Positions 1 through 64,000 of a stretch of 64,000 nucleotides of DNA are shown here, in pieces. The number at the start of each line of letters is the position of its first letter. Positions within the stretch are counted from its first letter, which is position 1. Both the position numbers and the translations under genes were made by a program. Under the pieces are notes generated by a model. It worked only from the letters and a program-made list of their open reading frames with translations. It searched no databases and had not been told where the DNA came from. The stretch is from Chloroflexaceae bacterium (GTDB lineage Bacteria; Chloroflexota; Chloroflexia; Chloroflexales; Chloroflexaceae): the NCBI GenBank assembly GCA_025057155.1, contig JANWYD010000005.1, positions 217,868 through 281,867 on the forward strand, in the 5' to 3' direction.

Positions 1-76
1 CAACCCCGGGGGGGGGGTTGTCCCCCACCCCCCCCCGGCCCCCCCCCCTCCCCCCCGCGGGGGGGGGGGGGGGGGG
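1..76. repeat. Extreme homopolymer C/G tract with inverted repeats
   Basis: The first 20 bases form a small palindrome (CAACCCC...GGGGTTG). A run of almost pure C (about 22-56) and then a run of almost pure G (about 58-76) follow, able to fold on each other or to form G-quadruplexes. No gene is visible here. Such a tract is prone to polymerase slippage, so the exact run lengths may be unreliable. Confidence 0.75.
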
Positions 77-110
77 CGCCGAGCGTAGCGAGGCGGGGGA
101 GGGTGAGGAC
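76..110 (+). repeat. Dispersed intergenic repeat, family A, copy 1
   Basis: A GCGCCGAGCGTAGCGAGG-type sequence followed by a GGGGGAGGGTGAGGAC tail. Nearly the same 35 bases recur at 18888-18922, and a related inverted copy lies at 59533-59569. All three are intergenic and next to gene ends. Function unknown. Confidence 0.7.
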
Positions 111-129
111 CAGCCCCCCGATCTTCACC

Positions 130-1920
130 TCAGGGCGCCGCCAGGATCTCGAAGCGTCTGTCGCCGTCCAGGTCCTCCAGGCCAACCCGGCGCCACCGGC
201 CGGCCGCCGAACGCCATTCAAGCTGAAAGCCCCAGCCGTGCCAGCGCCAGACCGAGACATGCTCCCCGGCGTCTCCCGGCGCCGCCCCGCCCTCCAGCGC
301 CACCAGTTCGCCCCGCCCATCGCCGTCCAGGTCGGCCCAGGCCAGATCCTGCACGGGTGTCGCGGGCGCCGAGCCGCCCCAGATGATCCGGAAGCGCCCT
401 CCGCGCCAGCCCAGCAGATAGGGCTGCGAACGTAGCCGTCCGGCTTCATCGGGCTGCCACAGAAGCAGCAAGAGTTCGGCGCGCCCGTCGTCGTTGGGGT
501 CGCCGGCCAGCACGCGGGTAATCCGCCAGGCCGGGCGTTCGTTGCGCCAGACCACCGGCGCGTCGGCTCCGGGGCCGTCGCGTAGCGTTACCACCCCTGC
601 CGCGTCCAGCTCGGCCCACAGCGGTTCTCCATCGCCCCGCAGATCGGCGGGGACCAGGACGGGGTGTGGGGCCAGGGCGGCTGCTATGGTTACGGGCTGG
701 CCGCTGGCGCCGTCCCAGCGCCATACGCTCGTGGCGCCAGGTTGCGCTGGCGTCTGGACCGGTGCAGGCATCGCTGGCGTCTCAGCCGGGGAAGGCGCGG
801 ACCCGCCCAGGGCCTCCAGCGCCGCGCGCCAGGCCGCGCTCTCCGGCGCAAGAGGGTAGGGCCGCCCGCCCGCCGTGGCCACCGGCGCGACGGCGAGCAG
901 GGCGACGCCCTTATCGTCGAGCAGCGCTCGCAGCACCGCTCCGCTGCTCAGGGCCGGATTGGCCGGCCCATCAAAGAGAAAATCGCCCAGAGAATAGGCA
1001 ACGATCCCTGCGCGTTCGCCTCGGGCCAGAGTTTCAACCGGCTGAAGCACGTGGGAGTGAGCGCCCAGCACCAGATCGGCCCCCGCGGCAACCAGCCGCG
1101 CCGCCCAGGCCCGTTGCCGCACCCCCGGCTCGGCGGCGTATTCCATACCCCAGTGCACCAGCGCCACCACCGCGTCGGCATCGGCGCGCGCCGCTGCTAC
1201 AGCCTTCAGCGCCCGCGCGCTGAGCCAGGCGCGCCCGTGGGGGCATGGTTCCGCGCCGGGCGCACAGCCCGCGAAGTCGGGGTTCGGCCAGGCGCGATCG
1301 TCGGCCGGGGCCAGCCCGCCGCGCTCATCGGCAGGGTCGCGCACGTCGTTGAAGGCCAGCACCGCCACACGCAACCCGCGCGCCTTCAGCATCACCGGCG
1401 CCAGCGCCGCCGCCTCGCTCTGACCGGCCCCGGCAGCGGCCATGCCTGCCTCGCGCAGCGTGGCAAGCGTCTCGGCCAGGCCCTCCGGGCCAGCGTCGAG
1501 GGCGTGGTTGTTCGCCAGACCCAGCAGGTCGAAACCGGCGGAGCGCAACGCCGCGACGTGCGCCGGCGCCGCCAGCAGACGATACGGCCCCGGTCGCGCG
1601 GGGGCGCTGGCCGTAGTGAGCGGGCTTTCCAGGTTGCCCAGGGTCAGATCCCCCGCTAGCAACGAGCGGCTATCCGCCAGCAGCGCCGCTGCGCCCTGGC
1701 GCTCGACAGTGCGGGCCACCCCGCGCGCCAGCATCACATCGCCGACGGCCCGCAGATCGAGCGTGGCGCCGCCGGTCCACCCTGGTCGGATGTAGAGCGT
1801 CTGCCAGCCGCGCAGGTCAGGCAGCGCCGCCGGGCGCGCCGCGCACGCGCCTGCCAGCGCCGCCAGAATACCGACCAGCAGCGGGAGGGCCACGATGTGG
1901 ATATGCCGGCTTGCCATCAT
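130..1920 (-). CDS. CapA-family (poly-gamma-glutamate synthesis-like) lipoprotein with FG-GAP/VCBS-like C-terminus
   Basis: The 596-aa product opens with a hydrophobic signal segment ending in ...LAGACAARP, a plausible but non-ideal lipobox, so it is probably exported and lipid-anchored. Residues about 55-345 match the CapA/PgsA metallophosphoesterase-like fold: a DVMLARGV motif, a GNLESPL motif, LANNHALD, and VALVHWGMEY followed by GAHSHVLQP with the expected histidines. After a Pro-rich linker (about 375-395), the C-terminal 200 residues hold Asp-rich DxDGDGxxEL-type segments (DPNDDGRAEL, DLDGDGRGEL, DLDGDRRFEI) typical of FG-GAP/VCBS propeller blades. A polymer or cell-wall role is inferred from the family. 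The start has an AAGAGGA Shine-Dalgarno. It lies 106 bp downstream of the DUF3160 gene on the same strand and may be co-transcribed with it. Confidence 0.85.
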   Translation of the reverse strand: MMASRHIHIVALPLLVGILAALAGACAARPAALPDLRGWQTLYIRPGWTGGATLDLRAVGDVMLARGVARTVERQGAAALLADSRSLLAGDLTLGNLESPLTTASAPARPGPYRLLAAPAHVAALRSAGFDLLGLANNHALDAGPEGLAETLATLREAGMAAAGAGQSEAAALAPVMLKARGLRVAVLAFNDVRDPADERGGLAPADDRAWPNPDFAGCAPGAEPCPHGRAWLSARALKAVAAARADADAVVALVHWGMEYAAEPGVRQRAWAARLVAAGADLVLGAHSHVLQPVETLARGERAGIVAYSLGDFLFDGPANPALSSGAVLRALLDDKGVALLAVAPVATAGGRPYPLAPESAAWRAALEALGGSAPSPAETPAMPAPVQTPAQPGATSVWRWDGASGQPVTIAAALAPHPVLVPADLRGDGEPLWAELDAAGVVTLRDGPGADAPVVWRNERPAWRITRVLAGDPNDDGRAELLLLLWQPDEAGRLRSQPYLLGWRGGRFRIIWGGSAPATPVQDLAWADLDGDGRGELVALEGGAAPGDAGEHVSVWRWHGWGFQLEWRSAAGRWRRVGLEDLDGDRRFEILAAP

Positions 1921-1946
1921 CTGGCGGTCCTCTTATATCATTTTAG

Positions 1947-1980
1947 ATTGTGGATTTTGGATTGCCGTATACGTCGGCCT
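1947..1980. repeat. GATTTTGG short repeat with inverted-repeat tail, copy 1
   Basis: GATTGTGGATTTTGGATT is followed by a tail carrying a GCCG...CGGC inverted repeat (1964-1978). It lies between the capA-like and DUF3160 genes. Similar copies are at about 22290-22318 and 23797-23868; a tail-less copy is at 55337-55376. Confidence 0.75.
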
Positions 1981-2026
1981 CAGTGAGATCTGGCGATGTC
2001 ACGCATGCACACTATTCAACAGAGTA

Positions 2027-4684
2027 TTACGGCGCCTGCCATGCCGGAGGCTCCGGCGGGTCCAGCACGATGCGCGTGATGCGCCACCCTTCCCCTTCGC
2101 GCCGCAGGGTGTAGGTCACGTCGAGGGTGTACGGGGCGCGCACGCCAATCCGCACTGGCTCTCCCTGCTGGAGCTGGTCCTCGAAGTAGGGACTGCCGCG
2201 GTACAGTTCATCGCTCCAGCTCTCGCGGGTGGTGACAATGGCGTTGTCAGCGTCCACGAAGTCGAAGGAACGGAACTGCAGCATCAGCAGTTTGGAACCG
2301 ACGAACTGCCCGGCCCGCTCCAGACTGGCGATGTATGCCCGGGTATCGGCCAGTTCCTCGGGGCCGAGATACTCAGCCACCCGCTCGGCGTCGGTGTACC
2401 AGATGGCCTCCACCAGCCGCTCGTTGAAGCGGCGGATAGTCGTCGCCAGCGGTTCGGCCGCGTTCGCCGCAACCATAAAGCTCTCCGTCCAGGCCGCCAG
2501 GGGTGGCGCCTCGCCAGCGTCCAGCCGGGCGCGCCATGCCTCGTCGGTCAGACGGTCGCTCAGCGGCTGTACGAACTCGTAGTGCGAGAAGACCCCGCCT
2601 TTGGTCAGCACCAGGCGTCCTTCAATCGGGGCCACGACGAAGATCTCGAAGACGCGCCCCACGGCGTTTTCAAGGACGACTCCTTCGACACCGTTGGTGG
2701 CGATGTCGGCGACCACCGCCGCCTGGAGATCCTCGCCGCCCGCGGGGGTGCCGCCGCGCCCCTGGTAGAAGGCTTCGTCGTCGGCGGCGAAGGTCAGGGC
2801 CTCGATCTCGGCCCCGTAGAAGCGGATCAGTTCATACTCCTCGTCGCTCAGGGCCTCGCCGCGCAGTTGCTTTTCGGCCATGATCTTCAGGCGCGTCGCC
2901 AGGCTCTCCATCGCCTCAAGCAAGGCCCGGTCCTCCTCCGCCAGCAACCCCCGCGCCGCCAGGCCCTCGATGGTCATGCGCGACAGACCGGCCACCCGGG
3001 CGAAGAGTTCCGGCACCGGCTCGACATAACCTTTGGCACGCTCGGGTTCGGGCGGTTCCAGCGCGTCGTAGCCCCGCTCAACATACACCTGCTTGGCGTA
3101 GAGAATGGTGTCGCGCTTCAGTTCGGTCCACGAGCCGAGGGCCGTGGTCAGTTGCTTGTCCAGCCAGGCTTCCGAGCGCATAAACGCGGGGTAGCCCTCT
3201 CCTGCCGGCTCGAGCAGCGGGCGCAGGCTGTGGATCCAGCTCCAGTACAGGTTCTGCGTCCAGGTGGCTTCATCGTAACTGGCGAAGGCGGCCCGCAGGG
3301 CGTCCATATTGGCGCGATACTTCGGCAGCGCCGTGTCGCCCAGGTTCTCCAGATGGCGCAGAGCGCGATCAGAGCCGATGGCGGCGAAGAAATCGAGGGA
3401 GCGGGGCAGAGTGCGATCCGGAACGTTCGGAATGATGAGCTTCTGGAAGACGAAGGCATCGGGCACGAAGCGTTGCCCCATCAGACGCAGGCCCTTGACC
3501 AGTTCCTCCGTCGTGCCGGGGATAACGACCATTCCCATAATCTGCGGTGGGCGCAGTTCCTTGACCGCTGCCTGGAAGGCGGCGAACTTCGCCGGGTCGA
3601 GCAGGTCGCGCGGGTCGCTCACCGGGCCATAGGCCGCGGCCAGGGCCTCGCCGTACTCGCGAGGCGTCAGGTCGTCGCTGCGGCCCACGAAGAAAACCGT
3701 CGGTTCGTAGATCCCGGCCCAGACCTGGTTGGCCGGCAGGCCGTCCACGCTGGTCTGCTGGTATGCGAGCGTGAGCAGCGCGGCCTGCTGCGTCTCCAGC
3801 GTGTCATTGGCGCGGAAGGTCATCCGCCCGTGCCACATCATGGCCCGGAAGTAACGCTTCAGGTCCTCGTTCTTAGTGTAGTGACCGCGCGGCACATACT
3901 GGCTCCAGTCTTCGCCCCGGGGGTAGCCGGGGAAAATCGCCGAGGGGCCGATGCGATTGTGAGCGGCGATGGCGGCCAGATCCGGCTCGGCCAGGTCGCG
4001 CAGTCCGGCGGGGATCTCCCAGTCGGGGTCGAGCAGTTTGAGCGCCACGGCGAAGTAGGCCGCGTTCCGGCGCGCGGCGTCGGCCCAGGGCGTGCCGGCC
4101 AGGGCTTCGTACTGGGCCACCGAGGTGCGCAGCAACTCGGCGTTGAGGCGCTTGAGCATCGGAATGAAGGCCGTCATCTCGGCGCGGCGCAGGGTCCTGT
4201 CGAAGAGCAGATGGTAGACGTGCAGCAGCGAGTCGGAGGTGACAAACACGGGGATGTTGTCGTAGCGCGCCCGTTCGTACAACTCGTAGAACTCCTTCGT
4301 CTCGCCAGGGCTGACGACGAAGCCGTTGGCCGCCACGCGGGCGCGCTGTTCAGGCGAGAGAGGCACGCTCAGGATGACGTTGCTCAGGTCCGCGGCCACC
4401 GGTTCGGCCCTGACGCGGGCCTCGACCCGCACCGGCGGCGGCTGGAAGGGCGCGAAGCCCGACCCTTCGGCGGGGCGGAAACCGGCGGGAAGGGCGACGG
4501 CGGGCAACTGCAACGCGCTGACGGATAATCCAGCAATTGGGGTCGGGACGATTACCATCGTAGGGGCCACGACAGCGGTTGGCTCGCCCGCTGCCGGCGT
4601 CGGGGCGGCCTGCCTGGGAACGCAGGCCGGCAGGAGCATCAGCAGTACCAGGGAGGCCAGGGCGAGAGCGCGTGAGGGCTTCAT
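2027..4684 (-). CDS. DUF3160 domain-containing lipoprotein
   Basis: The 885-aa product has a lipoprotein signal (LLMLLPAC, Cys21) and then a Pro/Ala-rich linker. The bulk of the protein resembles DUF3160: the segment FVTSDSLLHVYHLLFDRTLR near residue 145 is characteristic, and the remainder is helical with many Trp/Tyr (NLYWSWIHSLRPLLEP, VVADIATN). The biochemical function of DUF3160 is unknown; an extracytoplasmic location is inferred from the lipobox. The extreme C-terminus (VRAPYTLDVTYTLRREGEGWRI) looks like a small beta-rich domain often found in Chloroflexota lipoproteins. A perfect AGGAGGT Shine-Dalgarno sits 6 bp before the ATG. It lies upstream of the CapA-like gene in the same orientation. 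Confidence 0.85.
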   Translation of the reverse strand: MKPSRALALASLVLLMLLPACVPRQAAPTPAAGEPTAVVAPTMVIVPTPIAGLSVSALQLPAVALPAGFRPAEGSGFAPFQPPPVRVEARVRAEPVAADLSNVILSVPLSPEQRARVAANGFVVSPGETKEFYELYERARYDNIPVFVTSDSLLHVYHLLFDRTLRRAEMTAFIPMLKRLNAELLRTSVAQYEALAGTPWADAARRNAAYFAVALKLLDPDWEIPAGLRDLAEPDLAAIAAHNRIGPSAIFPGYPRGEDWSQYVPRGHYTKNEDLKRYFRAMMWHGRMTFRANDTLETQQAALLTLAYQQTSVDGLPANQVWAGIYEPTVFFVGRSDDLTPREYGEALAAAYGPVSDPRDLLDPAKFAAFQAAVKELRPPQIMGMVVIPGTTEELVKGLRLMGQRFVPDAFVFQKLIIPNVPDRTLPRSLDFFAAIGSDRALRHLENLGDTALPKYRANMDALRAAFASYDEATWTQNLYWSWIHSLRPLLEPAGEGYPAFMRSEAWLDKQLTTALGSWTELKRDTILYAKQVYVERGYDALEPPEPERAKGYVEPVPELFARVAGLSRMTIEGLAARGLLAEEDRALLEAMESLATRLKIMAEKQLRGEALSDEEYELIRFYGAEIEALTFAADDEAFYQGRGGTPAGGEDLQAAVVADIATNGVEGVVLENAVGRVFEIFVVAPIEGRLVLTKGGVFSHYEFVQPLSDRLTDEAWRARLDAGEAPPLAAWTESFMVAANAAEPLATTIRRFNERLVEAIWYTDAERVAEYLGPEELADTRAYIASLERAGQFVGSKLLMLQFRSFDFVDADNAIVTTRESWSDELYRGSPYFEDQLQQGEPVRIGVRAPYTLDVTYTLRREGEGWRITRIVLDPPEPPAWQAP

Positions 4685-4780
4685 AGAACACCTCCTGATA
4701 AAACCCAGGAGCGCGCCGAAGACGCTTATCCTGAGATAAGACGTTGCACTGCCCTGCCGAGTTCCAGTATACCGCGAAGT

Positions 4781-4817
4781 AAGGCCAGAGCGGCGGCTCA
4801 GCCGCTGCCCTGGCCTT
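4781..4817. promoter_or_regulatory. Long imperfect hairpin in the divergent intergenic region
   Basis: The 680-bp region between the divergent DUF3160 and cyclase genes (4685-5364) has no convincing gene. It holds a 17-bp stem (4781-4797 with 4801-4817) closed by a TCA loop, with one A-C mismatch and one G-T pair. It lies about 100 bp upstream of the DUF3160 start, so it is not a terminator of either neighbour. It could be an operator, a leader structure or a dispersed palindrome. Confidence 0.5.
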
Positions 4818-5321
4818 ACGGCTGCTCCCGGCGTTCCGTCCCGACCTTATCTGTCGGTCCGGGCCGGTAGCCGGTAGAGTAGAGGCAGGCGTCCGGTCGC
4901 TTCGACGGCGCCGTTGCCGGCGTAGGGAGGCAGGTCGCACCCGCGCCAATACTTGTGGGTAATGCAAAAGCCTCCCCCTGGGCGAAGGCGCCCAATTCCC
5001 TCTCAGCGAGGGAGGATTAGCGAGAGGACAGGTTTAGGGGTGGGCAAAGCGGATCTCGCGGGCCTTTGTGACAGTTCCTTCATCTAAATGTCATCCCATG
5101 TATCGTTCGATCAGATGTGGCGATGACAGGCTCGTGGTTGTTTGAGCAATGTGCGCCTTCCACTGCATGTACAAAGCAAAGCTCTCCCAGACCCGCGGGA
5201 GCATCGGGGAGCCTGGTTCGTTCACCCCGTATGCAACCCGCAGGGTTGCTGCCGTCTCCAATCGGGCAGCGTAGCTTGCAAGCATGTAGCTCTAAGCAAT
5301 CTCATTGTCATGTGAAGGGTC

Positions 5322-5327
5322 TATAAT
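5322..5327 (+). promoter_or_regulatory. Candidate -10 element of the cyclase gene
   Basis: A perfect TATAAT lies 38 bp before the ATG at 5365. No good -35 hexamer stands 16-18 bp upstream. Its position argues against translation starting at the earlier in-frame TTG (5305) and for the ATG at 5365. Confidence 0.4.
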
Positions 5328-5364
5328 AACAGCACTAGCGAACCTCGACACACCGTGGAACCTG

Positions 5365-8300
5365 ATGTGCCAGTCGACTGACCATTCTCTGCCGGTGCCG
5401 GAATCGGACGCTCTGGCTGCACTGTTGGCGCGCCACCTGGGGCCTGGCCCCGCCGCAGTGATGCTCGGCGCGACCCCGCGCCGGCGTCACTGGCAGGCTA
5501 TATGCACGCATCTGCTGGCGGCGCGCGATACCATTGCCACCTACCTCCCCCGGCGCCTGCTGGCCCGCGAACTCGCCACCGACAGCGCCCCGCCCTGGAT
5601 CGAGTGGGTCGAAGGCGCGTTGCTCTTTGCCGATGTGAGCGGTTCCACCGCCCTGGCCGAGCGCCTGGGCGCCCTGGGGCACGAGGGCGCCGAGATCGTC
5701 ACCGAGACCCTCAACGCCTATTTCGCCACCATGATCCGCATCATTGCCGGAGCAGGGGGGGACGTGCTCGGCTTTGGCGGTGACGCGCTGCTGGCGCTCT
5801 TTGAAGGTCCGCAGGCTACTGCCGTTGCCGCCTCCGCTGCGCTGGACCTGTTGCGGGAGCTGGCGGGCTTCGAGCGCGAGGTGCCTGGAGTGGGCCGGTT
5901 TCCGCTCACGATGCATATCGGAGTCGAATCCGGAGCGATCGCCCTGGTGGGCGCCGGGCAGGCCCATTCGCGTCGCTACAGCGCGATGGGAGCGACGGTA
6001 AGCACTGTGGCTCGCGCCGAAGCCTGCGCCGGGCCGGGCGAGGTGGTGCTCGGTCCGCGGGCCTGGGCGGCGCTGGCCACCGTGGCCGAGGGCGAGTTGC
6101 TTGAGGGCGGCTTCGCGCGCGTCCGGGCGCTGCGGGTCGCGCCGCCGCTGGTTGCATTGCCTGCCCTGCCGCACGTGGACGAAACCGCCTCACCTTCATC
6201 CGAGATGATCGCCCATCTTGCAGCGCAGGTCGAGCGTTGCGGCGCCTATTTGCCTATCGAGCTGGTGACCCGGATCATTGCCGACCCCCGGCGCCCCCGC
6301 GTTGAAGCTGATCTGCGCCCGGTCACGGTGCTCTTTGCTCAGTTGGCGGGGTTGGAGGGGCTGATTGAGGGCCGGCCCGCCGAGGAGTCGGCCGCAGCGG
6401 TCAATGCCATCGTCAACCCGCTGCAGGTGGCGGTCGAGCGCTTTGGCGGCTTCGTCAACAAGCTCGATCTGGCTGAGGAGGGCATCCGGCTGATGGCCGT
6501 GTTTGGCGCGCCGCTGGCGCTGGAGGATCATGCCGAGCGGGCCGCGCGCGCCGCGCTGCTGATGCAGGCGGCCGTCCAGGCGGCCGAACAGCCGCTGCGC
6601 TTCCGCGCCGGGTTGAACACCGGCAATGTCTTCGCCGGCAACGTTGGCAGCGCTGAACGCAAAGAGTATACGGTGATGGGCGACGCGGTGAATGTGGCCG
6701 CCCGCGTTATGGCCGGCGCCGAGTGGGGGGAGGTGCGTTGCGCGAGCGCGACGGCGGCGCGGATCACCCATGCGCTGGTCTGCGCTGATCGGCGGAAAAT
6801 CGCCGCCAAGGGCAAGCGTGAGCCGTTGGAAGTGCTTCGCGTGCTTGGCGAGCGCGAGCATCCCCTGGAGCCGGTGTACGCGGATGCGCCGCTGATTGGC
6901 CGCGACCGCGAGCTTGCCTGGCTGCGCGAACTCTGGGTTGCCGCCGCCGGCAGCGGCCGGGTGGCGCGGGTAAGCGGCGAGGCCGGGATCGGCAAGTCAC
7001 GCCTGGTCGCCGCCCTTGCTGCCGAGGTCCGCGCCGCTGGCGCGCGCGTCTTCACTGTCCGCTGCCTGGCCTACAACAGCGCCACGCCCTACGCTCCCTG
7101 GAGCGAACTGCTGCGGTCCATGTGCGCCATCGCCGCCAGTGACGACCCATCTACGCGCATCCGGAAGCTAGCCGCTGCCCTGGAAGCTGCCGGCTTCGCC
7201 TCGACTGACTGGCTATCGCTGGTGGCTGATCTGGCCCGCGTCCAGGTTGAAGAAAGTTCCGTCGTGCGCGGTCTCGACCCCCAGCAGCGACGGACGCGGC
7301 GCTTCACGATCATGCTGGCGTTGCTGCGCGCGGCGGCCCGCCAGTCCCGCCCGGAAGCGCTGCCGGGGGCGCCAGTGGTGGTCATTTTCGACAATCTGCA
7401 CTGGGCCGACCAGGTCTCGCTTGAACTCTGGCGGCATATCGCTACCCATCTGAGCGATGCGCCGATCCTGCTGCTGGGCCTTCACCGCGGCCCGCTGGCT
7501 TGGGAGGGCGACCCGGCCGCCGATGGCGCTGCGATGCTTGAACTGCGTCCGTTGACCGCCCGAGCGAGCGCGGCCCTGCTCGATGCCCTGGCCCCCTCGC
7601 GTCCTATTGCGCCCCATCTGCGTGACCGCCTCGTGGATCGCGCCGCTGGCAATCCGCTCTTTCTGGAAGAGTTGCTGCGGGCGGTCAGCGAACGGCCCGA
7701 CGCCGCCGATGCTCTCCCCGACAGCTTGAGCGGCCTGCTGCTCTCACGCATTGACAGGCTCGATGAGACCTCGCGGGCCATTCTGCGCGTGGCCGCCGTG
7801 GTGGGCCAGCGCTTCCCGGCCAGCGTCGTCGAGTCGGTCCATCCTCTGGAGCACGAGGTGCTGATTCGCCAGTTGCTGCTGCTCGACCACGCCGAGATCA
7901 CCACAACCGAGCGCGAGCATCCTGAGCGCATCCATCTCTTCCGCCACGCTCTGCTGCACGAAGTGGCCTACCAGAGCCTGCTCTACGCCCGGCGGCGCGA
8001 GTTGCATCGCCGGATTGGCGAGCACCTGGAGACACGCTACGCTGCCGAGTTGGCGCGGGTGCGCGCCTATTACCGCGACGACCGGAGCGCCTATCTGGTG
8101 CCGATCGGCCGCAACGGCTCGCTCCTGAACCGGAACGTCCAGGCCAGCGGCGCGCCGATCTTCCTGCTGGCCCATCACTTCCGGCTCAGCGACGCCGCCG
8201 AACGCGCCGTGCCCTACCTGTTGCTGGCCGGGCACATCGCCCGCGACAACTATGCCAACGACCAGGCGGTGCAACACTACCGCTGGGCGCTCGACATCCT

Positions 8301-9747
8301 CGCTGGCGCCTCAGGCGACCCGCAGGTCTGGGAGGCCCGCGAGGCCCTCGGCGACGTGCTCTGCACCCTCGGGCGCTACGATGAGGCCCAGCGCGAGTAT
8401 GCCCTGCTGCTGGGCCGTGCGGGGTCGGATCCGGCGCCCGCGGTTGATCTGCCCCCGGCCGTGGCCGGCGAGGTGCTGCGCTCCTGGGGCGAGGCGCTAG
8501 AGAAGCAGGGGCGTTACGCCGAGGCCCTCGACCGCCTGCGCGAGGCCGAGGCGATCTGCCGGGCGCACATGGATGCCGTGCCGCCGCTGCTGCTGGCCGC
8601 CATTTACGTCGATATGGGCCAGGTGCTGCGCCGCCTCGGCGACTTCGACGCCGCCCTCGACATCTGCCGCACCGGGCTGAGCCTCATCCGCACTGACCGC
8701 CACAGTGTCGAAGATGAACGCATTGAAGCCGATCTGCAAACCCTGATGGGGTCGCTGTTTGCTATGCGCGGCGACTACGAGCAGGCTCGTTACCACTTTA
8801 CCAGCGCCCTGGCGGCCCACGAGGCCATTGACGACCTCTACGGCTGCGCCCGCACGCATAACAACCTGGGGTACCTCGCGCAGTTGCAGAGCGATTATGG
8901 CCGCGCGGTGCGCCATTATAGCGAGGCCGAGAGTCTGGCCAGCAAGGTGCAGTCGAAGTACACCCTCAGCAGCGTGCTGCTTAACGCCGCCTACGCCTAC
9001 TTTTGCCTCAGCCGCTATGAAGAGGCGCTGGGCGCCTGCCGCGACGCGCTGGCGTTGTGCCAGGAGATGGGCGATCAGCTCGGCGTGGCCCAGGCCGCCG
9101 ACACGCTGGGAATGACCGTGTACCAGCAGGGCGACTACGCCGCCGCTGCCGCCAGTTACCGGAAGGCCCTGGCGATCTACCGTGAGCAGGCCAATCTCTT
9201 TCAGGAGGGGAACACCCTGGCGCTGCTCGCCCGCGTCACCCTGGCCCAGGGCGAGCCTGCCGCCGCGCGCGCGCTGGCCGAAGAGGCCCTGACCATCGCC
9301 CGCCGCGTGCACGCCCCGCAGCACGAAGCGGAGGCGCTGACCGTGCTGGCGGAGATCGCCCTCAGCGTCGGCGCCGAGGTGGTGATTGGCACCAGCCGCG
9401 CTGCGTTGCTCGATGAGGCGCAACGCTGTGCCACTGCAGCGGCGGAGCTGGCCGCGCGGCTCGGCAGCCAGCTCGACTATGGCGTCGCCCGGCGCCTGCA
9501 GGGCGAGATCGCCGCCGCCCGGCGCGAACCCTTTGCCGGGCATTTTCTGGCCGCCCTGGAGACCTTGCAGGCTATTGACAGCGCCTTCGAACGGGCCTGT
9601 GTCGAGGCGCGCTACAGCGAAGCCCTGGCCGCCCTGGGCGATCCTGCCGCTGCCGAGTATCGAAAACGCGCCGCAGAGACGTTTAGAAAGATCGGGGCCG
9701 TCGGCGAGTTACGCCGTCTTGGGCTCAGTGATGAAAGGAGTTGCTAG
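5365..9747 (+). CDS. Tandem class III cyclase / AAA ATPase / TPR signalling protein (soluble-adenylyl-cyclase-like layout)
   Basis: A 1460-aa cytosolic protein with two cyclase homology domains (about 80-265 and 315-495), an AAA-type NTPase domain with Walker A GEAGIGKSR (Lys544) and Walker B VVIFDNLHWAD, and about ten TPR-like repeats in the C-terminal half. The first cyclase domain keeps both metal-binding aspartates (LFADVSG, Asp90; GFGGDALLAL, Asp140) but has Ser where the catalytic Asn is expected. The second lost the first metal Asp (LFAQLAG, Gln326) but keeps the likely base-recognition Lys366 and the Asn443/Arg447 pair (GDAVNVAAR). Such complementary halves suggest one composite active site per chain, as in mammalian soluble adenylyl cyclase; activity and nucleotide specificity are inferred. 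The ATG at 5365 is preferred over the TTG at 5305 because of a TATAAT lying between them. The next gene starts 2 bp after the stop codon. Confidence 0.88.
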   Translation: MCQSTDHSLPVPESDALAALLARHLGPGPAAVMLGATPRRRHWQAICTHLLAARDTIATYLPRRLLARELATDSAPPWIEWVEGALLFADVSGSTALAERLGALGHEGAEIVTETLNAYFATMIRIIAGAGGDVLGFGGDALLALFEGPQATAVAASAALDLLRELAGFEREVPGVGRFPLTMHIGVESGAIALVGAGQAHSRRYSAMGATVSTVARAEACAGPGEVVLGPRAWAALATVAEGELLEGGFARVRALRVAPPLVALPALPHVDETASPSSEMIAHLAAQVERCGAYLPIELVTRIIADPRRPRVEADLRPVTVLFAQLAGLEGLIEGRPAEESAAAVNAIVNPLQVAVERFGGFVNKLDLAEEGIRLMAVFGAPLALEDHAERAARAALLMQAAVQAAEQPLRFRAGLNTGNVFAGNVGSAERKEYTVMGDAVNVAARVMAGAEWGEVRCASATAARITHALVCADRRKIAAKGKREPLEVLRVLGEREHPLEPVYADAPLIGRDRELAWLRELWVAAAGSGRVARVSGEAGIGKSRLVAALAAEVRAAGARVFTVRCLAYNSATPYAPWSELLRSMCAIAASDDPSTRIRKLAAALEAAGFASTDWLSLVADLARVQVEESSVVRGLDPQQRRTRRFTIMLALLRAAARQSRPEALPGAPVVVIFDNLHWADQVSLELWRHIATHLSDAPILLLGLHRGPLAWEGDPAADGAAMLELRPLTARASAALLDALAPSRPIAPHLRDRLVDRAAGNPLFLEELLRAVSERPDAADALPDSLSGLLLSRIDRLDETSRAILRVAAVVGQRFPASVVESVHPLEHEVLIRQLLLLDHAEITTTEREHPERIHLFRHALLHEVAYQSLLYARRRELHRRIGEHLETRYAAELARVRAYYRDDRSAYLVPIGRNGSLLNRNVQASGAPIFLLAHHFRLSDAAERAVPYLLLAGHIARDNYANDQAVQHYRWALDILAGASGDPQVWEAREALGDVLCTLGRYDEAQREYALLLGRAGSDPAPAVDLPPAVAGEVLRSWGEALEKQGRYAEALDRLREAEAICRAHMDAVPPLLLAAIYVDMGQVLRRLGDFDAALDICRTGLSLIRTDRHSVEDERIEADLQTLMGSLFAMRGDYEQARYHFTSALAAHEAIDDLYGCARTHNNLGYLAQLQSDYGRAVRHYSEAESLASKVQSKYTLSSVLLNAAYAYFCLSRYEEALGACRDALALCQEMGDQLGVAQAADTLGMTVYQQGDYAAAAASYRKALAIYREQANLFQEGNTLALLARVTLAQGEPAAARALAEEALTIARRVHAPQHEAEALTVLAEIALSVGAEVVIGTSRAALLDEAQRCATAAAELAARLGSQLDYGVARRLQGEIAAARREPFAGHFLAALETLQAIDSAFERACVEARYSEALAALGDPAAAEYRKRAAETFRKIGAVGELRRLGLSDERSC

Positions 9748-9749
9748 GG

Positions 9750-9968
9750 ATGTCGCTCGAAGCCGTTCAGCAGGTTATTGGCCGCGCTGTGACCGATGCC
9801 GAGTTCCGCCAACAACTGATTGATAATGCCCGGGCCGCCTGTGCGGGCTACGATCTCACTGAAGAAGAACTCGACGCCCTCGAAGCCCTCGACCAGACCA
9901 GCCTGCAAGCCTTCGCCGGCACGCTTGATCCGCGCCTCTCCAAGACTGGCGGACGCGGATTTATTTGA
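9750..9968 (+). CDS. Os1348-like NHLP-clan small protein, possible RiPP-precursor relative
   Basis: A 72-aa protein with an excellent AAAGGAG Shine-Dalgarno inside the end of the preceding cyclase gene; the two are almost certainly translationally linked. The N-terminal part (LEAVQQVIGRAVTDAEFRQQL...) followed by an acidic YDLTEEELDALEALD helix matches the nitrile-hydratase-leader-peptide (NHLP)/Nif11-related leader fold. The C-terminal tail runs LDPRLSKTGGRGFI, with a GG motif like a leader/core boundary but only four residues after it and no Cys; Ser and Thr occur only just before it. I recall Chloroflexota proteins of this kind being called the Os1348 family of the NHLP clan. No modification enzyme, peptidase or exporter is adjacent, so a natural-product role is unproven. 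It could instead be a small partner or effector of the cyclase/ATPase. Confidence 0.65.
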   Translation: MSLEAVQQVIGRAVTDAEFRQQLIDNARAACAGYDLTEEELDALEALDQTSLQAFAGTLDPRLSKTGGRGFI

Positions 9969-10020
9969 TAGTTACAACCTGGTGGAGCTTCACCTCCCCA
10001 CCTCCACACCTCCACACCTC

Positions 10021-10071
10021 TACACCTCCACACCTCTACACTGGTTATGTGGAGGTGTGGAGCTGTGTAGC
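10021..10071. terminator. Large imperfect hairpin between convergent genes
   Basis: Tandem CACCTCCACAC/CTCTACAC repeats (about 9992-10042) end in an inverted repeat: 10021-10042 pairs with 10050-10071 with a 2-base bulge, around a TGGTTAT loop. It sits between the NHLP-clan gene and the convergent leuB, so it could terminate both. It has no T run. Confidence 0.5.
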
Positions 10072-10099
10072 GTTGGGATGGCTGACCCCAAACCATGCC

Positions 10100-11176
10100 T
10101 TACGCGGCAATCCGCTCGGCGACGGCGTCGCCGACCGCCGCGGTGCTCGCCGGGGCCTGGCCCGGGCGAGCGATGTCACTGGTAAGAATCCCCGCTTCGA
10201 TCACCGCGCTGACCGCCGCCTCGACGGCCCTGGCCTCCGCCTCAAGGCCCAGGGAATGGCGGAGCAACAGGGCTACGCTGAGGATTGTCGCCAGCGGATT
10301 GGCCCTGCCCTGGCCGGCAATGTCGGGGGCCGAACCGTGGATCGGCTCGTACAGGCCGATCGCTCCCGCGCCGAGGGAGGCGGAGGGCAGCATGCCCATG
10401 GAGCCGGCCAGCATTGAGGCCTCGTCGGTAAGAATGTCGCCGAACATGTTTTCGGTGACGATGACATCAAAGTCAGCCGGCCGGCGCAGGAGGTGCATGG
10501 CGCAGGCATCCACCAGCATCCAGTCATAGCTCAGATCCGGGTACTCAGCCTGAACAATCGCGCTGGTCACGCTGCGCCAGAGCCGGCTTGTCTCCAGCAC
10601 ATTGGCCTTGTCCACCAGCGTAAGCCTGCCGTTCCGGCTGCGGGCCAGGTTGGCGGCGACACGCACCACGCGGGCGATCTCGGTCTCGTGGTAGATGCAC
10701 AGGTCGCTGGCCCATTCGCCCTCGGCGTCGCGGCCGCGGCGCTTCTCTCCGAAGTAGATCCCTCCGGTCAATTCGCGCACCACCAGCAGATCCACGCCCT
10801 CCAGACGCTCCCGGCGCAACGGCGAGGCGTCAATGAGGAGCGGATGCACCGTAACCGGGCGCAGGTTGGCGTACAGCCCCAGTTCTTTCCGCAGGCCCAG
10901 CAGCCCCTGCTCAGGACGCACACTGGCGCGCGGATCGTCCCATTTCGGGCCGCCAACCGCGCCGAGGAGCACGGCGTTGGCGGCCCGGCACGCAGCCACC
11001 GTTTCAGGCGGTAGCGCAACGCCGGTGGCGTCAATCGCCGCGCCGCCGATCAGCGCCTCCTGGAAGGTGAAACTGTGCCCGAAGCGCGCGCCAACAGCCT
11101 GGAGCGCCTTGACCCCCTCTGCGGTTACCTCTGGTCCGATCCCATCGCCTGGGAGTACCGTAATTGTGTAGTTCAC
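10100..11176 (-). CDS. leuB: 3-isopropylmalate dehydrogenase
   Basis: The 358-aa product oxidises and decarboxylates (2R,3S)-3-isopropylmalate with NAD+ in leucine biosynthesis. The N-terminus [13 protein letters not shown], the loop [12 protein letters not shown], the arginine-containing substrate region ([21 protein letters not shown]), [14 protein letters not shown] (catalytic Tyr), LVDKANVL (catalytic Lys), and the Asp-bearing [22 protein letters not shown] followed by [14 protein letters not shown] (NAD-binding) are all present and in order. Length is normal for bacterial LeuB. The start codon is GTG with AGGG a few bases upstream. No other leu genes are in the window, so leuB is detached from leuACD here. 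It converges on the NHLP-clan gene. Confidence 0.97.
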
Positions 11177-11240
11177 GTGTCCCTACCTCGGACGTTTATG
11201 CGCTGTGTACACACTCAGGTTGGTACGGGTTCACACTGCT

Positions 11241-11302
11241 CCTGGGAGCGAGGGCATCTTGCCCTCGAATCCTGATGAGGGCGGGACGCCCTCGCTCCCA
11301 GG
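11241..11302. repeat. Inverted repeat built from GAGGGC modules
   Basis: CCTGGGAGCGAGGGC at one end is matched by GCCCTCGCTCCCAGG at the other, and an inner GCCCTC/GAGGGC pair makes a long stem-loop. It is upstream of the divergent leuB (11177-11581 otherwise holds no gene I can support). The form resembles a miniature dispersed element of Chloroflexota; no coding capacity. Confidence 0.6.
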
Positions 11303-11581
11303 TCTGCGGGCTTGCCCCAACTCTGAACACGTACTCAGGTTTCGCTGCGCGGCCTGTTACGTACCTGTTCGGACAGGTGCGGAGGGCTGATGTTAAAATA
11401 ACCGATAACCAATAGACGATAGTATGTCGCTGGTGTTTTTATCGTGGCAGTATGCGCCCCGCGAACGGCGCTTCGCCAGTGGTAACGAACCCGTTATGTG
11501 CCCAACGTATGCTTCACGCGTAAGGCGATGCCTGTCTGCAAGATGAGCGCGCCGCATAGAGCGGCGAGAGAGGAAAAGCGC

Positions 11582-11824
11582 ATGGCTACGCGCAGGGTCG
11601 AGTCCTTCCTGCTCCGGATCGTTGTCTCGGAGGATCGCGCGGCGACTCCGCAGCGCTGGCGGGGCAGGATCCAGCATATTGCCACTGGCGCCGAGCAGCA
11701 GATCGGCGAATTGTCCCAGGTAGTGGATTTCATCAATGCTCACCTCTACGCCATAGCTGAGCCGGAGGCCTCGAATACCGGTGCGGAGACGCCGGATTTA
11801 CCCGCCTTCCCCAATCCATCGTAG
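11582..11824 (+). CDS. Small conserved protein of unknown function
   Basis: An 80-aa protein starting at an ATG preceded by GAGAGAGGAAAA. The core reads as a strand-rich module (RVESFLLRIVV, RWRGRIQHIATGAE, IGELSQVVDFINAHL), a pattern I recognise from small Chloroflexota proteins with consensus FLLRhVV...WRGhIQHh.SGxE..F..hxxhhxFI. Such modules occur alone or next to large AAA/SARP regulators, as here, where the convergent SARP-type gene follows. No catalytic residues, membrane segment or signal peptide is apparent. The function is unknown; partner or ligand-binding roles are guesses. The frame can be read upstream to 11498, but without a ribosome-binding site. Confidence 0.6.
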   Translation: MATRRVESFLLRIVVSEDRAATPQRWRGRIQHIATGAEQQIGELSQVVDFINAHLYAIAEPEASNTGAETPDLPAFPNPS

Positions 11825-11830
11825 CATGCT

Positions 11831-11849
11831 GCCGAGAGCGCCTCTCGGC
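11831..11849. terminator. Hairpin after the small conserved gene
   Basis: GCCGAGAG and CTCTCGGC form an 8-bp perfect stem with a 3-base loop, 6 bp beyond the stop codon of the 80-aa gene. There is no T run. The rest of 11850-12024 holds nothing I can support. Confidence 0.5.
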
Positions 11850-12024
11850 GGGGGTGGTGCAGTCAGCGGGCCCCCGCACGTTTCCTCATACCGACGCGGC
11901 ATCGCTACTCCGTGCCGCTCAGAGGACCTTTGCCCCTTCGAGCTGCCCGATGATCGCAACCAGAGCGCATCGCAGGAGGGCCTTGCGCTGCCAGCGTCAC
12001 GCCCCGGCGGACGGGAGGCGGCGC

Positions 12025-15000
12025 TTACGGCGTCAGAGGATGGTTCCCGCGGATTTTCTGATAGATCGCCACCGTTTCGGGGAGCGGCTCAACGCCTAGC
12101 TCCTGGTGCAGCGCGGCCACGCAGCGGTTATAGAGTCGCAGCGCCGTGCTACGTTCACCCAGAATGCCGTAGGCGCGCATGAGCAGTTGGTAGGCTTCTT
12201 CCTGGGCCTGGTCATACTCCAGCACGCGCCAGGCCAGACCGATAGCCTCGTGGGGATTGCCATCTTCGAGCAGCAGGGCGCCGAGGCGCAGCGACGCCTC
12301 GGTGAAGAGCAGCTCCAGACGTTCCCGTTCGACGACGGACCAGTCCTCGTAGAGGCAGTCGGGCAAGAACGGGCCGCCATAGAGGCTGATGGCGTGGCGG
12401 AAGCGCGCGATCGCCTCGGCGCGTTGCCCGCGCTGCAACGCGGCGCGTCCCTGTTCTACCGCCTCCGAGAACTCCGCGGCGTCATAGCCGTGGTCGCTTT
12501 CGATATTAAAGCCATACGTATCGCCCTGTTGCAGGATATAGTACATTGGCGCGCCCTCGGGCCGGTTGGGTTCGATCGCCTTGGTCAAACGGCTGAGGGT
12601 GACGCGGAGGTTGTTGGCCGCAGCTTCGGTCTCAAGGCCGGGCCAGAGCATATCCATGATCCGGTCGCGGGGCAACATGCGCCCGCGTTCGACCAGCAGC
12701 AGTTGCAACAACTGACGCGCCTTGATGCTGCGCCAGTCGCGATCGCGGATCTCGACATCGCCGCGCCAGACGCCGAAGGCCCCCAGGGTGCGCACGTTAA
12801 GGCGATACGCCGGGCGATACACCAGGCGTTCCAGGGAACTCTCGGCGGCGCTCCGCACATCGGGATGGCGCTCCTTGAGCATCGTACGCAGGGTGGCGTA
12901 GGCCTGGGCCGATCCCAGGTCGCCCAGGAGGGTGGCGATGCGCGCGCGGATTGCCGGAGTAGTATGCCTGGAAAGCATCTGCATAAGTAACGCCGGAGCG
13001 GTCCTGGGGATCTGGCGGCGCAGCACCTGGCCGACCGCCTCGGGCGCAAGGCCCTGTTCGATGGCGCTGGCGACGGCCTGTTCAACTACGGTCTGCGGCA
13101 AGCCGGGCAAAAAACCGAAGCGGTGGCGCTCACACAGGTTCCAGCCGGCCCGCAGCGCCTCCAGAGCGGCCTCGGAGTGGCCGAGGCGTTGTTCAAGGGC
13201 TGCCCGGTAGATCTGTACCGAGGCCAGAAACAGGCCGTCGCCCCGGGCCAGCATCTCTGCGGCAAGCTCGGCGGCCAGGTTGGCGGCCCGCTCAGTTTCA
13301 CCGCCTTCGCCAAGCACCACCAGCAGGTAGAGTTGGAGCCACAGATCGTGCGTGCTCTGGGCGGGAGGCGCCAGGTCGCCTGGCGCCTGGTTCCGGCGTG
13401 TCGCCGCGGCCGTCGCGAGATCGGCGCCTACGGCGCGAGCGTGTCGCATCAGGTCGAGAGCCGCGGCGGTGGCGGCGGCCTCTTGTCCGCTGCGGCGGGC
13501 CAGATAGGCCTCAATCACCCGGGCGCGGGTAAGCAGTGCAGCCAGGCCATTGGCATTCGCGATGCTCCGGGCGCGTGAAAGGTACGTCGTTGCTTCTTCT
13601 ATTTCGCCCTGCTCGGCCAGCAAAAGGGCCAGGAAAGCGGCGCTCACACCGATGACGCTCTGTTGTTCGTAGACGCTCAGACGGCGATAGGCGTCGAGGG
13701 CCACGAACACCGCTTCGCTGATCTGACCCTGCTGGTAGAGCGCCAGGGCCTTGAGCAACAGCAGATTCTGGTGCAAACGGTCGTCCCGTTCCACCTGAGG
13801 CATCTCCAGGGCCTGGCCGATGGCGGTGAGCGCGGCTTCAGGGTAGCCCTGTTGCGTATGGATAGAACTGACAATCATAGCCAGCAGCCACTGCCAGAAG
13901 ACGCTGCGCGGATGGCGCGTGGCATGCGCGGCGACGCGCAGGGCGGCGGCGTAGCGCCCCCGGCTGTAGAGCAGGGCGGCGGTCGAGGCCAGGGCGGCGC
14001 CCCTGGCCCAGGTGTCGCGCACGCGATTGGCGGCGCGCACGGCGCGCACGCAGACATCGGCGAAATCCGCGGGGCGCCCTTCCCAGAAGATCAGCGCGGC
14101 CACGTCGCTCAGGGCGCGCAACTCGCGCTGGTAATTCCCTTCGCGGCTGTACAACTCCGCGGCGCGGCTGATCGCCTGGAGGGCCTGGTCGGGATGCGAG
14201 GCGGCCATGCTCCAGCCCCACATATGCAACAACTCCGCGTCGCGCTCGCGTCGTTCAACGGGCAGGCTCTCCAGCCAGGCGCGAATGCTGTCGCGCTGCG
14301 GGCTTTCAATCAACGGCCAGGCCCGGCGGCGCAGGGCGCCGGCCATGGCCTCATCATCGCCAGCGGCGCTGTAGTGGGCCATGGCCACTTCGAGGCGGGA
14401 CCGGCGCTCGAACGCCGCGCCGTAACGGGTGTGCAGTTCCACCAGCGCTTGCGGGCCCAGGGTTTGTTGCGCGCGTTCGCGCAACAGTCGGCTCCACAGC
14501 GGATGAAACCGGTATGTTGGCGCGCCGCTTTCTCCCGTATCAACCGGCGAGATCGGCAGACCCAGTTGCACACAGCGATTGATAAGCGCCTCGGCATCGG
14601 GGCGTCCTAGCACCTCGGCAATCAGCGGCGCGTCGAACTGATCGGTCAGCGCGGCCTGGGCAAGAAATTCCAGCAGATCCGGTGGCAGATTCGCCAGCAC
14701 CTCTGAGGCCAGGTAGTCGAACAGACTGCGCTCACTGCTATCGAGGGTCTCCAGGTAGGTGCGGCGCTGCTCGGGCGCGAGGCGCGCCAGCGCTCGGGCG
14801 GCCAGTTGCACGCTCAACACCCAGCCCTCAGTGCGCTGGAGCAGCAGATCCAGTTCCCCGGCAGGGAGGTGCACCCCCGCGCGCGCAAGCAGTTCCGCCG
14901 CCTCCTCGCGGTTCAGCGACAGATCACCCTGCTCAACCTCTACCAGGGCGCCCTCGGCGCGCATGCGCGGAAGAGGGGAGATGTCAATCATGCGCCGCGA

Positions 15001-15543
15001 GGCCAGAATGACGTGCAAGGCGGGTGGCGCGGCTCGCAGCAGGTAGCCGATGAGCGCCGTCGTAATCGGCCCGTCGCTGATCAGGTGGAGGTCGTCAATG
15101 ATTAAGAACGTCGGCGTGGTCAGCGCCGTCTGGAGTTCGCTCAGCAGCGCGCCGGCGACCACTGGCCAGTCGCGCTCCAGATCGGCAGCCGAGTGGATCA
15201 CGCGCCACGACTCCTCGCCCACCTCGGGCAGATGGCGCTGGAAGGCGCGCACCAGGTAGGCCAGCAAAAGCGACGGGGCCTGGTCCTCGGCATCGAGGCC
15301 GAGCCAGAGCACGTGTGCGCCGGTGCGTTGCAACTCGTCGGCCCACTGGGCCAGCAGCGTGGTTTTGCCATACCCTGCCGGGGCGACTACCAGGGTCACG
15401 GGTCGCAGACGCACTTCAGCCAGCAGCGCCTGCAGATCGGGCCGTAGCAGGGTTTCGCTGCGCGGCACTGGCGGCGACAGTTTTAGCGGGAGCAGTGCCG
15501 GCCCCGGCTGCGATGCGGATCGAATGGCGGCTACCTGGGTCAT
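12025..15543 (-). CDS. MalT-like ATPase / SARP-type (BTAD) transcriptional regulator
   Basis: A 1172-aa cytosolic regulator. It starts with a STAND/MalT-type NTPase: Walker A APAGYGKTT (residues 54-62) and Walker B FLIIDDLHL near 147, followed by a winged helix (LPPDLLEFLAQAALTD) and a long TPR array (about 350-830). A short HEAT-like stretch (PAIRARIATLLGDLGS.AYATL) near 855-890 precedes a C-terminal OmpR-type DNA-binding domain (VRTLGAFGVWRGDVEI...RSIKARQLLQLLLV..., about 900-985) and a bacterial transcriptional activator domain (about 1015-1165). MalT proteins carry LuxR helices at the C-terminus; here the DNA-binding part is of SARP type, a combination common in Chloroflexota and actinomycetes. 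Targets are unknown. It lies 174 bp downstream of a Ser/Thr kinase gene in the same orientation, but has its own candidate promoter. Confidence 0.9.
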   Translation of the reverse strand: MTQVAAIRSASQPGPALLPLKLSPPVPRSETLLRPDLQALLAEVRLRPVTLVVAPAGYGKTTLLAQWADELQRTGAHVLWLGLDAEDQAPSLLLAYLVRAFQRHLPEVGEESWRVIHSAADLERDWPVVAGALLSELQTALTTPTFLIIDDLHLISDGPITTALIGYLLRAAPPALHVILASRRMIDISPLPRMRAEGALVEVEQGDLSLNREEAAELLARAGVHLPAGELDLLLQRTEGWVLSVQLAARALARLAPEQRRTYLETLDSSERSLFDYLASEVLANLPPDLLEFLAQAALTDQFDAPLIAEVLGRPDAEALINRCVQLGLPISPVDTGESGAPTYRFHPLWSRLLRERAQQTLGPQALVELHTRYGAAFERRSRLEVAMAHYSAAGDDEAMAGALRRRAWPLIESPQRDSIRAWLESLPVERRERDAELLHMWGWSMAASHPDQALQAISRAAELYSREGNYQRELRALSDVAALIFWEGRPADFADVCVRAVRAANRVRDTWARGAALASTAALLYSRGRYAAALRVAAHATRHPRSVFWQWLLAMIVSSIHTQQGYPEAALTAIGQALEMPQVERDDRLHQNLLLLKALALYQQGQISEAVFVALDAYRRLSVYEQQSVIGVSAAFLALLLAEQGEIEEATTYLSRARSIANANGLAALLTRARVIEAYLARRSGQEAAATAAALDLMRHARAVGADLATAAATRRNQAPGDLAPPAQSTHDLWLQLYLLVVLGEGGETERAANLAAELAAEMLARGDGLFLASVQIYRAALEQRLGHSEAALEALRAGWNLCERHRFGFLPGLPQTVVEQAVASAIEQGLAPEAVGQVLRRQIPRTAPALLMQMLSRHTTPAIRARIATLLGDLGSAQAYATLRTMLKERHPDVRSAAESSLERLVYRPAYRLNVRTLGAFGVWRGDVEIRDRDWRSIKARQLLQLLLVERGRMLPRDRIMDMLWPGLETEAAANNLRVTLSRLTKAIEPNRPEGAPMYYILQQGDTYGFNIESDHGYDAAEFSEAVEQGRAALQRGQRAEAIARFRHAISLYGGPFLPDCLYEDWSVVERERLELLFTEASLRLGALLLEDGNPHEAIGLAWRVLEYDQAQEEAYQLLMRAYGILGERSTALRLYNRCVAALHQELGVEPLPETVAIYQKIRGNHPLTP

Positions 15544-15598
15544 ATGTCTCGCTCCACGGATTAGCCACTGAGAGCCTATCCGGATACTATGTGTTGCA

Positions 15599-15626
15599 AT
15601 TATAGCTCAGAGGTTGTGGGCGTCAT
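15599..15626 (-). promoter_or_regulatory. Candidate promoter of the SARP-type regulator
   Basis: Reading leftward, ATGACG at 15626-15621, a 16-bp spacer, and TATAAT at 15604-15599. Transcription would begin near 15592, giving a leader of about 50 nt with GGAG before the ATG at 15543. Confidence 0.5.
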
Positions 15627-15717
15627 CTGAGTTGCAAGACCATCTTTTTTCGGACAGGAAGAGATATGCGGCAATCAGGCCCCCCAACCCTTTGGCAGAA
15701 ATTATTTAGACAGGTTC

Positions 15718-17661
15718 TTAATTGTCATTGTAGCGCTCGAATCTGCCGGTATTGTAAAGCACAAATATACTTGCGCGTTCAGCGGATCGATAGATCGGCG
15801 TGTAAATCATCGCGCCTTGCTCGTAGAATTGAATGACGCCGGGCGTGGCGTCGTCCAACACGATCTCCGGACTCAGCCAGGCGCCCAGGGTTTCGCGCAC
15901 TCCGGGCTGGTAAAAATACACCCGTCCGAAACCGCGCACAGGCTGGTTGGGATCAGGCCCGGGAGTCGGCGCAGGCCCGAGGTCAGCCACGGCCGCGGGT
16001 GAGAGGGCCTGGTACGCGCCCTGATCCAGCCCTTCAAACACGAAGATATAGTCGCGCCACCGGGTGCGATTGGCCAGATCCCAGTACAGCATCGTCCCCC
16101 CTTCAAAAAACTGCACCGATCCCTTGCCGGCGCTTTCCGCGACCAGAGGGCAGCCCAGGCCCACGCGGACATTGACGTTTTCCCTGAACAGTCGCCCGAA
16201 ACCGCCGGCCAGCAACTCATCCCGGCAGGCGGCCACTTCCGTGGCCGTGGGGGTCTCGGTGGGCCTGGGGGTGGCCGTTGGCGCTTCGGTAGGGATGGGC
16301 GTGGCCGAGGGAAGAGGCAGAGCTGTGGGGGCCTCGGTGGGCCTGGGGGTCGCCGTAGGATCGGGAGGCGCCGTGGAGGCCGCGGTCGGGGTGATGCCCG
16401 GCGTTGCCGTTGGCGCCGGGCTGGCTGTCGCCGTCGAGGTTGCGCTGGTGGTTGCCGTAGGCGCCGCGATCCCCGGCACGGTTGCCGTGGGTGGCTCAGT
16501 GCTGGGACTGGTCGCCGCAGTCGTGGTTTCGCCGAGAACCAGAGGCAGACTGGCGGAAGGCAGGGGCGGAGGTGGCGTACCGCCTGCGGAGCCGCCTCCG
16601 TTCGTAATCCAGACCAGGGTCAGCGCCAGCCCGCCCAGCGCCAGCACCGCTGCCAGAACCGTTAGCCACGGGCCAGACTGTATGCTTTGCGTCGCGGGAC
16701 TCCCGGCTCCGGCCGTTGCCACGGTTGCGGCGCCCGGCGCCGGAGCGGTCGGCAAAGGGGCCGGGCGGGCGAGAGTGGCTCCGGCCAGCGCCAGGGCGGG
16801 CGTAGGGCCGGGCATAGTCGCCTCGCCGGCGCCCCGGGCCACGAGCCGCAGATCGCGCACAAAGGCCCCGGCGCTCTGGTAGCGATCAGCGGGGTTGCGC
16901 GCTGTTGCTCGGGCAAGCACCGCGTCAAGCGCGGGAGGCAGGGCTGGATTCACCTGTGACGGCGGGGCGGGTTGGCCGTACAGATGACCGAGGAGCACAT
17001 CCTGGACGCTGCCATCGAATGCCCGGCGACCGGTCAGGGCGCGGTAGGTCAGCATGCCCAGAGCGTACACGTCGCCTGGCGGGCCGACCTGGCCTCCGGC
17101 GATCTGTTCGGGGGCCATGTAATCCGGTGTGCCGATCAGCGCCCCCGTTGTCGTCAATCCCGGCATATCGAGTTGCTTGGCGATCCCGAAATCGGCCAAC
17201 ACCACGCCGGGACCCTCGGCGGCATCGCTGAGAAAGATATTGCCCGGCTTCACATCCCGGTGGATCACGCCCCGCGCATGGGCGTAGTCGAGCGCCTCCG
17301 CCACCGGCGCCAGCACCTCGAGCAACGCCTCCAGGTTCAAAGTGCCGGTTTCCTGGAGCCGATCTTGCAGGGTTCGCCCGGTTAGCAACTGCATGGCGAT
17401 AAAGACCAGGCCATCCTGTTCGCCCACGTCGTAGACAGCCACGATATGCGGATGGGCCAGCGAGGCCGCTGTAACAGCCTCGCGTTTGAAACGCTCCACC
17501 ACTGCAGGGTCATCGCTGAAGTGGGGATAGAGGACCTTCAGGGCCACATCACGTTGCAGCACGGTATCGGCAGCCCGGTAGACTGCGGCCATTCCGCCAC
17601 GGCCAAGCAACTCCTTGATATAATAGCGGCCAATATGTTGATGGATGAGGGAGCGTACCAT
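15718..17661 (-). CDS. Transmembrane Ser/Thr protein kinase with extracytoplasmic domain
   Basis: A 647-aa Hanks-type kinase. The N-terminal catalytic domain (about 10-275) has the Gly loop GRGGMAAVY, Lys42, the HRDVKPGN catalytic loop (Asp136) and DFG at 157-159. The activation segment bears several Thr residues (GLTTTGALIGTPDYMAPE) that could be phosphorylated. A Pro/Ala linker leads to one transmembrane helix (332-353), then an extracellular Pro/Thr-rich stalk with repeated TPRPTEAPTA-like units. The last 170 residues are a globular module with two similar halves (VQFFEGGTMLYW and IQFYEQGAMIYT), which may sense a ligand. The design is PknB-like with a non-PASTA sensor. The SARP-type regulator gene follows downstream; a signalling link is suggested only by proximity. 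Confidence 0.93.
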   Translation of the reverse strand: MVRSLIHQHIGRYYIKELLGRGGMAAVYRAADTVLQRDVALKVLYPHFSDDPAVVERFKREAVTAASLAHPHIVAVYDVGEQDGLVFIAMQLLTGRTLQDRLQETGTLNLEALLEVLAPVAEALDYAHARGVIHRDVKPGNIFLSDAAEGPGVVLADFGIAKQLDMPGLTTTGALIGTPDYMAPEQIAGGQVGPPGDVYALGMLTYRALTGRRAFDGSVQDVLLGHLYGQPAPPSQVNPALPPALDAVLARATARNPADRYQSAGAFVRDLRLVARGAGEATMPGPTPALALAGATLARPAPLPTAPAPGAATVATAGAGSPATQSIQSGPWLTVLAAVLALGGLALTLVWITNGGGSAGGTPPPPLPSASLPLVLGETTTAATSPSTEPPTATVPGIAAPTATTSATSTATASPAPTATPGITPTAASTAPPDPTATPRPTEAPTALPLPSATPIPTEAPTATPRPTETPTATEVAACRDELLAGGFGRLFRENVNVRVGLGCPLVAESAGKGSVQFFEGGTMLYWDLANRTRWRDYIFVFEGLDQGAYQALSPAAVADLGPAPTPGPDPNQPVRGFGRVYFYQPGVRETLGAWLSPEIVLDDATPGVIQFYEQGAMIYTPIYRSAERASIFVLYNTGRFERYNDN

Positions 17662-17702
17662 AATAGCGGTGTGCGACCTGCCGATCCGGGCGCATTAGAG
17701 CT

Positions 17703-17730
17703 ATTGTAACATACGCTTTGCCTTCGGCAA
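17703..17730 (-). promoter_or_regulatory. Candidate extended -10 promoter of the kinase gene
   Basis: On the minus strand, TTGCCG (17730-17725), a 16-bp spacer, and TACAAT (17708-17703) preceded by TGT, giving an extended -10. The start codon is about 35 nt downstream of the expected start point. The same TATGTTACAAT string recurs before the helicase-like gene near 59622-59632. Confidence 0.5.
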
Positions 17731-17894
17731 GTTATGTCATGCATCTATGCAGGCAATCCTCCGGGTGACGCTGCCCGCAATTCGGAGGGTTGCAACATAG
17801 GGATGAGAAAAGTTTTCTGAGAGGGCCTGGCTCTCCCAGACCCTTGCCTCGGGCATGGAGAATACCGCCTTCCCTCGTGCACCGAAGTGTTGTC

Positions 17895-18818
17895 ATGAAT
17901 GAAACGTTGCGCACCCGGCTTTTGGCGGCGGGGCGGCCATTGCGCGACCTGGCCCCGGCACGCATCGGCCCGGCGCTGCCGGCGGCACTGACCGCCGCCC
18001 TGCGCCTCACCCGGGCCGAGCGTGATCGGCTGGTAATCTTCGATCCGGCGGTCGCGCCGCTCATCCGTCCATTGAGCGACGCGGAGGATCTGGCCCCCTG
18101 GCACGTTGGCGCCACGGGGCGCTGGCTGATTGCCGTGCCCGCCTCTCGCGCCGCCGACCTTCCCGCGCGGCACCCGCAGCTCGCCCGGCATCTGGCAGAC
18201 TTGCCCGTGCCGCCTGACGCCGCGCTAACTCGTCCCTGGTGGGTTCTCCCGCCAGACCAGGAGCGCCCGCCCGAAGCGCCGCGGATCATCGTCAGCGGTT
18301 CGCTGGTGGCCTGGGACGAAGCGACCGGTCCGGTTGGCGGCCGGGCGACGGTGATTGCCGCCGCCGAACCCTACTGGCTGGCGGTGCTGGCCTCTGCCGT
18401 CGGGCGCGCGCTGCTGGCCGCGGGCGTCGCCGTGGAAGATATGCCCATCCCCGAAGCTCCGGGTCCGGCGCGGGCAAACCTGGCGGGGCTGGCGCTGAGC
18501 GCGGCTACGCTGGCGGCCCGGCGCGATGAACTGGAGCGCTCTGTCACGCGCCGACTGATTGCCGACTTCGGGCCGCCCGGCGTTCAGCCGGGGCCGCGGC
18601 TGCGCCGCTGGTGGGAGCTGAGCTTCGCCGAGTTGCGCGCCGCGGTGAAGGAAGAGTTGCGTAACGATATTCCTGAGCGCTACCATCCCACCTGGACCGA
18701 GATCCACGCCGATGAGCGGGCCGCCCACGCCGACGCCTCGGCCCGCCTGGCCGACCTGGAGCGGGCCATTGATGCGCAGGTGGCGGCGCTCTTCGGGGTG
18801 GAAGTGGGCGATCGGTGA
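17895..18818 (+). CDS. Orphan protein resembling the C-terminal specificity region of type II/IIG DNA methyltransferases
   Basis: A 307-aa protein without an N-terminal methylase domain. A central segment (PRIIVSGSLVAWDE, then TVIAAAEPYWLAVLASAVGRALL) has the order of a TaqI-like C-terminal target-recognition domain, in which a beta strand is followed by a helix that ends many restriction-methylase chains. The last 65 residues (WWELSFAELRAAVKEEL...) lead into a coiled segment ADASARLADLERAIDAQVAALFGV that closely resembles the 'EIDxxVxxLYGL' tail of type IIG and PglX-like methylases. No SAM motif, no NPPY and no nuclease motif are visible. It could be a degenerate remnant or a free-standing recognition/dimerisation subunit. 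The ATG at 17895 is preferred, because the upstream in-frame extension is intergenic-type repeat sequence. No ribosome-binding site is clear. Confidence 0.5.
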   Translation: MNETLRTRLLAAGRPLRDLAPARIGPALPAALTAALRLTRAERDRLVIFDPAVAPLIRPLSDAEDLAPWHVGATGRWLIAVPASRAADLPARHPQLARHLADLPVPPDAALTRPWWVLPPDQERPPEAPRIIVSGSLVAWDEATGPVGGRATVIAAAEPYWLAVLASAVGRALLAAGVAVEDMPIPEAPGPARANLAGLALSAATLAARRDELERSVTRRLIADFGPPGVQPGPRLRRWWELSFAELRAAVKEELRNDIPERYHPTWTEIHADERAAHADASARLADLERAIDAQVAALFGVEVGDR

Positions 18819-18887
18819 AGCCGAGGTTGTGGCGCTCACCCACCCCCCCGGCACGCTCTCGCTCCTCCTGCGGCAGAGCGGGAGCGG

Positions 18888-18922
18888 GCGCCGAGCGTAG
18901 CGAGGCGGGGGAGGGCGAGGAC
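18888..18922 (+). repeat. Dispersed intergenic repeat, family A, copy 2
   Basis: This copy shares almost all of the 35 bases at 76-110. It sits in the 385-bp gap 18819-19203, which also carries GAGAGGGCCTGGCCCGCG and GGGAGGGCCCGGCCTTCCCGG palindromic stretches. No gene is supported in this gap. Confidence 0.7.
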
Positions 18923-19203
18923 AGCGCCCGCCGGGATCGGTTTCCATTGGCGTGCCTCCAGGATGTTCGTTCCCCTCAGTATCCTATCAGCGCCATGCCA
19001 GACGACCCGTGCTATACTTGGGCCGTTTCATCGGAGTGGGCAAACTGGTTTCTCCACGCCCCACCTGAGGGGAGGGTTCGAGAGGGCCTGGCCCGCGGTT
19101 TTGCGCGACGCTGACGGGAGGCTTCGGGAGGGCCCGGCCTTCCCGGCATACACCTCCCCGCCACGATCAGGGTGGGGCGCCACCGGGTCGGGGATGAGAA
19201 GGC

Positions 19204-22200
19204 ATGTATAGAGAACGTAAAATCAGACGCACCTATGGCGGCCACCCGGTTCCGCGGCGGCCGGCCTACCCCCGGCTCTTGAGGAAACGCCCGGCGACTG
19301 CCGGGAATGGAACGCGCCTTGTCGCCAGACTCACGCTCGCGCTGCTCCTCGGCGCGCTGGCAATCATCGCGGGCGTCGGGGGGGCGGGCTACTCGCTCTA
19401 TGCCAGCACCGCGGCGAGCCTTAAGCCGCGGCTCGATGCGCTGGAGAATCGCCAGTTGTTCCAGTCGTCGCGGATCTACGACCGCAACGGCATATTGCTC
19501 TACGAGTTCTTCGATACCGGGAAGCGCACCAAGGTCTCGATTGACGAGATCTCGCCGCTGCTGATCCAGGCGACGATCGCGATTGAGGACAAGACCTTCT
19601 ATTCCAACCCCGGAATCGATCTCCGCGGCATCCTGCGCACATTGATCAGCAGCCTCCAGGCTGGCGAAGAGACCGGCGGCGCCTCGACCATTACGCAGCA
19701 AGTGATCAAGAACAGCGTGCTCACCGATGAAGAGCGCGCGCCGGAGCGGCGCTACGAGCGCAAACTCAAGGAGATCATCCTGGCTCAAGAGCTTGATAAG
19801 CTCTACACCAAGGATCAGATCCTCGAACTGTACCTGAACGAGAACTTCTATGGCAATCTCGCCTATGGCATCGAGGCCGCCAGCGAGGTCTACTTCGGAG
19901 TGCGCGCGCGCGACCTCAATCTGAACCAGGCCTCGCTGCTGGCCGGTTTGCCGCAGTTGCCAAGCGTGTACAACCCGATCAATTACCTGGAGCGCGACGC
20001 GCAGGGTGGTTATCTCCCCGGCGTCGTGGTAGGTCCGGGTTGGCTGGACCCCGACTACGCGCTCCCGAATGACGCTCCCGCGCCCCGGCGGCGGCAGGCG
20101 GCGGTGCTGCGGCGCATGGTCGAAGATGGCTACGTGAGCGAGGCCGAGGCTCGCGCCGCTCTGGCTGAGCCGCTGCGCTTCGCGCCGCAGGAAGTGCCGC
20201 TCAACGCGCCCCACTTTGTCTTCTATGTACGCGATCTGCTGCAGGAACGCTATGGCCAGGAGACGCTCTTCGGCGGCGGGTTGCGTATCACAACCACCCT
20301 CGATCTGAACCTGCAACGCATGGTGCAGCGGAAGGCCTACGAACGGATCAGCGAACTGCGGGTCCGCAACATCCATAATGCCGCGGTGGTGGTCATGCAA
20401 CCCAATACCGGCCAGATCCTGGCCATGGTCGGCAGTATTGATTACAACGCTATCAAACCAACCTCTACGCCGGGGGAAACCGGCAACGTCCTCGATGGGC
20501 AGGTGAATGTGACTACGCGCGAACGGCAACCCGGTTCGGCGCTGAAGCCCTTCACCTACCTGGCGGCGATGGAACGCGGGATGACCCCCGAAACGGTGAT
20601 CTGGGACGTGCCTACCGAGTTTCCCACCGGCAACGCCGGCTTTGATGAGTGGTACGCGCCGCAAAACTATAATGGACGCTTCAACGGTCCGGTGCGGATG
20701 CGCACTGCCCTGGCCAATTCTCTGAACATCCCCGCCGTTAAGGCCCTCAGGTTCGCTGGCGTGCAGGAGACGCTGGACCTTCTTGATCGCGTGGGCATCA
20801 AGTCTGGTTTGAAGCGGGGCAAGGATTTTTATGGCCTGTCGTTGACCCTCGGCGGGGGCGAGGTAACGCCGCTGGAACTTACTACGGCCTATAACACCCT
20901 TGCCAGCGGCGGGCGCTACTACCCGCCCGTAGCGGTGTTGCAGATCACCGATGGCGAGGGCCGGGTGCTCGACGAGTTCACCCCGCGTCCGGGCCAGCAG
21001 GTGGTTGATCCTGGCCTGGTGGCGATTATCAGCGACATGCTGAGCGATGACCGCGCCCGGCAGGCCATCTGGGGCTTGAACAGCCCGCTCAAGCTCTCGC
21101 TGCCCGCAGCGGTGAAGACCGGCACCACCAATGACTGGCGCGATGCCTGGGCCGCTGGCTACACGCCCTTCGTGACCGTTGGCGTCTGGACGGGGAACAA
21201 CAACAACGAACCGACCGCCAGGGTTGAAAGTCTTACCGGAGGGGGGATCATCTGGCGCAATGTCATGGAGGAGATCTTCGCCTGGATTCGTAATGATCCG
21301 CGCTACCGGGCCTTGTTCGCCGCGCCATTTCCCGATGGCGTGATCCCGACCGAATTTCGTCTGCCCGCAGACGGCAGCGTGCAGCGCCGCCCGATCTGCG
21401 CCTTGCCCGGGCCTTACGGCGGCTACAGCGAGGAGCTTTTTACCCGCGCGATGCTCGCGGCGATGGTCACTCCCACCCCGCAAAGCGTGTTTGGCGCTCC
21501 GCTCGCGCCCACAAGCCCCCCGCCTGACAACGTTGAACTGGATCAGGCGCTCAACGAAGTGAAGGTGCCCTGTAGCGCCTTTCGGCGTGTGACGGTGGTG
21601 CGTATTCCCGGTTTCACCGATGATGGCGCGGAAGGAGAAGGAGCCGGCTCCGCGGAGCATTTTTGCCGCCCCGTGGGCGGGGTGAGCTACCCCCCTGAAC
21701 TGGTGCGCAGTCTGGTCATCTGGAAGTTGCCGCCACCCGATCCGGACATGCGCGAGCGTTTTGTCTGGCAGGGCGGCGGCGTATCGGCGCTGCGCGTCGA
21801 GGCGTTGCCCGCGTGCGACCCGGCGATGTTCACCCCGCCGGCGCCGGCGCCGCCGGTGGCCGGAGCGATCAAGATGCCCGACCTCAGGCGCCTTGGCGAG
21901 AGTCAGGCTCGCGGATTACTTGCCGCCCTGGGGGTTGATCCGGGCAGCATCTACGTTGACTACCAGACGCGCTCCCGCATCCCGGATGTCTTCGACCAGT
22001 TCGCGCCCTACGCGGTGGTCAGCACCCTGCCGGCCGCTGGAGACTGGATCATTCCCGGCACGACCGTCGTTCTCGGCGTGCGCGCCCCCGAGGCGTCGAG
22101 CGAGCCGGCGCCCGGAGGGCAACCAGCGCCTTCCGAGTCGCCCACGCCCGTGCCGCAGCCGACGGCGCCTGCGCCAACCGAAGAGCCGGCGCCGCAGTTC

Positions 22201-22281
22201 CCCACCCCGGGCCAGCCACAACCAGGGTTGCCGTTGCCGCCCTCGTTGCCCCAGCCGATACCGCCGGGGAATAACCCGTAA
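19204..22281 (+). CDS. Class A penicillin-binding protein (GT51 transglycosylase / transpeptidase) with PASTA domain
   Basis: A 1025-aa bifunctional peptidoglycan synthase. A basic cytoplasmic tail and one transmembrane helix (about 38-62) anchor it. The GT51 domain (about 95-270) has AIEDKTFY with catalytic Glu128 and GASTITQQVIKN. The transpeptidase domain (about 370-720) has the Ser445-x-x-Lys motif (PGSALKPFTY), Ser506-x-Asn (ANSLNIPAVKA) and the KTGTT triad starting at Lys638. A Pro-rich segment precedes a single PASTA-like domain (MPDLRRLGESQARGLLAALG..., about 895-965), and the chain ends in a Pro/Thr-rich tail. It polymerises and crosslinks glycan outside the membrane. The PASTA domain may bind muropeptides or beta-lactams. 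It is monocistronic as far as can be seen, convergent with phoU. Confidence 0.96.
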   Translation: MYRERKIRRTYGGHPVPRRPAYPRLLRKRPATAGNGTRLVARLTLALLLGALAIIAGVGGAGYSLYASTAASLKPRLDALENRQLFQSSRIYDRNGILLYEFFDTGKRTKVSIDEISPLLIQATIAIEDKTFYSNPGIDLRGILRTLISSLQAGEETGGASTITQQVIKNSVLTDEERAPERRYERKLKEIILAQELDKLYTKDQILELYLNENFYGNLAYGIEAASEVYFGVRARDLNLNQASLLAGLPQLPSVYNPINYLERDAQGGYLPGVVVGPGWLDPDYALPNDAPAPRRRQAAVLRRMVEDGYVSEAEARAALAEPLRFAPQEVPLNAPHFVFYVRDLLQERYGQETLFGGGLRITTTLDLNLQRMVQRKAYERISELRVRNIHNAAVVVMQPNTGQILAMVGSIDYNAIKPTSTPGETGNVLDGQVNVTTRERQPGSALKPFTYLAAMERGMTPETVIWDVPTEFPTGNAGFDEWYAPQNYNGRFNGPVRMRTALANSLNIPAVKALRFAGVQETLDLLDRVGIKSGLKRGKDFYGLSLTLGGGEVTPLELTTAYNTLASGGRYYPPVAVLQITDGEGRVLDEFTPRPGQQVVDPGLVAIISDMLSDDRARQAIWGLNSPLKLSLPAAVKTGTTNDWRDAWAAGYTPFVTVGVWTGNNNNEPTARVESLTGGGIIWRNVMEEIFAWIRNDPRYRALFAAPFPDGVIPTEFRLPADGSVQRRPICALPGPYGGYSEELFTRAMLAAMVTPTPQSVFGAPLAPTSPPPDNVELDQALNEVKVPCSAFRRVTVVRIPGFTDDGAEGEGAGSAEHFCRPVGGVSYPPELVRSLVIWKLPPPDPDMRERFVWQGGGVSALRVEALPACDPAMFTPPAPAPPVAGAIKMPDLRRLGESQARGLLAALGVDPGSIYVDYQTRSRIPDVFDQFAPYAVVSTLPAAGDWIIPGTTVVLGVRAPEASSEPAPGGQPAPSESPTPVPQPTAPAPTEEPAPQFPTPGQPQPGLPLPPSLPQPIPPGNNP

Positions 22282-22287
22282 TTATCA

Positions 22288-22318
22288 TTTCGGATTGTGG
22301 ATTGCCGTCTATGCGGCT
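22288..22318. repeat. GATTTTGG-type short repeat with inverted-repeat tail, copy 2
   Basis: CGGATTGTGGATT is followed by a GCCG...CGGC tail (22304-22317) in the 95-bp convergent gap between the PBP gene and phoU. It shares the GGATTGCCGTNTA core of copy 1 at 1947-1980. Confidence 0.65.
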
Positions 22319-22376
22319 CTGCCCCCTTAGAGATCTTCTTGCTGTCTGAGCATAGCACGAGACGTGCAGGCCCTGA

Positions 22377-23036
22377 CTAGTTGATCGTCTCTGTCGTGCT
22401 GGTGCACAGGTATATCACCCGCTCGCCGATGTTGGTGGCGCGGTCGGCGCTGCGTTCCAGTGCATGGGCCACTTCGAGCAGCTCAATGATCCCCTCAATC
22501 TGCTCGGGCCTGGCCTGCGCCTCAGCGATCAGATGCTCGCGCAGGCGGTCTTCGAGTTCGTCAACCCGTTCGTCGGTCGCGGTGAGACTGTGGGCCAGAT
22601 CGGCGTCCTGGCGGAGAAAGGCCTCCAGGCTAGTGTTGATCATCTGAAGGGCGAGCGTGGCCATCTCATAGATCTGCGCGGGCGGCATGACCAGGACGGG
22701 CCGGCGCACCGCCCGGCGCACGCGGCGGGCGATGCTGTTGGCGTAATCGCCGATCCGTTCAAGTTCTCCAGCGATGGCGGTCACGGCGGTGATCAGCCGT
22801 AGATCGCCAGCGACGACTGGTTGCTGGGTTGCGAGCAGGCGGATGGTGCGCTCTTCAAGGTCGTGCCACACGGAGTCGATCTTCGGTTCCTCGTCAGCAA
22901 CCCGGGCAGCTTCCAGCGCGTCCCACGTCTCCAGGGCGTGTAGCGCGCGGAGCAGGGATTGCTCCACCATGCTCCCCATGCGCAGCAGGTCTTCGCGCAG
23001 GCTGTTGATCTGGCGCGCGTAGCGCTCGCGTAGCAT
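22377..23036 (-). CDS. phoU: Phosphate signalling complex protein PhoU
   Basis: A 219-aa all-helical cytosolic protein of normal PhoU length with two PhoU repeats. The first has MVEQSLLRALHALETWD and DEEPKIDSVWHDLEERTIRLLATQQPVVAGDLRLI; the second has MATLALQMINTSLEAFLRQD with ERVDELEDRLREHL. The conserved ERIGDYANSIAR and ERSADRATNIGERVIYL metal/helix motifs are both present. PhoU normally couples the PstSCAB phosphate importer to the PhoR/PhoB two-component system; no pst or pho partner is in this window, so the gene is solitary here. The promoter region (23037-23170) has no clear Pho box that I can see. Confidence 0.95.
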   Translation of the reverse strand: MLRERYARQINSLREDLLRMGSMVEQSLLRALHALETWDALEAARVADEEPKIDSVWHDLEERTIRLLATQQPVVAGDLRLITAVTAIAGELERIGDYANSIARRVRRAVRRPVLVMPPAQIYEMATLALQMINTSLEAFLRQDADLAHSLTATDERVDELEDRLREHLIAEAQARPEQIEGIIELLEVAHALERSADRATNIGERVIYLCTSTTETIN

Positions 23037-23169
23037 GGGCGTTCCTTCCTAAATATGGGCAAAGGGGAGTTATCCGCCCGGCTCTGAGCCGCAGCACCGG
23101 GATGGACCGACTCCTTCCCGCCCCGCCTGTTAGTTGCCGAATGCGTCGCTCAAGCCATATGGCGTTAAT

Positions 23170-23207
23170 GGTACCACATATGTACCGGCTTTGCCCGGTA
23201 TGATACC
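23170..23207. promoter_or_regulatory. Two short palindromes upstream of phoU
   Basis: The 323-bp divergent gap between phoU and the glycosidase pseudogene contains GGTAC...GTACC (23170-23186) and GGTATGATACC (23197-23207). These may be operator half-sites or chance. A plausible leader for the pseudogene follows. No gene is supported in the gap. Confidence 0.3.
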
Positions 23208-23359
23208 TTATACGTGGCGCCGGCAGATAGTCTTTGAGGTTATTGGTATCTGTAAACGAGGTTTGCTTGCAGTTCGGTTCCGTTCCCCGGCCTTCAGGCT
23301 GAGAGAATGCCGAGAGGAGGCTGCAATCCGCGAACGTCACAGACCCGTGGGATAACGTA

Positions 23360-23794
23360 ATGAGTCACCGATGGTTGGCCGTGTTGACTGCCCTCGCAGT
23401 CGCAGGTCTCTCAGTCTGCATAACTGCCGAAGCTCAGCCGCCCCTTCGGATCTACCTGCCTGTTACGAGCATGCCGGCCCAACCGGCACTGTTCGCCTTT
23501 CAGAGCGATCCGGACTCTCTGTCGCGACCAGACGTAAAGGTGCAGGCCGCTAATCTCGGCGCTCGCTGGGTGCGCCTCGATGGCTTTCTCTGGCACAACG
23601 TCCAGGCGCAGCCGGGTGGATGGTACGACTGGCAGGCGCTCGAACGGGTGGACCGTGCACTAACGGTCGCCGGTGAACCGGGTCTTACCCCTGTAGGGAT
23701 TATCCGTGGCGCGCTGGTGTGGGCCGGGGTAGTCCCCTCGAACTGCGCCGCCATTCGTGATGAGTATCTCGGTGAATTTGCGGCCTTTCTGGAT
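23360..23794 (+). pseudogene. Truncated extracellular glycosidase-like gene (3' part lost)
   Basis: The first 145 codons encode a signal peptide (LAVLTALAVAGLSVCITAEA), an IYLPVTSMP segment and then a stretch clearly homologous to residues about 80-170 of the intact glycosidase at 31558-33042: GARWVRLDGFLWHNVQ versus GVRWIRLDGVLWHEIQ, GLTPVGIIRGALVWAGVVPS versus GLTPVVIIRGAPLWAAVAPA, and AAIRDEYLGEFAAFL versus AAVRDERLPDYAAFL. Homology stops abruptly at codon FLD (23792-23794), exactly where the GATTTTGG repeat tract begins. The frame then runs through repeat-encoded Phe/Trp/Leu and on into the antisense of clpB. Both catalytic Glu residues are missing, so it cannot be an active enzyme. Recombination or slippage at the repeat is the likely cause. 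Confidence 0.8.
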
Positions 23795-23796
23795 GT

Positions 23797-23868
23797 GATT
23801 TTGGATTTTAGATTTTGGGTTTTGGATTTTGGGTTTTGGATTTTGGGTTTTGGATTGCCATATATGGC
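23797..23868. repeat. GATTTTGG/GGTTTTGG short-repeat tract ending in a palindrome, copy 3
   Basis: About seven 7- to 8-bp units (GATTTTGG or GGTTTTGG) are followed by GGATT and the perfect palindrome GCCATATATGGC (23857-23868). It is the longest copy of this family in the window and marks the breakpoint of the glycosidase pseudogene, about 80 bp before the end of clpB. Confidence 0.85.
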
Positions 23869-23946
23869 GTTCAAGGCGTCGGGAAAAAAGGGCGCGGAGG
23901 TGACAGCCCTCCGCGCCTCCCTTTCCACTACGCAACGGGCTGTAGC

Positions 23947-26553
<2,607 letters not shown>

Positions 26554-26725
26554 AGGTGTATTCCTCCCCCTGAATGATGCTGAGCGTATCGTAACACGCG
26601 CGCATCTGCCCCGCACTAGTGAGGTATTAGCGTTGTGTTAGACTCCCTCCTGCCGGTCCAGACGGGCGGCAGGTCGGCGGCTGCCGCGTATGGGCGATGC
26701 ATAGCAGGTGGGACGAAGGGATCTG

Positions 26726-26746
26726 GGGAGACCCGGTTTCCTCGCC
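26726..26746. repeat. Dispersed palindromic repeat family B (GGAAACCCGGTTTCC type)
   Basis: This copy reads GGAGACCCGGTTTCCTCGCC, in the 223-bp gap between clpB and the kinase/WD40 gene. Relatives lie at about 31146-31166, 33714-33740, 36896-36920, 54852-54880 and 59483-59510, all intergenic and often followed by a CCATCCCCCTC or CTCACCCT tail. Confidence 0.65.
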
Positions 26747-26776
26747 TGGTTTGTTGGGAGAGCTGCGCCCGCCCAA

Positions 26777-28714
26777 TCACTCCAGGCTCCAGAGCAGCAC
26801 CGTGCCATCGAGACCGGCGCTGGCCAGCGTCTGGCCGTCCGGGCTCCAGGCCACGCTCTGCACCCAGTCGCTGTGACCGGTAAGCCTGGTAATGAGTGCG
26901 CCATCGTGACTCCATAGCCGGATGGTCGAGTCGGCGCCGCCGCTGGCCAGGGCCTGGCCGTCGGGACTCCAGGCTACCGTATAGACATAATTCTGGTGAC
27001 CGGTAAGGGTGGTGCAGAGGCGCCCGTCGCTGACGCGCCAGAGCCAGAGCGGTTCGCGGCCGTCGCCTTTGCCGGAGCCTGCCAGCTTGCCGATCGGACT
27101 CCAGGCCAGGTTAGCGGCCCAGTGGCGGTGTTTGCGAAGTTCCTGTATCAGGCGGCCCTTGGCCAGACGCCAGAGGCGCACGCTGTTGTCGGCGCTGGCG
27201 CTGGCGAGGATCTGCCCGTCCGGACTCCAGGCCACCGCGTAGACGTAACCGGTGTGTCCGGCAAGACTATCGCATGTTGGCGGCTCGCCGAGGCTCCAGA
27301 GGCGCACCAGGCCATCGCTACAGGCCGTGGCCAGACTCTGCCCGTCAGGACGCCAGGCCACGCCATAGAGCCGGACGTGAATCTCGGGGCGCAACTCATG
27401 CGTTGGCCCGTCGTCGGTGGTCTGCCAGAGGCGCAGGGCGCCGTCGGCGCCGGCGCTGGCGAGCAGCTCGCCGTCGGGGCTCCAGGCGACGCCATGAACG
27501 GCCCCGGCGTGGCCGTCGAGGACGCGCAGCAGCCGCCATTCTCCGGCCCGCCAGAGACGCACGCTGCGGTCCGCACTGGCGCTGGCGAGCAACTCGCCGT
27601 CGGGGCTCCAGGCAACGCTCAACACCCGGTCGGTGTGGCCCTCCAGACAGGCGAGCGGCGCGCCATCGGCGACCCGCCAGATCCGCACGGCGCGGTCGGC
27701 GCCGCAGCTTGCCAGCATGCGCCCATCGGGGCGCCAGGCCACCCCATGCACGAAGCTCGTGTGCCCGGCGAGCGCGCGGCCAATCCGCGCGCCGCTGATG
27801 TAGCGCTGCGCCCGGCCTCGCAGATCGCGACAGAAAGCCTCGACGTTGGGGTAACGGTCCTGGGGAAGGCGCGCCATGGCGCGCATAATCGCCTGCGAGA
27901 CCTGCAGCGAAACGCGGCGGTTCACCTGGTGCGGCGGCTTCAGCGGGTCGCGCGCACTGCTCATCCGCCGTGGCGCGCTGAGAGGATAGCGATTGGTGAG
28001 CAGGTGATACAGGGTCGCGCCCAGGCTGTAGATGTCGCTGCGCTGGTCGGTGCCGCCCGACCAGTCGAATTGCTCCAACGGCATGTATTCGAGCGTGCCC
28101 AGACCGTGGAGCGTCTTGCGCGTGCGCTGCACCCCCTGCTTGAACAGTCCGAAGTCCACCAGCTTCACCTGGCCCTCGGGAGTGACGCGGATGTTGTGCG
28201 GTTTGATATCGCGATGGATGATCGGCGGATGCTGGCTGTGCAGGTAGCCAAGCAGATCGCAGAGTTGCTCGGCATAGGCCACCACCAGTTGTTCGGAGAG
28301 GGGACACTTCTGGCGGGCAAGGATCTCGTCGAGACTCTGGCCGGGCACGAACTCCATCACCAGGTAGCCCCGGCCATCGGTCTCGAACATCTCGAAGTAG
28401 CGCGGCAGATTGGGGTGGCGCAGGTTGGCGAGGGCTTCAAACTCGCGCTGAAAGCCGCGCGCCGACTGCGCCTCGAACGTTTCCTTAATCGCCACCCGGC
28501 GTTCCGGGTGGCGCGTGTCCACCGCTTCGTACACCGCGCCAAAACTGCCGTGGCCCAGTGCGCGAACCACTTCATAGGCGCCGATCCGTTCGCCTGGATC
28601 GCGCAATTGGACGGCGAATTGCAGCGAACGCCCGCATTGAGCGCAGATGGTTGCGTCGTTGGGGTTGATCGCCCCGCAGCCTTCGCCGTGCCGCTGATCT
28701 TCACAGATGCGCAT
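26777..28714 (-). CDS. Zinc-ribbon / Ser/Thr protein kinase / WD40-repeat protein
   Basis: A 645-aa soluble protein. Four cysteines at 4, 13, 24 and 27 make a likely zinc ribbon. The kinase domain (about 45-300) has the loop GHGSFGAVYEAV, Lys77, HRDIKPHN (Asp169) and DFGLFKQG (DFG 187-189), so all catalytic residues are there. From about residue 305 eight WD40 repeats follow, each with a V.GVAWSPDG...LASASADRSVRLW-type signature; the sixth is degenerate (NLAWSPIG). A WD40 propeller usually scaffolds partner proteins or substrates. No transmembrane helix is seen. The ATG at 28714 follows GAGGAGAGT; upstream codons are shadow sequence antisense to comEA and pyk. It is divergent from comEA. Confidence 0.93.
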   Translation of the reverse strand: MRICEDQRHGEGCGAINPNDATICAQCGRSLQFAVQLRDPGERIGAYEVVRALGHGSFGAVYEAVDTRHPERRVAIKETFEAQSARGFQREFEALANLRHPNLPRYFEMFETDGRGYLVMEFVPGQSLDEILARQKCPLSEQLVVAYAEQLCDLLGYLHSQHPPIIHRDIKPHNIRVTPEGQVKLVDFGLFKQGVQRTRKTLHGLGTLEYMPLEQFDWSGGTDQRSDIYSLGATLYHLLTNRYPLSAPRRMSSARDPLKPPHQVNRRVSLQVSQAIMRAMARLPQDRYPNVEAFCRDLRGRAQRYISGARIGRALAGHTSFVHGVAWRPDGRMLASCGADRAVRIWRVADGAPLACLEGHTDRVLSVAWSPDGELLASASADRSVRLWRAGEWRLLRVLDGHAGAVHGVAWSPDGELLASAGADGALRLWQTTDDGPTHELRPEIHVRLYGVAWRPDGQSLATACSDGLVRLWSLGEPPTCDSLAGHTGYVYAVAWSPDGQILASASADNSVRLWRLAKGRLIQELRKHRHWAANLAWSPIGKLAGSGKGDGREPLWLWRVSDGRLCTTLTGHQNYVYTVAWSPDGQALASGGADSTIRLWSHDGALITRLTGHSDWVQSVAWSPDGQTLASAGLDGTVLLWSLE

Positions 28715-28957
28715 ACTCTCCTCGTATGCCGTTCCGCAATGCGTGGCGGTATTGTACGTGACCTCGCCCAACTCGCCTATCGAGCGGAGGTGCAGGGCAA
28801 CCGGGTCGCCCCACCGTCCTCTCGGCAAGCCCTCCCAGAAACACAGCTTTATCCGGCGATGCGCCTGCGGCGCGCGGGACATTCCCGCGCGAACCTTTCG
28901 CGACTCGCAGCGGTACATACAGCAAACAGCATAGTTCACGTATGCGAGGAGGCGAAA

Positions 28958-29596
28958 ATGGACCCTGCAACGCTCTGGCGTTCGCCGCGGCTGCTGGCGG
29001 CAACGCTCTGCTTCGTCCTGGGGGCGCTGATCCTGGCGACCGGCCTGGCGCCCCGGCTGCTGCCGCAACCATCGCCGGCGCCTCAGGGCGCCGATGCGCT
29101 GGACGGCCTGCCGCCTCTCGATGCTTCGGCCCTCCCCGACGCCGAGAGTGACGCGACTGCCGATCTGGTTGTCTACATCAGCGGAGCAGTCTGGTATCCT
29201 GATGTCTACCGCCTGCCCGCAGGAGCGCGCGTGGCCGACGCGGTCGCGGCGGCAGGCGGGCTGCGCCCCGAAGCCGCGCGCGAGCGGGTGAACCTGGCTG
29301 AGCCGCTTCGAGACGCTCAGCACGTGCATATCGCATCGGTCAGCGAGGTTGCCGCCGCGCCGTCCGCGGAGGCCAGCGCCGCCGGGGAGAGCGCTGGCGG
29401 ACGGCTCGATTTGAACCGCGCCAGCGCGGCGGAGCTGGAAGAACTGCCCGGCATCGGGCCAACCCTGGCCGGGCGTATCGTCGCCCGGCGCGAGGAGCAG
29501 GGACCGTTTCGCACAGTCGAGGAACTGCGCGAAGTAACCGGGATTGGCGAGAAACTCTTCGCGCAGATCGCGCCCCTGGTCACGGTCGGTCCCTGA
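28958..29596 (+). CDS. comEA: ComEA-type helix-hairpin-helix DNA-binding protein
   Basis: A 212-aa protein: an N-terminal membrane anchor (LLAATLCFVLGALILATGL), a SLBB-like domain (LVVYISGAVWYPDVYRLPAGARVADAVAAAGG, about 67-130) and two helix-hairpin-helix motifs at the C-terminus (LDLNRASAAELEELPGIGPTLAGRIVARR and FRTVEELREVTGIGEKLF). This is the standard ComEA layout. The protein binds incoming double-stranded DNA outside the membrane during natural transformation. GGAGG lies 8 bp before the ATG. It sits 40 bp upstream of pyk on the same strand, and comEC is not in view. Confidence 0.93.
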   Translation: MDPATLWRSPRLLAATLCFVLGALILATGLAPRLLPQPSPAPQGADALDGLPPLDASALPDAESDATADLVVYISGAVWYPDVYRLPAGARVADAVAAAGGLRPEAARERVNLAEPLRDAQHVHIASVSEVAAAPSAEASAAGESAGGRLDLNRASAAELEELPGIGPTLAGRIVARREEQGPFRTVEELREVTGIGEKLFAQIAPLVTVGP

Positions 29597-29636
29597 GCCT
29601 GGCCCGGAGCGGGGGTGGAGAGGAGCAGAAGAACTC

Positions 29637-31064
29637 ATGCGCCGGACCAAGATTGTGGCGACCCTGGGGCCCGCCACCAGCACGCTCGAACGGATTACCG
29701 AACTCATCAAGGCGGGGATGAACGTCGCGCGGCTCAACTTCTCCCATGGCACTCACGCCGACCACGCCGCCAGCATCGCCCTGGTGCGCAGCGCCGCCGC
29801 CGCGCTGGGCCGGCACGTCGCCATTTTGCAGGATCTCCAGGGACCCAAAATCCGTACCGGCCCCCTGGTGGACGACCGGCCCGTAGAACTGGTGGCGGGC
29901 CAGCGCTTCATCATCACCACCGAGCCGATCCCCGGCACCGCCGAGCGGGTCAGCACCACCTACGCCGAGTTGCCCAGGGATGTTCGCCCCCGCGACCGCA
30001 TTCTGGTCTCCGATGGCCTGATTGAACTGCTGGTGGTAGCGCAGACCGAAACCGAAGTGGAGACGCAGGTGCTGCATGGCGGGCGCCTGAAGCCCAACCA
30101 GGGCATCAACCTGCCCGGCGTGCGGGTGAGCGCCCCGGCGGTCACGTCCAAGGACATTGACGATTTGCGCTTCGGCCTGGAACAGGGCGTGGATTACGTA
30201 GCCCTCTCCTTCGTGCGCAAGGCCGGTGATATCGCCGACGTCAAGCGGTTGATCAACCAGACCGGCAAGACCACGCCGGTGATTGCCAAGATCGAACGGC
30301 CCGAAGCCCTGGAGGTGCTGCCGGAGATACTGGCCGTCGCCGACGGCATCATGGTCGCCCGCGGCGACCTGGGGGTCGAGATGCCGCCGGAGCGCGTGCC
30401 ATTGATCCAGAAGCAGATCATTGACGCCGCCAATCGCGCCCTCATCCCGGTGATCACTGCCACCCAGATGCTCGAGTCGATGATCCAGAATCCGCGGCCC
30501 ACCCGCGCCGAGACGAGCGACGTGGCCAATGCCATCCTCGACGGCTCCGACGCGGTGATGCTCAGCGGCGAGACGGCCATCGGGGCCTATCCGGTCGAGG
30601 CGGTACAGATGATGGCCACGATTGCCGACGCGATCGAGGGCGCCGACACCCATCATGGCAGCGACATCGCCGCGCCGCGCTGGGCCATCCCCGAGGTGCA
30701 GAGCAACCCGCGGGCGATTGCCGCGGCGGCGGCCTCTATCGCCACCATGGTGCCGGTGCGGGTCATCGCCACCCTGACGCGGAGCGGGGCCAGCGCGCGC
30801 CTGATCTCGCACTACCGGCCACGAGTGCCTGTCCTGGCCTTCAGCCCGAGTGAAGAAACGGCGCGCCGCGCGGCCCTGTACTGGGGAGTGACGCCGATGG
30901 TGGTGCGCGAGGCCGAGCGCCTGGACGACCTGGAGCAGCAGATCCAGCGGATGCTCCGCGAGCAGGGCATCGTGCAGCGCGGCGATACCATCGTGCTCAC
31001 CGGCGGCCATCCAGTCTACCGCTACGGGCCGACCAACTTTCTAAAACTGATCACGGTAGAGTAA
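29637..31064 (+). CDS. pyk: Pyruvate kinase
   Basis: A 475-aa enzyme that makes pyruvate and ATP from phosphoenolpyruvate and ADP, the last step of glycolysis. RRTKIVATLGPAT at the N-terminus, GMNVARLNFSHG, LQDLQGPKIRTG, ALSFVRKAGD, VIAKIERPEA (catalytic Lys), MVARGDLGVEMP (metal-binding acid residues), ITATQMLESMI and the ANAILDGSDAVMLSGETAIG loop are all intact. The C-terminal allosteric-type domain ends GDTIVLTGGHP. Length is typical of bacterial PykF/PykA. The chosen ATG has GGAG about 12 bp upstream; earlier in-frame codons overlap the end of comEA. Confidence 0.98.
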   Translation: MRRTKIVATLGPATSTLERITELIKAGMNVARLNFSHGTHADHAASIALVRSAAAALGRHVAILQDLQGPKIRTGPLVDDRPVELVAGQRFIITTEPIPGTAERVSTTYAELPRDVRPRDRILVSDGLIELLVVAQTETEVETQVLHGGRLKPNQGINLPGVRVSAPAVTSKDIDDLRFGLEQGVDYVALSFVRKAGDIADVKRLINQTGKTTPVIAKIERPEALEVLPEILAVADGIMVARGDLGVEMPPERVPLIQKQIIDAANRALIPVITATQMLESMIQNPRPTRAETSDVANAILDGSDAVMLSGETAIGAYPVEAVQMMATIADAIEGADTHHGSDIAAPRWAIPEVQSNPRAIAAAAASIATMVPVRVIATLTRSGASARLISHYRPRVPVLAFSPSEETARRAALYWGVTPMVVREAERLDDLEQQIQRMLREQGIVQRGDTIVLTGGHPVYRYGPTNFLKLITVE

Positions 31065-31099
31065 GGCCGCTCCTGTTCTCGACTGTAGATTGTCGCACC

Positions 31100-31119
31100 G
31101 GGAGGGCTGCGCCCTTCCC
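31100..31119. terminator. Terminator-like hairpin after pyk
   Basis: GGGAGGGC pairs with GCCCTTCCC with one bulged base, 36 bp after the pyk stop codon. There is no T run. The rest of the 490-bp gap to 31557 has a family B palindrome (about 31146-31166) and an AT-richer final 120 bp, but no gene I can support. Confidence 0.45.
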
Positions 31120-31551
31120 AGCCATTCTCCTGGAGACGGGCGTGGGTAAACCGGGTTTCCTCACCCTCCGGTAGCGGGAGAGAGGGCGCTCGCGCCTGGC
31201 ATCCCAACGTTCTCTTACCCCCTTCGACAGGCACAGAACAGGCCCCGCTCCGTCAAGCGGAGAGGTCCGCCCTGAGCTTAGGGGGTTGAGGAGAGAGGTG
31301 CAGAGGCCGTGGCCCAGAAAACCCGCTTCTGGGAGGAGTTCGGGAAGGGGGCGGAGCGCTGCGAACAGCGCATCACCCCCGAACCGCGACTATTCGCTCT
31401 GATCGGCGCAACGCAAACAGCACTGCGTGGACAGTATAGTACTTTTCTCCTATCTTCGCATCCCCCACTCAGAGCGCGCAGATAATGTCCTAAGGTTGCA
31501 TTGATCGTTCCGGAATTGACAGCTAGTCTACAAAGGGTGCAAGAAGAGATT

Positions 31552-31570
31552 TTTTAAGTGTTTCTTAAAA
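31552..31570 (+). promoter_or_regulatory. Small hairpin overlapping the glycosidase start
   Basis: TTTTAAG and CTTAAAA (31552-31558 with 31564-31570) form a 7-bp AT-rich stem covering the GTG candidate start and touching the ATG at 31570. It could modulate initiation; its low stability makes it weak evidence. Confidence 0.3.
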
Positions 31571-33042
31571 TGCTATATCAGATCAGGATCAAGAAAATTA
31601 TCGTATACATTACGATGATTTTCTTGTTCACAGATGCGTTTGCTCAAGAGCAACAGCGGTACTATACCTACCTGCCGGTAATGACGGGAATGCCAGCGTA
31701 TGTTATCCCTCCGGAGGCTCCGGCGCCTCCGGAGCCTCCCATATTCCGCCCCTCGCCTTTCGCTGTCCAGACTCAGCCAGGCTATCTGATTAGCGAACCT
31801 TTCCGCACCCGCGGGGCTGAGTTAGGGGTGCGCTGGATACGCTTAGACGGCGTCCTCTGGCACGAGATACAGCCTGAGCCGGATGGGCCTTACCGCTGGT
31901 CAGTGCTTGCCGGTCTCGAGCGGGATATTGATGCCGCTCTGGAATTGGGATTAACTCCGGTAGTAATTATCCGCGGTGCGCCGCTGTGGGCTGCCGTTGC
32001 ACCGGCGCTTTGCGCCGCGGTTCGTGACGAACGGCTCCCTGACTATGCGGCATTTCTCGAAGCGCTGGCCCGACGCTATCGCGGCAGGGTCGACTACTGG
32101 GAACTGGGGAATGAACCTGATGTTGACCCCCGTCTGGTTGCTGCCGACTCGCCTTTCGGATGCATGGGTGACATTGACGACCCCTACTATGGTGGCGAGC
32201 GCTACGGGCGCATGTTGCAGGCAGCCGCTCCCGCCTTGCGTCGTGGAAACCCCGAGGCCAGGGTGGTCTTTGGCGGGCTGCTGCTGGCAACCTCCAATAC
32301 AACCGATCCTTCCCGAGGGAGACCTGAGCGCTTCCTGGAAGGCGCCCTGCGCGCTGGCGCAGCTCTATATTTTGATATTCTGGCTTACCACTCCCATGTG
32401 CCCTACTTTCAGCGGCCAGATGATGACCATGATACGTCAGTGTTTTCCTGGTGGAGTGATCTGGGTGGCTGGACCGTAGGCAAGGCGCGATTTCTGCGCG
32501 AGGTGATGGCGCGCTATGACGTAGACAAACCGCTCTGGCTGAATGAGACCTCATTGACATGCGATCGCCGCTTTGCGGCCTGCCATGAGCCGCCCGCGAC
32601 GTTTCTTGAGGTCCAGGCTCAGCACCTTACCCGGATTTACGCCCGGGCTATAGCTTTCGGCATCGAGCAGATCGCCTGGTATTCACTTGACGGAGGAGGC
32701 TGGGAACAAACCGGGTTGCTCAACACCGATCTCACCCCTCGACCGGCGTATCGCGCGCTTCAACACATGGCACGCGCCGTACAACCCTTTCAGCGTGCCC
32801 ATCGGATATACAGCGACGGGGATCTTGAAGGGTATCGGTTTGTAAAGGAGACAACAGTGGTCGATATCCTCTGGACACGACAGGGAGGGCTTACGCGAGC
32901 GGTCAATCTGCCCGCCGAGAGGCTTGTTGCCATACGCCGGTATGATGGGACAACCGTATCGCGACACATCGTCGCTGGTATGGCGTACATCACCGCGAGT
33001 TTTGAGCCCGTGCTGGTTGAATGGGCGCCTGGCAACTCCTGA
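31558..33042 (+). CDS. Secreted glycoside hydrolase-like protein (clan A, GH39/GH5-like)
   Basis: A 494-aa protein if translated from the GTG at 31558 (490 from the ATG at 31570). The first 25 residues are a signal peptide of unusually AT-rich, Lys/Ile-rich composition, unlike the GC-rich neighbours. A YTYLPVMTGMP segment and a Pro-rich linker follow. The catalytic part has the fold pattern of a TIM-barrel glycosidase: VRWIRLDGVLWHEIQ, LGLTPVVIIRG, YWELGNEPDVDP with probable acid/base Glu186, YHSHVPYF, and LWLNETSLTC with probable nucleophile Glu330. A small beta-rich domain ends the chain. The substrate is unknown, probably an extracellular beta-linked polysaccharide. The pseudogene at 23360 is a truncated relative. 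A small secreted protein follows 209 bp downstream. Confidence 0.8.
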   Translation: MFLKMLYQIRIKKIIVYITMIFLFTDAFAQEQQRYYTYLPVMTGMPAYVIPPEAPAPPEPPIFRPSPFAVQTQPGYLISEPFRTRGAELGVRWIRLDGVLWHEIQPEPDGPYRWSVLAGLERDIDAALELGLTPVVIIRGAPLWAAVAPALCAAVRDERLPDYAAFLEALARRYRGRVDYWELGNEPDVDPRLVAADSPFGCMGDIDDPYYGGERYGRMLQAAAPALRRGNPEARVVFGGLLLATSNTTDPSRGRPERFLEGALRAGAALYFDILAYHSHVPYFQRPDDDHDTSVFSWWSDLGGWTVGKARFLREVMARYDVDKPLWLNETSLTCDRRFAACHEPPATFLEVQAQHLTRIYARAIAFGIEQIAWYSLDGGGWEQTGLLNTDLTPRPAYRALQHMARAVQPFQRAHRIYSDGDLEGYRFVKETTVVDILWTRQGGLTRAVNLPAERLVAIRRYDGTTVSRHIVAGMAYITASFEPVLVEWAPGNS

Positions 33043-33251
33043 GGCCCGCTCGTGGCTTCCCGGGCAGACAAGGAAGCAGATCAGCCGGCTGCCCTTCCGC
33101 CTCTTCCGGCGCAGCGGCAAGGAGAAGGCCTGTCCATAGAACGCTCGGGATATCCATTGCGCGATAGCGTTGTTACGGCATAGCTGCGTAAGGTATCTGG
33201 AACCTACAACGGCAACGAGGATCCTTGTTGAGCCAGTCAGGAGGTGGTACT

Positions 33252-33494
33252 ATGGGTCGCCGTATGAAGGCATGGTTCGCGTTGGCTGTTGTCGCAATGA
33301 TTCTGGGGTTGGGTGTCGCAGTCTCGAATATGTACAGCTTTACCGTTCAGGCCCAGAACGATGCCGGAACCGAATTTGTAATCCAGCAATCCACCGCAAC
33401 GCCTCTTCCCCCGACCGCAACGCCTCTTCCCCCGACCGCAACGCCCACCTCACAGCCAAAGCTGCACATGCCTTTCATTAGGCGCAATGAATAG
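33252..33494 (+). CDS. Small secreted or anchored protein with TATPLPP repeats
   Basis: An 80-aa protein with a perfect AGGAGG site 8 bp before its ATG. A signal segment (AWFALAVVAMILGLGVAV) is followed by a short spacer, a Thr/Pro stalk formed by an exact 21-bp tandem repeat (TATPLPP units, about 33398-33441), and the end KLHMPFIRRNE. The end resembles the (I/T)YLP(V/L) motif found after the signal peptides of the two glycosidase-like genes nearby and in many Chloroflexota surface proteins. Function unknown; a surface display or wall-binding role is a guess. It is followed by a strong hairpin. Confidence 0.7.
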   Translation: MGRRMKAWFALAVVAMILGLGVAVSNMYSFTVQAQNDAGTEFVIQQSTATPLPPTATPLPPTATPTSQPKLHMPFIRRNE

Positions 33495-33514
33495 GCGGTA
33501 GGGCCAACATAGAG

Positions 33515-33543
33515 GGGCGGGGAGAGCATCGCTCTCCCCGCCC
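33515..33543 (+). terminator. Strong 13-bp-stem hairpin
   Basis: GGGCGGGGAGAGC and GCTCTCCCCGCCC form a perfect 13-bp stem with an ATC loop, 20 bp after the stop codon of the small secreted protein. There is no T tract, but this is the most stable simple hairpin in the region. Confidence 0.7.
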
Positions 33544-33713
33544 TCCTGTAGTGCGATTGCCGCTTGCAGATTTGCGGGTTGTAGATCGAGCGCGCTACAG
33601 ATGTGACGCGCTGAAGGGCGGCTGCCATAGCCGGTTGAGGAGGACAGGGGTGCCGTGGTTTCGCCCCTGTCCCGCTTCGTTGTCGTCACGCTCCTGCAAG
33701 CGAGCAACGAGCG

Positions 33714-33740
33714 CGAGGAAAGCCGGTTTCCCCATCCCTC
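33714..33740. repeat. Dispersed palindromic repeat family B, copy near btuF-like gene
   Basis: This copy reads GAGGAAAGCCGGTTTCCCCATCCC. The first 15 bases are a near-palindrome, and the CCCCATCCC tail is shared with the copy at 59483-59510. It lies 80 bp before the cobalamin-binding protein gene. Confidence 0.6.
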
Positions 33741-33816
33741 TTCCATCACCCTCTCGCCTTGACACACCATCGCGCGGATGCTACCCTGTAATCCGTGAAA
33801 GAGATGGAGGGTACGT

Positions 33817-34746
33817 ATGCGGATCGTCTCGCTGCTGCCGAGCACCACGGAAATAGCTTTCGCCCTGGGGTTGGGGGATCAGGTTGTGGCGGTGACGCAC
33901 GAGTGCGATTACCCGCCCGAAGCGCGTCAGCGCCCCGTGATTACCGCCAGCGCCCTCGACCATCACCATGCCACGTCTGCGGAAATTGACGCGGCGGTGC
34001 GCGGGCAGTTGCGCGATGGCATCTCCATCTATACCCTCGATACGGCAATGCTTGAACGTCTGCAGCCCGATCTGGTGCTCACCCAGGCCCTCTGCGATGT
34101 CTGCGCGGTCTCCTTCGGGGTGGTGGAGCAGGCCGTGGCGCAGGTGAGCGCCGCTCCCCGCATCCTCTCGCTCGAGCCGACCGACCTGGAGGGCATCTTT
34201 GGCAGTATCCTCGCCGTGGGCAATGCCACCGGACGGCGCGCGCAAGCCGTTGAGCTGGTCGCGCAGTTGCGCGCGCGAGTGGAACGGGTGCGCCAACGGG
34301 CGGCCCGGGCTACATACCGGCCCCGTGTGGCATGCCTGGAGTGGTTCGATCCGCCCTTCGGCCCCGGTCACTGGCTCCCTGAACTGGTCGAGCTTGCCGG
34401 CGGACGCGCGGGCCTCGGCGCGCCGGGCGAACCGTCCCGGCGCGTCGCGTGGGACGAGGTGGTTGCGTTTGCTCCCGAGGTGATCGTGCTTGCCCCATGC
34501 GGTTTCGACCTTGAGCGCGCCCGCAGTGAGGCGCTGGCGACGCTGCCCCGGCGCCCCGGCTGGGATGCGCTCCCCGCCGTGCGCGCCGGGAGAGTCTTTG
34601 CCGTAGATGCGAACAGCTACTTCAGCCGTCCTGGACCGCGGGTGGTTGACAGTCTGGAGTTGCTGGCGCGCCTGATCCATCCCGATCTGTTCCCTGGCTG
34701 GGGGCCGCCTGAGGGCGCCTCTCGGCTGGAAGAGGCGGTTGCATAA
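33817..34746 (+). CDS. Cobalamin-binding periplasmic-type protein (BtuF/FecCD-family substrate-binding fold)
   Basis: A 309-aa protein with RIVSLLPSTTEIAFALGLGDQVVAVTHECDYPP at the start, the typical opening of BtuF-like cobalamin-binding proteins. LQPDLVLTQALCDVCAVS, LEPTDLEGIF and the C-terminal FAVDANSYFSRPGPRVVDSLELLARLIHPDLF also match this group. Unlike classical BtuF it has no signal peptide: translation begins directly at the first strand, with ATG after GGAGGGTACGT. It may be cytosolic or exported otherwise. No BtuCD permease or ATPase gene is next to it. The family often accompanies B12 salvage. Function beyond corrinoid binding is not shown. Confidence 0.85.
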   Translation: MRIVSLLPSTTEIAFALGLGDQVVAVTHECDYPPEARQRPVITASALDHHHATSAEIDAAVRGQLRDGISIYTLDTAMLERLQPDLVLTQALCDVCAVSFGVVEQAVAQVSAAPRILSLEPTDLEGIFGSILAVGNATGRRAQAVELVAQLRARVERVRQRAARATYRPRVACLEWFDPPFGPGHWLPELVELAGGRAGLGAPGEPSRRVAWDEVVAFAPEVIVLAPCGFDLERARSEALATLPRRPGWDALPAVRAGRVFAVDANSYFSRPGPRVVDSLELLARLIHPDLFPGWGPPEGASRLEEAVA

Positions 34747-34818
34747 CCCTGGCTGGTGTGCCACCTTCTGCAGGGTGGAGGCAATCCTGATGAGGATGAA
34801 GAAATGAATCCGATATGC

Positions 34819-34845
34819 CGCGATGATCCTTGCAGCATCATCGCG
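34819..34845 (+). terminator. Hairpin after the cobalamin-binding protein gene
   Basis: CGCGATGAT pairs with ATCATCGCG (9 bp, 9-base loop), about 70 bp after the stop codon. The rest of the 313-bp gap to 35059 holds a G-rich stretch (about 34896-34929) with GGGGGAGGGTTGGGGAGGGGG, similar in style to 55496-55552, and no supported gene. Confidence 0.45.
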
Positions 34846-35059
34846 CGCTGCGAGCAAAGGCCCTCGCTCAGGATGGGGAAGGAGCCGGACTCCCCCCCAG
34901 CGGGGGAGGGTTGGGGAGGGGGCAGGGGTTTGGCGAAAGACTTTGTTCACAGACTTATAAGGTTGCCCCATATTCCGGCTTAATAAGATATTCAATCCTG
35001 GATCACTCGACCACACGCCCCGGCGTGGCAGCATTGCCCATCTGATGGAGCAGGGGGCT

Positions 35060-36886
35060 ATGACACAGCATGAGCCCACAATCGCCAGCATTTTACGCGG
35101 CCTGGCCCACGAGTACGACGGACCGGTCGAGGAGCGCCGCATCCTCGAACGAGTGCTCGAACGGCGTCCGAGCAGCGCCAAGAATCCCTACGCCACCATT
35201 CGTGAGCGCCTGCGCTGGGATGGTTTGAAGTTGGGGTGGGTACGCTTGAATCGCACCCAACTGGTGCCCCTGCGGGTCGCGCTCGAAGGGTTGCGCTTTC
35301 GGTGCCTGCCGCGCCCGCAAGACGTGGAAGCCGGTGTCTTGCCCCTGGCCCATTTGCAACCCTTCGCTGGCCAGCACAGCGGCCCCTGCGAATTGCGCAG
35401 CCCGGATGGCTCGCTGCTGGCCACGTTCCCCGCTGAGGTTGAGGAACACCCTGCTGCGCTTCCGGCGTTCAACTTGCAGGCCTGGTACGCACGGAGCGGA
35501 TTCGTTCCCGGCGATAGCATTCTGATGCGGGTGGTGCGCGCGGAGCCGCTGGTGGTGGAGATTGAACGCGAGGCTCGTGACGACTTTCGCTCCGCCGCTG
35601 TTGCCGAGCAGGATGCAGAACTGATTGAGGCGATCATTGAGCGGGTTCGTCGCGCCCAGGTTGCCCTGGTGCCGTGCAACGAGGTCATCCTGCCGATCTT
35701 CGCCGCGGCTTCCTGGCGCGCCAGTTATCCCGGCAGTCCCTGGCAGCATCTGGTGCTCCGCGATGGCCGGGTGTATCTGGTGGACGATACGTTCCTCACG
35801 ACCCAGCCGATAGGGGCGCTGCCCATCTTTGGCGCCGACGAGGTGTTTGAAGCGCCAGCCGCTGGTCTCCTTCGCCGGACCAGCGATGATGCTCTGCTCG
35901 CCGAAATTGACGCATTGCAGCATGACCTGCTTCAGGCTCGCCAGCGCGATGCCGAGGCGGGTCTCTGGAGCGGCCAGGTCCAGCGGGCCTCGGCCTTCGG
36001 CGCCGCCCGCGCCAACCCTGGCCGCTCATCGTTCTTCAGCCGACTGAATCACGATGACGACGACGACGACTGGTCGAATGATGAAAGCTGGGATGCCGAC
36101 ACACTCGCCGACGGCGGTACGATTGACCCGGACGATCCGATGGTCATCCTCGCTGCGCGCGAGCGGATGCTCTCGCTGCTGTCGCCCGAAGCGGCGGAGC
36201 AGATCCGGTCGGCGCGCCCTGAGGATGTGGAGTTGCTTATTACTCGCCACCTGAACGATCTGCTCGCCCGCGCCCCGGATCTCTTTCCGCGTCTCGAACT
36301 GGTCGTCCCGGAAGAGCAGAGTGATGATGATCTGGTGCTGGATATGCTCAGCGCCGGTGACTGGCAAGAGGTCTGGGAAGGGGCGGGACTTGATGATTTT
36401 GATGATGATCTCGATGATGATTTCGATGGCGATATCGATGTTGATGAATCAGATGATGTTGCCCGCGCGAATGAGGATTTGCTTGGGCAGTTCCAGGATT
36501 ATCTGCTGGAGATGGGCAAGAGCGCCACGACAGCCCGCGCCCGCGTGCGCGCCCTGGCGATCTACGCGAATTTCCTCGAGTCGTACTACGGGCGCAACCT
36601 TGCCGAGGGCGATTACGCCACGCTCGACGAGTGCCTGTTTTACTACTATCCGCACCGCGTAGGGAACACCTCGGCACGCCAGGTGCGCGAGATCTGCACG
36701 GCGATCAAGCAGTTCTACGCCTTTCTGCAACAGCGTGGCGTGGTCAGCGATGGGCGCTTCGCCGAGGCGCTCTGGCGCCGCCGTGACCAGGCCGCTCGCG
36801 TGGTGGAGATCTACGAGCGCATCTCATCTGAGTCGCCCAATTTCGATCTGCTCTTCGATCGGCTTTTCCGTCCGTATACAGACTGA
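35060..36886 (+). CDS. Acidic orphan protein: winged-helix-like N-terminus and SAM-like (integrase N-terminal) C-terminus
   Basis: A 608-aa cytosolic protein I cannot assign to a named family. The first 75 residues (EERRILERVLERRPSSAKNPYATIRERLRWDG...GWVRLNRTQLVPL) have the pattern of a HARE-type winged helix. The middle (about 80-300) is mixed alpha/beta with no catalytic motif seen. Two strongly acidic stretches follow: about residues 330-345 (DDDDDDWSNDESWD) and about 438-467 (DDFDDDLDDDFDGD and on). The last 140 residues resemble the SAM-like core-binding domain of tyrosine recombinases (LLGQFQDYLLEMGKSATTARARVRALAIYANFL), but no catalytic domain (R-H-R-Y) is attached. A winged helix next to acidic tails recalls the RNA-polymerase delta subunit; that is only an analogy. 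GGAGCAGGGGG before the ATG at 35060 decides the start over 35045. Confidence 0.65.
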   Translation: MTQHEPTIASILRGLAHEYDGPVEERRILERVLERRPSSAKNPYATIRERLRWDGLKLGWVRLNRTQLVPLRVALEGLRFRCLPRPQDVEAGVLPLAHLQPFAGQHSGPCELRSPDGSLLATFPAEVEEHPAALPAFNLQAWYARSGFVPGDSILMRVVRAEPLVVEIEREARDDFRSAAVAEQDAELIEAIIERVRRAQVALVPCNEVILPIFAAASWRASYPGSPWQHLVLRDGRVYLVDDTFLTTQPIGALPIFGADEVFEAPAAGLLRRTSDDALLAEIDALQHDLLQARQRDAEAGLWSGQVQRASAFGAARANPGRSSFFSRLNHDDDDDDWSNDESWDADTLADGGTIDPDDPMVILAARERMLSLLSPEAAEQIRSARPEDVELLITRHLNDLLARAPDLFPRLELVVPEEQSDDDLVLDMLSAGDWQEVWEGAGLDDFDDDLDDDFDGDIDVDESDDVARANEDLLGQFQDYLLEMGKSATTARARVRALAIYANFLESYYGRNLAEGDYATLDECLFYYYPHRVGNTSARQVREICTAIKQFYAFLQQRGVVSDGRFAEALWRRRDQAARVVEIYERISSESPNFDLLFDRLFRPYTD

Positions 36887-36895
36887 TGCGGGAGG

Positions 36896-36920
36896 GGGGA
36901 AACCGGGTTTCCTCTCACCC
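36896..36920. repeat. Dispersed palindromic repeat family B, copy after the acidic orphan gene
   Basis: GGGGAAACCGGGTTTCCTCTCACCC, directly after the stop codon of the 608-aa gene. The core GGAAACCGGGTTTCC is palindromic apart from its central base. Confidence 0.65.
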
Positions 36921-37153
36921 TTGCCTGAAAGGGTGTGAGAGGGCGACGTCTCTTCAGGGCTGAGGCAACGTCTTCGGGGCAAACCGCGAGCTTCGGGTTT
37001 TTCGTTGGTTCTGGCGGTGTAGTCTCCAGAACCGCGAAAAATGATCCCGTCTGGCGGTGTGATCGTCCAAAACCTCGCGCCAGAGGCAGACGTTGGATCA
37101 GCCCTGCGTTGTCCTATGCCCTTCTCATGCGCAAGCCGTCCTCTGCCCAGACC

Positions 37154-38893
37154 ATGATCACCTATACTATCAGTATGCCCCAGCCGCATACGCACCTCTT
37201 CCACGTCACGGTCGAGGTTGACAGGATAGCCGGGGCCTGGGTCGATCTCATTCTTCCTTCCTGGACGCCTGGTTCGTACATGATCCGCGAATACGCGCGG
37301 CACGTGCAGGGCTTTGGCGCAGTCGACCCTGCTACGGATGCGCCGTTGCCCTGGCGCAAAATCGCCAAGGATGCCTGGCGCGTCGAAACCGGCGGCGCGG
37401 AGCGCGTCCAGGCCCGCTACCAGGTCTATGCCAACGAACTGACGGTACGGACCAGTCACCTGGACGGCGCCCACGGCTACTTCAACGGCGCCAGCGTCTT
37501 TATGTTCGTGCCGGGCCGCGAGGCCGAGCCGTTGCGGCTACGGGTCGAAACGCCGCCAGGCTGGCGAGTGACGACCGGGCTTGAGCCTGCCGATCAGCCC
37601 AATGAGTTCCTTGCCGCCGATTACGACGAACTGGTGGATTGTCCTGTCGAGTGCGGCACGCATCGCCTGCTCGCCTTCGAGGTGGACGGCGTGCCCCATC
37701 GCATCGCCATCTGGGGGCGCGGCAACGAGGATGCGGCGCGCCTGGTCGCCGATACCCGGCGCATCGTCGAGGCGCAGCGCGACTTCTTTGGCGAGCTTCC
37801 CTATCGCCACTACACCTTCATCCTCCATCTGCTCGATGGGCGCGGCGGCGGGCTTGAGCATCGCAATAGCGTCACGAACCAGGTTGACCGCTGGACGTTC
37901 CGCCCCGAGCAGAACTACGAGCGATACCTGTCACTCACCTCCCACGAGTTGTTCCATGTCTGGAACGTGAAGCGTCTGCGACCGGCGCCTCTCGGTCCGT
38001 TCGACTATCGCCGGGAGAACTATACCCGGCTGCTCTGGCTGGTGGAGGGCGCTACCAGTTACTACGATAACCTGCTGCTCGTGCGAGCGGGGTTGATGAC
38101 CCCGGAACGCTTCCTGGAGCGGCTGGGCGAGGCCATCGCGCAACTCCAGAACCAGCCCGGGCGCCTGCTGCAGAGTCTGGAGGAGAGCAGCTTCGATGCC
38201 TGGATCAAGTTCTATCGCCCCGACGAGAATAGCGCCAATTCCAGCGTCTCGTACTATCTGAAGGGCGGCCTGGTCTGCTTCCTGCTGGATATGGAGATCC
38301 GCGCACATACCAGCGGCTGGCGTTCGCTTGATGATCTGATGCGCCAGCTCTACGCCGCCTATCCCGTTAACGGCCCGGGGATCCCCGAAGAAGGGGGCGT
38401 GCTGGAGGCGGTGGAGGAACTGACGGGTGACCGGAAGGGCGTCTTCCGCGATTTCTTTGCGCGCTACATATCTGGTGTGGCGGAACTGGACTACGCCCGC
38501 GCGCTGGCGGTGGCGGGCCTGGAGATGCACTGGGAGCGGAAGGGGCCGCAGGCATGGCTGGGGTGCAGCCTCAAGCGCCAGGGTGAGCGGACGATCATTG
38601 AGAGCGTGCGCTCCGATGGTCCGGCCTGGACAGCGGGGGTGTATGCCGGTGATGAGCTGGTGGCCCTCGACGGCTGGCGCGTCAACGATGAGCGGCTCGC
38701 CGAGCGGCTGGAGGAACGGCGGCCCGGCGATGCCGTGCGCCTGACCCTCTTCCGCGGCGACGCCCTGATCGAGGTGAGCGTGACGCTGGCCGAGGCGCCC
38801 CCTGATCGGGCGGTGATCACGCCGCTTGCGTCGCCGGACGAGGCGCAGCGACGGACCTACCGCTCGTGGCTGGGCGTGGGGTTGCCGGGCTGA
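37154..38893 (+). CDS. M61-family metallopeptidase with PDZ domain
   Basis: A 579-aa protein. The N-terminal beta domain (ITYTISMPQPHTHLFHVTVEV, SWTPGSYMIREYARHV) and the thermolysin-like catalytic domain with HELFH (His264, Glu265, His268) followed by WNVKRLRP and third ligand Glu298 (LWLVEGATSYYDN) identify the M61 glycyl-aminopeptidase family. A PDZ domain (about 475-565, AWLGCSL...DGPAWTAGVYAGDELVALDGWRV) closes the chain. No signal peptide is present from this start, so it is probably cytoplasmic. The start is uncertain: no ribosome-binding site precedes ATG 37154, and in-frame ATG 37127 is an alternative. P5C dehydrogenase follows after 36 bp in the same direction, hinting at peptide and proline catabolism together. 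Confidence 0.9.
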   Translation: MITYTISMPQPHTHLFHVTVEVDRIAGAWVDLILPSWTPGSYMIREYARHVQGFGAVDPATDAPLPWRKIAKDAWRVETGGAERVQARYQVYANELTVRTSHLDGAHGYFNGASVFMFVPGREAEPLRLRVETPPGWRVTTGLEPADQPNEFLAADYDELVDCPVECGTHRLLAFEVDGVPHRIAIWGRGNEDAARLVADTRRIVEAQRDFFGELPYRHYTFILHLLDGRGGGLEHRNSVTNQVDRWTFRPEQNYERYLSLTSHELFHVWNVKRLRPAPLGPFDYRRENYTRLLWLVEGATSYYDNLLLVRAGLMTPERFLERLGEAIAQLQNQPGRLLQSLEESSFDAWIKFYRPDENSANSSVSYYLKGGLVCFLLDMEIRAHTSGWRSLDDLMRQLYAAYPVNGPGIPEEGGVLEAVEELTGDRKGVFRDFFARYISGVAELDYARALAVAGLEMHWERKGPQAWLGCSLKRQGERTIIESVRSDGPAWTAGVYAGDELVALDGWRVNDERLAERLEERRPGDAVRLTLFRGDALIEVSVTLAEAPPDRAVITPLASPDEAQRRTYRSWLGVGLPG

Positions 38894-38929
38894 TTTCCAG
38901 GGTTTGACAATTTACGAAGGAGCAGGAAG

Positions 38930-40495
38930 ATGCTGCCAGAGTTTCGAAACGAACCATTCGGCGATTTCTCCACCTCGGAGCGGCGCGCGGCGATGCAACG
39001 CGCCCTGCGCCACGTGGCCGGCCAGTTCGGCGCGACCTATCCGGTGGTGATCCACGGCGAACGCATCTTCCGCGAGGAGAAAATCGCCTCCATCAATCCC
39101 GCCGAGCCGAAGAAGGTGGTGGGCTACGCGGCGAAGGCTGACCAGGCCCTGGCCAACCAGGCGCTGGAGGCAGCCGAGGCCGCCTTCCACCGGTGGCGGC
39201 GCGTTCCAGTAGAGGCGCGCGCCCAGGTGCTCCTGCGGGCGGCGGCGATTATGCGCCGCAACAAGGAAGAGCTGGCTGCCTGGATCATCTATGAGGTCAG
39301 CAAGACCTGGGTCGAGGCCGATGCCGATGTCGCCGAGGCGATTGACTTCTGCGAGTACTACGCGCGCCAGGCCCTGCACCTCCAGGGAGACCGGCAACCG
39401 CTGACGCCTTACCCCGGCGAGTACAATGAACTGCGCTACCTGCCCCTTGGACCGGGTCTGGCCATCCCGCCGTGGAACTTTCCGCTGGCGATCGTCACTA
39501 CCCTGGTCGTGGCGCCCGTTGTGACCGGCAACACCGTGGTGCTCAAGCCCTCCCCGCGCGCCCCGGTGATGGCCGCGAAGCTGCTGGAGGTGCTGGAGGC
39601 CGCGGGGCTGCCGCCGGGGGTGGTCAACTACGTGCCCGGCGATGACGCCGTGCTTGGCGACTACCTGGTGGATCACCCGAAGGTGCGCTTCATCGGCTTT
39701 ACCGGCTCGAAGCAGGTCGGTCTGCGGATTCAGGGGCGGGCCGCAGTCCGCCAGCCGGGCCAGAACTGGCTCAAGCGCGCTATCCTCGAGATGGGGGGCA
39801 AGGACGCCACCGTCGTGGACGAAACCGCCGACCTGGACGCCGCGGCCGCGGGGATCGTCGCCGGGGCCTTCGGGTTTCAGGGCCAGAAGTGCAGCGCCTG
39901 TTCGCGGGCCATTGTGGTTGACGCGGTCTATGACCAGGTGTTGCAACGGGTGATCGAGCGCACGCGCGCCCTGCGCCTGGGCAACCCCGCTCAGCCCGAA
40001 ACCGATGTGGGGGCGGTGATTGACCAGCGGGCCTTTAATACGATCAGCGAATACATTGCCATTGGACAGGAAGAGGGTCGCCTGGTGGCCGGCGGCGAAG
40101 TGGTGGACCACGAACTGCTCAAGGACGGGGGGTACTTCATCAATCCTACGATATTTGCCGATGTCCCCCACGAGGCCCGCATCAGCCAGGAGGAGATCTT
40201 CGGCCCGGTGCTGGCCTTTACCCGCGCGCGCGATTTCGACGAGGCCCTGGCCTTTGCCAACGGCACCGAGTACGGTCTGACCGGCTCCCTCTACTCGCGC
40301 TCGCTCGAACGGCTGGAGCGCGCCCGCGAGGAGTTCCATGTAGGCAATCTCTACCTCAACCGGAAATGCACCGGCGCGCTGGTGGGAGTGCATCCCTTCG
40401 GCGGCTTTAACATGTCGGGCACCGACAGCAAGGCCGGCGGCCCGGATTATCTGCGTCTGTTCACCCAGCCGAAGGCCATTGCCGAGAAGCTGTAG
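38930..40495 (+). CDS. pruA: L-glutamate gamma-semialdehyde (1-pyrroline-5-carboxylate) dehydrogenase
   Basis: A 521-aa NAD+-dependent aldehyde dehydrogenase that converts glutamate semialdehyde to glutamate in proline and arginine catabolism. The N-terminal extension (FRNEPFGDFSTSERRAAMQRAL) and PVVIHGERIFREEKIASINP are typical of this family and not of other ALDHs. IPPWNFPLAI, IGFTGSKQVGLRI, LEMGGKDATVV (general-base Glu) and FQGQKCSACSRAIVV (catalytic Cys321) are present. The C-terminus GGFNMSGTDSKAGGPDYLRLF is the signature of the group. It has an AAGGAG site 9-10 bp before ATG. No proline dehydrogenase gene is in the window. It likely forms a unit with the M61 peptidase gene just upstream. 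Confidence 0.96.
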   Translation: MLPEFRNEPFGDFSTSERRAAMQRALRHVAGQFGATYPVVIHGERIFREEKIASINPAEPKKVVGYAAKADQALANQALEAAEAAFHRWRRVPVEARAQVLLRAAAIMRRNKEELAAWIIYEVSKTWVEADADVAEAIDFCEYYARQALHLQGDRQPLTPYPGEYNELRYLPLGPGLAIPPWNFPLAIVTTLVVAPVVTGNTVVLKPSPRAPVMAAKLLEVLEAAGLPPGVVNYVPGDDAVLGDYLVDHPKVRFIGFTGSKQVGLRIQGRAAVRQPGQNWLKRAILEMGGKDATVVDETADLDAAAAGIVAGAFGFQGQKCSACSRAIVVDAVYDQVLQRVIERTRALRLGNPAQPETDVGAVIDQRAFNTISEYIAIGQEEGRLVAGGEVVDHELLKDGGYFINPTIFADVPHEARISQEEIFGPVLAFTRARDFDEALAFANGTEYGLTGSLYSRSLERLERAREEFHVGNLYLNRKCTGALVGVHPFGGFNMSGTDSKAGGPDYLRLFTQPKAIAEKL

Positions 40496-40662
40496 TTCGC
40501 GCCTGAGGGGAGGGTTGGAAGGGCCGGCGCAACGTCCGCATTCAGTGGTGGTGTCCGGGGCGGCTATGCCACCTGGCAGGACGGAGTCGGGGGCTTGCCC
40601 TGGAGACTTTGATCAGCTCTGGGAGGTTGAGAGGGGCATGGCCCCTCCAGGAGGCGCATCGC

Positions 40663-41907
40663 CTACGACCCCAGCACCTGCCCCGCGAGGTAATTCGCGA
40701 TGGCGGAGACATTGGCGTAGTACTCGTTGCTGAGCACAATCACCGTCACCCCCTGGTCGGGGTAACGCCCGAACCAGGTGGCGGCGCCGCTCATCGAGCC
40801 GGGATGGTAGACCAGCCGGTGCGGCCCGCGCTGCTCGATCTTCCAGCCCAGACCATAGCCGCCGTGTCCGGGGGTGGTCATCCGCGCTGCCAGGTCGGCT
40901 GGCAGCAGTCTGCCAGCATCGAGGGCCTGGGCCAGTTTAAAGAGGTCCTCGACGCTGGAATAGAGATCGCCAGCGGCGAAGAGATTGCTTACATCGAGAG
41001 GGATATCCGGTTGCCCTCCGGCATAGCCGCGCGTGCCCTTGAGCGGGCCAAAGTCGCCGGGATCGAGGCCCGTATCCTGCATATCCAGGGGCTGAAACAA
41101 CTCGCGGCGCATGAACTCCTCGTAGCTCATCCCCGCGACCTGTTCGATCAAACGGCCCAGGACGACGTAGTTCGAGTTGGTGTAGTGGTACAGCGTACCG
41201 GGAACGAAGCCAAGCGGCAGGTCGCGAAAGAGAGCGATGGTTTGCTCCGGGGTGGAAGGCGACAGTTCCAGATCGGCGAACTCGGCAAAGTCGGTGTAGT
41301 TTGCCAGACCTGAGGAGTGACTGAGGAGATGGGCCACAGTAATCGGCCCCCAGGCCGCCGGGCAGGGATCGAGGTACGCGCAGATCGAAGCGTCGAGGTT
41401 AAGCTTGCCGGCGGCCGCCAGGCGCAGCACGCCGAGGGCCGTCAGCGGCTTGGTCACCGAGGCCAGACGGTAGCGGGTGCTCGCCGTCGCGGGAATGGCC
41501 GCCTCGCGGTTGGCCATGCCGTAGCCCCGGCTCAGCAGAACGTGGCCCCGGACCGCCACCAGCACCGAACCGCTGAACCTGCCCTGCCGGGCCAGTGAAG
41601 CTATGTAGGCGTCCATCTGCGCGGCGCGAGTGAGCATGTCCGGCGCGAGGGGCGCGCCATCGCCGGTACGGACCGGAGCCAGCACCGCTGCCAGCGGGGG
41701 GGCGGCGGGCGGCTCCAGCACCGGGGTCGAAGCCGCCATCGGTACAGGGGTGACAGTCGGTAAGACGGTAGGGCCGAGGACCGCGGTTGGCGGGGCAACA
41801 AAGGCGGCCACGCGCACCTGACGCCCGCCGGTAAAGGGGAGACTGCACGTGGTCAGCAGTACCAGCAGACAGGCGGCAAACCCTATCAGACGGGCGTAGT
41901 GACGCAT
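40663..41907 (-). CDS. Serine hydrolase of the beta-lactamase / class C fold, lipoprotein
   Basis: A 414-aa protein with lipobox LTTC (Cys21) and a Pro/Thr-rich linker to about residue 90. The beta-lactamase-fold domain has ASVTKPLTALG (Ser150, Lys153), YHYTNSNYVVLG (Tyr242, Asn244) and YHPGSMSGAATWFGR, the H-x-G box near the end. LSHSSGLANYTDF is also diagnostic. The group contains esterases, D-aminopeptidases and PBP4*-like DD-peptidases; the substrate cannot be told from sequence. It probably acts outside the membrane, tethered by lipid. The ATG is chosen because TGGAGG precedes it; the in-frame upstream codons lack such a site. The gene is convergent with pruA. Confidence 0.92.
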   Translation of the reverse strand: MRHYARLIGFAACLLVLLTTCSLPFTGGRQVRVAAFVAPPTAVLGPTVLPTVTPVPMAASTPVLEPPAAPPLAAVLAPVRTGDGAPLAPDMLTRAAQMDAYIASLARQGRFSGSVLVAVRGHVLLSRGYGMANREAAIPATASTRYRLASVTKPLTALGVLRLAAAGKLNLDASICAYLDPCPAAWGPITVAHLLSHSSGLANYTDFAEFADLELSPSTPEQTIALFRDLPLGFVPGTLYHYTNSNYVVLGRLIEQVAGMSYEEFMRRELFQPLDMQDTGLDPGDFGPLKGTRGYAGGQPDIPLDVSNLFAAGDLYSSVEDLFKLAQALDAGRLLPADLAARMTTPGHGGYGLGWKIEQRGPHRLVYHPGSMSGAATWFGRYPDQGVTVIVLSNEYYANVSAIANYLAGQVLGS

Positions 41908-42190
41908 GGCGCCTCCAGAGGGCATCGGCGGCCGCAATTATCGGTCTGACACCGTGAAGATACCGGACGCCGATGGGAGGGAGCGTGGAAGGGCGAAGCC
42001 CTGCCCGCAAACCATCAACCCGGCATAATCATCGTGTCAGGCCACTGATGAAAATTATACACTATTATCGAACGGAGCGCGACAGGAGAACCATGCCTGG
42101 CGAGGGATGTAAAACGAAGACCGGGCGACAGGCGGGCGTGGCGCGCCCGGACGCCGTCACCCGGTCGATGGCGCTGCGGCGCCGCCAGCG

Positions 42191-42607
42191 CTACGTTCGC
42201 GCCAGGGTGATGATAGCCGGCACCTGGTCGAACATCCAGAAGCTGATCGGCAAGCCGATGATCACCGCCGAGAGCGCCCAGGCAATCGAGAGCCACACGG
42301 CGCTGAGCCACCAGCCCACCAGCAGGAACCACAGCGCCCGCACCAGGAACGGGCGTTGCGGAATGTCCTTCCGGTAGATTTCGCCGCTGGCGCTCACCAC
42401 CAGATCGCCCCGCTGCGGACGTAACGTGGTGACCTGGGGGAGACGGTTGAGCATCCACAGGCCCAGCGGCAGCCCGATAATCGTTACGCAGAGCACCCAG
42501 GCCACCGTGGCCCAGATCGCGCTGAACCACAATCCGAACACCAGAAAATAAATCGCGCGGAGGAGCAGGTTCACCCCGCGCTCCTGACGAACTACGGTTG
42601 TTGTCAT
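42191..42607 (-). CDS. YccF-domain inner-membrane protein
   Basis: A 138-aa membrane protein with two similar YccF (DUF307) repeats: each has two hydrophobic helices around AIYFLVFGLWFSAIWA and ALWFLLVGWWLSAVWL, followed by IIGLPLGLWMLNRLPQVTTL and IIGLPISFWMFDQVPAIITL. Four transmembrane segments are expected. Its function is unknown. ATG at 42607 is used; the frame opens 7 codons earlier at a TTG. The 283-bp gap to the serine hydrolase (41908-42190) has no supported gene. Confidence 0.9.
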   Translation of the reverse strand: MTTTVVRQERGVNLLLRAIYFLVFGLWFSAIWATVAWVLCVTIIGLPLGLWMLNRLPQVTTLRPQRGDLVVSASGEIYRKDIPQRPFLVRALWFLLVGWWLSAVWLSIAWALSAVIIGLPISFWMFDQVPAIITLART

Positions 42608-42798
42608 TGTGCCATCTTCCTCTCTCAAAACCGGTTCATTCCCGGCGGAACGTTCCGTGTTCTATGACGACCGGTATGCCGGGAAGGTTGCGTGTCTGTG
42701 AAACTCTCTTCTGATGGAAGGGCGCAGGGAGGCGCAGCCTCCCCGCGCCTCGCGTTCCGTCCGCGGCGGAGCGTCACGGCCTCAACCGCGCATGCCCC

Positions 42799-43653
42799 TT
42801 ATGTGATGGGCGCGAAGCGCGCCTGCGCCGCGGCGGCAAGCGCCAGTTCGTCCTCGCGCCAGTCTGCGGGGGCAAGGCTCACACCGTGCTGGTTGGCCAG
42901 CACCCGGCCGAAGGCGGCGATGATCCGCTCCGGGAGTGGCGGCTCGGGCAGCAGATCGGCAAGTCCCGCGGCTCTCCCTTCCAGGAGCGTTGCCAGACGC
43001 TCGCGCCCGGCGGGGGGCAGGCGCAGCAGGGCGGCCAGTTCGCGGCCCGGCCAGCACGTGTAGAGACCCGCCTGCAGCAATGCGCCGGGGCGCCGGCGGA
43101 TCTGCGAGAAGCCTGCCACCTTGCGTTCGCCAACCAGCACTTCGTAGGGCGACCGTCCGCCGAAGCAGGCCAGGCGGGCCAGGGGATCGAGGATGTGCGC
43201 GTCGGCGCGCGCCTCGGGGATGCTGACCAGCCGCGCGGCGATCCCAAACTCGCCCAAAGTGGCGACCCATGCCTCGCCGAGCCAGCGGTAGGACTCGCTG
43301 ACATCCTGCTGGTGCAAGGGATGCTCGGCGGGCAGAGCGATGTCCTGCATCAAAAAGCCCGGCGTGAACAGCACCGCCGCGCCGCCGGAGGCGCGCCGGT
43401 GCAGGGTGATGCCTGTCGCCGCCAGCACCGACTCATCTACATCGGCGAGGCGCTGGCCTGAGCCGATCACCAGGGCCGGCCGGCGGGCGCCGTACCAGCG
43501 CAGCGCCGGGCGCGGCAACTGTGCCAGACCGGCCAGCAGCGCCTCGGCTCTGGCCAGTTCAACCTCTGGCGGGTCCTCACTGTAAGGCAGGAAGCGCCAG
43601 GAAGTGGCGGGTGCACGGCTCATCGTCAGTTGGAGAGGCGAGTCCTGGCTCAC
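42799..43653 (-). CDS. Lipoate-protein ligase / octanoyltransferase-family protein
   Basis: A 284-aa protein of the LplA/LipM fold. LRWYGARRPALVIGSGQ, HRRASGGAAVLFTPGFLMQDIALPAEHP and GERKVAGFSQIRRRPGALLQAGLY, with the conserved Lys that binds the lipoyl-AMP carbonyl, are in their proper order. Members either attach lipoate to E2/GcvH proteins or transfer octanoyl groups. It is the last gene of the importer operon: its ATG overlaps the stop of the IclR gene by 4 bp. The catalytic Cys of LipM is not apparent, so a ligase is likelier. Lipoylated domains would support oxidative decarboxylation of the imported carbon source; this is inference. Confidence 0.85.
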   Translation of the reverse strand: MSQDSPLQLTMSRAPATSWRFLPYSEDPPEVELARAEALLAGLAQLPRPALRWYGARRPALVIGSGQRLADVDESVLAATGITLHRRASGGAAVLFTPGFLMQDIALPAEHPLHQQDVSESYRWLGEAWVATLGEFGIAARLVSIPEARADAHILDPLARLACFGGRSPYEVLVGERKVAGFSQIRRRPGALLQAGLYTCWPGRELAALLRLPPAGRERLATLLEGRAAGLADLLPEPPLPERIIAAFGRVLANQHGVSLAPADWREDELALAAAAQARFAPIT

Positions 43654-44420
43654 GCGACATGCCCGAGGCGCGCCGAGATCCGTTGGGCGGTTGCAACAAC
43701 CAGTTCGATAACCTGAGGGATATTCGCGGCGCCGATTCGCTGTTCGGGGCCAGCGGCGCCAATCGCGGCGACAACCTGGCCGCTGCGGTCATAGAGGGGT
43801 GCGGCGGCGCAGAAAATGCCCGGCACGGTTTCGCCGTGATTGAGTGCGTAGCCCCGGGCGCGAATCTGGGCGATTTCGGCCCGCAGGCGCCGGGGGTCAA
43901 CGATCGTGCAGGGCGTAAACGCCTGCAACGGGCCGGCAAGAATGCGCTCGATTTCGTTTTCGGGCAGCGCGCTTAGCAGCACCTTGCCCAGGGCGCCGCT
44001 GTGTAGCGGCCAGCGTGACCCAAGGGTCACGTCGGTGCGGATCGCCTGTTCGCTGAGAATGGTGTCAATATACACGATATGGTCGCCATCGCGCACCCCC
44101 AGGAAGACCGTTTCGTGGGTTGCGCGCATCAAGTCAACCAGGTGTGGGCGGGCAAGTGATGGCAACCCGGCGCTGTTCAACTGGCGCATCCCCAACTCGA
44201 GGGGTTTCAGCCCGAGCGTCCAGTGGCGTGTCACTGCGTCCTGGCACACGTATCCGCGCTCCTGCAAAATCTGGAGCAGGCGATGGCACGTGCTCGGGCT
44301 CAACTCGACCTGCTGGGCAAGATCGCGGATCCCGATCGGATGGGGTTGCGCGGCGAGAAACTCCAGAATATCCAGACCGCGCTGCAAGAGGCGGCTGTGG
44401 CGATCATCACGGATTGTCAT
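43650..44420 (-). CDS. IclR-family transcriptional regulator
   Basis: A 256-aa regulator. The N-terminal winged helix has GLDILEFLAAQPHPIGIRDLAQQVELSPSTCHRLLQIL (about 14-52), and the C-terminal GAF-like effector domain begins at HLVDLMRATHETVFLG and ends at VVAAIGAAGPEQRIG...QVIELVVATAQRIS. IclR proteins bind palindromic or repeated DNA as tetramers and respond to small carboxylates. It overlaps the DUF1445 gene by 4 bp (ATGA) and the ligase gene likewise. It probably controls this operon through the repeats near 50345-50381, though that is inference. Confidence 0.94.
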   Translation of the reverse strand: MTIRDDRHSRLLQRGLDILEFLAAQPHPIGIRDLAQQVELSPSTCHRLLQILQERGYVCQDAVTRHWTLGLKPLELGMRQLNSAGLPSLARPHLVDLMRATHETVFLGVRDGDHIVYIDTILSEQAIRTDVTLGSRWPLHSGALGKVLLSALPENEIERILAGPLQAFTPCTIVDPRRLRAEIAQIRARGYALNHGETVPGIFCAAAPLYDRSGQVVAAIGAAGPEQRIGAANIPQVIELVVATAQRISARLGHVA

Positions 44421-45250
44421 GACTGCACCGGCGAGAGAGTCTGCTCTGCAAGCGCCGCAATAGGCAAATCGGCGACCAGCATATGGCCCGGGGCATGGGT
44501 AATCATGAGAGAGACTCGGCTTTCCAGCGCCACGGCCTGAGGAGTCACCCCGCAGGCCCAGAACATCGGCACATCGTCAGGTTGGGCGACAACCGGCTCG
44601 CCCCAGTCTGGCTGGTTCAAATCGGCAATGCCCAGCGATTCGGGATCGCCGATCTGGACGGGAGCGCCATGGAGGAGGGGATAGCGGGCGCTGATGGCCG
44701 CAGCCCGCTCAACCAGAGCTGTCGGCATCGGGCGATAGGTCACCACCAGGTTGCCCTGGAACGGCCCGGCCGGAACGCAGGGACGGTTCGTGCGAAACAT
44801 GGGCACATTGCGTCCCTGTTCCAGGTGGCGCACCGGCAGGCCGGCGGCCAGCAGCGCCCCATCGAAGCCAAAGGAGCAGCCGAGCAAAAACGCGACCAGA
44901 TCGTCGCGCCAGAGATCGCGCAGATTGTCAACTTCCGCGACGAACCGACCTTCCCGGTAGATCCGATAGCGCGGGATGTCAAAACGGATGTCGGCATCGG
45001 CGGCCAGTGCCGCCGGCACCCGTGGATCGCCGGGGGGCAGCACTGCCAGCACCGGGCAGGGTTGCGGATTGCGATTGCAGAACTGTTGGAAGGCGGCAGC
45101 CTCGTCAACGGGTAACACGACCAGGTTAGCCTGGACATGGCCGGGCGCCAGGCGCTCAGTTGAACGCCGCCACAGGCCGTTGCGGATGGCTGCGCGAATA
45201 GCTGCCGGTCTGGTTTCGGGGAGGGGCCAGGGCATCTGATGATCAGACAT
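44417..45250 (-). CDS. DUF1445 putative hydro-lyase (D-glutamate cyclase-like)
   Basis: A 277-aa protein of the DUF1445 family: an N-terminal helix ARPAAIRAAIRNG-like segment, VQANLVVLPVDEAAAFQQFCNRNPQPCPVLAVL, DIRFDIPRYRIYREG, FLLGCSFGFDGALLAAGLPVRHLEQGRNVPMF and the late IADLNQPDWGEPV and DVPMFWACGVTPQAV. Family members are annotated as putative hydro-lyases, and a mitochondrial relative is a D-glutamate cyclase that interconverts D-glutamate and 5-oxo-D-proline. Which substrate this one uses is unknown. It lies in an operon downstream of the ABC importer (74 bp after LivF) and overlaps the IclR gene, so its substrate is probably brought in by that importer. Confidence 0.9.
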   Translation of the reverse strand: MSDHQMPWPLPETRPAAIRAAIRNGLWRRSTERLAPGHVQANLVVLPVDEAAAFQQFCNRNPQPCPVLAVLPPGDPRVPAALAADADIRFDIPRYRIYREGRFVAEVDNLRDLWRDDLVAFLLGCSFGFDGALLAAGLPVRHLEQGRNVPMFRTNRPCVPAGPFQGNLVVTYRPMPTALVERAAAISARYPLLHGAPVQIGDPESLGIADLNQPDWGEPVVAQPDDVPMFWACGVTPQAVALESRVSLMITHAPGHMLVADLPIAALAEQTLSPVQS

Positions 45251-45324
45251 AACCCTCCAAACTATCCACGCTGGCAGGAGATAGAGGAAGCCTGGTCGCC
45301 CGACTCGATATCTACGCTGGAACG

Positions 45325-46062
45325 CTACAATCCCAGATACGCCCGGCGCACCAGATCGGATTGCAGTAAATCAGCGCCAGCGCCCGTGGCGACGATCTGA
45401 CCGACCTGGAGCACATAGGCGCGATGGGCCAGCGTGAGCGTCTCCTTTACATTTTGCTCGATGAGTAAAATAGTCATGCCGCTCGCGCTCAGGGTGCGCA
45501 CCACATCGAAGATCCCTTCGACGACCAGGGGCGCCAGCCCCAGGCTTGGCTCGTCAAGCATTAACAGGCGCGGGCGGAGCATTAACCCGCGTCCGATGGC
45601 CAGCATCTGCTGTTCGCCGCCCGAAAGCGTGCCGGCGCGCTGGTGCAGACGTTCGCGGAGACGGGGGAAGAGGGTCAGCACTTCTTCCAGGGTTTGCTGC
45701 TCGGCGGATCGCGCCGCCCGGGTATACGATCCCAGCAACAGGTTCTGTAGAACGCTGAGCCGGCTGAAGATCCGGCGGCCCTCAGGAACGTGCGCAATTC
45801 CCAGGGCCGCGATAGCGTGTGGAGGCATCCGATTGAGCTGGTGGCCTTCCAGTCGGATCGAGCCGCTATCAGCAGGAATGAGACCGCTGATCGCGCGCAA
45901 GGTTGTAGATTTGCCGGCGCCGTTGGCGCCCACCAGCGCGACCACCTCACCCGCACGCACCTCGAACGAGACGCCATAGAGCGCCGGAACGCCGCCGTAG
46001 CTGACCCGCAAATCCTCCACGGTCAGCAACGGCGAGCTGGCGCGGTCAGGACGGGTTTGCAT
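45325..46062 (-). CDS. livF: Branched-chain amino-acid-type ABC transporter ATPase LivF
   Basis: A 245-aa ATPase with Walker A GANGAGKST, the Q-loop AIAALGIAHVPEGRRIF, signature LSGGEQQMLAIGRGL, Walker B LLMLDEPSLGLAP and the switch His as a Gln-type LLIEQN. The VPEGRRIF and EQNV features are typical of LivF. It dimerises with LivG to power uptake through LivH/LivM. It overlaps the livG stop by 17 bp, and the DUF1445 gene follows 74 bp later. Confidence 0.97.
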   Translation of the reverse strand: MQTRPDRASSPLLTVEDLRVSYGGVPALYGVSFEVRAGEVVALVGANGAGKSTTLRAISGLIPADSGSIRLEGHQLNRMPPHAIAALGIAHVPEGRRIFSRLSVLQNLLLGSYTRAARSAEQQTLEEVLTLFPRLRERLHQRAGTLSGGEQQMLAIGRGLMLRPRLLMLDEPSLGLAPLVVEGIFDVVRTLSASGMTILLIEQNVKETLTLAHRAYVLQVGQIVATGAGADLLQSDLVRRAYLGL

Positions 46063-46774
46063 AACTGGACCCCAGATACGCCGCGATGACTTCTGGATTA
46101 CGGGTGATACTATCGGGCGTTCCTTCAGCGATCTTTTTGCCGTAGTTTAACACCAGCACCCGATCAGATAATGGCAGCAATACATCCATAATATGTTCAA
46201 TAAGCAAGATGGAAATCCCTCGCCTCTGGATGGACCGCACCAGCGCAACTGCCTGCTGGCGTTCCTGGGCATTGAGGCCGCTCATCACCTCATCGAGCAT
46301 GAGCAGCCGTGGCCGGGTTGCCAGCGCGCGCGCCACTTCGAGGCGTTTCTTATCGGCAATGGTCAGGTTCTTGCCGAGCGTCTGGGCGCGCGCCTCAAGG
46401 CCGGTGAAGGCCAGAACTTCTTCCGCAATTCGCTGTGCTTCGCGCACGGCGCGGGTGCGCAGAAAAGCGCCGACCATCACGTTTTGCAGCACGCTGAGAT
46501 CGGGCAAGGCGCGGACGATCTGGAAGGTGCGCACCAGCCCGCGCCGGCAGATGCGATCGGGGCGCATCCCGGTGATGTCTTCGCCCGCAAAACGCACCCG
46601 CCCATTGGTAGGCTTCAGGAACCCGGCGATACAGGCGAAGAGCGTGGTCTTGCCGGCGCCGTTTGGCCCGATAATGCCCAGCACCTCGCCGTCGTTCAGT
46701 GTAAACGAAATCCGGTCGTTGGCCACCAGGCCGCCAAACGTCATCGTCAGGTCAGTAACTTCGAGCAAGCTCAT
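46046..46774 (-). CDS. livG: Branched-chain amino-acid-type ABC transporter ATPase LivG
   Basis: A 242-aa ATPase with GPNGAGKTTLFACIAGFL, the Q-loop region RRGLVRTFQIVRALPDLSVLQN typical of LivG, ADKKRLEVARALATRPRLLMLDEVMSGLN and LLIEHIMDVL with the switch His. The usual signature LSxGxQ is altered: LTIADKKRLEVARAL replaces the LSYGQQR-type motif. It overlaps livM by 4 bp (ATGA) and livF by 17 bp, indicating translational coupling. Partner of livF in energising the same import system. Confidence 0.97.
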   Translation of the reverse strand: MSLLEVTDLTMTFGGLVANDRISFTLNDGEVLGIIGPNGAGKTTLFACIAGFLKPTNGRVRFAGEDITGMRPDRICRRGLVRTFQIVRALPDLSVLQNVMVGAFLRTRAVREAQRIAEEVLAFTGLEARAQTLGKNLTIADKKRLEVARALATRPRLLMLDEVMSGLNAQERQQAVALVRSIQRRGISILLIEHIMDVLLPLSDRVLVLNYGKKIAEGTPDSITRNPEVIAAYLGSSYANPS

Positions 46775-47823
46775 GAGCGGATGCTCTCTTCCATCTGCGT
46801 GTCGGCTGGAGCGGCAGGGGCCACACGCGCGCGCTGCCGCAGGCGAAAGCGCTCGGAAAGGCCGGCCAGCCCTGCGGGTTGAAAGACGGCGATCACCATG
46901 ATGAGCAACCCGTAGATCACCAGATCGAAGGCCGTTCCCCGCCCGCCCAACTGGCTGCGGGTCACCTCGGCGAGAGGGATCAGCACCGCCGCGCCCAGGA
47001 ACGGCCCCCAGAGACTGCCGGCGCCGCCCAGGATCGCCACCAGGGCGATCAACACCGAGAGCGACAGGCCAAATACGGTTTCCGGATCGACGAACAACAA
47101 GTATTGGGCATAGAACGTCCCAATCAGCGCCGTACAGGCTGAGCTGATCAACAGTGCGATCAGCTTATAGCGCGCCACGGGTACGCCGATGGCCGCGGCA
47201 GCAGTCTGATCGTTCTTGATGGCTCGCAGATAGAACCCGATCCACGAACGGTCGAGCAGCACGGCCACGACCTGTACCAGGCCCAGGAGTCCCAGGGCTA
47301 GATAGACATATGGCAGTTTACTGCTGTTGAATTGCAGCATCCACCACGAATCGGTCGGGCGTCCTTGCATATCGCGCGTGATTGGCAGGGAGATGCCTGC
47401 GGCCCCGCCCACGAAGTCGAGATTCTGGAAGATTACCAGGGCGATTTCCGCGAGGGCGATGGTGGCAATGGCCAGGTAATGGCCGGCCAGACGAAAGACG
47501 GGATACCCGATCAGCAACGCCAGAACCATTGCCAGCGCCATCCCCGCCAGGGCGCCGAGCCACGGCGAGACCTGGGCGCGTACCAGCAACAGGGAGGAGG
47601 TGTATGCGCCAATGCCGAAAAAAATGGCATTACCCAGGGAAATTTGACCGGCGAAGCCGCCCAGAATGTTCCATGCCTGAGCCAGGGCGGCATAGACGCC
47701 GATCAGGATCAGCGTGTGGTGGAACACATTGTTGTTGATCAGCAGCGGCGTGGTCAGAAGGATGCCGATCACGACGGCAAGCGCGGTCAGCGTGAGCGGT
47801 GCGGGCAGGCGACGGTCGAGCAT
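46771..47823 (-). CDS. livM: Branched-chain amino-acid-type ABC transporter permease LivM
   Basis: A 350-aa membrane protein with around ten hydrophobic helices and the LivM features LAQAWNILGGFAGQISLGNAIFFGIGAY and GGAGSLWGPFLGAAVLI. ATG at 47823 follows AAAGGGG, better placed than the TTG at 47838 that opens the frame; this leaves 11 bp to livH. It forms the substrate channel with LivH. A C-terminal Arg-rich cytoplasmic tail (RFRLRQRARVAPA) extends past the last helix. Confidence 0.96.
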   Translation of the reverse strand: MLDRRLPAPLTLTALAVVIGILLTTPLLINNNVFHHTLILIGVYAALAQAWNILGGFAGQISLGNAIFFGIGAYTSSLLLVRAQVSPWLGALAGMALAMVLALLIGYPVFRLAGHYLAIATIALAEIALVIFQNLDFVGGAAGISLPITRDMQGRPTDSWWMLQFNSSKLPYVYLALGLLGLVQVVAVLLDRSWIGFYLRAIKNDQTAAAAIGVPVARYKLIALLISSACTALIGTFYAQYLLFVDPETVFGLSLSVLIALVAILGGAGSLWGPFLGAAVLIPLAEVTRSQLGGRGTAFDLVIYGLLIMVIAVFQPAGLAGLSERFRLRQRARVAPAAPADTQMEESIRS

Positions 47824-47834
47824 GGTCGCCCCTT

Positions 47835-48719
47835 TCAATAGCGCCCAAACAAACCCTGGGGACGTACTAATACCACCAGCAGGTAAAGCGTGAAGACCAG
47901 GGCGTACTTATAGGCCGGAGGGATGCCGAGCAGCAGCGGGGCGACAATCTCTACCAATCCCACCAGGATCCCGGCAATGAGTGCTCCGGTGATGCTGCCA
48001 AACCCCCCAAGGGCCACGATGATGTAGGCCAGGAGGGCAAAGGTCACTCCTACGCTGGGGTAAATGTAGTAGAAACTGGCCAGGACCGCGCCGGCGATCC
48101 CGACGCATGCCGCGGCAATGCCCCATCCCAGGTCGAACATGCGTCCGGCGGGGATGCCCATCAATGCCGCGGTACTGCGGTCTTCGGCAACTGCCTGGAG
48201 CGCCAGGCCAAGCCGCGTTCGTCCAATCAGCAGGCCCAGCAGGGCAAACGCGACCGCGGCGATCACGGCTGCAACCAGTTGCGGCACTCCGATGAACACG
48301 TCCCTGCCGAGGGCGATGCGTCCCCCGACGATCCGGGACAGGAACGGATCCTGTATCGAACGAAAATCAGCCGACCAGAGATACTGGGCGCCAGCGCGCA
48401 AGAAGAGGCCCAGGCCGAAGGTCGCGAAAATCTGCGCCAGGGCCGGGGCGTTGAGCACGCGCATCACCAGGAGGCGGTTGGTCAATACGCCGACACCGAA
48501 CATCAGCGCTGCGGTAATAGGCAGGCTCGTCAGCGGATCAAGCTGCCAGAGTTCCCACATCCAGAACGAGCTGAACATCGCCAGCATCAGGAATTCGCCA
48601 TGGGCGAAGTTGACGATCTCCATCAGCCCGAAGATCAGCGAGAGACCTGCGGCGATGAGGGCGTAGATCATTCCGATCAGGATCCCTGACAGCACCGCCT
48701 GTACGATTGTGGCGTCCAT
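47835..48719 (-). CDS. livH: Branched-chain amino-acid-type ABC transporter permease LivH
   Basis: A 294-aa membrane protein with about eight helices: GILIGMIYALIAAGLSLIFGLMEIVNFAHGEFLMLAMF is the hallmark LivH N-terminus, and YIIVALGGFGSITGALIAGILVG the conserved EAA-like loop. The ATG at 48719 is preceded by AGAAGAG. It lies 141 bp after the binding-protein gene, a gap that carries a small hairpin-like GGCAACCC...GGGTTGCC pair (48775-48793), perhaps setting the higher level of the upstream binding-protein message. Confidence 0.96.
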   Translation of the reverse strand: MDATIVQAVLSGILIGMIYALIAAGLSLIFGLMEIVNFAHGEFLMLAMFSSFWMWELWQLDPLTSLPITAALMFGVGVLTNRLLVMRVLNAPALAQIFATFGLGLFLRAGAQYLWSADFRSIQDPFLSRIVGGRIALGRDVFIGVPQLVAAVIAAVAFALLGLLIGRTRLGLALQAVAEDRSTAALMGIPAGRMFDLGWGIAAACVGIAGAVLASFYYIYPSVGVTFALLAYIIVALGGFGSITGALIAGILVGLVEIVAPLLLGIPPAYKYALVFTLYLLVVLVRPQGLFGRY

Positions 48720-48860
48720 AGCAGGCTCTTCTGGCGCTTCTGTGCGATTGTCAGCAAAATCCCGGTTCCCGGCAGGCAACCCGGAGGGTTGCCTGCCCTG
48801 ATAGGGTACGGCAGGGCGCGGGGGGGCCTGCGAGGGTTCCCGCGCCCGATAGCCCGTCGC

Positions 48861-50219
48861 TCACCGATTGGCCCACGCGACGCCTGGGAACCGCACCTCG
48901 GAGGAGGCAAACTCGAAGGGATAGACTGTCACGTAGGCGCCGTTCTGACGTTGCACGAGGATGGCCTGACCGAGGCTATTCTGGCCCTTTTCGTCGAACT
49001 TGATCCCCTGCCAGGGCATGATCAACTGGTCAGGGGGAATGTCGGTGGCGGCAAGCGCTGCGCGGATGGCCTCAGGATCGGTTGAGCCTGCGCGGTTGAT
49101 CGCTTCGGCCAGGGCCATGAAGCCGGTAAAGGCGCGCGCGGGCGCATCGGTAAGCGGGCGGTCGTGGCTTTGCCGGTACATCTGATCAATCCGCGCCGCC
49201 AGATCTTTAGCCTGGGTAATGTCGGCGGCGTAGGCCGCGCGCGAAAGGATGCCCTCGGCATCGGCGCCGGTGGTTTCGAGGAAGGCGTTGTCGAGGTAGC
49301 CGGCGTTCTGGGCGATGATCAACTGTGGCGCGAAGCCGAGTTCGCGGGCCGTCTTCACCGTCAGAATAGCATCATTGACATACGACGAAGGCAGCAGCAC
49401 GTCGGCGTTGAAAGATTTGAGCTGCTGGATCTCGCCCGTCAGCGCGGCGCTCCCTGACCGATACTTCACTTCACCCAGGACCGGAATACCGTATTCCTCT
49501 GCGAAACGCTTCTGGGCGGTGGCGCTGTTGACGCCGAAGTCGGTATCCTCGTAGAAGAGGGCCACGCCGTTGAGCGTCACACCCTGGCGCTCCTGAAACT
49601 CCTTGAGGAAGGCGAACATGACCCGCGAGAAGTCGAGGTCGGTGGGGGAGGTGCGGAAGAACCAGCGGTAGCCGCGCTCGGTCAGGTCCGGCGATGAGGA
49701 TTCGCCATTGACAAAGGGAATGCCAGCACGCTCGGCCACGCTGCTCGCGGTTTTGGTCACCGCGCTGTTGTAGGCGCCGTAGAGCGCCACTACCCCTTCG
49801 TTCAGCAGCCGCTCCGCCTCTGACTGGCCAATGTCAGCCTTGGCCTGCGAGTCGCCGAAGATCACCTCGATGGTTGCGCCGCCAAGATTGGGCAGGCCCG
49901 TGCCTGGCGCCAGGGCGAACGGGAGATCGCCCATATCCTGGTTGATGATCGCCAGCGCCAGCTCGATTGCCGCTTTCATGTCGTTGCCCGTCTGCGCCTG
50001 CGGCCCGCTCAACGGGTAGATGACCCCGATCTTGATGCTCGCCGGTGGAGCGGGGGCCTGGCCGGTCGGCGCGGTTGCAGGGGCCTGCGGTGTGGCTGCG
50101 GATGGGGTGGATGCGGGAGCCTGCCCGGCCGGTGCGCCGCCGCAGCCGGCCAGCGCCGTGATCAGGGCCAGGGTCAGCAGCCCGGTGAGTTGCCTGGTAA
50201 CCGATAGTTTGCCAATCAC
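48861..50219 (-). CDS. Branched-chain amino-acid-type ABC transporter substrate-binding lipoprotein
   Basis: A 452-aa lipoprotein with lipobox LAGC (Cys26) and a Pro/Ala linker, then a type I periplasmic-binding fold: IKIGVIYPLSGPQAQTGNDMKAAIELALAIIN, DVDS-like DIGQSEAERLLNEGVVALYGAYNSAVTKTASSVAERAGIPFVNGESS, FRTSPTDLDF, VALFYEDTDFGVNSATAQK and a C-terminal PWQGIKFDEKGQNSLGQAILVQ. The family binds Leu/Ile/Val but also amides, urea, and aromatic or dicarboxylic acids; the neighbouring DUF1445 and IclR genes suggest a different ligand such as an acidic or pyroglutamate-like compound. First gene of the liv operon, downstream of a near-consensus promoter. Confidence 0.95.
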   Translation of the reverse strand: MIGKLSVTRQLTGLLTLALITALAGCGGAPAGQAPASTPSAATPQAPATAPTGQAPAPPASIKIGVIYPLSGPQAQTGNDMKAAIELALAIINQDMGDLPFALAPGTGLPNLGGATIEVIFGDSQAKADIGQSEAERLLNEGVVALYGAYNSAVTKTASSVAERAGIPFVNGESSSPDLTERGYRWFFRTSPTDLDFSRVMFAFLKEFQERQGVTLNGVALFYEDTDFGVNSATAQKRFAEEYGIPVLGEVKYRSGSAALTGEIQQLKSFNADVLLPSSYVNDAILTVKTARELGFAPQLIIAQNAGYLDNAFLETTGADAEGILSRAAYAADITQAKDLAARIDQMYRQSHDRPLTDAPARAFTGFMALAEAINRAGSTDPEAIRAALAATDIPPDQLIMPWQGIKFDEKGQNSLGQAILVQRQNGAYVTVYPFEFASSEVRFPGVAWANR

Positions 50220-50344
50220 GGCCTGTTCCTCCTTCCATATGCCGCAAAAAACTGCGTTTCTGCTCGCAGCGGGTATGCACCACTACCGCACGAGGCATCC
50301 CTGCCCCGCAGTGGAGGAGAGTACGAGAGGCCGACCCTGGCCGT

Positions 50345-50381
50345 GTTCCGTCAGTTGGAACATTGTTTTGGCAGTTGGAAC
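50345..50381 (-). promoter_or_regulatory. Candidate repressor operator of the liv/DUF1445/iclR operon
   Basis: Two copies of the 10-mer CAGTTGGAAC (50352-50361 and 50372-50381) stand exactly 20 bp apart, about two helical turns. The first is also the right half of an inverted repeat GTTCC-N7-GGAAC (50345-50361). They begin about 6 bp past the predicted transcription start, an expected place for repression. The operon's own IclR protein is the natural candidate to bind; that is inferred. Confidence 0.5.
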
Positions 50382-50393
50382 GGTGTTAGGGCG

Positions 50394-50422
50394 AGTATAG
50401 CACGACGACCGCCTGGCGTCAA
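50394..50422 (-). promoter_or_regulatory. Near-consensus sigma70 promoter of the liv operon
   Basis: On the minus strand: TTGACG (50422-50417), exactly 17 bp, and TATACT (50399-50394). Five of six bases match the consensus in each hexamer. It sits just beyond the stop codon of the glycosyltransferase gene and about 175 bp before the binding-protein start. Confidence 0.75.
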
Positions 50423-50435
50423 GCGAGGAGAGGCG

Positions 50436-53003
50436 TTACGGCCCGCCGCGCGCCAGCCTCACCGCGGCCTCGCCGCGCGCGAAGGCCAGCACCAGCGGTC
50501 GCGCTCCGTCGGGGTAGGTGGCGACCGGGCCGAGCGGGAGGCCCTCGGGGCCGAGGGCGGCCAGGGTGGCGGCCTGGTCGGCGGCGCTGGCATCACCTGG
50601 CAGCAGCACGAGGACCGGCCCGTCGCCGGGGATGGGCGCGCCGGTGTACGCCTCGGGCGGCGCGCCCCATGTCAGGAAGCGCACCGTGTCGGCGCCGAGC
50701 AACGCTTCGGGCAGCAAAACGCGCACGGCTCGCACCTCAGCATCGGCGCTGGCCGCAGGGGCCGCTGCCAGACGCCCCATCGCCGTCTCCACCATATCGA
50801 ACGCGTTGTAGACCCGCGGCTCCAGGCGCATTACGCCAAAGTACAGCCAGGCATTGAAACTCAGACTGGCCAGCAGGGCCACGGCCCACACGGCGGCGCG
50901 TCCCGGCGGGGCCAGTGCCGCCAGTCCCAGGCCAGCAAGCATGGCCGCCGGGGCCAGCGTCCCCAGGGAGCGCATCGCGTGGGGCGCGTTGCCGCTGAAC
51001 ACGCCAGGGATCAGGTAGATCATCCCCAGGGCCAGGACCGCGGCCACGCCCGTGCGCCGACGCAGCAGCGGCAGGGCCAGACCGAGGCCCACGGCCAGCG
51101 ACCACCCCGCCACCGGGTCGAGCATTGGCGCGTCGGGCATGTGGTGACGGCCGTTGAAATCGCCGCGAACGTGAAACATCAGCAGGTAGCGCTCCAGATT
51201 GCCAAGGATCAGCCCGGCGGGCGCGCGGGTGGTCAGATTGGCGCTATCGAGGATCGAAACCCGGCCCACCCGCCGGTTGTAGCCCTGCTGGTCGTTCAGG
51301 ATGTACAGCGCCAGTGGGGCGATGGTCAATGCACCCGCGACAGCCGCAACGGCCAGCCCGGGCAGGGCGCGCCGCCAGGCTATTGCCGAGGCGCCCAGGC
51401 GAATTGCCGCCACTGCCGCCAGGGCCAGGGGCGCGACGCGCCCGGTATGGTAGGTGTACACCGCAAGGCCGCCAAGGACGCCCGCCGCCGCCAGAAACGC
51501 CACCCGGCGCGCCGTGCCGGGCGCTTCCTCCGGCGGGGCCAGGCCGCGCCAGAGGAACCCTATCGCCGCCAGCACCAGCAGATGGTCGAGGGTGGCGGGA
51601 AAAGCCCAGCGGCTCATGCTCAGGCTCCAGGAGGACCAGGCGACCAGCGCGGCGGCGAAAAGCGCCGCGCGCCGGCCAATGAGCGGGCTGGCGGCCCAGA
51701 AGAGCGCCAGCGGGGTAAGGGCGCCGGCCAGGGCGCTCACCAGGCGCGCGCTCCAGGCGTGCGGGCCGAACAGACCCACCGCCGGCGCCATCAGGTAGAA
51801 CAGTAGTGCCGGCAGGTCGGCCCCAACCACCACGTAGATCGGGCGGTAGCCGGGATCGTTCCAGATCCGCAGCGCCTGCAGCCCGTGGCGCGACTCATCG
51901 CGCCAGAGGCCCGCGGGTTGTGCATCGAGGTTCACAAAGCGCAGTCCGATGGCCAGCAGAACAATCAGCGCAAGAGCAAGGGGCCAGCGGGCGGTGAGCC
52001 GCTGCCCGGCGAGGGTCGCGTCACGCTGTGCGGGCGACGGAAGCCCCACCCACACCCCGACAACGAACATGGCCATCCCCGGAAACGGCGGCAGACCAAG
52101 GCGCATCAGGCCAAGGGCGACCAGGGCTGCTCCCAGGCCGATCCAGCCGATGGCGGGGCGGCGCGCCAGACGCGCGCGGGTGGCGGCCAGGCCAGAGCCG
52201 AGCCAGGGCCAGGTCGCCAGGAGGGCGAGGGGCAGCGCCGGCCACCACGGCCAGCCAAGGGTAGGCAGCCAGTAGCCCGCGGCGGTTGGAAAGGCCATCG
52301 CCCAGCCGGCCAGCATTGCCAGCAGCGCACCGCATCCCAGCGCAAGGGGCGCAGGCGTTCCCAGGCGCGTGAGCAGCAACCAGCCGATGAGCGGCAGCGC
52401 CAGGAGGTACAGCGCCCGCGCGGGCGGCAACCACGGCCCGGCCGTGGCAGCCGTGGCGCGCACGTGGCTCAGGGCCAGGCCAAGCTCGCGGGGATCGCCA
52501 GGGGGCGTAAAGGGGCTGGTTTGCAGCACCAGGGCGCTCTCGCCAATCGGACCGGTTGGAGTAAGGACGTGGTAGCGCCGCCAGTCGCCGGCAGCCGCGA
52601 AGACGCCGGAGAATTGATTATCGCGGCGCACCTGCACGACCACAGGGGCAGCGCCGGGGGGACGGGGCGCCGCGAGGCGCAGGCTGACAATCGCCGGGCG
52701 CCCGTCGAAGCCGAAGAGCACGAGGGCGGCGAGGGGCTCACTCCAGCGGTAGGCATCGGTTGCATTCCGCTCGAGGCCGTGAAAACGGACCAGCACCCGG
52801 CGCGCAGCTGGATCAGCGGCGCTCAGGTCAACGCCGGGATTAGCGATCAGCGCGCCGGCCAGCAGCAGGCCAAGGGTCAGCAAGGCCAGCAGCGCGGGCG
52901 GGGCCAGCGGAGCCAGGATCGGGCGATGCGTCGTGGCGCGGCGGGCGCCAACCCCGCCCGTAGCGAGCAACCTCATACGCGGTCCGGGGTCGGTGATTGG
53001 CAT
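50436..53003 (-). CDS. ArnT/PMT-type (GT39-like) membrane glycosyltransferase
   Basis: An 855-aa polytopic membrane protein. From about residue 330, roughly ten hydrophobic helices follow an extracytoplasmic loop with GLWRDESRHGLQALRIW, whose Asp-Glu pair is the catalytic signature of GT39/ArnT enzymes, and ADLPALLFYLMAPAVGLFGPHAWSARLVSALAGALTPLALFW. The N-terminal half is another membrane-associated region with a beta-rich loop. Such enzymes transfer a sugar from a polyprenyl-phosphate donor to lipids or proteins on the outer face. The start is ambiguous: ATG 53003, or ATG 52976 (MRLLATGG), which gains support from TATAAT at 53018-53013. Upstream in-frame codons are the 26-bp repeat array and are not protein coding. 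Confidence 0.85.
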   Translation of the reverse strand: MPITDPGPRMRLLATGGVGARRATTHRPILAPLAPPALLALLTLGLLLAGALIANPGVDLSAADPAARRVLVRFHGLERNATDAYRWSEPLAALVLFGFDGRPAIVSLRLAAPRPPGAAPVVVQVRRDNQFSGVFAAAGDWRRYHVLTPTGPIGESALVLQTSPFTPPGDPRELGLALSHVRATAATAGPWLPPARALYLLALPLIGWLLLTRLGTPAPLALGCGALLAMLAGWAMAFPTAAGYWLPTLGWPWWPALPLALLATWPWLGSGLAATRARLARRPAIGWIGLGAALVALGLMRLGLPPFPGMAMFVVGVWVGLPSPAQRDATLAGQRLTARWPLALALIVLLAIGLRFVNLDAQPAGLWRDESRHGLQALRIWNDPGYRPIYVVVGADLPALLFYLMAPAVGLFGPHAWSARLVSALAGALTPLALFWAASPLIGRRAALFAAALVAWSSWSLSMSRWAFPATLDHLLVLAAIGFLWRGLAPPEEAPGTARRVAFLAAAGVLGGLAVYTYHTGRVAPLALAAVAAIRLGASAIAWRRALPGLAVAAVAGALTIAPLALYILNDQQGYNRRVGRVSILDSANLTTRAPAGLILGNLERYLLMFHVRGDFNGRHHMPDAPMLDPVAGWSLAVGLGLALPLLRRRTGVAAVLALGMIYLIPGVFSGNAPHAMRSLGTLAPAAMLAGLGLAALAPPGRAAVWAVALLASLSFNAWLYFGVMRLEPRVYNAFDMVETAMGRLAAAPAASADAEVRAVRVLLPEALLGADTVRFLTWGAPPEAYTGAPIPGDGPVLVLLPGDASAADQAATLAALGPEGLPLGPVATYPDGARPLVLAFARGEAAVRLARGGP

Positions 53004-53032
53004 TGCCGGACCATTATATCCCGGAGATAAGA

Positions 53033-53150
53033 CGGCCCGGCGGGCCGTCTCTGCCGTGCGGCCCGGCGGGCCGTCTCTGCCGTGCGGCCCGGCGGGCCGT
53101 CTCTGCCGTGCGGCCCGGCGGGCCGTCTCTGCCCGGCGGGCCGTCTCGGC
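53033..53150. repeat. 26-bp tandem array with palindromic GGCCCGGCGGGCC cores
   Basis: Three perfect 26-bp copies start at 53033, 53059 and 53085, then a fourth truncated copy and a fifth core follow to about 53150. Each copy holds GGCCCGGCGGGCC, a near-perfect palindrome, and a CGTCTCTGCCGTG spacer. It lies 22 bp after the rpoD stop codon and just before the glycosyltransferase start, so it may act as a terminator or mRNA-stability array. Confidence 0.9.
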
Positions 53151-53172
53151 CCTGCCGGTTGGGGAAAAGGCG

Positions 53173-54351
53173 TCAATCGAGGTAACCGCGCAACTTCTTG
53201 CCCAGATGGGGATGGCGCAGCTTGCGCAGCGCGACGGCCTCGATCTGGCGAATGCGTTCGCGAGTGATGCCGAACTCAACGCCGACCTCTTCGAGGGTGC
53301 GGTAGCGCCCATCTTTGAGGCCATAGCGCAACTGAATGATCTTGCGCTCGCGTTCGGGGAGCTTCTGGAGCACTTCCTCGATCTGCTCGCGGAGCATCGA
53401 AGCGGCTGCGGCATCGGCGGGGGTTGAGATACGCTCGTCTTCGATAAAATCGCCCATGCGCCCTTCGCCCTCCTGGCCCACCGGCATCTCGAGCGAGAGG
53501 GGATGCATACTTGCTTCGAGGGTGCGCCGCACCTTGCCGGCGCTGATGCCCATGGCCTCGGCGATCTCCTCGGGCGTCGGCTCGCGCTGCATAGACTGCT
53601 GGAGCTTGTGGCTGGTGCGCTTCACCTGGCTGATCGCCTCACCCATATGCACGGGGAGGCGAATGGTGCGGCTCTGGTCGGCGATGGCGCGGGTAATGGC
53701 CTGGCGGATCCACCAGGTGGCATAGGTGCTGAACTTGTGGCCCTTCTTGTAATCAAACTTCTCAACCGCGCGCATCAGGCCGATATTCCCTTCCTGGACC
53801 AGATCCATCATGGTCAGGCCGTAGGAAGTGTATTTTTTCGCGATCGAGACCACCAGGCGCAGATTGGCCTGGATCAGATGCTGGCGAGCCTCCTGGCCCC
53901 TGGCGAAGGCCCGTTCAAGGGCGGCCTTCTCGGTACCGCTCTCATACTCCTCGCGTTCGAGCCGCTGGCGGGCCAGGTCGCCCGCTTCCATCGCCTGAGC
54001 CAGTTCAACCTCCTGCTCTGCGGTCAGCAGGGGCACCTGACCGATCTCCTGGAGATACATCCGTACCGGATCATCGAAGGCGATCTCAGCGAGATCAGGC
54101 AGTTCGCCCAGTGATTCCTCTTCGCCGTGGCCGGAGTTCTGCTCAACATCGGCGGCCGACTCAACCACCTTGATGCCCTCCGCCTGGAGGCGGGCATAGA
54201 GTTGATCGACTTCGGCGACGTGCAACTCTGGTTGCGGAAAGGCTTCAAGGATATCGCCGTAGGTCACAAAGCCACGCTGCCGCGCCAGCTCAAGCAAGTG
54301 CTCACTCATCGGCCCCGACTCCTGTGTGGATGCATTATGCTGCGGTACCAT
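53173..54351 (-). CDS. rpoD: RNA polymerase primary sigma factor (RpoD/SigA)
   Basis: A 392-aa sigma70. Region 1.1-like N-terminus ([21 protein letters not shown]) is followed by [27 protein letters not shown] (region 1.2), [74 protein letters not shown] (2.1-2.4), region 3 ([13 protein letters not shown]), and region 4 with the helix-turn-helix [30 protein letters not shown]. It is short for a primary sigma factor, as the non-conserved insert is missing. GAGG 7 bp before the ATG at 54351 supports that start; MSEHLLE (ATG 54309) is the alternative. A TTGACA-type -35 sequence lies at 54423-54418. Confidence 0.97.
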
Positions 54352-54489
54352 CCTCGTCCTCAGGCACGCCTGACGGCCCTGCGCCGCGCCCCGGTGTAAT
54401 TAACATAATACACCCATTGTCAAGCGTTTCCTGCCTTTTCCATTGAATACAATCGCCTGCTGTTTGACAAAACTCGCTACTTTGTCCTT

Positions 54490-54507
54490 CAGGATACGAA
54501 TATCCTG
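54490..54507. promoter_or_regulatory. Palindrome CAGGATA-CGAA-TATCCTG
   Basis: A perfect 7-bp stem with a CGAA loop in the 588-bp divergent gap between rpoD and the PPOX gene (54352-54939), between a TTGACA at 54463-54468 and the coding regions. It could be an operator or a chance hairpin. Otherwise the gap holds a family B palindrome (about 54852-54880) and no gene I can support. Confidence 0.35.
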
Positions 54508-54939
54508 CGTAGCGAATCAAGGGAATGTAATAGGGCCGGAGCGGGTATCTGGTCCGCTCAGGCCCTTCGCGCCGACCGGGTGTGTGATTGCTGGCAAGAA
54601 GATGGGGTCGAGCCTGAGAACTCAAACCCCATTTCGCTTCACACCTTGGAGGGACGCGAACATGGCACCCCGCTCACTTTGCCGGTGTTACTATAGCATT
54701 ATGCAACGGTTAAAGTCAACCCCTCTCTGGTGAAGAATCAGCGAATATACCGCACTGTGGTGCGGTAGTACGTGTGTTCACAATTCGGAGCCTCCTGTTC
54801 CCCGCGTTCCTGCCAGATGATGGCGTTCCTCCGGTCTGGACTCAGAGAAATGAGGAAACCAGGGTTCCCCATTCCCCTCCGCGGTTTCGGGGTACAATAC
54901 AGCGCGTCCATCGCTCACGACCAGGCGGAGGTGGCAGTG

Positions 54940-55332
54940 ATGCTTCTCACAGAGGGTCAACGGCAGTTTCTTGAGGGACGGCACTACGCGGTCGTTGGCA
55001 CGCTGAACGCCGATGGCAGCATTCACCAGACGGTCGTCTGGTACTTGCTGGAGGGCGAGCAGATCCGTTTTAACGTTGGCGCCGAGAGCGTCAAGGCCCG
55101 CAATCTGCGCCGCAACCCGACCATCGCGGTGACGATTGAGGACGGCGTGCGCTACCTTTCGTTGAGCGGGGTTGCCGTGGTTGAACCGCTGGACCCGGAG
55201 TTGCGCCGCCGGCTGGCGCTCCGCTACCTTGGACCGGAACGGGTCGAGGAGTGGCTGGCGCGGCGCCCCGATGTCCCGCGCGCCTCGGTGCGCGTGACAG
55301 TGCGACGGGTGCACGGCCAGGGAGTGACCTAG
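54940..55332 (+). CDS. PPOX-class (pyridoxamine 5'-phosphate oxidase-fold) F420/flavin-dependent protein
   Basis: A 130-aa split-barrel protein. LTEGQRQFLEGRHYAVVGTLNADGSIHQTVVWYLLEGEQIRFNV and KARNLRRNPTIAVTIED, followed by YLSLSGVAVVEPLDPE, are the pattern of the PPOX-class F420-dependent enzymes (TIGR03618-like). They reduce or bind F420, FMN or biliverdin-like cofactors as dimers. Which cofactor is used here is not shown; F420 biosynthesis genes are absent from the window. The ATG at 54940 follows GGAGG by 8 bp; longer in-frame readings lack such a site. A STR tract follows directly after the stop. Confidence 0.9.
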   Translation: MLLTEGQRQFLEGRHYAVVGTLNADGSIHQTVVWYLLEGEQIRFNVGAESVKARNLRRNPTIAVTIEDGVRYLSLSGVAVVEPLDPELRRRLALRYLGPERVEEWLARRPDVPRASVRVTVRRVHGQGVT

Positions 55333-55336
55333 GGCG

Positions 55337-55376
55337 ATTGTGGATTTTGGATTTTGGATTGTGGATTTTGGATTGA
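55337..55376. repeat. GATTTTGG-type short repeat, copy 4 (no palindromic tail)
   Basis: GATTGTGGATTTTGG units, about five in all, start 5 bp after the PPOX stop. The remainder of the gap 55377-55698 has G/C-rich inverted stretches (CCCCTCTGGGGAGGGG at about 55488-55503, CCCCCCGGCGGGGGG at 55521-55536) and no gene. Confidence 0.7.
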
Positions 55377-55698
55377 GCGCGGGGGGCGTTCACATCTCCC
55401 GAACACGTATTTACCGCGGAGGCCGCGGAGGGAGCCGCGTAGTCTGTGAACGAAGTTGTTCGCTAACTCCACCCCCTCCTCAATCCTCCCCCTCTGGGGA
55501 GGGGGGCGCCCGGTTCCTCCCCCCGGCGGGGGGAGGTTGGGAGGGGAGCGAAAATGTCAGGAAACGTCGTTCACAGACTACTGACTACTGAGGGACAAGC
55601 ATCCATCCTCGCTCCCCGGCGTGCCCTGTGCCGAGTCTGAACAACTCGTCGAGGCAAGCTGCTGTTGGCGTATCGGCCCCTCAAGGCAGAGCGGAGCG

Positions 55699-58503
55699 AT
55701 GATAAGGATCGAAGACATGCGACGGGCCTATCAGCGCCCGGTGGCCGAAGTGCTCGCGGCGCTGGGGGTTGACCCTGCGCGCGGATTGGACCCCGCTGAA
55801 GCCCGGGCGCGTTTCGAGCGCTACGGGCGCAACGAGTTGCCCGAGGCCCCGCCGCCGCCCCTCTGGCTGCGTTTTCTGGCCCAGTTTCGCGATCCGTTGA
55901 CCGGGTTGCTGCTGGCGGCCACGCTGATTTCATTCGCGGTCTGGCTGATCGAGCGTGCCGATCCGCTCCCCTTCGAAGCCCTGACCATCCTGGCCATCGT
56001 GCTGCTGAACGGTGTGCTGGGATTCGTGCAGGAGAGCCGCGCCGAGCAGGCCGTGGCGGCCCTGCGTGTTCTGGCCGCGCCTCAGGCCCGCGTGCTGCGC
56101 GGCGGGCGCCCACAGACGATTCCTGCCGCCGAGGTTGTGCCTGGCGATATTTTGCTGATCGAAGAGGGCGATACCGTGCCTGCGGATGCCCGCATTATCG
56201 AGTCGATCGCCCTGCGGGTTGCCGAGGCGGTGCTGACCGGCGAAAGCGCCAGCGTCAGTAAGGACAGCGACCCGATCAAGGCTGAGGTGACCCTCCCTGA
56301 CCGCCACAATATGCTCTTTAGCGGCACGGCGGTGGCTTCGGGCCGGGGGCGCGCCGTGGTGACCGCCACCGGCCAGCACACTGAAATTGGCAAGATCGCC
56401 GGCACGCTGCAACACACCGAGAGTGAACCAACGCCGTTGCAGAACGAACTGGCGCGGGTGGGCCGCTTTCTCGGCGCCGCAGTGATCGCCATTGCCGTGG
56501 TGATGAGCGTAACGCTGATCCTGGTCAGTGGCGCCCGACGCCTGGGTGATCTGGTGGACGTGCTGATCCTGGGAGTCAGCCTGGCGGTCGCAGCCGTGCC
56601 TGAGGGGCTGACCGCGATCACCACGATTGTGCTCTCCCTGGGCATGCAGCGCATGGCCGGGCGCAACGTGATCGTCCGCAGGCTCGCGTCGGTCGAAACG
56701 CTCGGCTCGACCACGGTGATTTGCACGGACAAGACTGGCACGCTCACCCGCAATGAGATGACCGTGCGGGCTGTGGTAACCCCCAGCGGCCGGGTGAGTC
56801 TCGACGCGGAAGGCGAAGGGACGGGAGGGACGCTGAACATAGATGGCCGGCCCATGAGCGATCCGGCGCTGCGGGAGGAGGTGCGGAAGGCGCTGCGCGC
56901 GGCCCATATGGCCAACAATGCGCGGCTGGTTCAAGAGAACGGGCGCCTGGTCATTCGCGGCGACCCGACTGAGGGCGCCTTGCTGCTGGCGGCGCGCCGG
57001 GTGGGCCTGACCGACGATGAGTTGGATGAGCGGTTTCCGCGGGTGGGCGAGGTGCCCTTCACCTCGGAGCGTAAGCTGATGAGCACCGCCCACGTTGACC
57101 AGGAGAAGGAGCGCCTGATCGTCTTCACCAAAGGCGCGCCTGATATTCTACTGGCCCGCTGCGACTATGAACGTGTCGGGCTGGAGGGAGAGGTGCGTTC
57201 ATTAACTGCGGAACGCCGGCGCGAGATCCTGGCCTGCATCGAGGAACTGGCCGACCAGGCCCTGCGCACCCTCGGAGTGGCCTACCGCACGCTGGCGCGC
57301 GACGCGGCCAGCGGCCAGTTCAGTGAGGACGTCGAACGGTCGCTGGTCTTCCTGGGGGTGCTGGGGCTGATTGACCCGCTGCGCCCCGAGGCGCGCCAAT
57401 CGGTAGCGCAGGCGAAACGGGCGGGCATCCGCCCGATTATGATCACCGGCGACCATCCGCGCACCGCCGCCGCCATCGCCGCCGAGGCTGGCATCGGCGC
57501 GCCTGGCCAGTCGGCGATGACCGGCAGCGCCTTGCAGCAGATGGACGACGCTGAACTTCGGCGCGTTCTGGGCGCGTGTTCGGTCTTTGCGCGGGTGGCC
57601 CCGGAACACAAGTTGCGCCTGGTGCGGGCGCTCAAAGCTGACGGCGCGATCGTGGCCATGACCGGTGACGGGGTCAATGATGCCCCGGCGCTCAAGGCGG
57701 CAGACATCGGTGTGGCCATGGGCATTACCGGCACCGATGTGAGCAAGGGCGCCGCCGATATGATCCTGACCGACGACAATTTCGCCTCCATCGTCGCAGC
57801 GGTGGAGGAGGGCCGTTCGATCTTTGCCAACATTCAGAAGTTTCTGCGCTACCTGCTTTCCTCAAACATCGGCGAAGTGCTGACGATGTTCGGCGGAGTG
57901 ACGCTGGCGTCCGTGATCGGGTTGACGCACGGCGAGGGCACGCTACTGGTGGCGCCCCTGCTGGCCACGCAGATCCTCTGGATCAACCTGCTGACCGACG
58001 CCGCGCCCGCTCTGGCCCTGGGTCTCGAACCGGCCGACCCGCAGGTGATGGAGCGTCCGCCCCGCGACCCCCGCACGCCGGTGATCACCAGGCAGATGTG
58101 GTTCAACATTTTTTTTGCGGGCTTGATTATGGCCGTCGGCACCCTGGCGGTGATGGATGCGGCCCTTCCCGGCGGCCTGATTGCCGGGACAGGGGATCTG
58201 GCCTATGCCCAGACGATGAGCTTCACCACCCTGGTGTTGTTCCAGTTGTTTAACGTCCTGAATGCCCGTTCAGATGAGCGGAGCGCCTTTTACCGCTTTT
58301 TCGGCAACCCCTGGTTGTGGGGCGCGGTGGGGCTGTCGTTCGTGTTGCAGGCGCTGGTGGTGTACCTGCCCGCCCTGCAGCGGCCGTTCAATACCGTGCC
58401 GCTGAGCCTGAACGACTGGGTGGTCTGTGTGGGAGTCGCCAGCAGCGTGCTCTGGCTGGGAGAGGCGCGCAAGCTCATCGCGCGGCTGCGGCGACAAGGG
58501 TAG
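55699..58503 (+). CDS. P2-type cation-transporting ATPase (calcium-pump-like)
   Basis: A 934-aa membrane pump with the cation N-terminal domain (AYQRPVAEVLAALGVDPARGLDPAEARARFERYGRNELPE), TGES (residues 180-183), the M4 motif VAAVPEGL, the phosphorylation motif ICTDKTGTLTRNE (Asp344), KGAPDILLARC, GDHPRTAAAIAAEAGI and MTGDGVNDAPALKAADIGVAMGITGTDVSKGAADMILTDDNF. Six C-terminal helices include the M5/M6 region NIGEVLTMFGG and ILWINLLTDAAPALALGLEP; the NLLTDAAPAL segment resembles Ca2+-ATPases of bacteria and SERCA, and the PEGL in M4 agrees. It probably exports Ca2+ at the expense of ATP. The 3' end overlaps the convergent alpha/beta hydrolase gene by 29 bp. Confidence 0.95.
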   Translation: MIRIEDMRRAYQRPVAEVLAALGVDPARGLDPAEARARFERYGRNELPEAPPPPLWLRFLAQFRDPLTGLLLAATLISFAVWLIERADPLPFEALTILAIVLLNGVLGFVQESRAEQAVAALRVLAAPQARVLRGGRPQTIPAAEVVPGDILLIEEGDTVPADARIIESIALRVAEAVLTGESASVSKDSDPIKAEVTLPDRHNMLFSGTAVASGRGRAVVTATGQHTEIGKIAGTLQHTESEPTPLQNELARVGRFLGAAVIAIAVVMSVTLILVSGARRLGDLVDVLILGVSLAVAAVPEGLTAITTIVLSLGMQRMAGRNVIVRRLASVETLGSTTVICTDKTGTLTRNEMTVRAVVTPSGRVSLDAEGEGTGGTLNIDGRPMSDPALREEVRKALRAAHMANNARLVQENGRLVIRGDPTEGALLLAARRVGLTDDELDERFPRVGEVPFTSERKLMSTAHVDQEKERLIVFTKGAPDILLARCDYERVGLEGEVRSLTAERRREILACIEELADQALRTLGVAYRTLARDAASGQFSEDVERSLVFLGVLGLIDPLRPEARQSVAQAKRAGIRPIMITGDHPRTAAAIAAEAGIGAPGQSAMTGSALQQMDDAELRRVLGACSVFARVAPEHKLRLVRALKADGAIVAMTGDGVNDAPALKAADIGVAMGITGTDVSKGAADMILTDDNFASIVAAVEEGRSIFANIQKFLRYLLSSNIGEVLTMFGGVTLASVIGLTHGEGTLLVAPLLATQILWINLLTDAAPALALGLEPADPQVMERPPRDPRTPVITRQMWFNIFFAGLIMAVGTLAVMDAALPGGLIAGTGDLAYAQTMSFTTLVLFQLFNVLNARSDERSAFYRFFGNPWLWGAVGLSFVLQALVVYLPALQRPFNTVPLSLNDWVVCVGVASSVLWLGEARKLIARLRRQG

Positions 58504-59332
58504 CGCGCTCGACGCCGGCAAGGAAACCCAGCAGCAGGCCATGGAAGGCGCGCGCCGCCTCGATCTGGGGGAAGTGGCCGCAGCGCGGGAATACGACCAG
58601 GCGCGCGCCGGGAATGGCCAGCGCCCGCTGACTGGTCTCCAGGGGAAAGACCTGATCGGCTTCGCCCCAGACCAACAGGGTAGGCGCGCGCAGTTCGCCA
58701 AGGCGGTCGCGGAGGCCGGTGCGCCCCAGGTCGGTGGCGTCGTAGCGACGGCTGAGGGCGGTTAGAGCGCGGCGGTTATCGGCGCCGATGAGGGCCGCCC
58801 GGCCCCGTTCGAGGATCTCGGCGGTGAGGTGGCGTTCAGGGGCGTAGAAAGCGGCGCTGAGCATGGCCCGCACCACTGCCGGCCGGGCGGAGAGCCAGAG
58901 CAACGCCGGGCCGACGAGCGGCCAGCCGCCGGCCCGTGTCAGGGGCGAGGGTTCGCTGAAGCCGTCGCTATCCACCAGGGTGAGGCTGCGCACGGCGGAG
59001 GGGTGCAGCAGGGCCGTGGCGATGGCGTATTTGCCTCCCATCGAGTGGGCCACTATGTGCGCTGCTCCCATACCGAGGCGCTCGATCAGCCGGGCATAGA
59101 GCCGGGCCGACAGTTCCAGCGAGTAGGGCGCGTCGGCGGGTTTATCGGAGCGCCCGAAGCCCAACCCGTCAACGGCGATGGCGCGATACCCTGCCCGCGC
59201 CAGCAGCCGGCCCGTCGGGCGCCACTCTTCAGATGAGCCGGCAAAGCCGTGCAGCAATAGCACGGCGGGGCCGTGACCGGCTTCGAGCAGGTGCAGCCGG
59301 TAGCCGTCAATGGTGATAAACTGGCTGTGCAT
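58475..59332 (-). CDS. Alpha/beta-fold hydrolase
   Basis: A 285-aa cytosolic hydrolase. The oxyanion-hole segment VLLLHGFAGSSEEW, the nucleophile elbow IVAHSMGGKYAIA, LLVWGEADQVFPL with the catalytic Asp and FPRCGHFPQIE with the catalytic His are all present, so it should be active. A cap domain lies between about 130 and 205. The substrate cannot be deduced; similar proteins hydrolyse esters, epoxides or C-C bonds. ATG 59332 is chosen over the longer frame, which runs into repeat-rich sequence. It is convergent with, and overlaps, the P-type ATPase gene. Confidence 0.93.
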   Translation of the reverse strand: MHSQFITIDGYRLHLLEAGHGPAVLLLHGFAGSSEEWRPTGRLLARAGYRAIAVDGLGFGRSDKPADAPYSLELSARLYARLIERLGMGAAHIVAHSMGGKYAIATALLHPSAVRSLTLVDSDGFSEPSPLTRAGGWPLVGPALLWLSARPAVVRAMLSAAFYAPERHLTAEILERGRAALIGADNRRALTALSRRYDATDLGRTGLRDRLGELRAPTLLVWGEADQVFPLETSQRALAIPGARLVVFPRCGHFPQIEAARAFHGLLLGFLAGVERATLVAAAAR

Positions 59333-59482
59333 GGGTGGAGGATTCGCTCTCGGGGGGTTGGTTTCATCTCGTTCTATTAGATTGTACCAGATGCCTATAG
59401 GCGTTCGCCTCCCAACACGGGACGAAACGAGGCGTTCCTGGGAGGCCATGCCCTACCAGATCCTCCCCTCAGGCAGGGGCGT

Positions 59483-59510
59483 GGGGAAACCCGGTTTCCC
59501 CATCCCCCTC
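59483..59510. repeat. Dispersed palindromic repeat family B, consensus-like copy
   Basis: GGGGAAACCCGGTTTCCCC is a near-perfect palindrome followed by the ATCCCCCTC tail. It is in the 337-bp gap 59333-59669, which also carries an inverted family A copy at 59533-59569. No gene in this gap is supported. Confidence 0.7.
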
Positions 59511-59532
59511 TGATCGGCGTTGGGACGCCGCT

Positions 59533-59569
59533 CCTCACCCTCTCCCGCCTCGCTGCGCTTGGTGTCCCC
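59533..59569 (-). repeat. Dispersed intergenic repeat, family A, diverged inverted copy
   Basis: Read on the minus strand it gives CAGCGAGGCGGGAGAGGGTGAGG, close to the tail half of the copies at 76-110 and 18888-18922. Confidence 0.55.
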
Positions 59570-59623
59570 TCCCTCTCTACCGCAGGGGGAGAGGCAGGAG
59601 GCCGGGGGGGTGAGGACCAACTA

Positions 59624-59632
59624 TGTTACAAT
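59624..59632 (+). promoter_or_regulatory. Extended -10 element (TGTTACAAT)
   Basis: TGT-TACAAT lies 37 bp before ATG 59670. No -35 hexamer is seen, which is usual for extended -10 promoters. It favours 59670 over ATG 59631 as the start of the helicase-like gene, because 59631 falls inside the promoter. Confidence 0.45.
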
Positions 59633-59669
59633 GGTTGTCATAACGCGCGCGAATGCACCGACGTTTGTT

Positions 59670-62378
59670 ATGGACGACCTGATCGAAGTGCTCCACACCC
59701 TTGCCCGGCAACGGGGCCGCGAGGCTGCCCCGCTGATCGCCGTGCGCCGCTTTCCGGCCCGCGACGGCGCGCGGGTCAGCCATCTGCCGGTAGACGCGCG
59801 GCTGGAGCAGGCCTGGGTGGTGGCTACCGGCGCGCCATTTCGCCCGCACCAGGCCCCGGCTCTCTCGGCGTTGCGCCGCGGCGAACCGGTGGCGTTGCAG
59901 GGCGGTCCCTCGGCCCGGCGCACATTGCCCCTTCTGGTTGCCGACTGGCTGCGCGAGGCCGGGCCGGGCACGGTGCTGGCGCTCGCGCCCGATGAGGCGG
60001 CGGGCGAGGAACTGCGCGACAACCTTGAGAAGTTGCTCCGTCAGGCGCATCCCTCGCTGCGAGTAGGGGTGGCCTGGGGCAGCGCGTCGCGGGCGGCGGC
60101 GAGCGCCCAGGTGGTCATCGCCACGCCCGCCACTCTCCACGAGCGCCTGTTGCGCTTCCACGGGCGGGCCTGGACGGCCTTCTGGTCCAGACTGGGACTG
60201 ATCGCCCTCGCCGATGCGCAGCGGTATGCCGGCCTTGCCGCCATCCATCTGGCGGGGTTGCTCAGGCGCGCGCGGCGGCTGGCCGGCGGACCGCAGCCGC
60301 CGCGCCTGGTGGCCACGCTCGCTCCGGTGCTGGGGGCCGCCGAGGCCCTGGCAGCGATCAGCGGCGATGCCTGGCGGGTGATCGCCGCCGATGACATGCC
60401 TCGTCCCGCGTCCGCGCTGGCTCTCTGGCGCGCTCCGGCTGAGCGCGCGCGCGAGGCGGCGATGCTGGCCCTGGGACTGGCGCAGGCCCGTGCCCGTGTG
60501 CACCTGATCGCCGCGCCGTTCGAGGCGCCTCTGCTGCGCGGAATGATCGGCCTCGATCTGCCTGAGGTGAGTGTCGGCGCCGCGCCCCGGCCAGCGGACG
60601 CGCAGATCATCTGCGGCGTTGATTGCGCTGCCGCCAGTCTGCGGCTATGTCTGGAGAGCGCGGCCCTGACCGTCCTGCTGCTTGGGGATGAGCCTGCCGA
60701 GCGTGCTCTGACCCGTTTCGGCGAGCACGGCGACCACGCCGGGGCCGGTGTTGCCGAAAAACCTGTGCCGCTTATCGAAACGCTGCCCCACTGGATCGCC
60801 GCTCCGGTTAATGCCTATGTGGAGGCCCAGCACCTGGTCTGCGCGGCCTCGGAGTACCCGCTAGGCGCGGCGGAAGTGGCCGCCTGGGGAGCGGAGTCGC
60901 TCGTGGCGCGTCTCGAACGCAACGGGATGCTGGTGCAACTCCCTGATGCCGAGCCACTCTGGCAGCCCGGCCCGGCTGCTCAGGACCCCTACGCCGACTT
61001 TGATCTCCAGGCTGCGGCGACTGCGCCGGTCAGCATCCGCGATGAGCGGGGCGCTGCACTGGGAACGCTGAGTCTGGACGCCTTCGACCGCTGGGGCTTT
61101 CCCGGCGCCGCTCTGCCGCCCCTGCGCGGCGGTTACCGGGTACGCGAGCGCGATGAGGCCCGCCTGACCCTCACCCTGCATAGCGTACCCGAAGCGCGCC
61201 GCACGCTCCCGCTGCGCCGCTGCACAGTGCAGGTGCGCGATCGTCTCGACCAGCGCCTGATCCGCGGTCAGAGCGTGGCCTGGGGCCGGGTGGTGGTGGA
61301 TGAAGAGGTCTATGGCTTTCAGCATATCAATCCCGGCGCCGCGGTGGAGGAGCAGCGCTTCGAGCCGCCCCTGGCGGCTCGCTGGAGCGCCCCGGCGCTG
61401 TGGATCGATCTGCCCATGGCGCTCAACGCCGAACGGCAACAGCCGGGCTGGTCGCTGGTGGCCGCGCTGCCCCTGCTGACCCTCGCCAGTGCGAACGATC
61501 TTGTGCCCGCCTACGATGCCGAGGCGCAGCGGCTCTACTTCGTAGACGCCCAGCCGGGAGGCAACGGCCTCGCCGCCTGGCTCTTCGAGGTCCTCGAAGC
61601 TGTTTTGCCAACCGCCTACGAAGTGGCGCTGAACGGACGCGTCGATCCGTTGCTAAAAACGGCCGCCCGGGCCGATATGGACTGGATGCTGGCGCTGCTG
61701 GGTGGAGTGACGCCGGCGCCGGTCGAACGATCTCGCGAACCGGTCACGCCCGAGTTGCCCCTGCGACACGAAGCGCCCCGCCACGAGGCCCCGTTCGCCG
61801 CGACGACCCCGGTGGAGGCGTCACTGATCTGGTCCGAGCCGCAGGCGCCGGATAAGCCTCCCCCGCGGCGCAAGGCGACCCGCGCGGGCGCCGCCGCCTC
61901 GGAGAGAGCGACGCCGGAAGGACCGGATCAACGGCCCGCGCCGCGGCGGCGCGAGTCGTCGGCCTCCGCCGCGCGGGAGGAGCGTCCGGCGCGGCGCAAA
62001 GCCCCATCTGCGCCGCCGGAGGCGTCCACGGATCGACGCCAGCCGCCTCCGCCGGCGCCCTCTGCCAGCGAGGAGGCTGTGCCACCCGTCACGGCCGATC
62101 CCGCCGAACTGGCGGCGCGGTTGCGCGCGATGCGCGCCCAACGCCAGCAAGGGGGCGCTCCGCGGGCGCCAGGACCGGTGTCGGGTGGCGAGCCACGCTT
62201 CCGCCCCGGGGATAGCATTGTCTGCGTCCCCCATGGGCCTGGCACGGTGGTGGCGAGCCGGGTTGAAGACGGGCGCGAGATTCTGCGGGTTCGGTTCGCT
62301 GGCCTTGGCGAGTTGATGGTTGACGCCTCGGTGAACCTGGTGCGCCTGGCCGAGGACAATGCGCCGGGCGAAGCGTAG
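59670..62378 (+). CDS. Degenerate MrfA/DUF1998-type helicase-like protein with C-terminal CarD/Tudor-like domain
   Basis: A 902-aa protein. Residues about 45-350 follow the order of a superfamily 2 helicase of the MrfA/YprA type (APFRPHQAPALSALRRGEPVALQGGP), but the Walker A Gly-Lys-Thr is replaced (GGPSARRTL near residue 77) and the DExH box by ADAQ (181-184), so ATP hydrolysis is unlikely. The C-terminal DUF1998-like part has GRVVVDEEVYGFQHINPGA and YFVDAQPGGNGLAAWLFEVLE, but no zinc-binding Cys cluster. A Pro/Arg-rich linker (about 685-840) leads to a small beta barrel (about 843-902: FRPGDSIVCVPHGPGTVVAS, LRVRFAGLGELMVDAS) like CarD or the Tudor end of UvrD. It may be a non-catalytic RNA-polymerase or DNA-repair scaffold. 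ATG 59670 is favoured by the promoter. The carboxylase gene starts 12 bp later. Confidence 0.75.
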   Translation: MDDLIEVLHTLARQRGREAAPLIAVRRFPARDGARVSHLPVDARLEQAWVVATGAPFRPHQAPALSALRRGEPVALQGGPSARRTLPLLVADWLREAGPGTVLALAPDEAAGEELRDNLEKLLRQAHPSLRVGVAWGSASRAAASAQVVIATPATLHERLLRFHGRAWTAFWSRLGLIALADAQRYAGLAAIHLAGLLRRARRLAGGPQPPRLVATLAPVLGAAEALAAISGDAWRVIAADDMPRPASALALWRAPAERAREAAMLALGLAQARARVHLIAAPFEAPLLRGMIGLDLPEVSVGAAPRPADAQIICGVDCAAASLRLCLESAALTVLLLGDEPAERALTRFGEHGDHAGAGVAEKPVPLIETLPHWIAAPVNAYVEAQHLVCAASEYPLGAAEVAAWGAESLVARLERNGMLVQLPDAEPLWQPGPAAQDPYADFDLQAAATAPVSIRDERGAALGTLSLDAFDRWGFPGAALPPLRGGYRVRERDEARLTLTLHSVPEARRTLPLRRCTVQVRDRLDQRLIRGQSVAWGRVVVDEEVYGFQHINPGAAVEEQRFEPPLAARWSAPALWIDLPMALNAERQQPGWSLVAALPLLTLASANDLVPAYDAEAQRLYFVDAQPGGNGLAAWLFEVLEAVLPTAYEVALNGRVDPLLKTAARADMDWMLALLGGVTPAPVERSREPVTPELPLRHEAPRHEAPFAATTPVEASLIWSEPQAPDKPPPRRKATRAGAAASERATPEGPDQRPAPRRRESSASAAREERPARRKAPSAPPEASTDRRQPPPPAPSASEEAVPPVTADPAELAARLRAMRAQRQQGGAPRAPGPVSGGEPRFRPGDSIVCVPHGPGTVVASRVEDGREILRVRFAGLGELMVDASVNLVRLAEDNAPGEA

Positions 62379-62390
62379 CGAGAGGTGGGT

Positions 62391-63938
62391 ATGGCGGAGG
62401 ATCATCTGAAGCGCCTGCGCGCCCTGCGAGAAGCAGCTTTGCTCGGAGGCGGTCCGGAGCGGATGGCGCAGCAGCACGCCCGCGGAAAGGGGACTGCGCG
62501 CGAGCGCCTCGCCCACTTGCTGGATCCTGGCTCGTTTCAGGAACTCGGCACGCTGGCACGGCACCAGATCAGCGACTACGGGTTGGCAACCCAGCGTTAT
62601 CCTGGCGACGGCGTGGTGACCGGCTTTGGCAGCATCAACGGCCGGCGGGTGGCTGTCTACGCGCAGGATTTCACCGTCCTGGGCGGCTCATTCTCCGAGG
62701 TGCAGGCGCGCAAGATCACCCGCCTGATGGATCTGGCGACCGAGAGCGGCATTCCGATCATCGGGTTGAACGACTCGGGCGGGGCGCGCATTCAGGAGGG
62801 GGTGCGGTCGCTGGCGGCCTACGGCGAAGTCTTTCTGCGCAATGTGCTCTCCTCAGGCGTGGTGCCGCAGATCTCGCTCATCCTCGGCCCCTGCGCGGGC
62901 GGGGCGGTCTATTCCCCCGCGCTTACCGATTTCGTGATCATGGCTCGCGATGTCGGGTACATGTTTCTCACCGGCCCGGAGGTGATCCGCGCCATTTCGG
63001 GCCGCGAGGTGACGGTGCAGCAGCTCGGCGGGGCCGATGTGCACCACGAGCGCAGCGGGGTGGCTCATCTGGTGGCCGAGAACGAGCGCGCGGCCCTGGA
63101 TCTGGTCAAAACGTTGTTGAGCTACCTGCCGCAGAACAATGCGGAGGATCCGCCCCGCCAGCCCTCCGGCGATCCGCCGGAGCGTATGGACGCGGCGCTT
63201 GACACCCTGGTTCCCGCAGATGAACGGAGCAGCTACGATATGCACCTGGTGATCGAGCGCATCGTTGACCAGGGGAGCTTTCTGGAATTGCAGCCCGCCT
63301 ACGCCGCCAATGCCATCATCGGCTTCGCCCGCCTGAACGGCTACGCTGTAGGCGTTGTCGCCAATAATCCGGCGGTGCTGGCGGGGGTGCTCGACATTAA
63401 CTCCTCGGACAAGATCGCCCGCTTTGTGCGGATCTGCGACGCCTACAACCTGCCGGTGATCACCCTGGTGGACTGTCCGGGCTACCTGCCGGGGATCGAG
63501 CAGGAGTACGGCGGCGTGATCCGGCACGGGGCGAAGATCATCTATGCGTATGCCGGGGCGACTGTGCCGAAACTCTCAGTGATTGTGCGGAAGGCAATCG
63601 GCGGGGCCTACATTGCCCTGAGCAGCAAGCAGATGCGTTCGGACATGAATTTCGCCTGGCCTACGGCCCAGATTGCGGTGATGGGCGCTGAAGGAGCGGC
63701 GCGGATACTCTGGCGCGAGGAGTTGCGGCGCGCCGCCGATCCGGCGGCGCTGGAGCAGCAGTTCATCGCCGAGTACCGCGAACGCTTCTTCAATCCCTAC
63801 CACGCCGCCGATCTGGGACAGATTGACGAAATTATTGAACCGCGCGAAACGCGCCCGCGCCTCATTCGCGCCCTGGAGATCCTGCGCACCAAGGTGCAGC
63901 AGAATCCGGCGCGGAAGCATGGCCTGTATCCGTCGTGA
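62391..63938 (+). CDS. Acyl-CoA carboxylase carboxyltransferase subunit beta (propionyl-CoA carboxylase-like)
   Basis: A 515-aa carboxyltransferase that moves CO2 from biotin to acetyl- or propionyl-CoA. KGTARERLAHLLDPGSFQELG, VAVYAQDFTVLGGSFSEVQARKI, IIGLNDSGGARIQEGVRSLAAYGEVFLRN, LGPCAGGAVYSPALTDFVIM, HHERSGVAHLVAENERAAL and the second half with AYDPxxx-like AYAGATVPKLSVIVRKAIGGAYIALSSKQMRSD and FAWPTAQIAVMGAEGAARI are all present; both N and C crotonase-fold halves are complete. In Chloroflexales the enzyme serves the 3-hydroxypropionate bicycle and also fatty acid synthesis. It is 12 bp downstream of the helicase-like gene and likely co-transcribed with it. The biotin carboxylase subunit is not in the window. 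GTGGGT/GAGAGG precedes the ATG at 62391. Confidence 0.97.
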   Translation: MAEDHLKRLRALREAALLGGGPERMAQQHARGKGTARERLAHLLDPGSFQELGTLARHQISDYGLATQRYPGDGVVTGFGSINGRRVAVYAQDFTVLGGSFSEVQARKITRLMDLATESGIPIIGLNDSGGARIQEGVRSLAAYGEVFLRNVLSSGVVPQISLILGPCAGGAVYSPALTDFVIMARDVGYMFLTGPEVIRAISGREVTVQQLGGADVHHERSGVAHLVAENERAALDLVKTLLSYLPQNNAEDPPRQPSGDPPERMDAALDTLVPADERSSYDMHLVIERIVDQGSFLELQPAYAANAIIGFARLNGYAVGVVANNPAVLAGVLDINSSDKIARFVRICDAYNLPVITLVDCPGYLPGIEQEYGGVIRHGAKIIYAYAGATVPKLSVIVRKAIGGAYIALSSKQMRSDMNFAWPTAQIAVMGAEGAARILWREELRRAADPAALEQQFIAEYRERFFNPYHAADLGQIDEIIEPRETRPRLIRALEILRTKVQQNPARKHGLYPS

Positions 63939-64000
63939 AACGCTGGCGCCAGTCCTGACAAGGTTGACGCAAAGGCGCGAAGTCGCAGAGTGTTGTGGTG

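Follow-up and report, generated by a model that had tools for sequence, protein, structure and literature searches.

The locus and its domain layout

The window, a 64,000-nucleotide stretch (positions 217868-281867, contig C5) of the 5.1 Mb genome of a Chloroflexaceae bacterium, carries on its forward strand a 902-aa open reading frame at 59670-62378, whose ATG start coincides with that of orthologues L010 and L011 in alignment. We refer to the encoded protein as a pseudohelicase. Its parts are arranged as follows.

59670..62378, + strand: entire pseudohelicase gene, 902 aa plus stop (ORF, orthologue alignment and distribution)
59790..60419, + strand: RecA1-like domain, residues 41-250 (phmmer and hmmsearch against 6znp; alternating alpha/beta in the model, pLDDT about 65-80)
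59901..59927, + strand: degenerate Walker A motif GGPSARRTL, residues 78-86 (catalytic lysine gone in 53/53 orthologues)
60123..60173, + strand: motif Ib region, TPxxLHxRLLRxHxRAW (P, L and H kept; R162 and R166 newly constrained; W172 just 3' of it)
60210..60221, + strand: degenerate DExH motif, here ADAQ, residues 181-184 (motif II aspartate gone in 53/53)
60420..60794, + strand: shortened RecA2 remnant, residues 251-375 (hhalign against intact paralogues; column counts)
60795..60923, + strand: winged-helix region of the HRQ1/MrfA type (Pfam WHD_HRQ1 in 50/53 members at E<=0.1)
60957..61454, boundaries approximate, + strand: beta-rich region placed like the MrfA OB/connector 'canopy' (profile alignment to 6znp; strands in a low-confidence model)
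61455..61625, + strand: MZB/DUF1998-like domain (fold signature PGGxG retained; zinc cysteines lost)
61722..62198, + strand: low-complexity linker rich in Pro, Ala, Arg and Glu (orthologue linkers 47-805 aa, median 198)
62097..62150, + strand: short basic helix-like linker motif DPAELAARLRAMRAQRQQ (consensus DxxAMIARLRRLREQRE; about 30-40 aa N-terminal of the Tudor domain)
62193..62348, + strand: C-terminal Tudor domain, a predicted UvrD/PcrA-like five-strand barrel (AF2, Foldseek and profile comparisons)

The 'canopy' name for the OB/connector domain of MrfA is taken from the main text of a survey of the YprA family (PMC12458937). The best conserved block of the protein lies in the winged helix and reads NAYVxAQHLxCAAxExPL. 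Divergent from the pseudohelicase is an alpha/beta-hydrolase-like gene (58475-59449, - strand), and eight Chloroflexaceae loci preserve this pairing. Upstream of the pseudohelicase gene, in intergenic DNA, lies an inverted repeat at 59475-59509, of 17 nt with a 1-nt spacer and 88% complementarity, by its appearance a repeat element or a hairpin.

Helicase descent and loss of the motor

The original prediction recognized the domain order of MrfA/YprA helicases in this protein, and profile searches against DUF1998 and helicase families bear this out. The single window sequence matches the NCBI DECH helicase model TIGR03817 at E=5e-27, and its sole PDB match is the YprA/MrfA structure 6znp (E=2.5e-6). 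A profile of 53 orthologues matches 6znp at E=3.2e-48 in two stretches, the RecA1 domain and then the remainder up to the MZB, and hhalign against five intact MrfA paralogues of Chloroflexales gives 1.3e-45 across 632 columns. In Pfam, the window protein matches MZB (E=1e-4) and the HRQ1 winged helix (E=7e-4) just below their cut-offs; at E<=0.1 the winged helix is matched by 50 and MZB by 49 of the 53 orthologues. The top four fold matches of an AF2 core model are the four MrfA chains (best E=3e-22); this model, made with five sequences, is a weak one (pLDDT 51), so we use its top fold match and none of its further geometry. The E-values, together with conservation across four families, exclude a chance likeness, and by these sequence comparisons the protein is a relative of MrfA along its length.

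This relative has kept some parts of the repair helicase and lost others. In common with MrfA/YprA (PDB 6znp, 6znq and 6zns) it has RecA1, a remnant of RecA2, the winged helix, the beta-rich canopy and the fold of MZB. Walker A, DExH and the zinc cysteines are gone, RecA2 is shortened and without motif VI, and a linker and Tudor domain have been added.

We read the motif columns from an alignment of the 53 orthologues with 11 intact homologues, all 11 of which carry GKT and DExH. The Walker A lysine and the motif II aspartate, each present in 11/11 intact homologues, are each found in 0/53 orthologues, in keeping with the predicted replacement of Walker A by GGPSARRTL and of DExH by ADAQ, both of which lie where they were expected. 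Arginine occupies the lysine column in 45% of orthologues, and replacements at the ATPase motifs follow no fixed pattern between families. The arginine segment of motif VI (QxxGRxGR) is gapped in about 98-100% of the pseudohelicases, and motifs IV and V are beyond recognition in the shortened RecA2. The zinc cluster was also predicted to be missing: all 53 orthologues lack its second, third and fourth cysteines through deletion, and the first position is Cys in just 43%. Orthologues with an intact Walker A or DExH motif were sought, and none was found among these 53 sequences from four families.

Other positions remain under constraint or have come under it anew. Among the positions common to pseudohelicases and intact homologues at >=88% are H157, H164, W168, H193, R200 and R203, N381, A393, E395 and P397 of the winged helix and the G630/G631/G633 loop. 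Those constrained in the pseudohelicases specifically include W49, W172, W375, W431, W572, W594, W672, R162 and R474. A randomly decaying gene would not acquire invariant tryptophans; from the alignment, these new constraints on Trp and Arg, together with the basic helix of the linker, appear to mark a new function. With its helicase ancestry, inactivated ATPase and purifying selection, the protein is almost certainly a conserved pseudohelicase.

Origin, distribution and neighbourhood

Orthologues occur in 41/41 genomes of the window's own family, Chloroflexaceae, some as fragments at contig ends, and in 59/60 genomes sampled across four families of Chloroflexales; the lone genome without one is 76% complete. 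Profile scores are at least 630 bits inside the order and at most 121 bits outside it, at class and phylum level, and all six matches outside the order that we checked are intact MrfA-type proteins. In a tree made with a quick method and SH-aLRT support only, a fully supported split divides the 53 pseudohelicases from every intact protein. The pseudohelicase tree fits the four families with the minimum number of changes, and therefore points to a single origin followed by vertical descent: as judged from these sequences, the pseudohelicase arose once, before the Chloroflexales families split.

Active MrfA is patchy in the same order, being present in 16/60 genomes and in 0/23 of those sampled from the window's family, and thus the dead protein is not simply the partner of a living paralogue. 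Another member of the window's family beyond those 23, G029, carries an intact MrfA copy (L077). Several other lineages have active MrfA, and a second YprA-like helicase, more distant, is found in G041, G046 and G049.

Compared with three congeneric relatives, the gene as a whole has dN/dS of 0.21, 0.24 and 0.36, and its Tudor domain 0.04-0.28, by a simple Nei-Gojobori estimate at dS of 0.5-1.0. These values indicate that the gene is not decaying. Purifying selection, vertical inheritance and near-universal presence in the order agree with the proposal that this is a structural or regulatory protein and not a decaying gene. At one locus, G034:C1 (L035), the reading frame of the pseudohelicase is interrupted some 560 residues in, and 26 kb off on the same strand there is a Tudor-type tail (G034:C1:198072-198608); this is possibly a rearrangement or an assembly error.

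Gene neighbours vary by genus, and no partner gene is conserved order-wide among the neighbourhoods compared. Seven genomes, all from one genus with small genomes, carry an adjacent, co-directional ssb gene downstream (L058, L064, L055, L059, L060, L063 and L074; for example L064:2516-3271, - strand), and in L064 the ssb and pseudohelicase frames overlap. This linkage is suggestive but amounts to one evolutionary event limited to one genus. On the other side of the pseudohelicase, these loci carry a signal-recognition-particle-type GTPase gene on the opposite strand. An inositol-phosphatase-like gene follows the pseudohelicase in the Herpetosiphon-like family (f3), and in L067, L068 and L080 of genus g4 a gene for 335-349 aa overlaps or abuts its 3' end, with the L068 copy matching a BTAD domain. 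The neighbours examined are ordinary metabolic and housekeeping genes; no defence genes were identified among them, and PADLOC matched the window protein to 0 families.

The Tudor domain and a candidate scaffold role

Members of all four families carry the C-terminal barrel, in which F, G, C, G and G are invariant, and AF2 predicts five strands at pLDDT 86.5. Foldseek ranks 1-4 are 7egs (UvrD CTD with RNA polymerase), 5dma (PcrA Tudor), 7egt (UvrD CTD with UvrB) and 9dqs (UvrD1 Tudor), at TM 0.69-0.72 by query and none with E <0.001; CarD, CdnL and Mfd come next. The structure predictions that were called for thus yielded a five-strand barrel, along with the weak core model and its MrfA match. 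A CarD/Tudor-like barrel after a disordered linker had been proposed, and the barrel stands, but it is closer to the Tudor domain of UvrD/PcrA than to CarD. Sequence profiles point the same way, though weakly: PcrA_UvrD_tudor (PF21196) is matched by 8/38 members (best E=3.7e-6), the window protein not among them, and CarD_TRCF_RID (PF02559) by 7/38, with the window protein at 15.6-16.5 bits, under the curated cut-off of 23. The UvrD tail of the window's own genome aligns to the barrel by hhalign at 96%, gapless over 38 columns.

In PcrA/UvrD, a Tudor domain that follows a disordered linker contacts RNA polymerase and UvrB (PMC5397179, PMC8318588). The pseudohelicase has the same predicted five-strand barrel in the same place (compared with 5dma, 7egs, 7egt and 9dqs), but on a dead, MrfA-derived SF2 body in place of an SF1 motor, and its own domain in the window protein is without a Pfam match. 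The PcrA residues for RNA polymerase contact are H681, W684, K712 and L714 (PMC5397179). Matched by their H-x-x-W-G spacing, without direct PcrA alignment, the H681 position is an invariant Cys and the W684 position is Tyr, His or Trp, mostly aromatic; the K712 position is probably acidic or hydrophobic, with K712 and L714 lying beyond the aligned part. The contacts appear to be kept just in part, and the docking partner may therefore differ. The fold is related as well to the CarD/CdnL N-terminal domain and the RNA-polymerase-interacting domain of Mfd, which share a GDxVxxPYGxGxV-like signature with it, but the pseudohelicase has neither the CarD C-terminal domain nor the Mfd motor.

The linker ahead of the barrel carries its basic helix motif in strict form in 27/41 sequences and, by eye, in looser form in most others including the window; the small-genome genus has it in changed form or not at all, and the remaining linker sequence varies freely. 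We take this helix-like stretch to be a putative binding motif.

Our preferred reading, which we hold tentatively and with rather less than even confidence as a whole mechanism, is that of a nucleic-acid-holding, non-motor scaffold that its Tudor domain would dock on a partner from transcription or repair. A dead helicase of the MrfA/YprA lineage would have been converted once into such a scaffold before the Chloroflexales families diverged. The MrfA-derived body may passively hold nucleic acid, most likely single-stranded DNA or an R-loop, while the Tudor domain on its flexible tether would dock the protein on its partner, with RNA polymerase beta or UvrB, as we infer, the first candidates. 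Exposed single strands at stalled transcription complexes might thereby be marked, held open or handed to UvrD, Mfd or SSB.

We favour the scaffold because of the MrfA core homology, the 53/53 ATPase loss, the single origin, near-universality and low dN/dS; because the layout of core, disordered linker and C-terminal Tudor domain matches PcrA/UvrD, whose Tudor domains are the top fold matches and, for the genome's own UvrD, align without gaps over 38 columns; because motif Ib is partly kept and new Arg and Trp positions are invariant; and because ssb lies directly downstream in seven genomes of one genus. Counting against the mechanism, RecA2, which is half of the usual DNA channel, is reduced to a remnant, the Tudor Pfam match of the window protein is sub-threshold, the PcrA contacts for RNA polymerase appear partly replaced, and the ssb linkage is a single event in one genus among neighbours that otherwise vary.

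The same protein could instead be a pure protein-protein adaptor, its helicase-derived body off nucleic acid as a structural hub recruited by the Tudor domain. Some other pseudohelicases in assemblies may serve as structural hubs, and the reduction of RecA2, the loss of motifs Ia, IV and V, and the resemblance of the newly invariant tryptophans (those named above, together with W406) to packing or interface residues all fit this possibility. Motif Ib, the Arg sites and the winged helix are DNA-facing in SF2 helicases, however, and here no block is better conserved than the winged helix, and motif Ib and several Arg rank with the most strongly conserved sites, so that we regard the adaptor as possible but doubtful. 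We consider it distinctly unlikely that the protein is a CarD-like regulator of transcription initiation or elongation, with the Tudor domain on RNA polymerase and the body on promoter or upstream DNA. CarD/CdnL N-terminal domains are among its best matches by sequence and fold, and among the long ORFs of the whole own genome (G000) the CarD_TRCF_RID cut-off is passed by one alone, which is Mfd-like and 1193 aa long; no stand-alone CarD turned up among them, and the window protein is the sole other match, a weak, sub-cut-off one. Yet the UvrD/PcrA Tudor ranks higher by fold, PF02559 falls below its cut-off in the window protein, and no promoter-opening module resembling the CarD C-terminal domain is present.

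The remaining readings are far less probable. An unorthodox ATPase, active with substituted nucleotide-binding residues, could be imagined from the arginine in the Walker A lysine column of nearly half the orthologues, but neither that lysine nor the motif II aspartate is present in any of the 53, the motif VI arginine segment is deleted in about 98%, and the replacements are not fixed between families; we reject it as highly improbable. We likewise give very little credence to a component of anti-phage defence. Many YprA-family helicases belong to such systems (DISARM, Dpd, Druantia and ARMADA, according to the survey's main text; PMC12458937), and kinship to that family is what speaks for this reading; against it, there is no PADLOC match, no defence neighbours were identified, and the pseudohelicase is near-universal and vertically inherited, whereas defence genes are patchy. 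A decaying pseudogene or assembly artefact, for which the loss of the catalytic motifs and nothing else speaks, is hardly conceivable, being ruled out by intact ORFs in dozens of independent genomes, by dN/dS of 0.21-0.36 and by near-universal presence across four families.

Helicase-derived domains have become non-motor DNA-handling scaffolds elsewhere, as in RecC/AddB and the N-terminal domain of XPF. These differ from the pseudohelicase in belonging to other superfamily branches, in being obligate parts of nuclease complexes and in having no Tudor domain. The nearest precedent in kind is PriA of Deinococcus radiodurans, reported to be a bacterial pseudohelicase whose helicase motifs were lost lineage-wide while a non-enzymatic role was kept, combining DNA binding with partner contact in the absence of ATPase activity (PMC4504706). 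It comes from another helicase family and is a dead orthologue of an active enzyme, some of whose function it has preserved, and the abstract reports no Tudor addition (PMC4504706). In the main text of the 2025 YprA family survey, neither an inactivated branch of helicases nor a fusion to a Tudor domain is mentioned (PMC12458937), and open-licence works on Chloroflexales repair and signature proteins contained nothing on the pseudohelicase. The original remark that no description of this combination is known agrees with the open-licence literature searched, in which we found no published account; within that literature, what is new is a pseudohelicase in a family where none was found described, bearing a new docking domain.

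Bacterial pseudohelicases are seldom described, and the one in the window is conserved across Chloroflexales, an order that for the most part lacks its active relative. Its body comes from one repair helicase family and its docking domain from a second, so the protein provides a means of asking what value such a scaffold has once the motor is gone. Taken further, the scaffold reading could make the protein a core, order-defining factor of Chloroflexales for transcription-coupled repair or R-loops that works without ATP, a passive single-strand clamp made of a dead MrfA body, which a UvrD-type Tudor domain would tether to RNA polymerase or UvrB and which would have substituted for MrfA where the active enzyme is missing; we offer this as a speculation that is more doubtful than the scaffold itself. 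The finding also raises the question of whether these bacteria link repair to transcription through a factor not known from E. coli and Bacillus.
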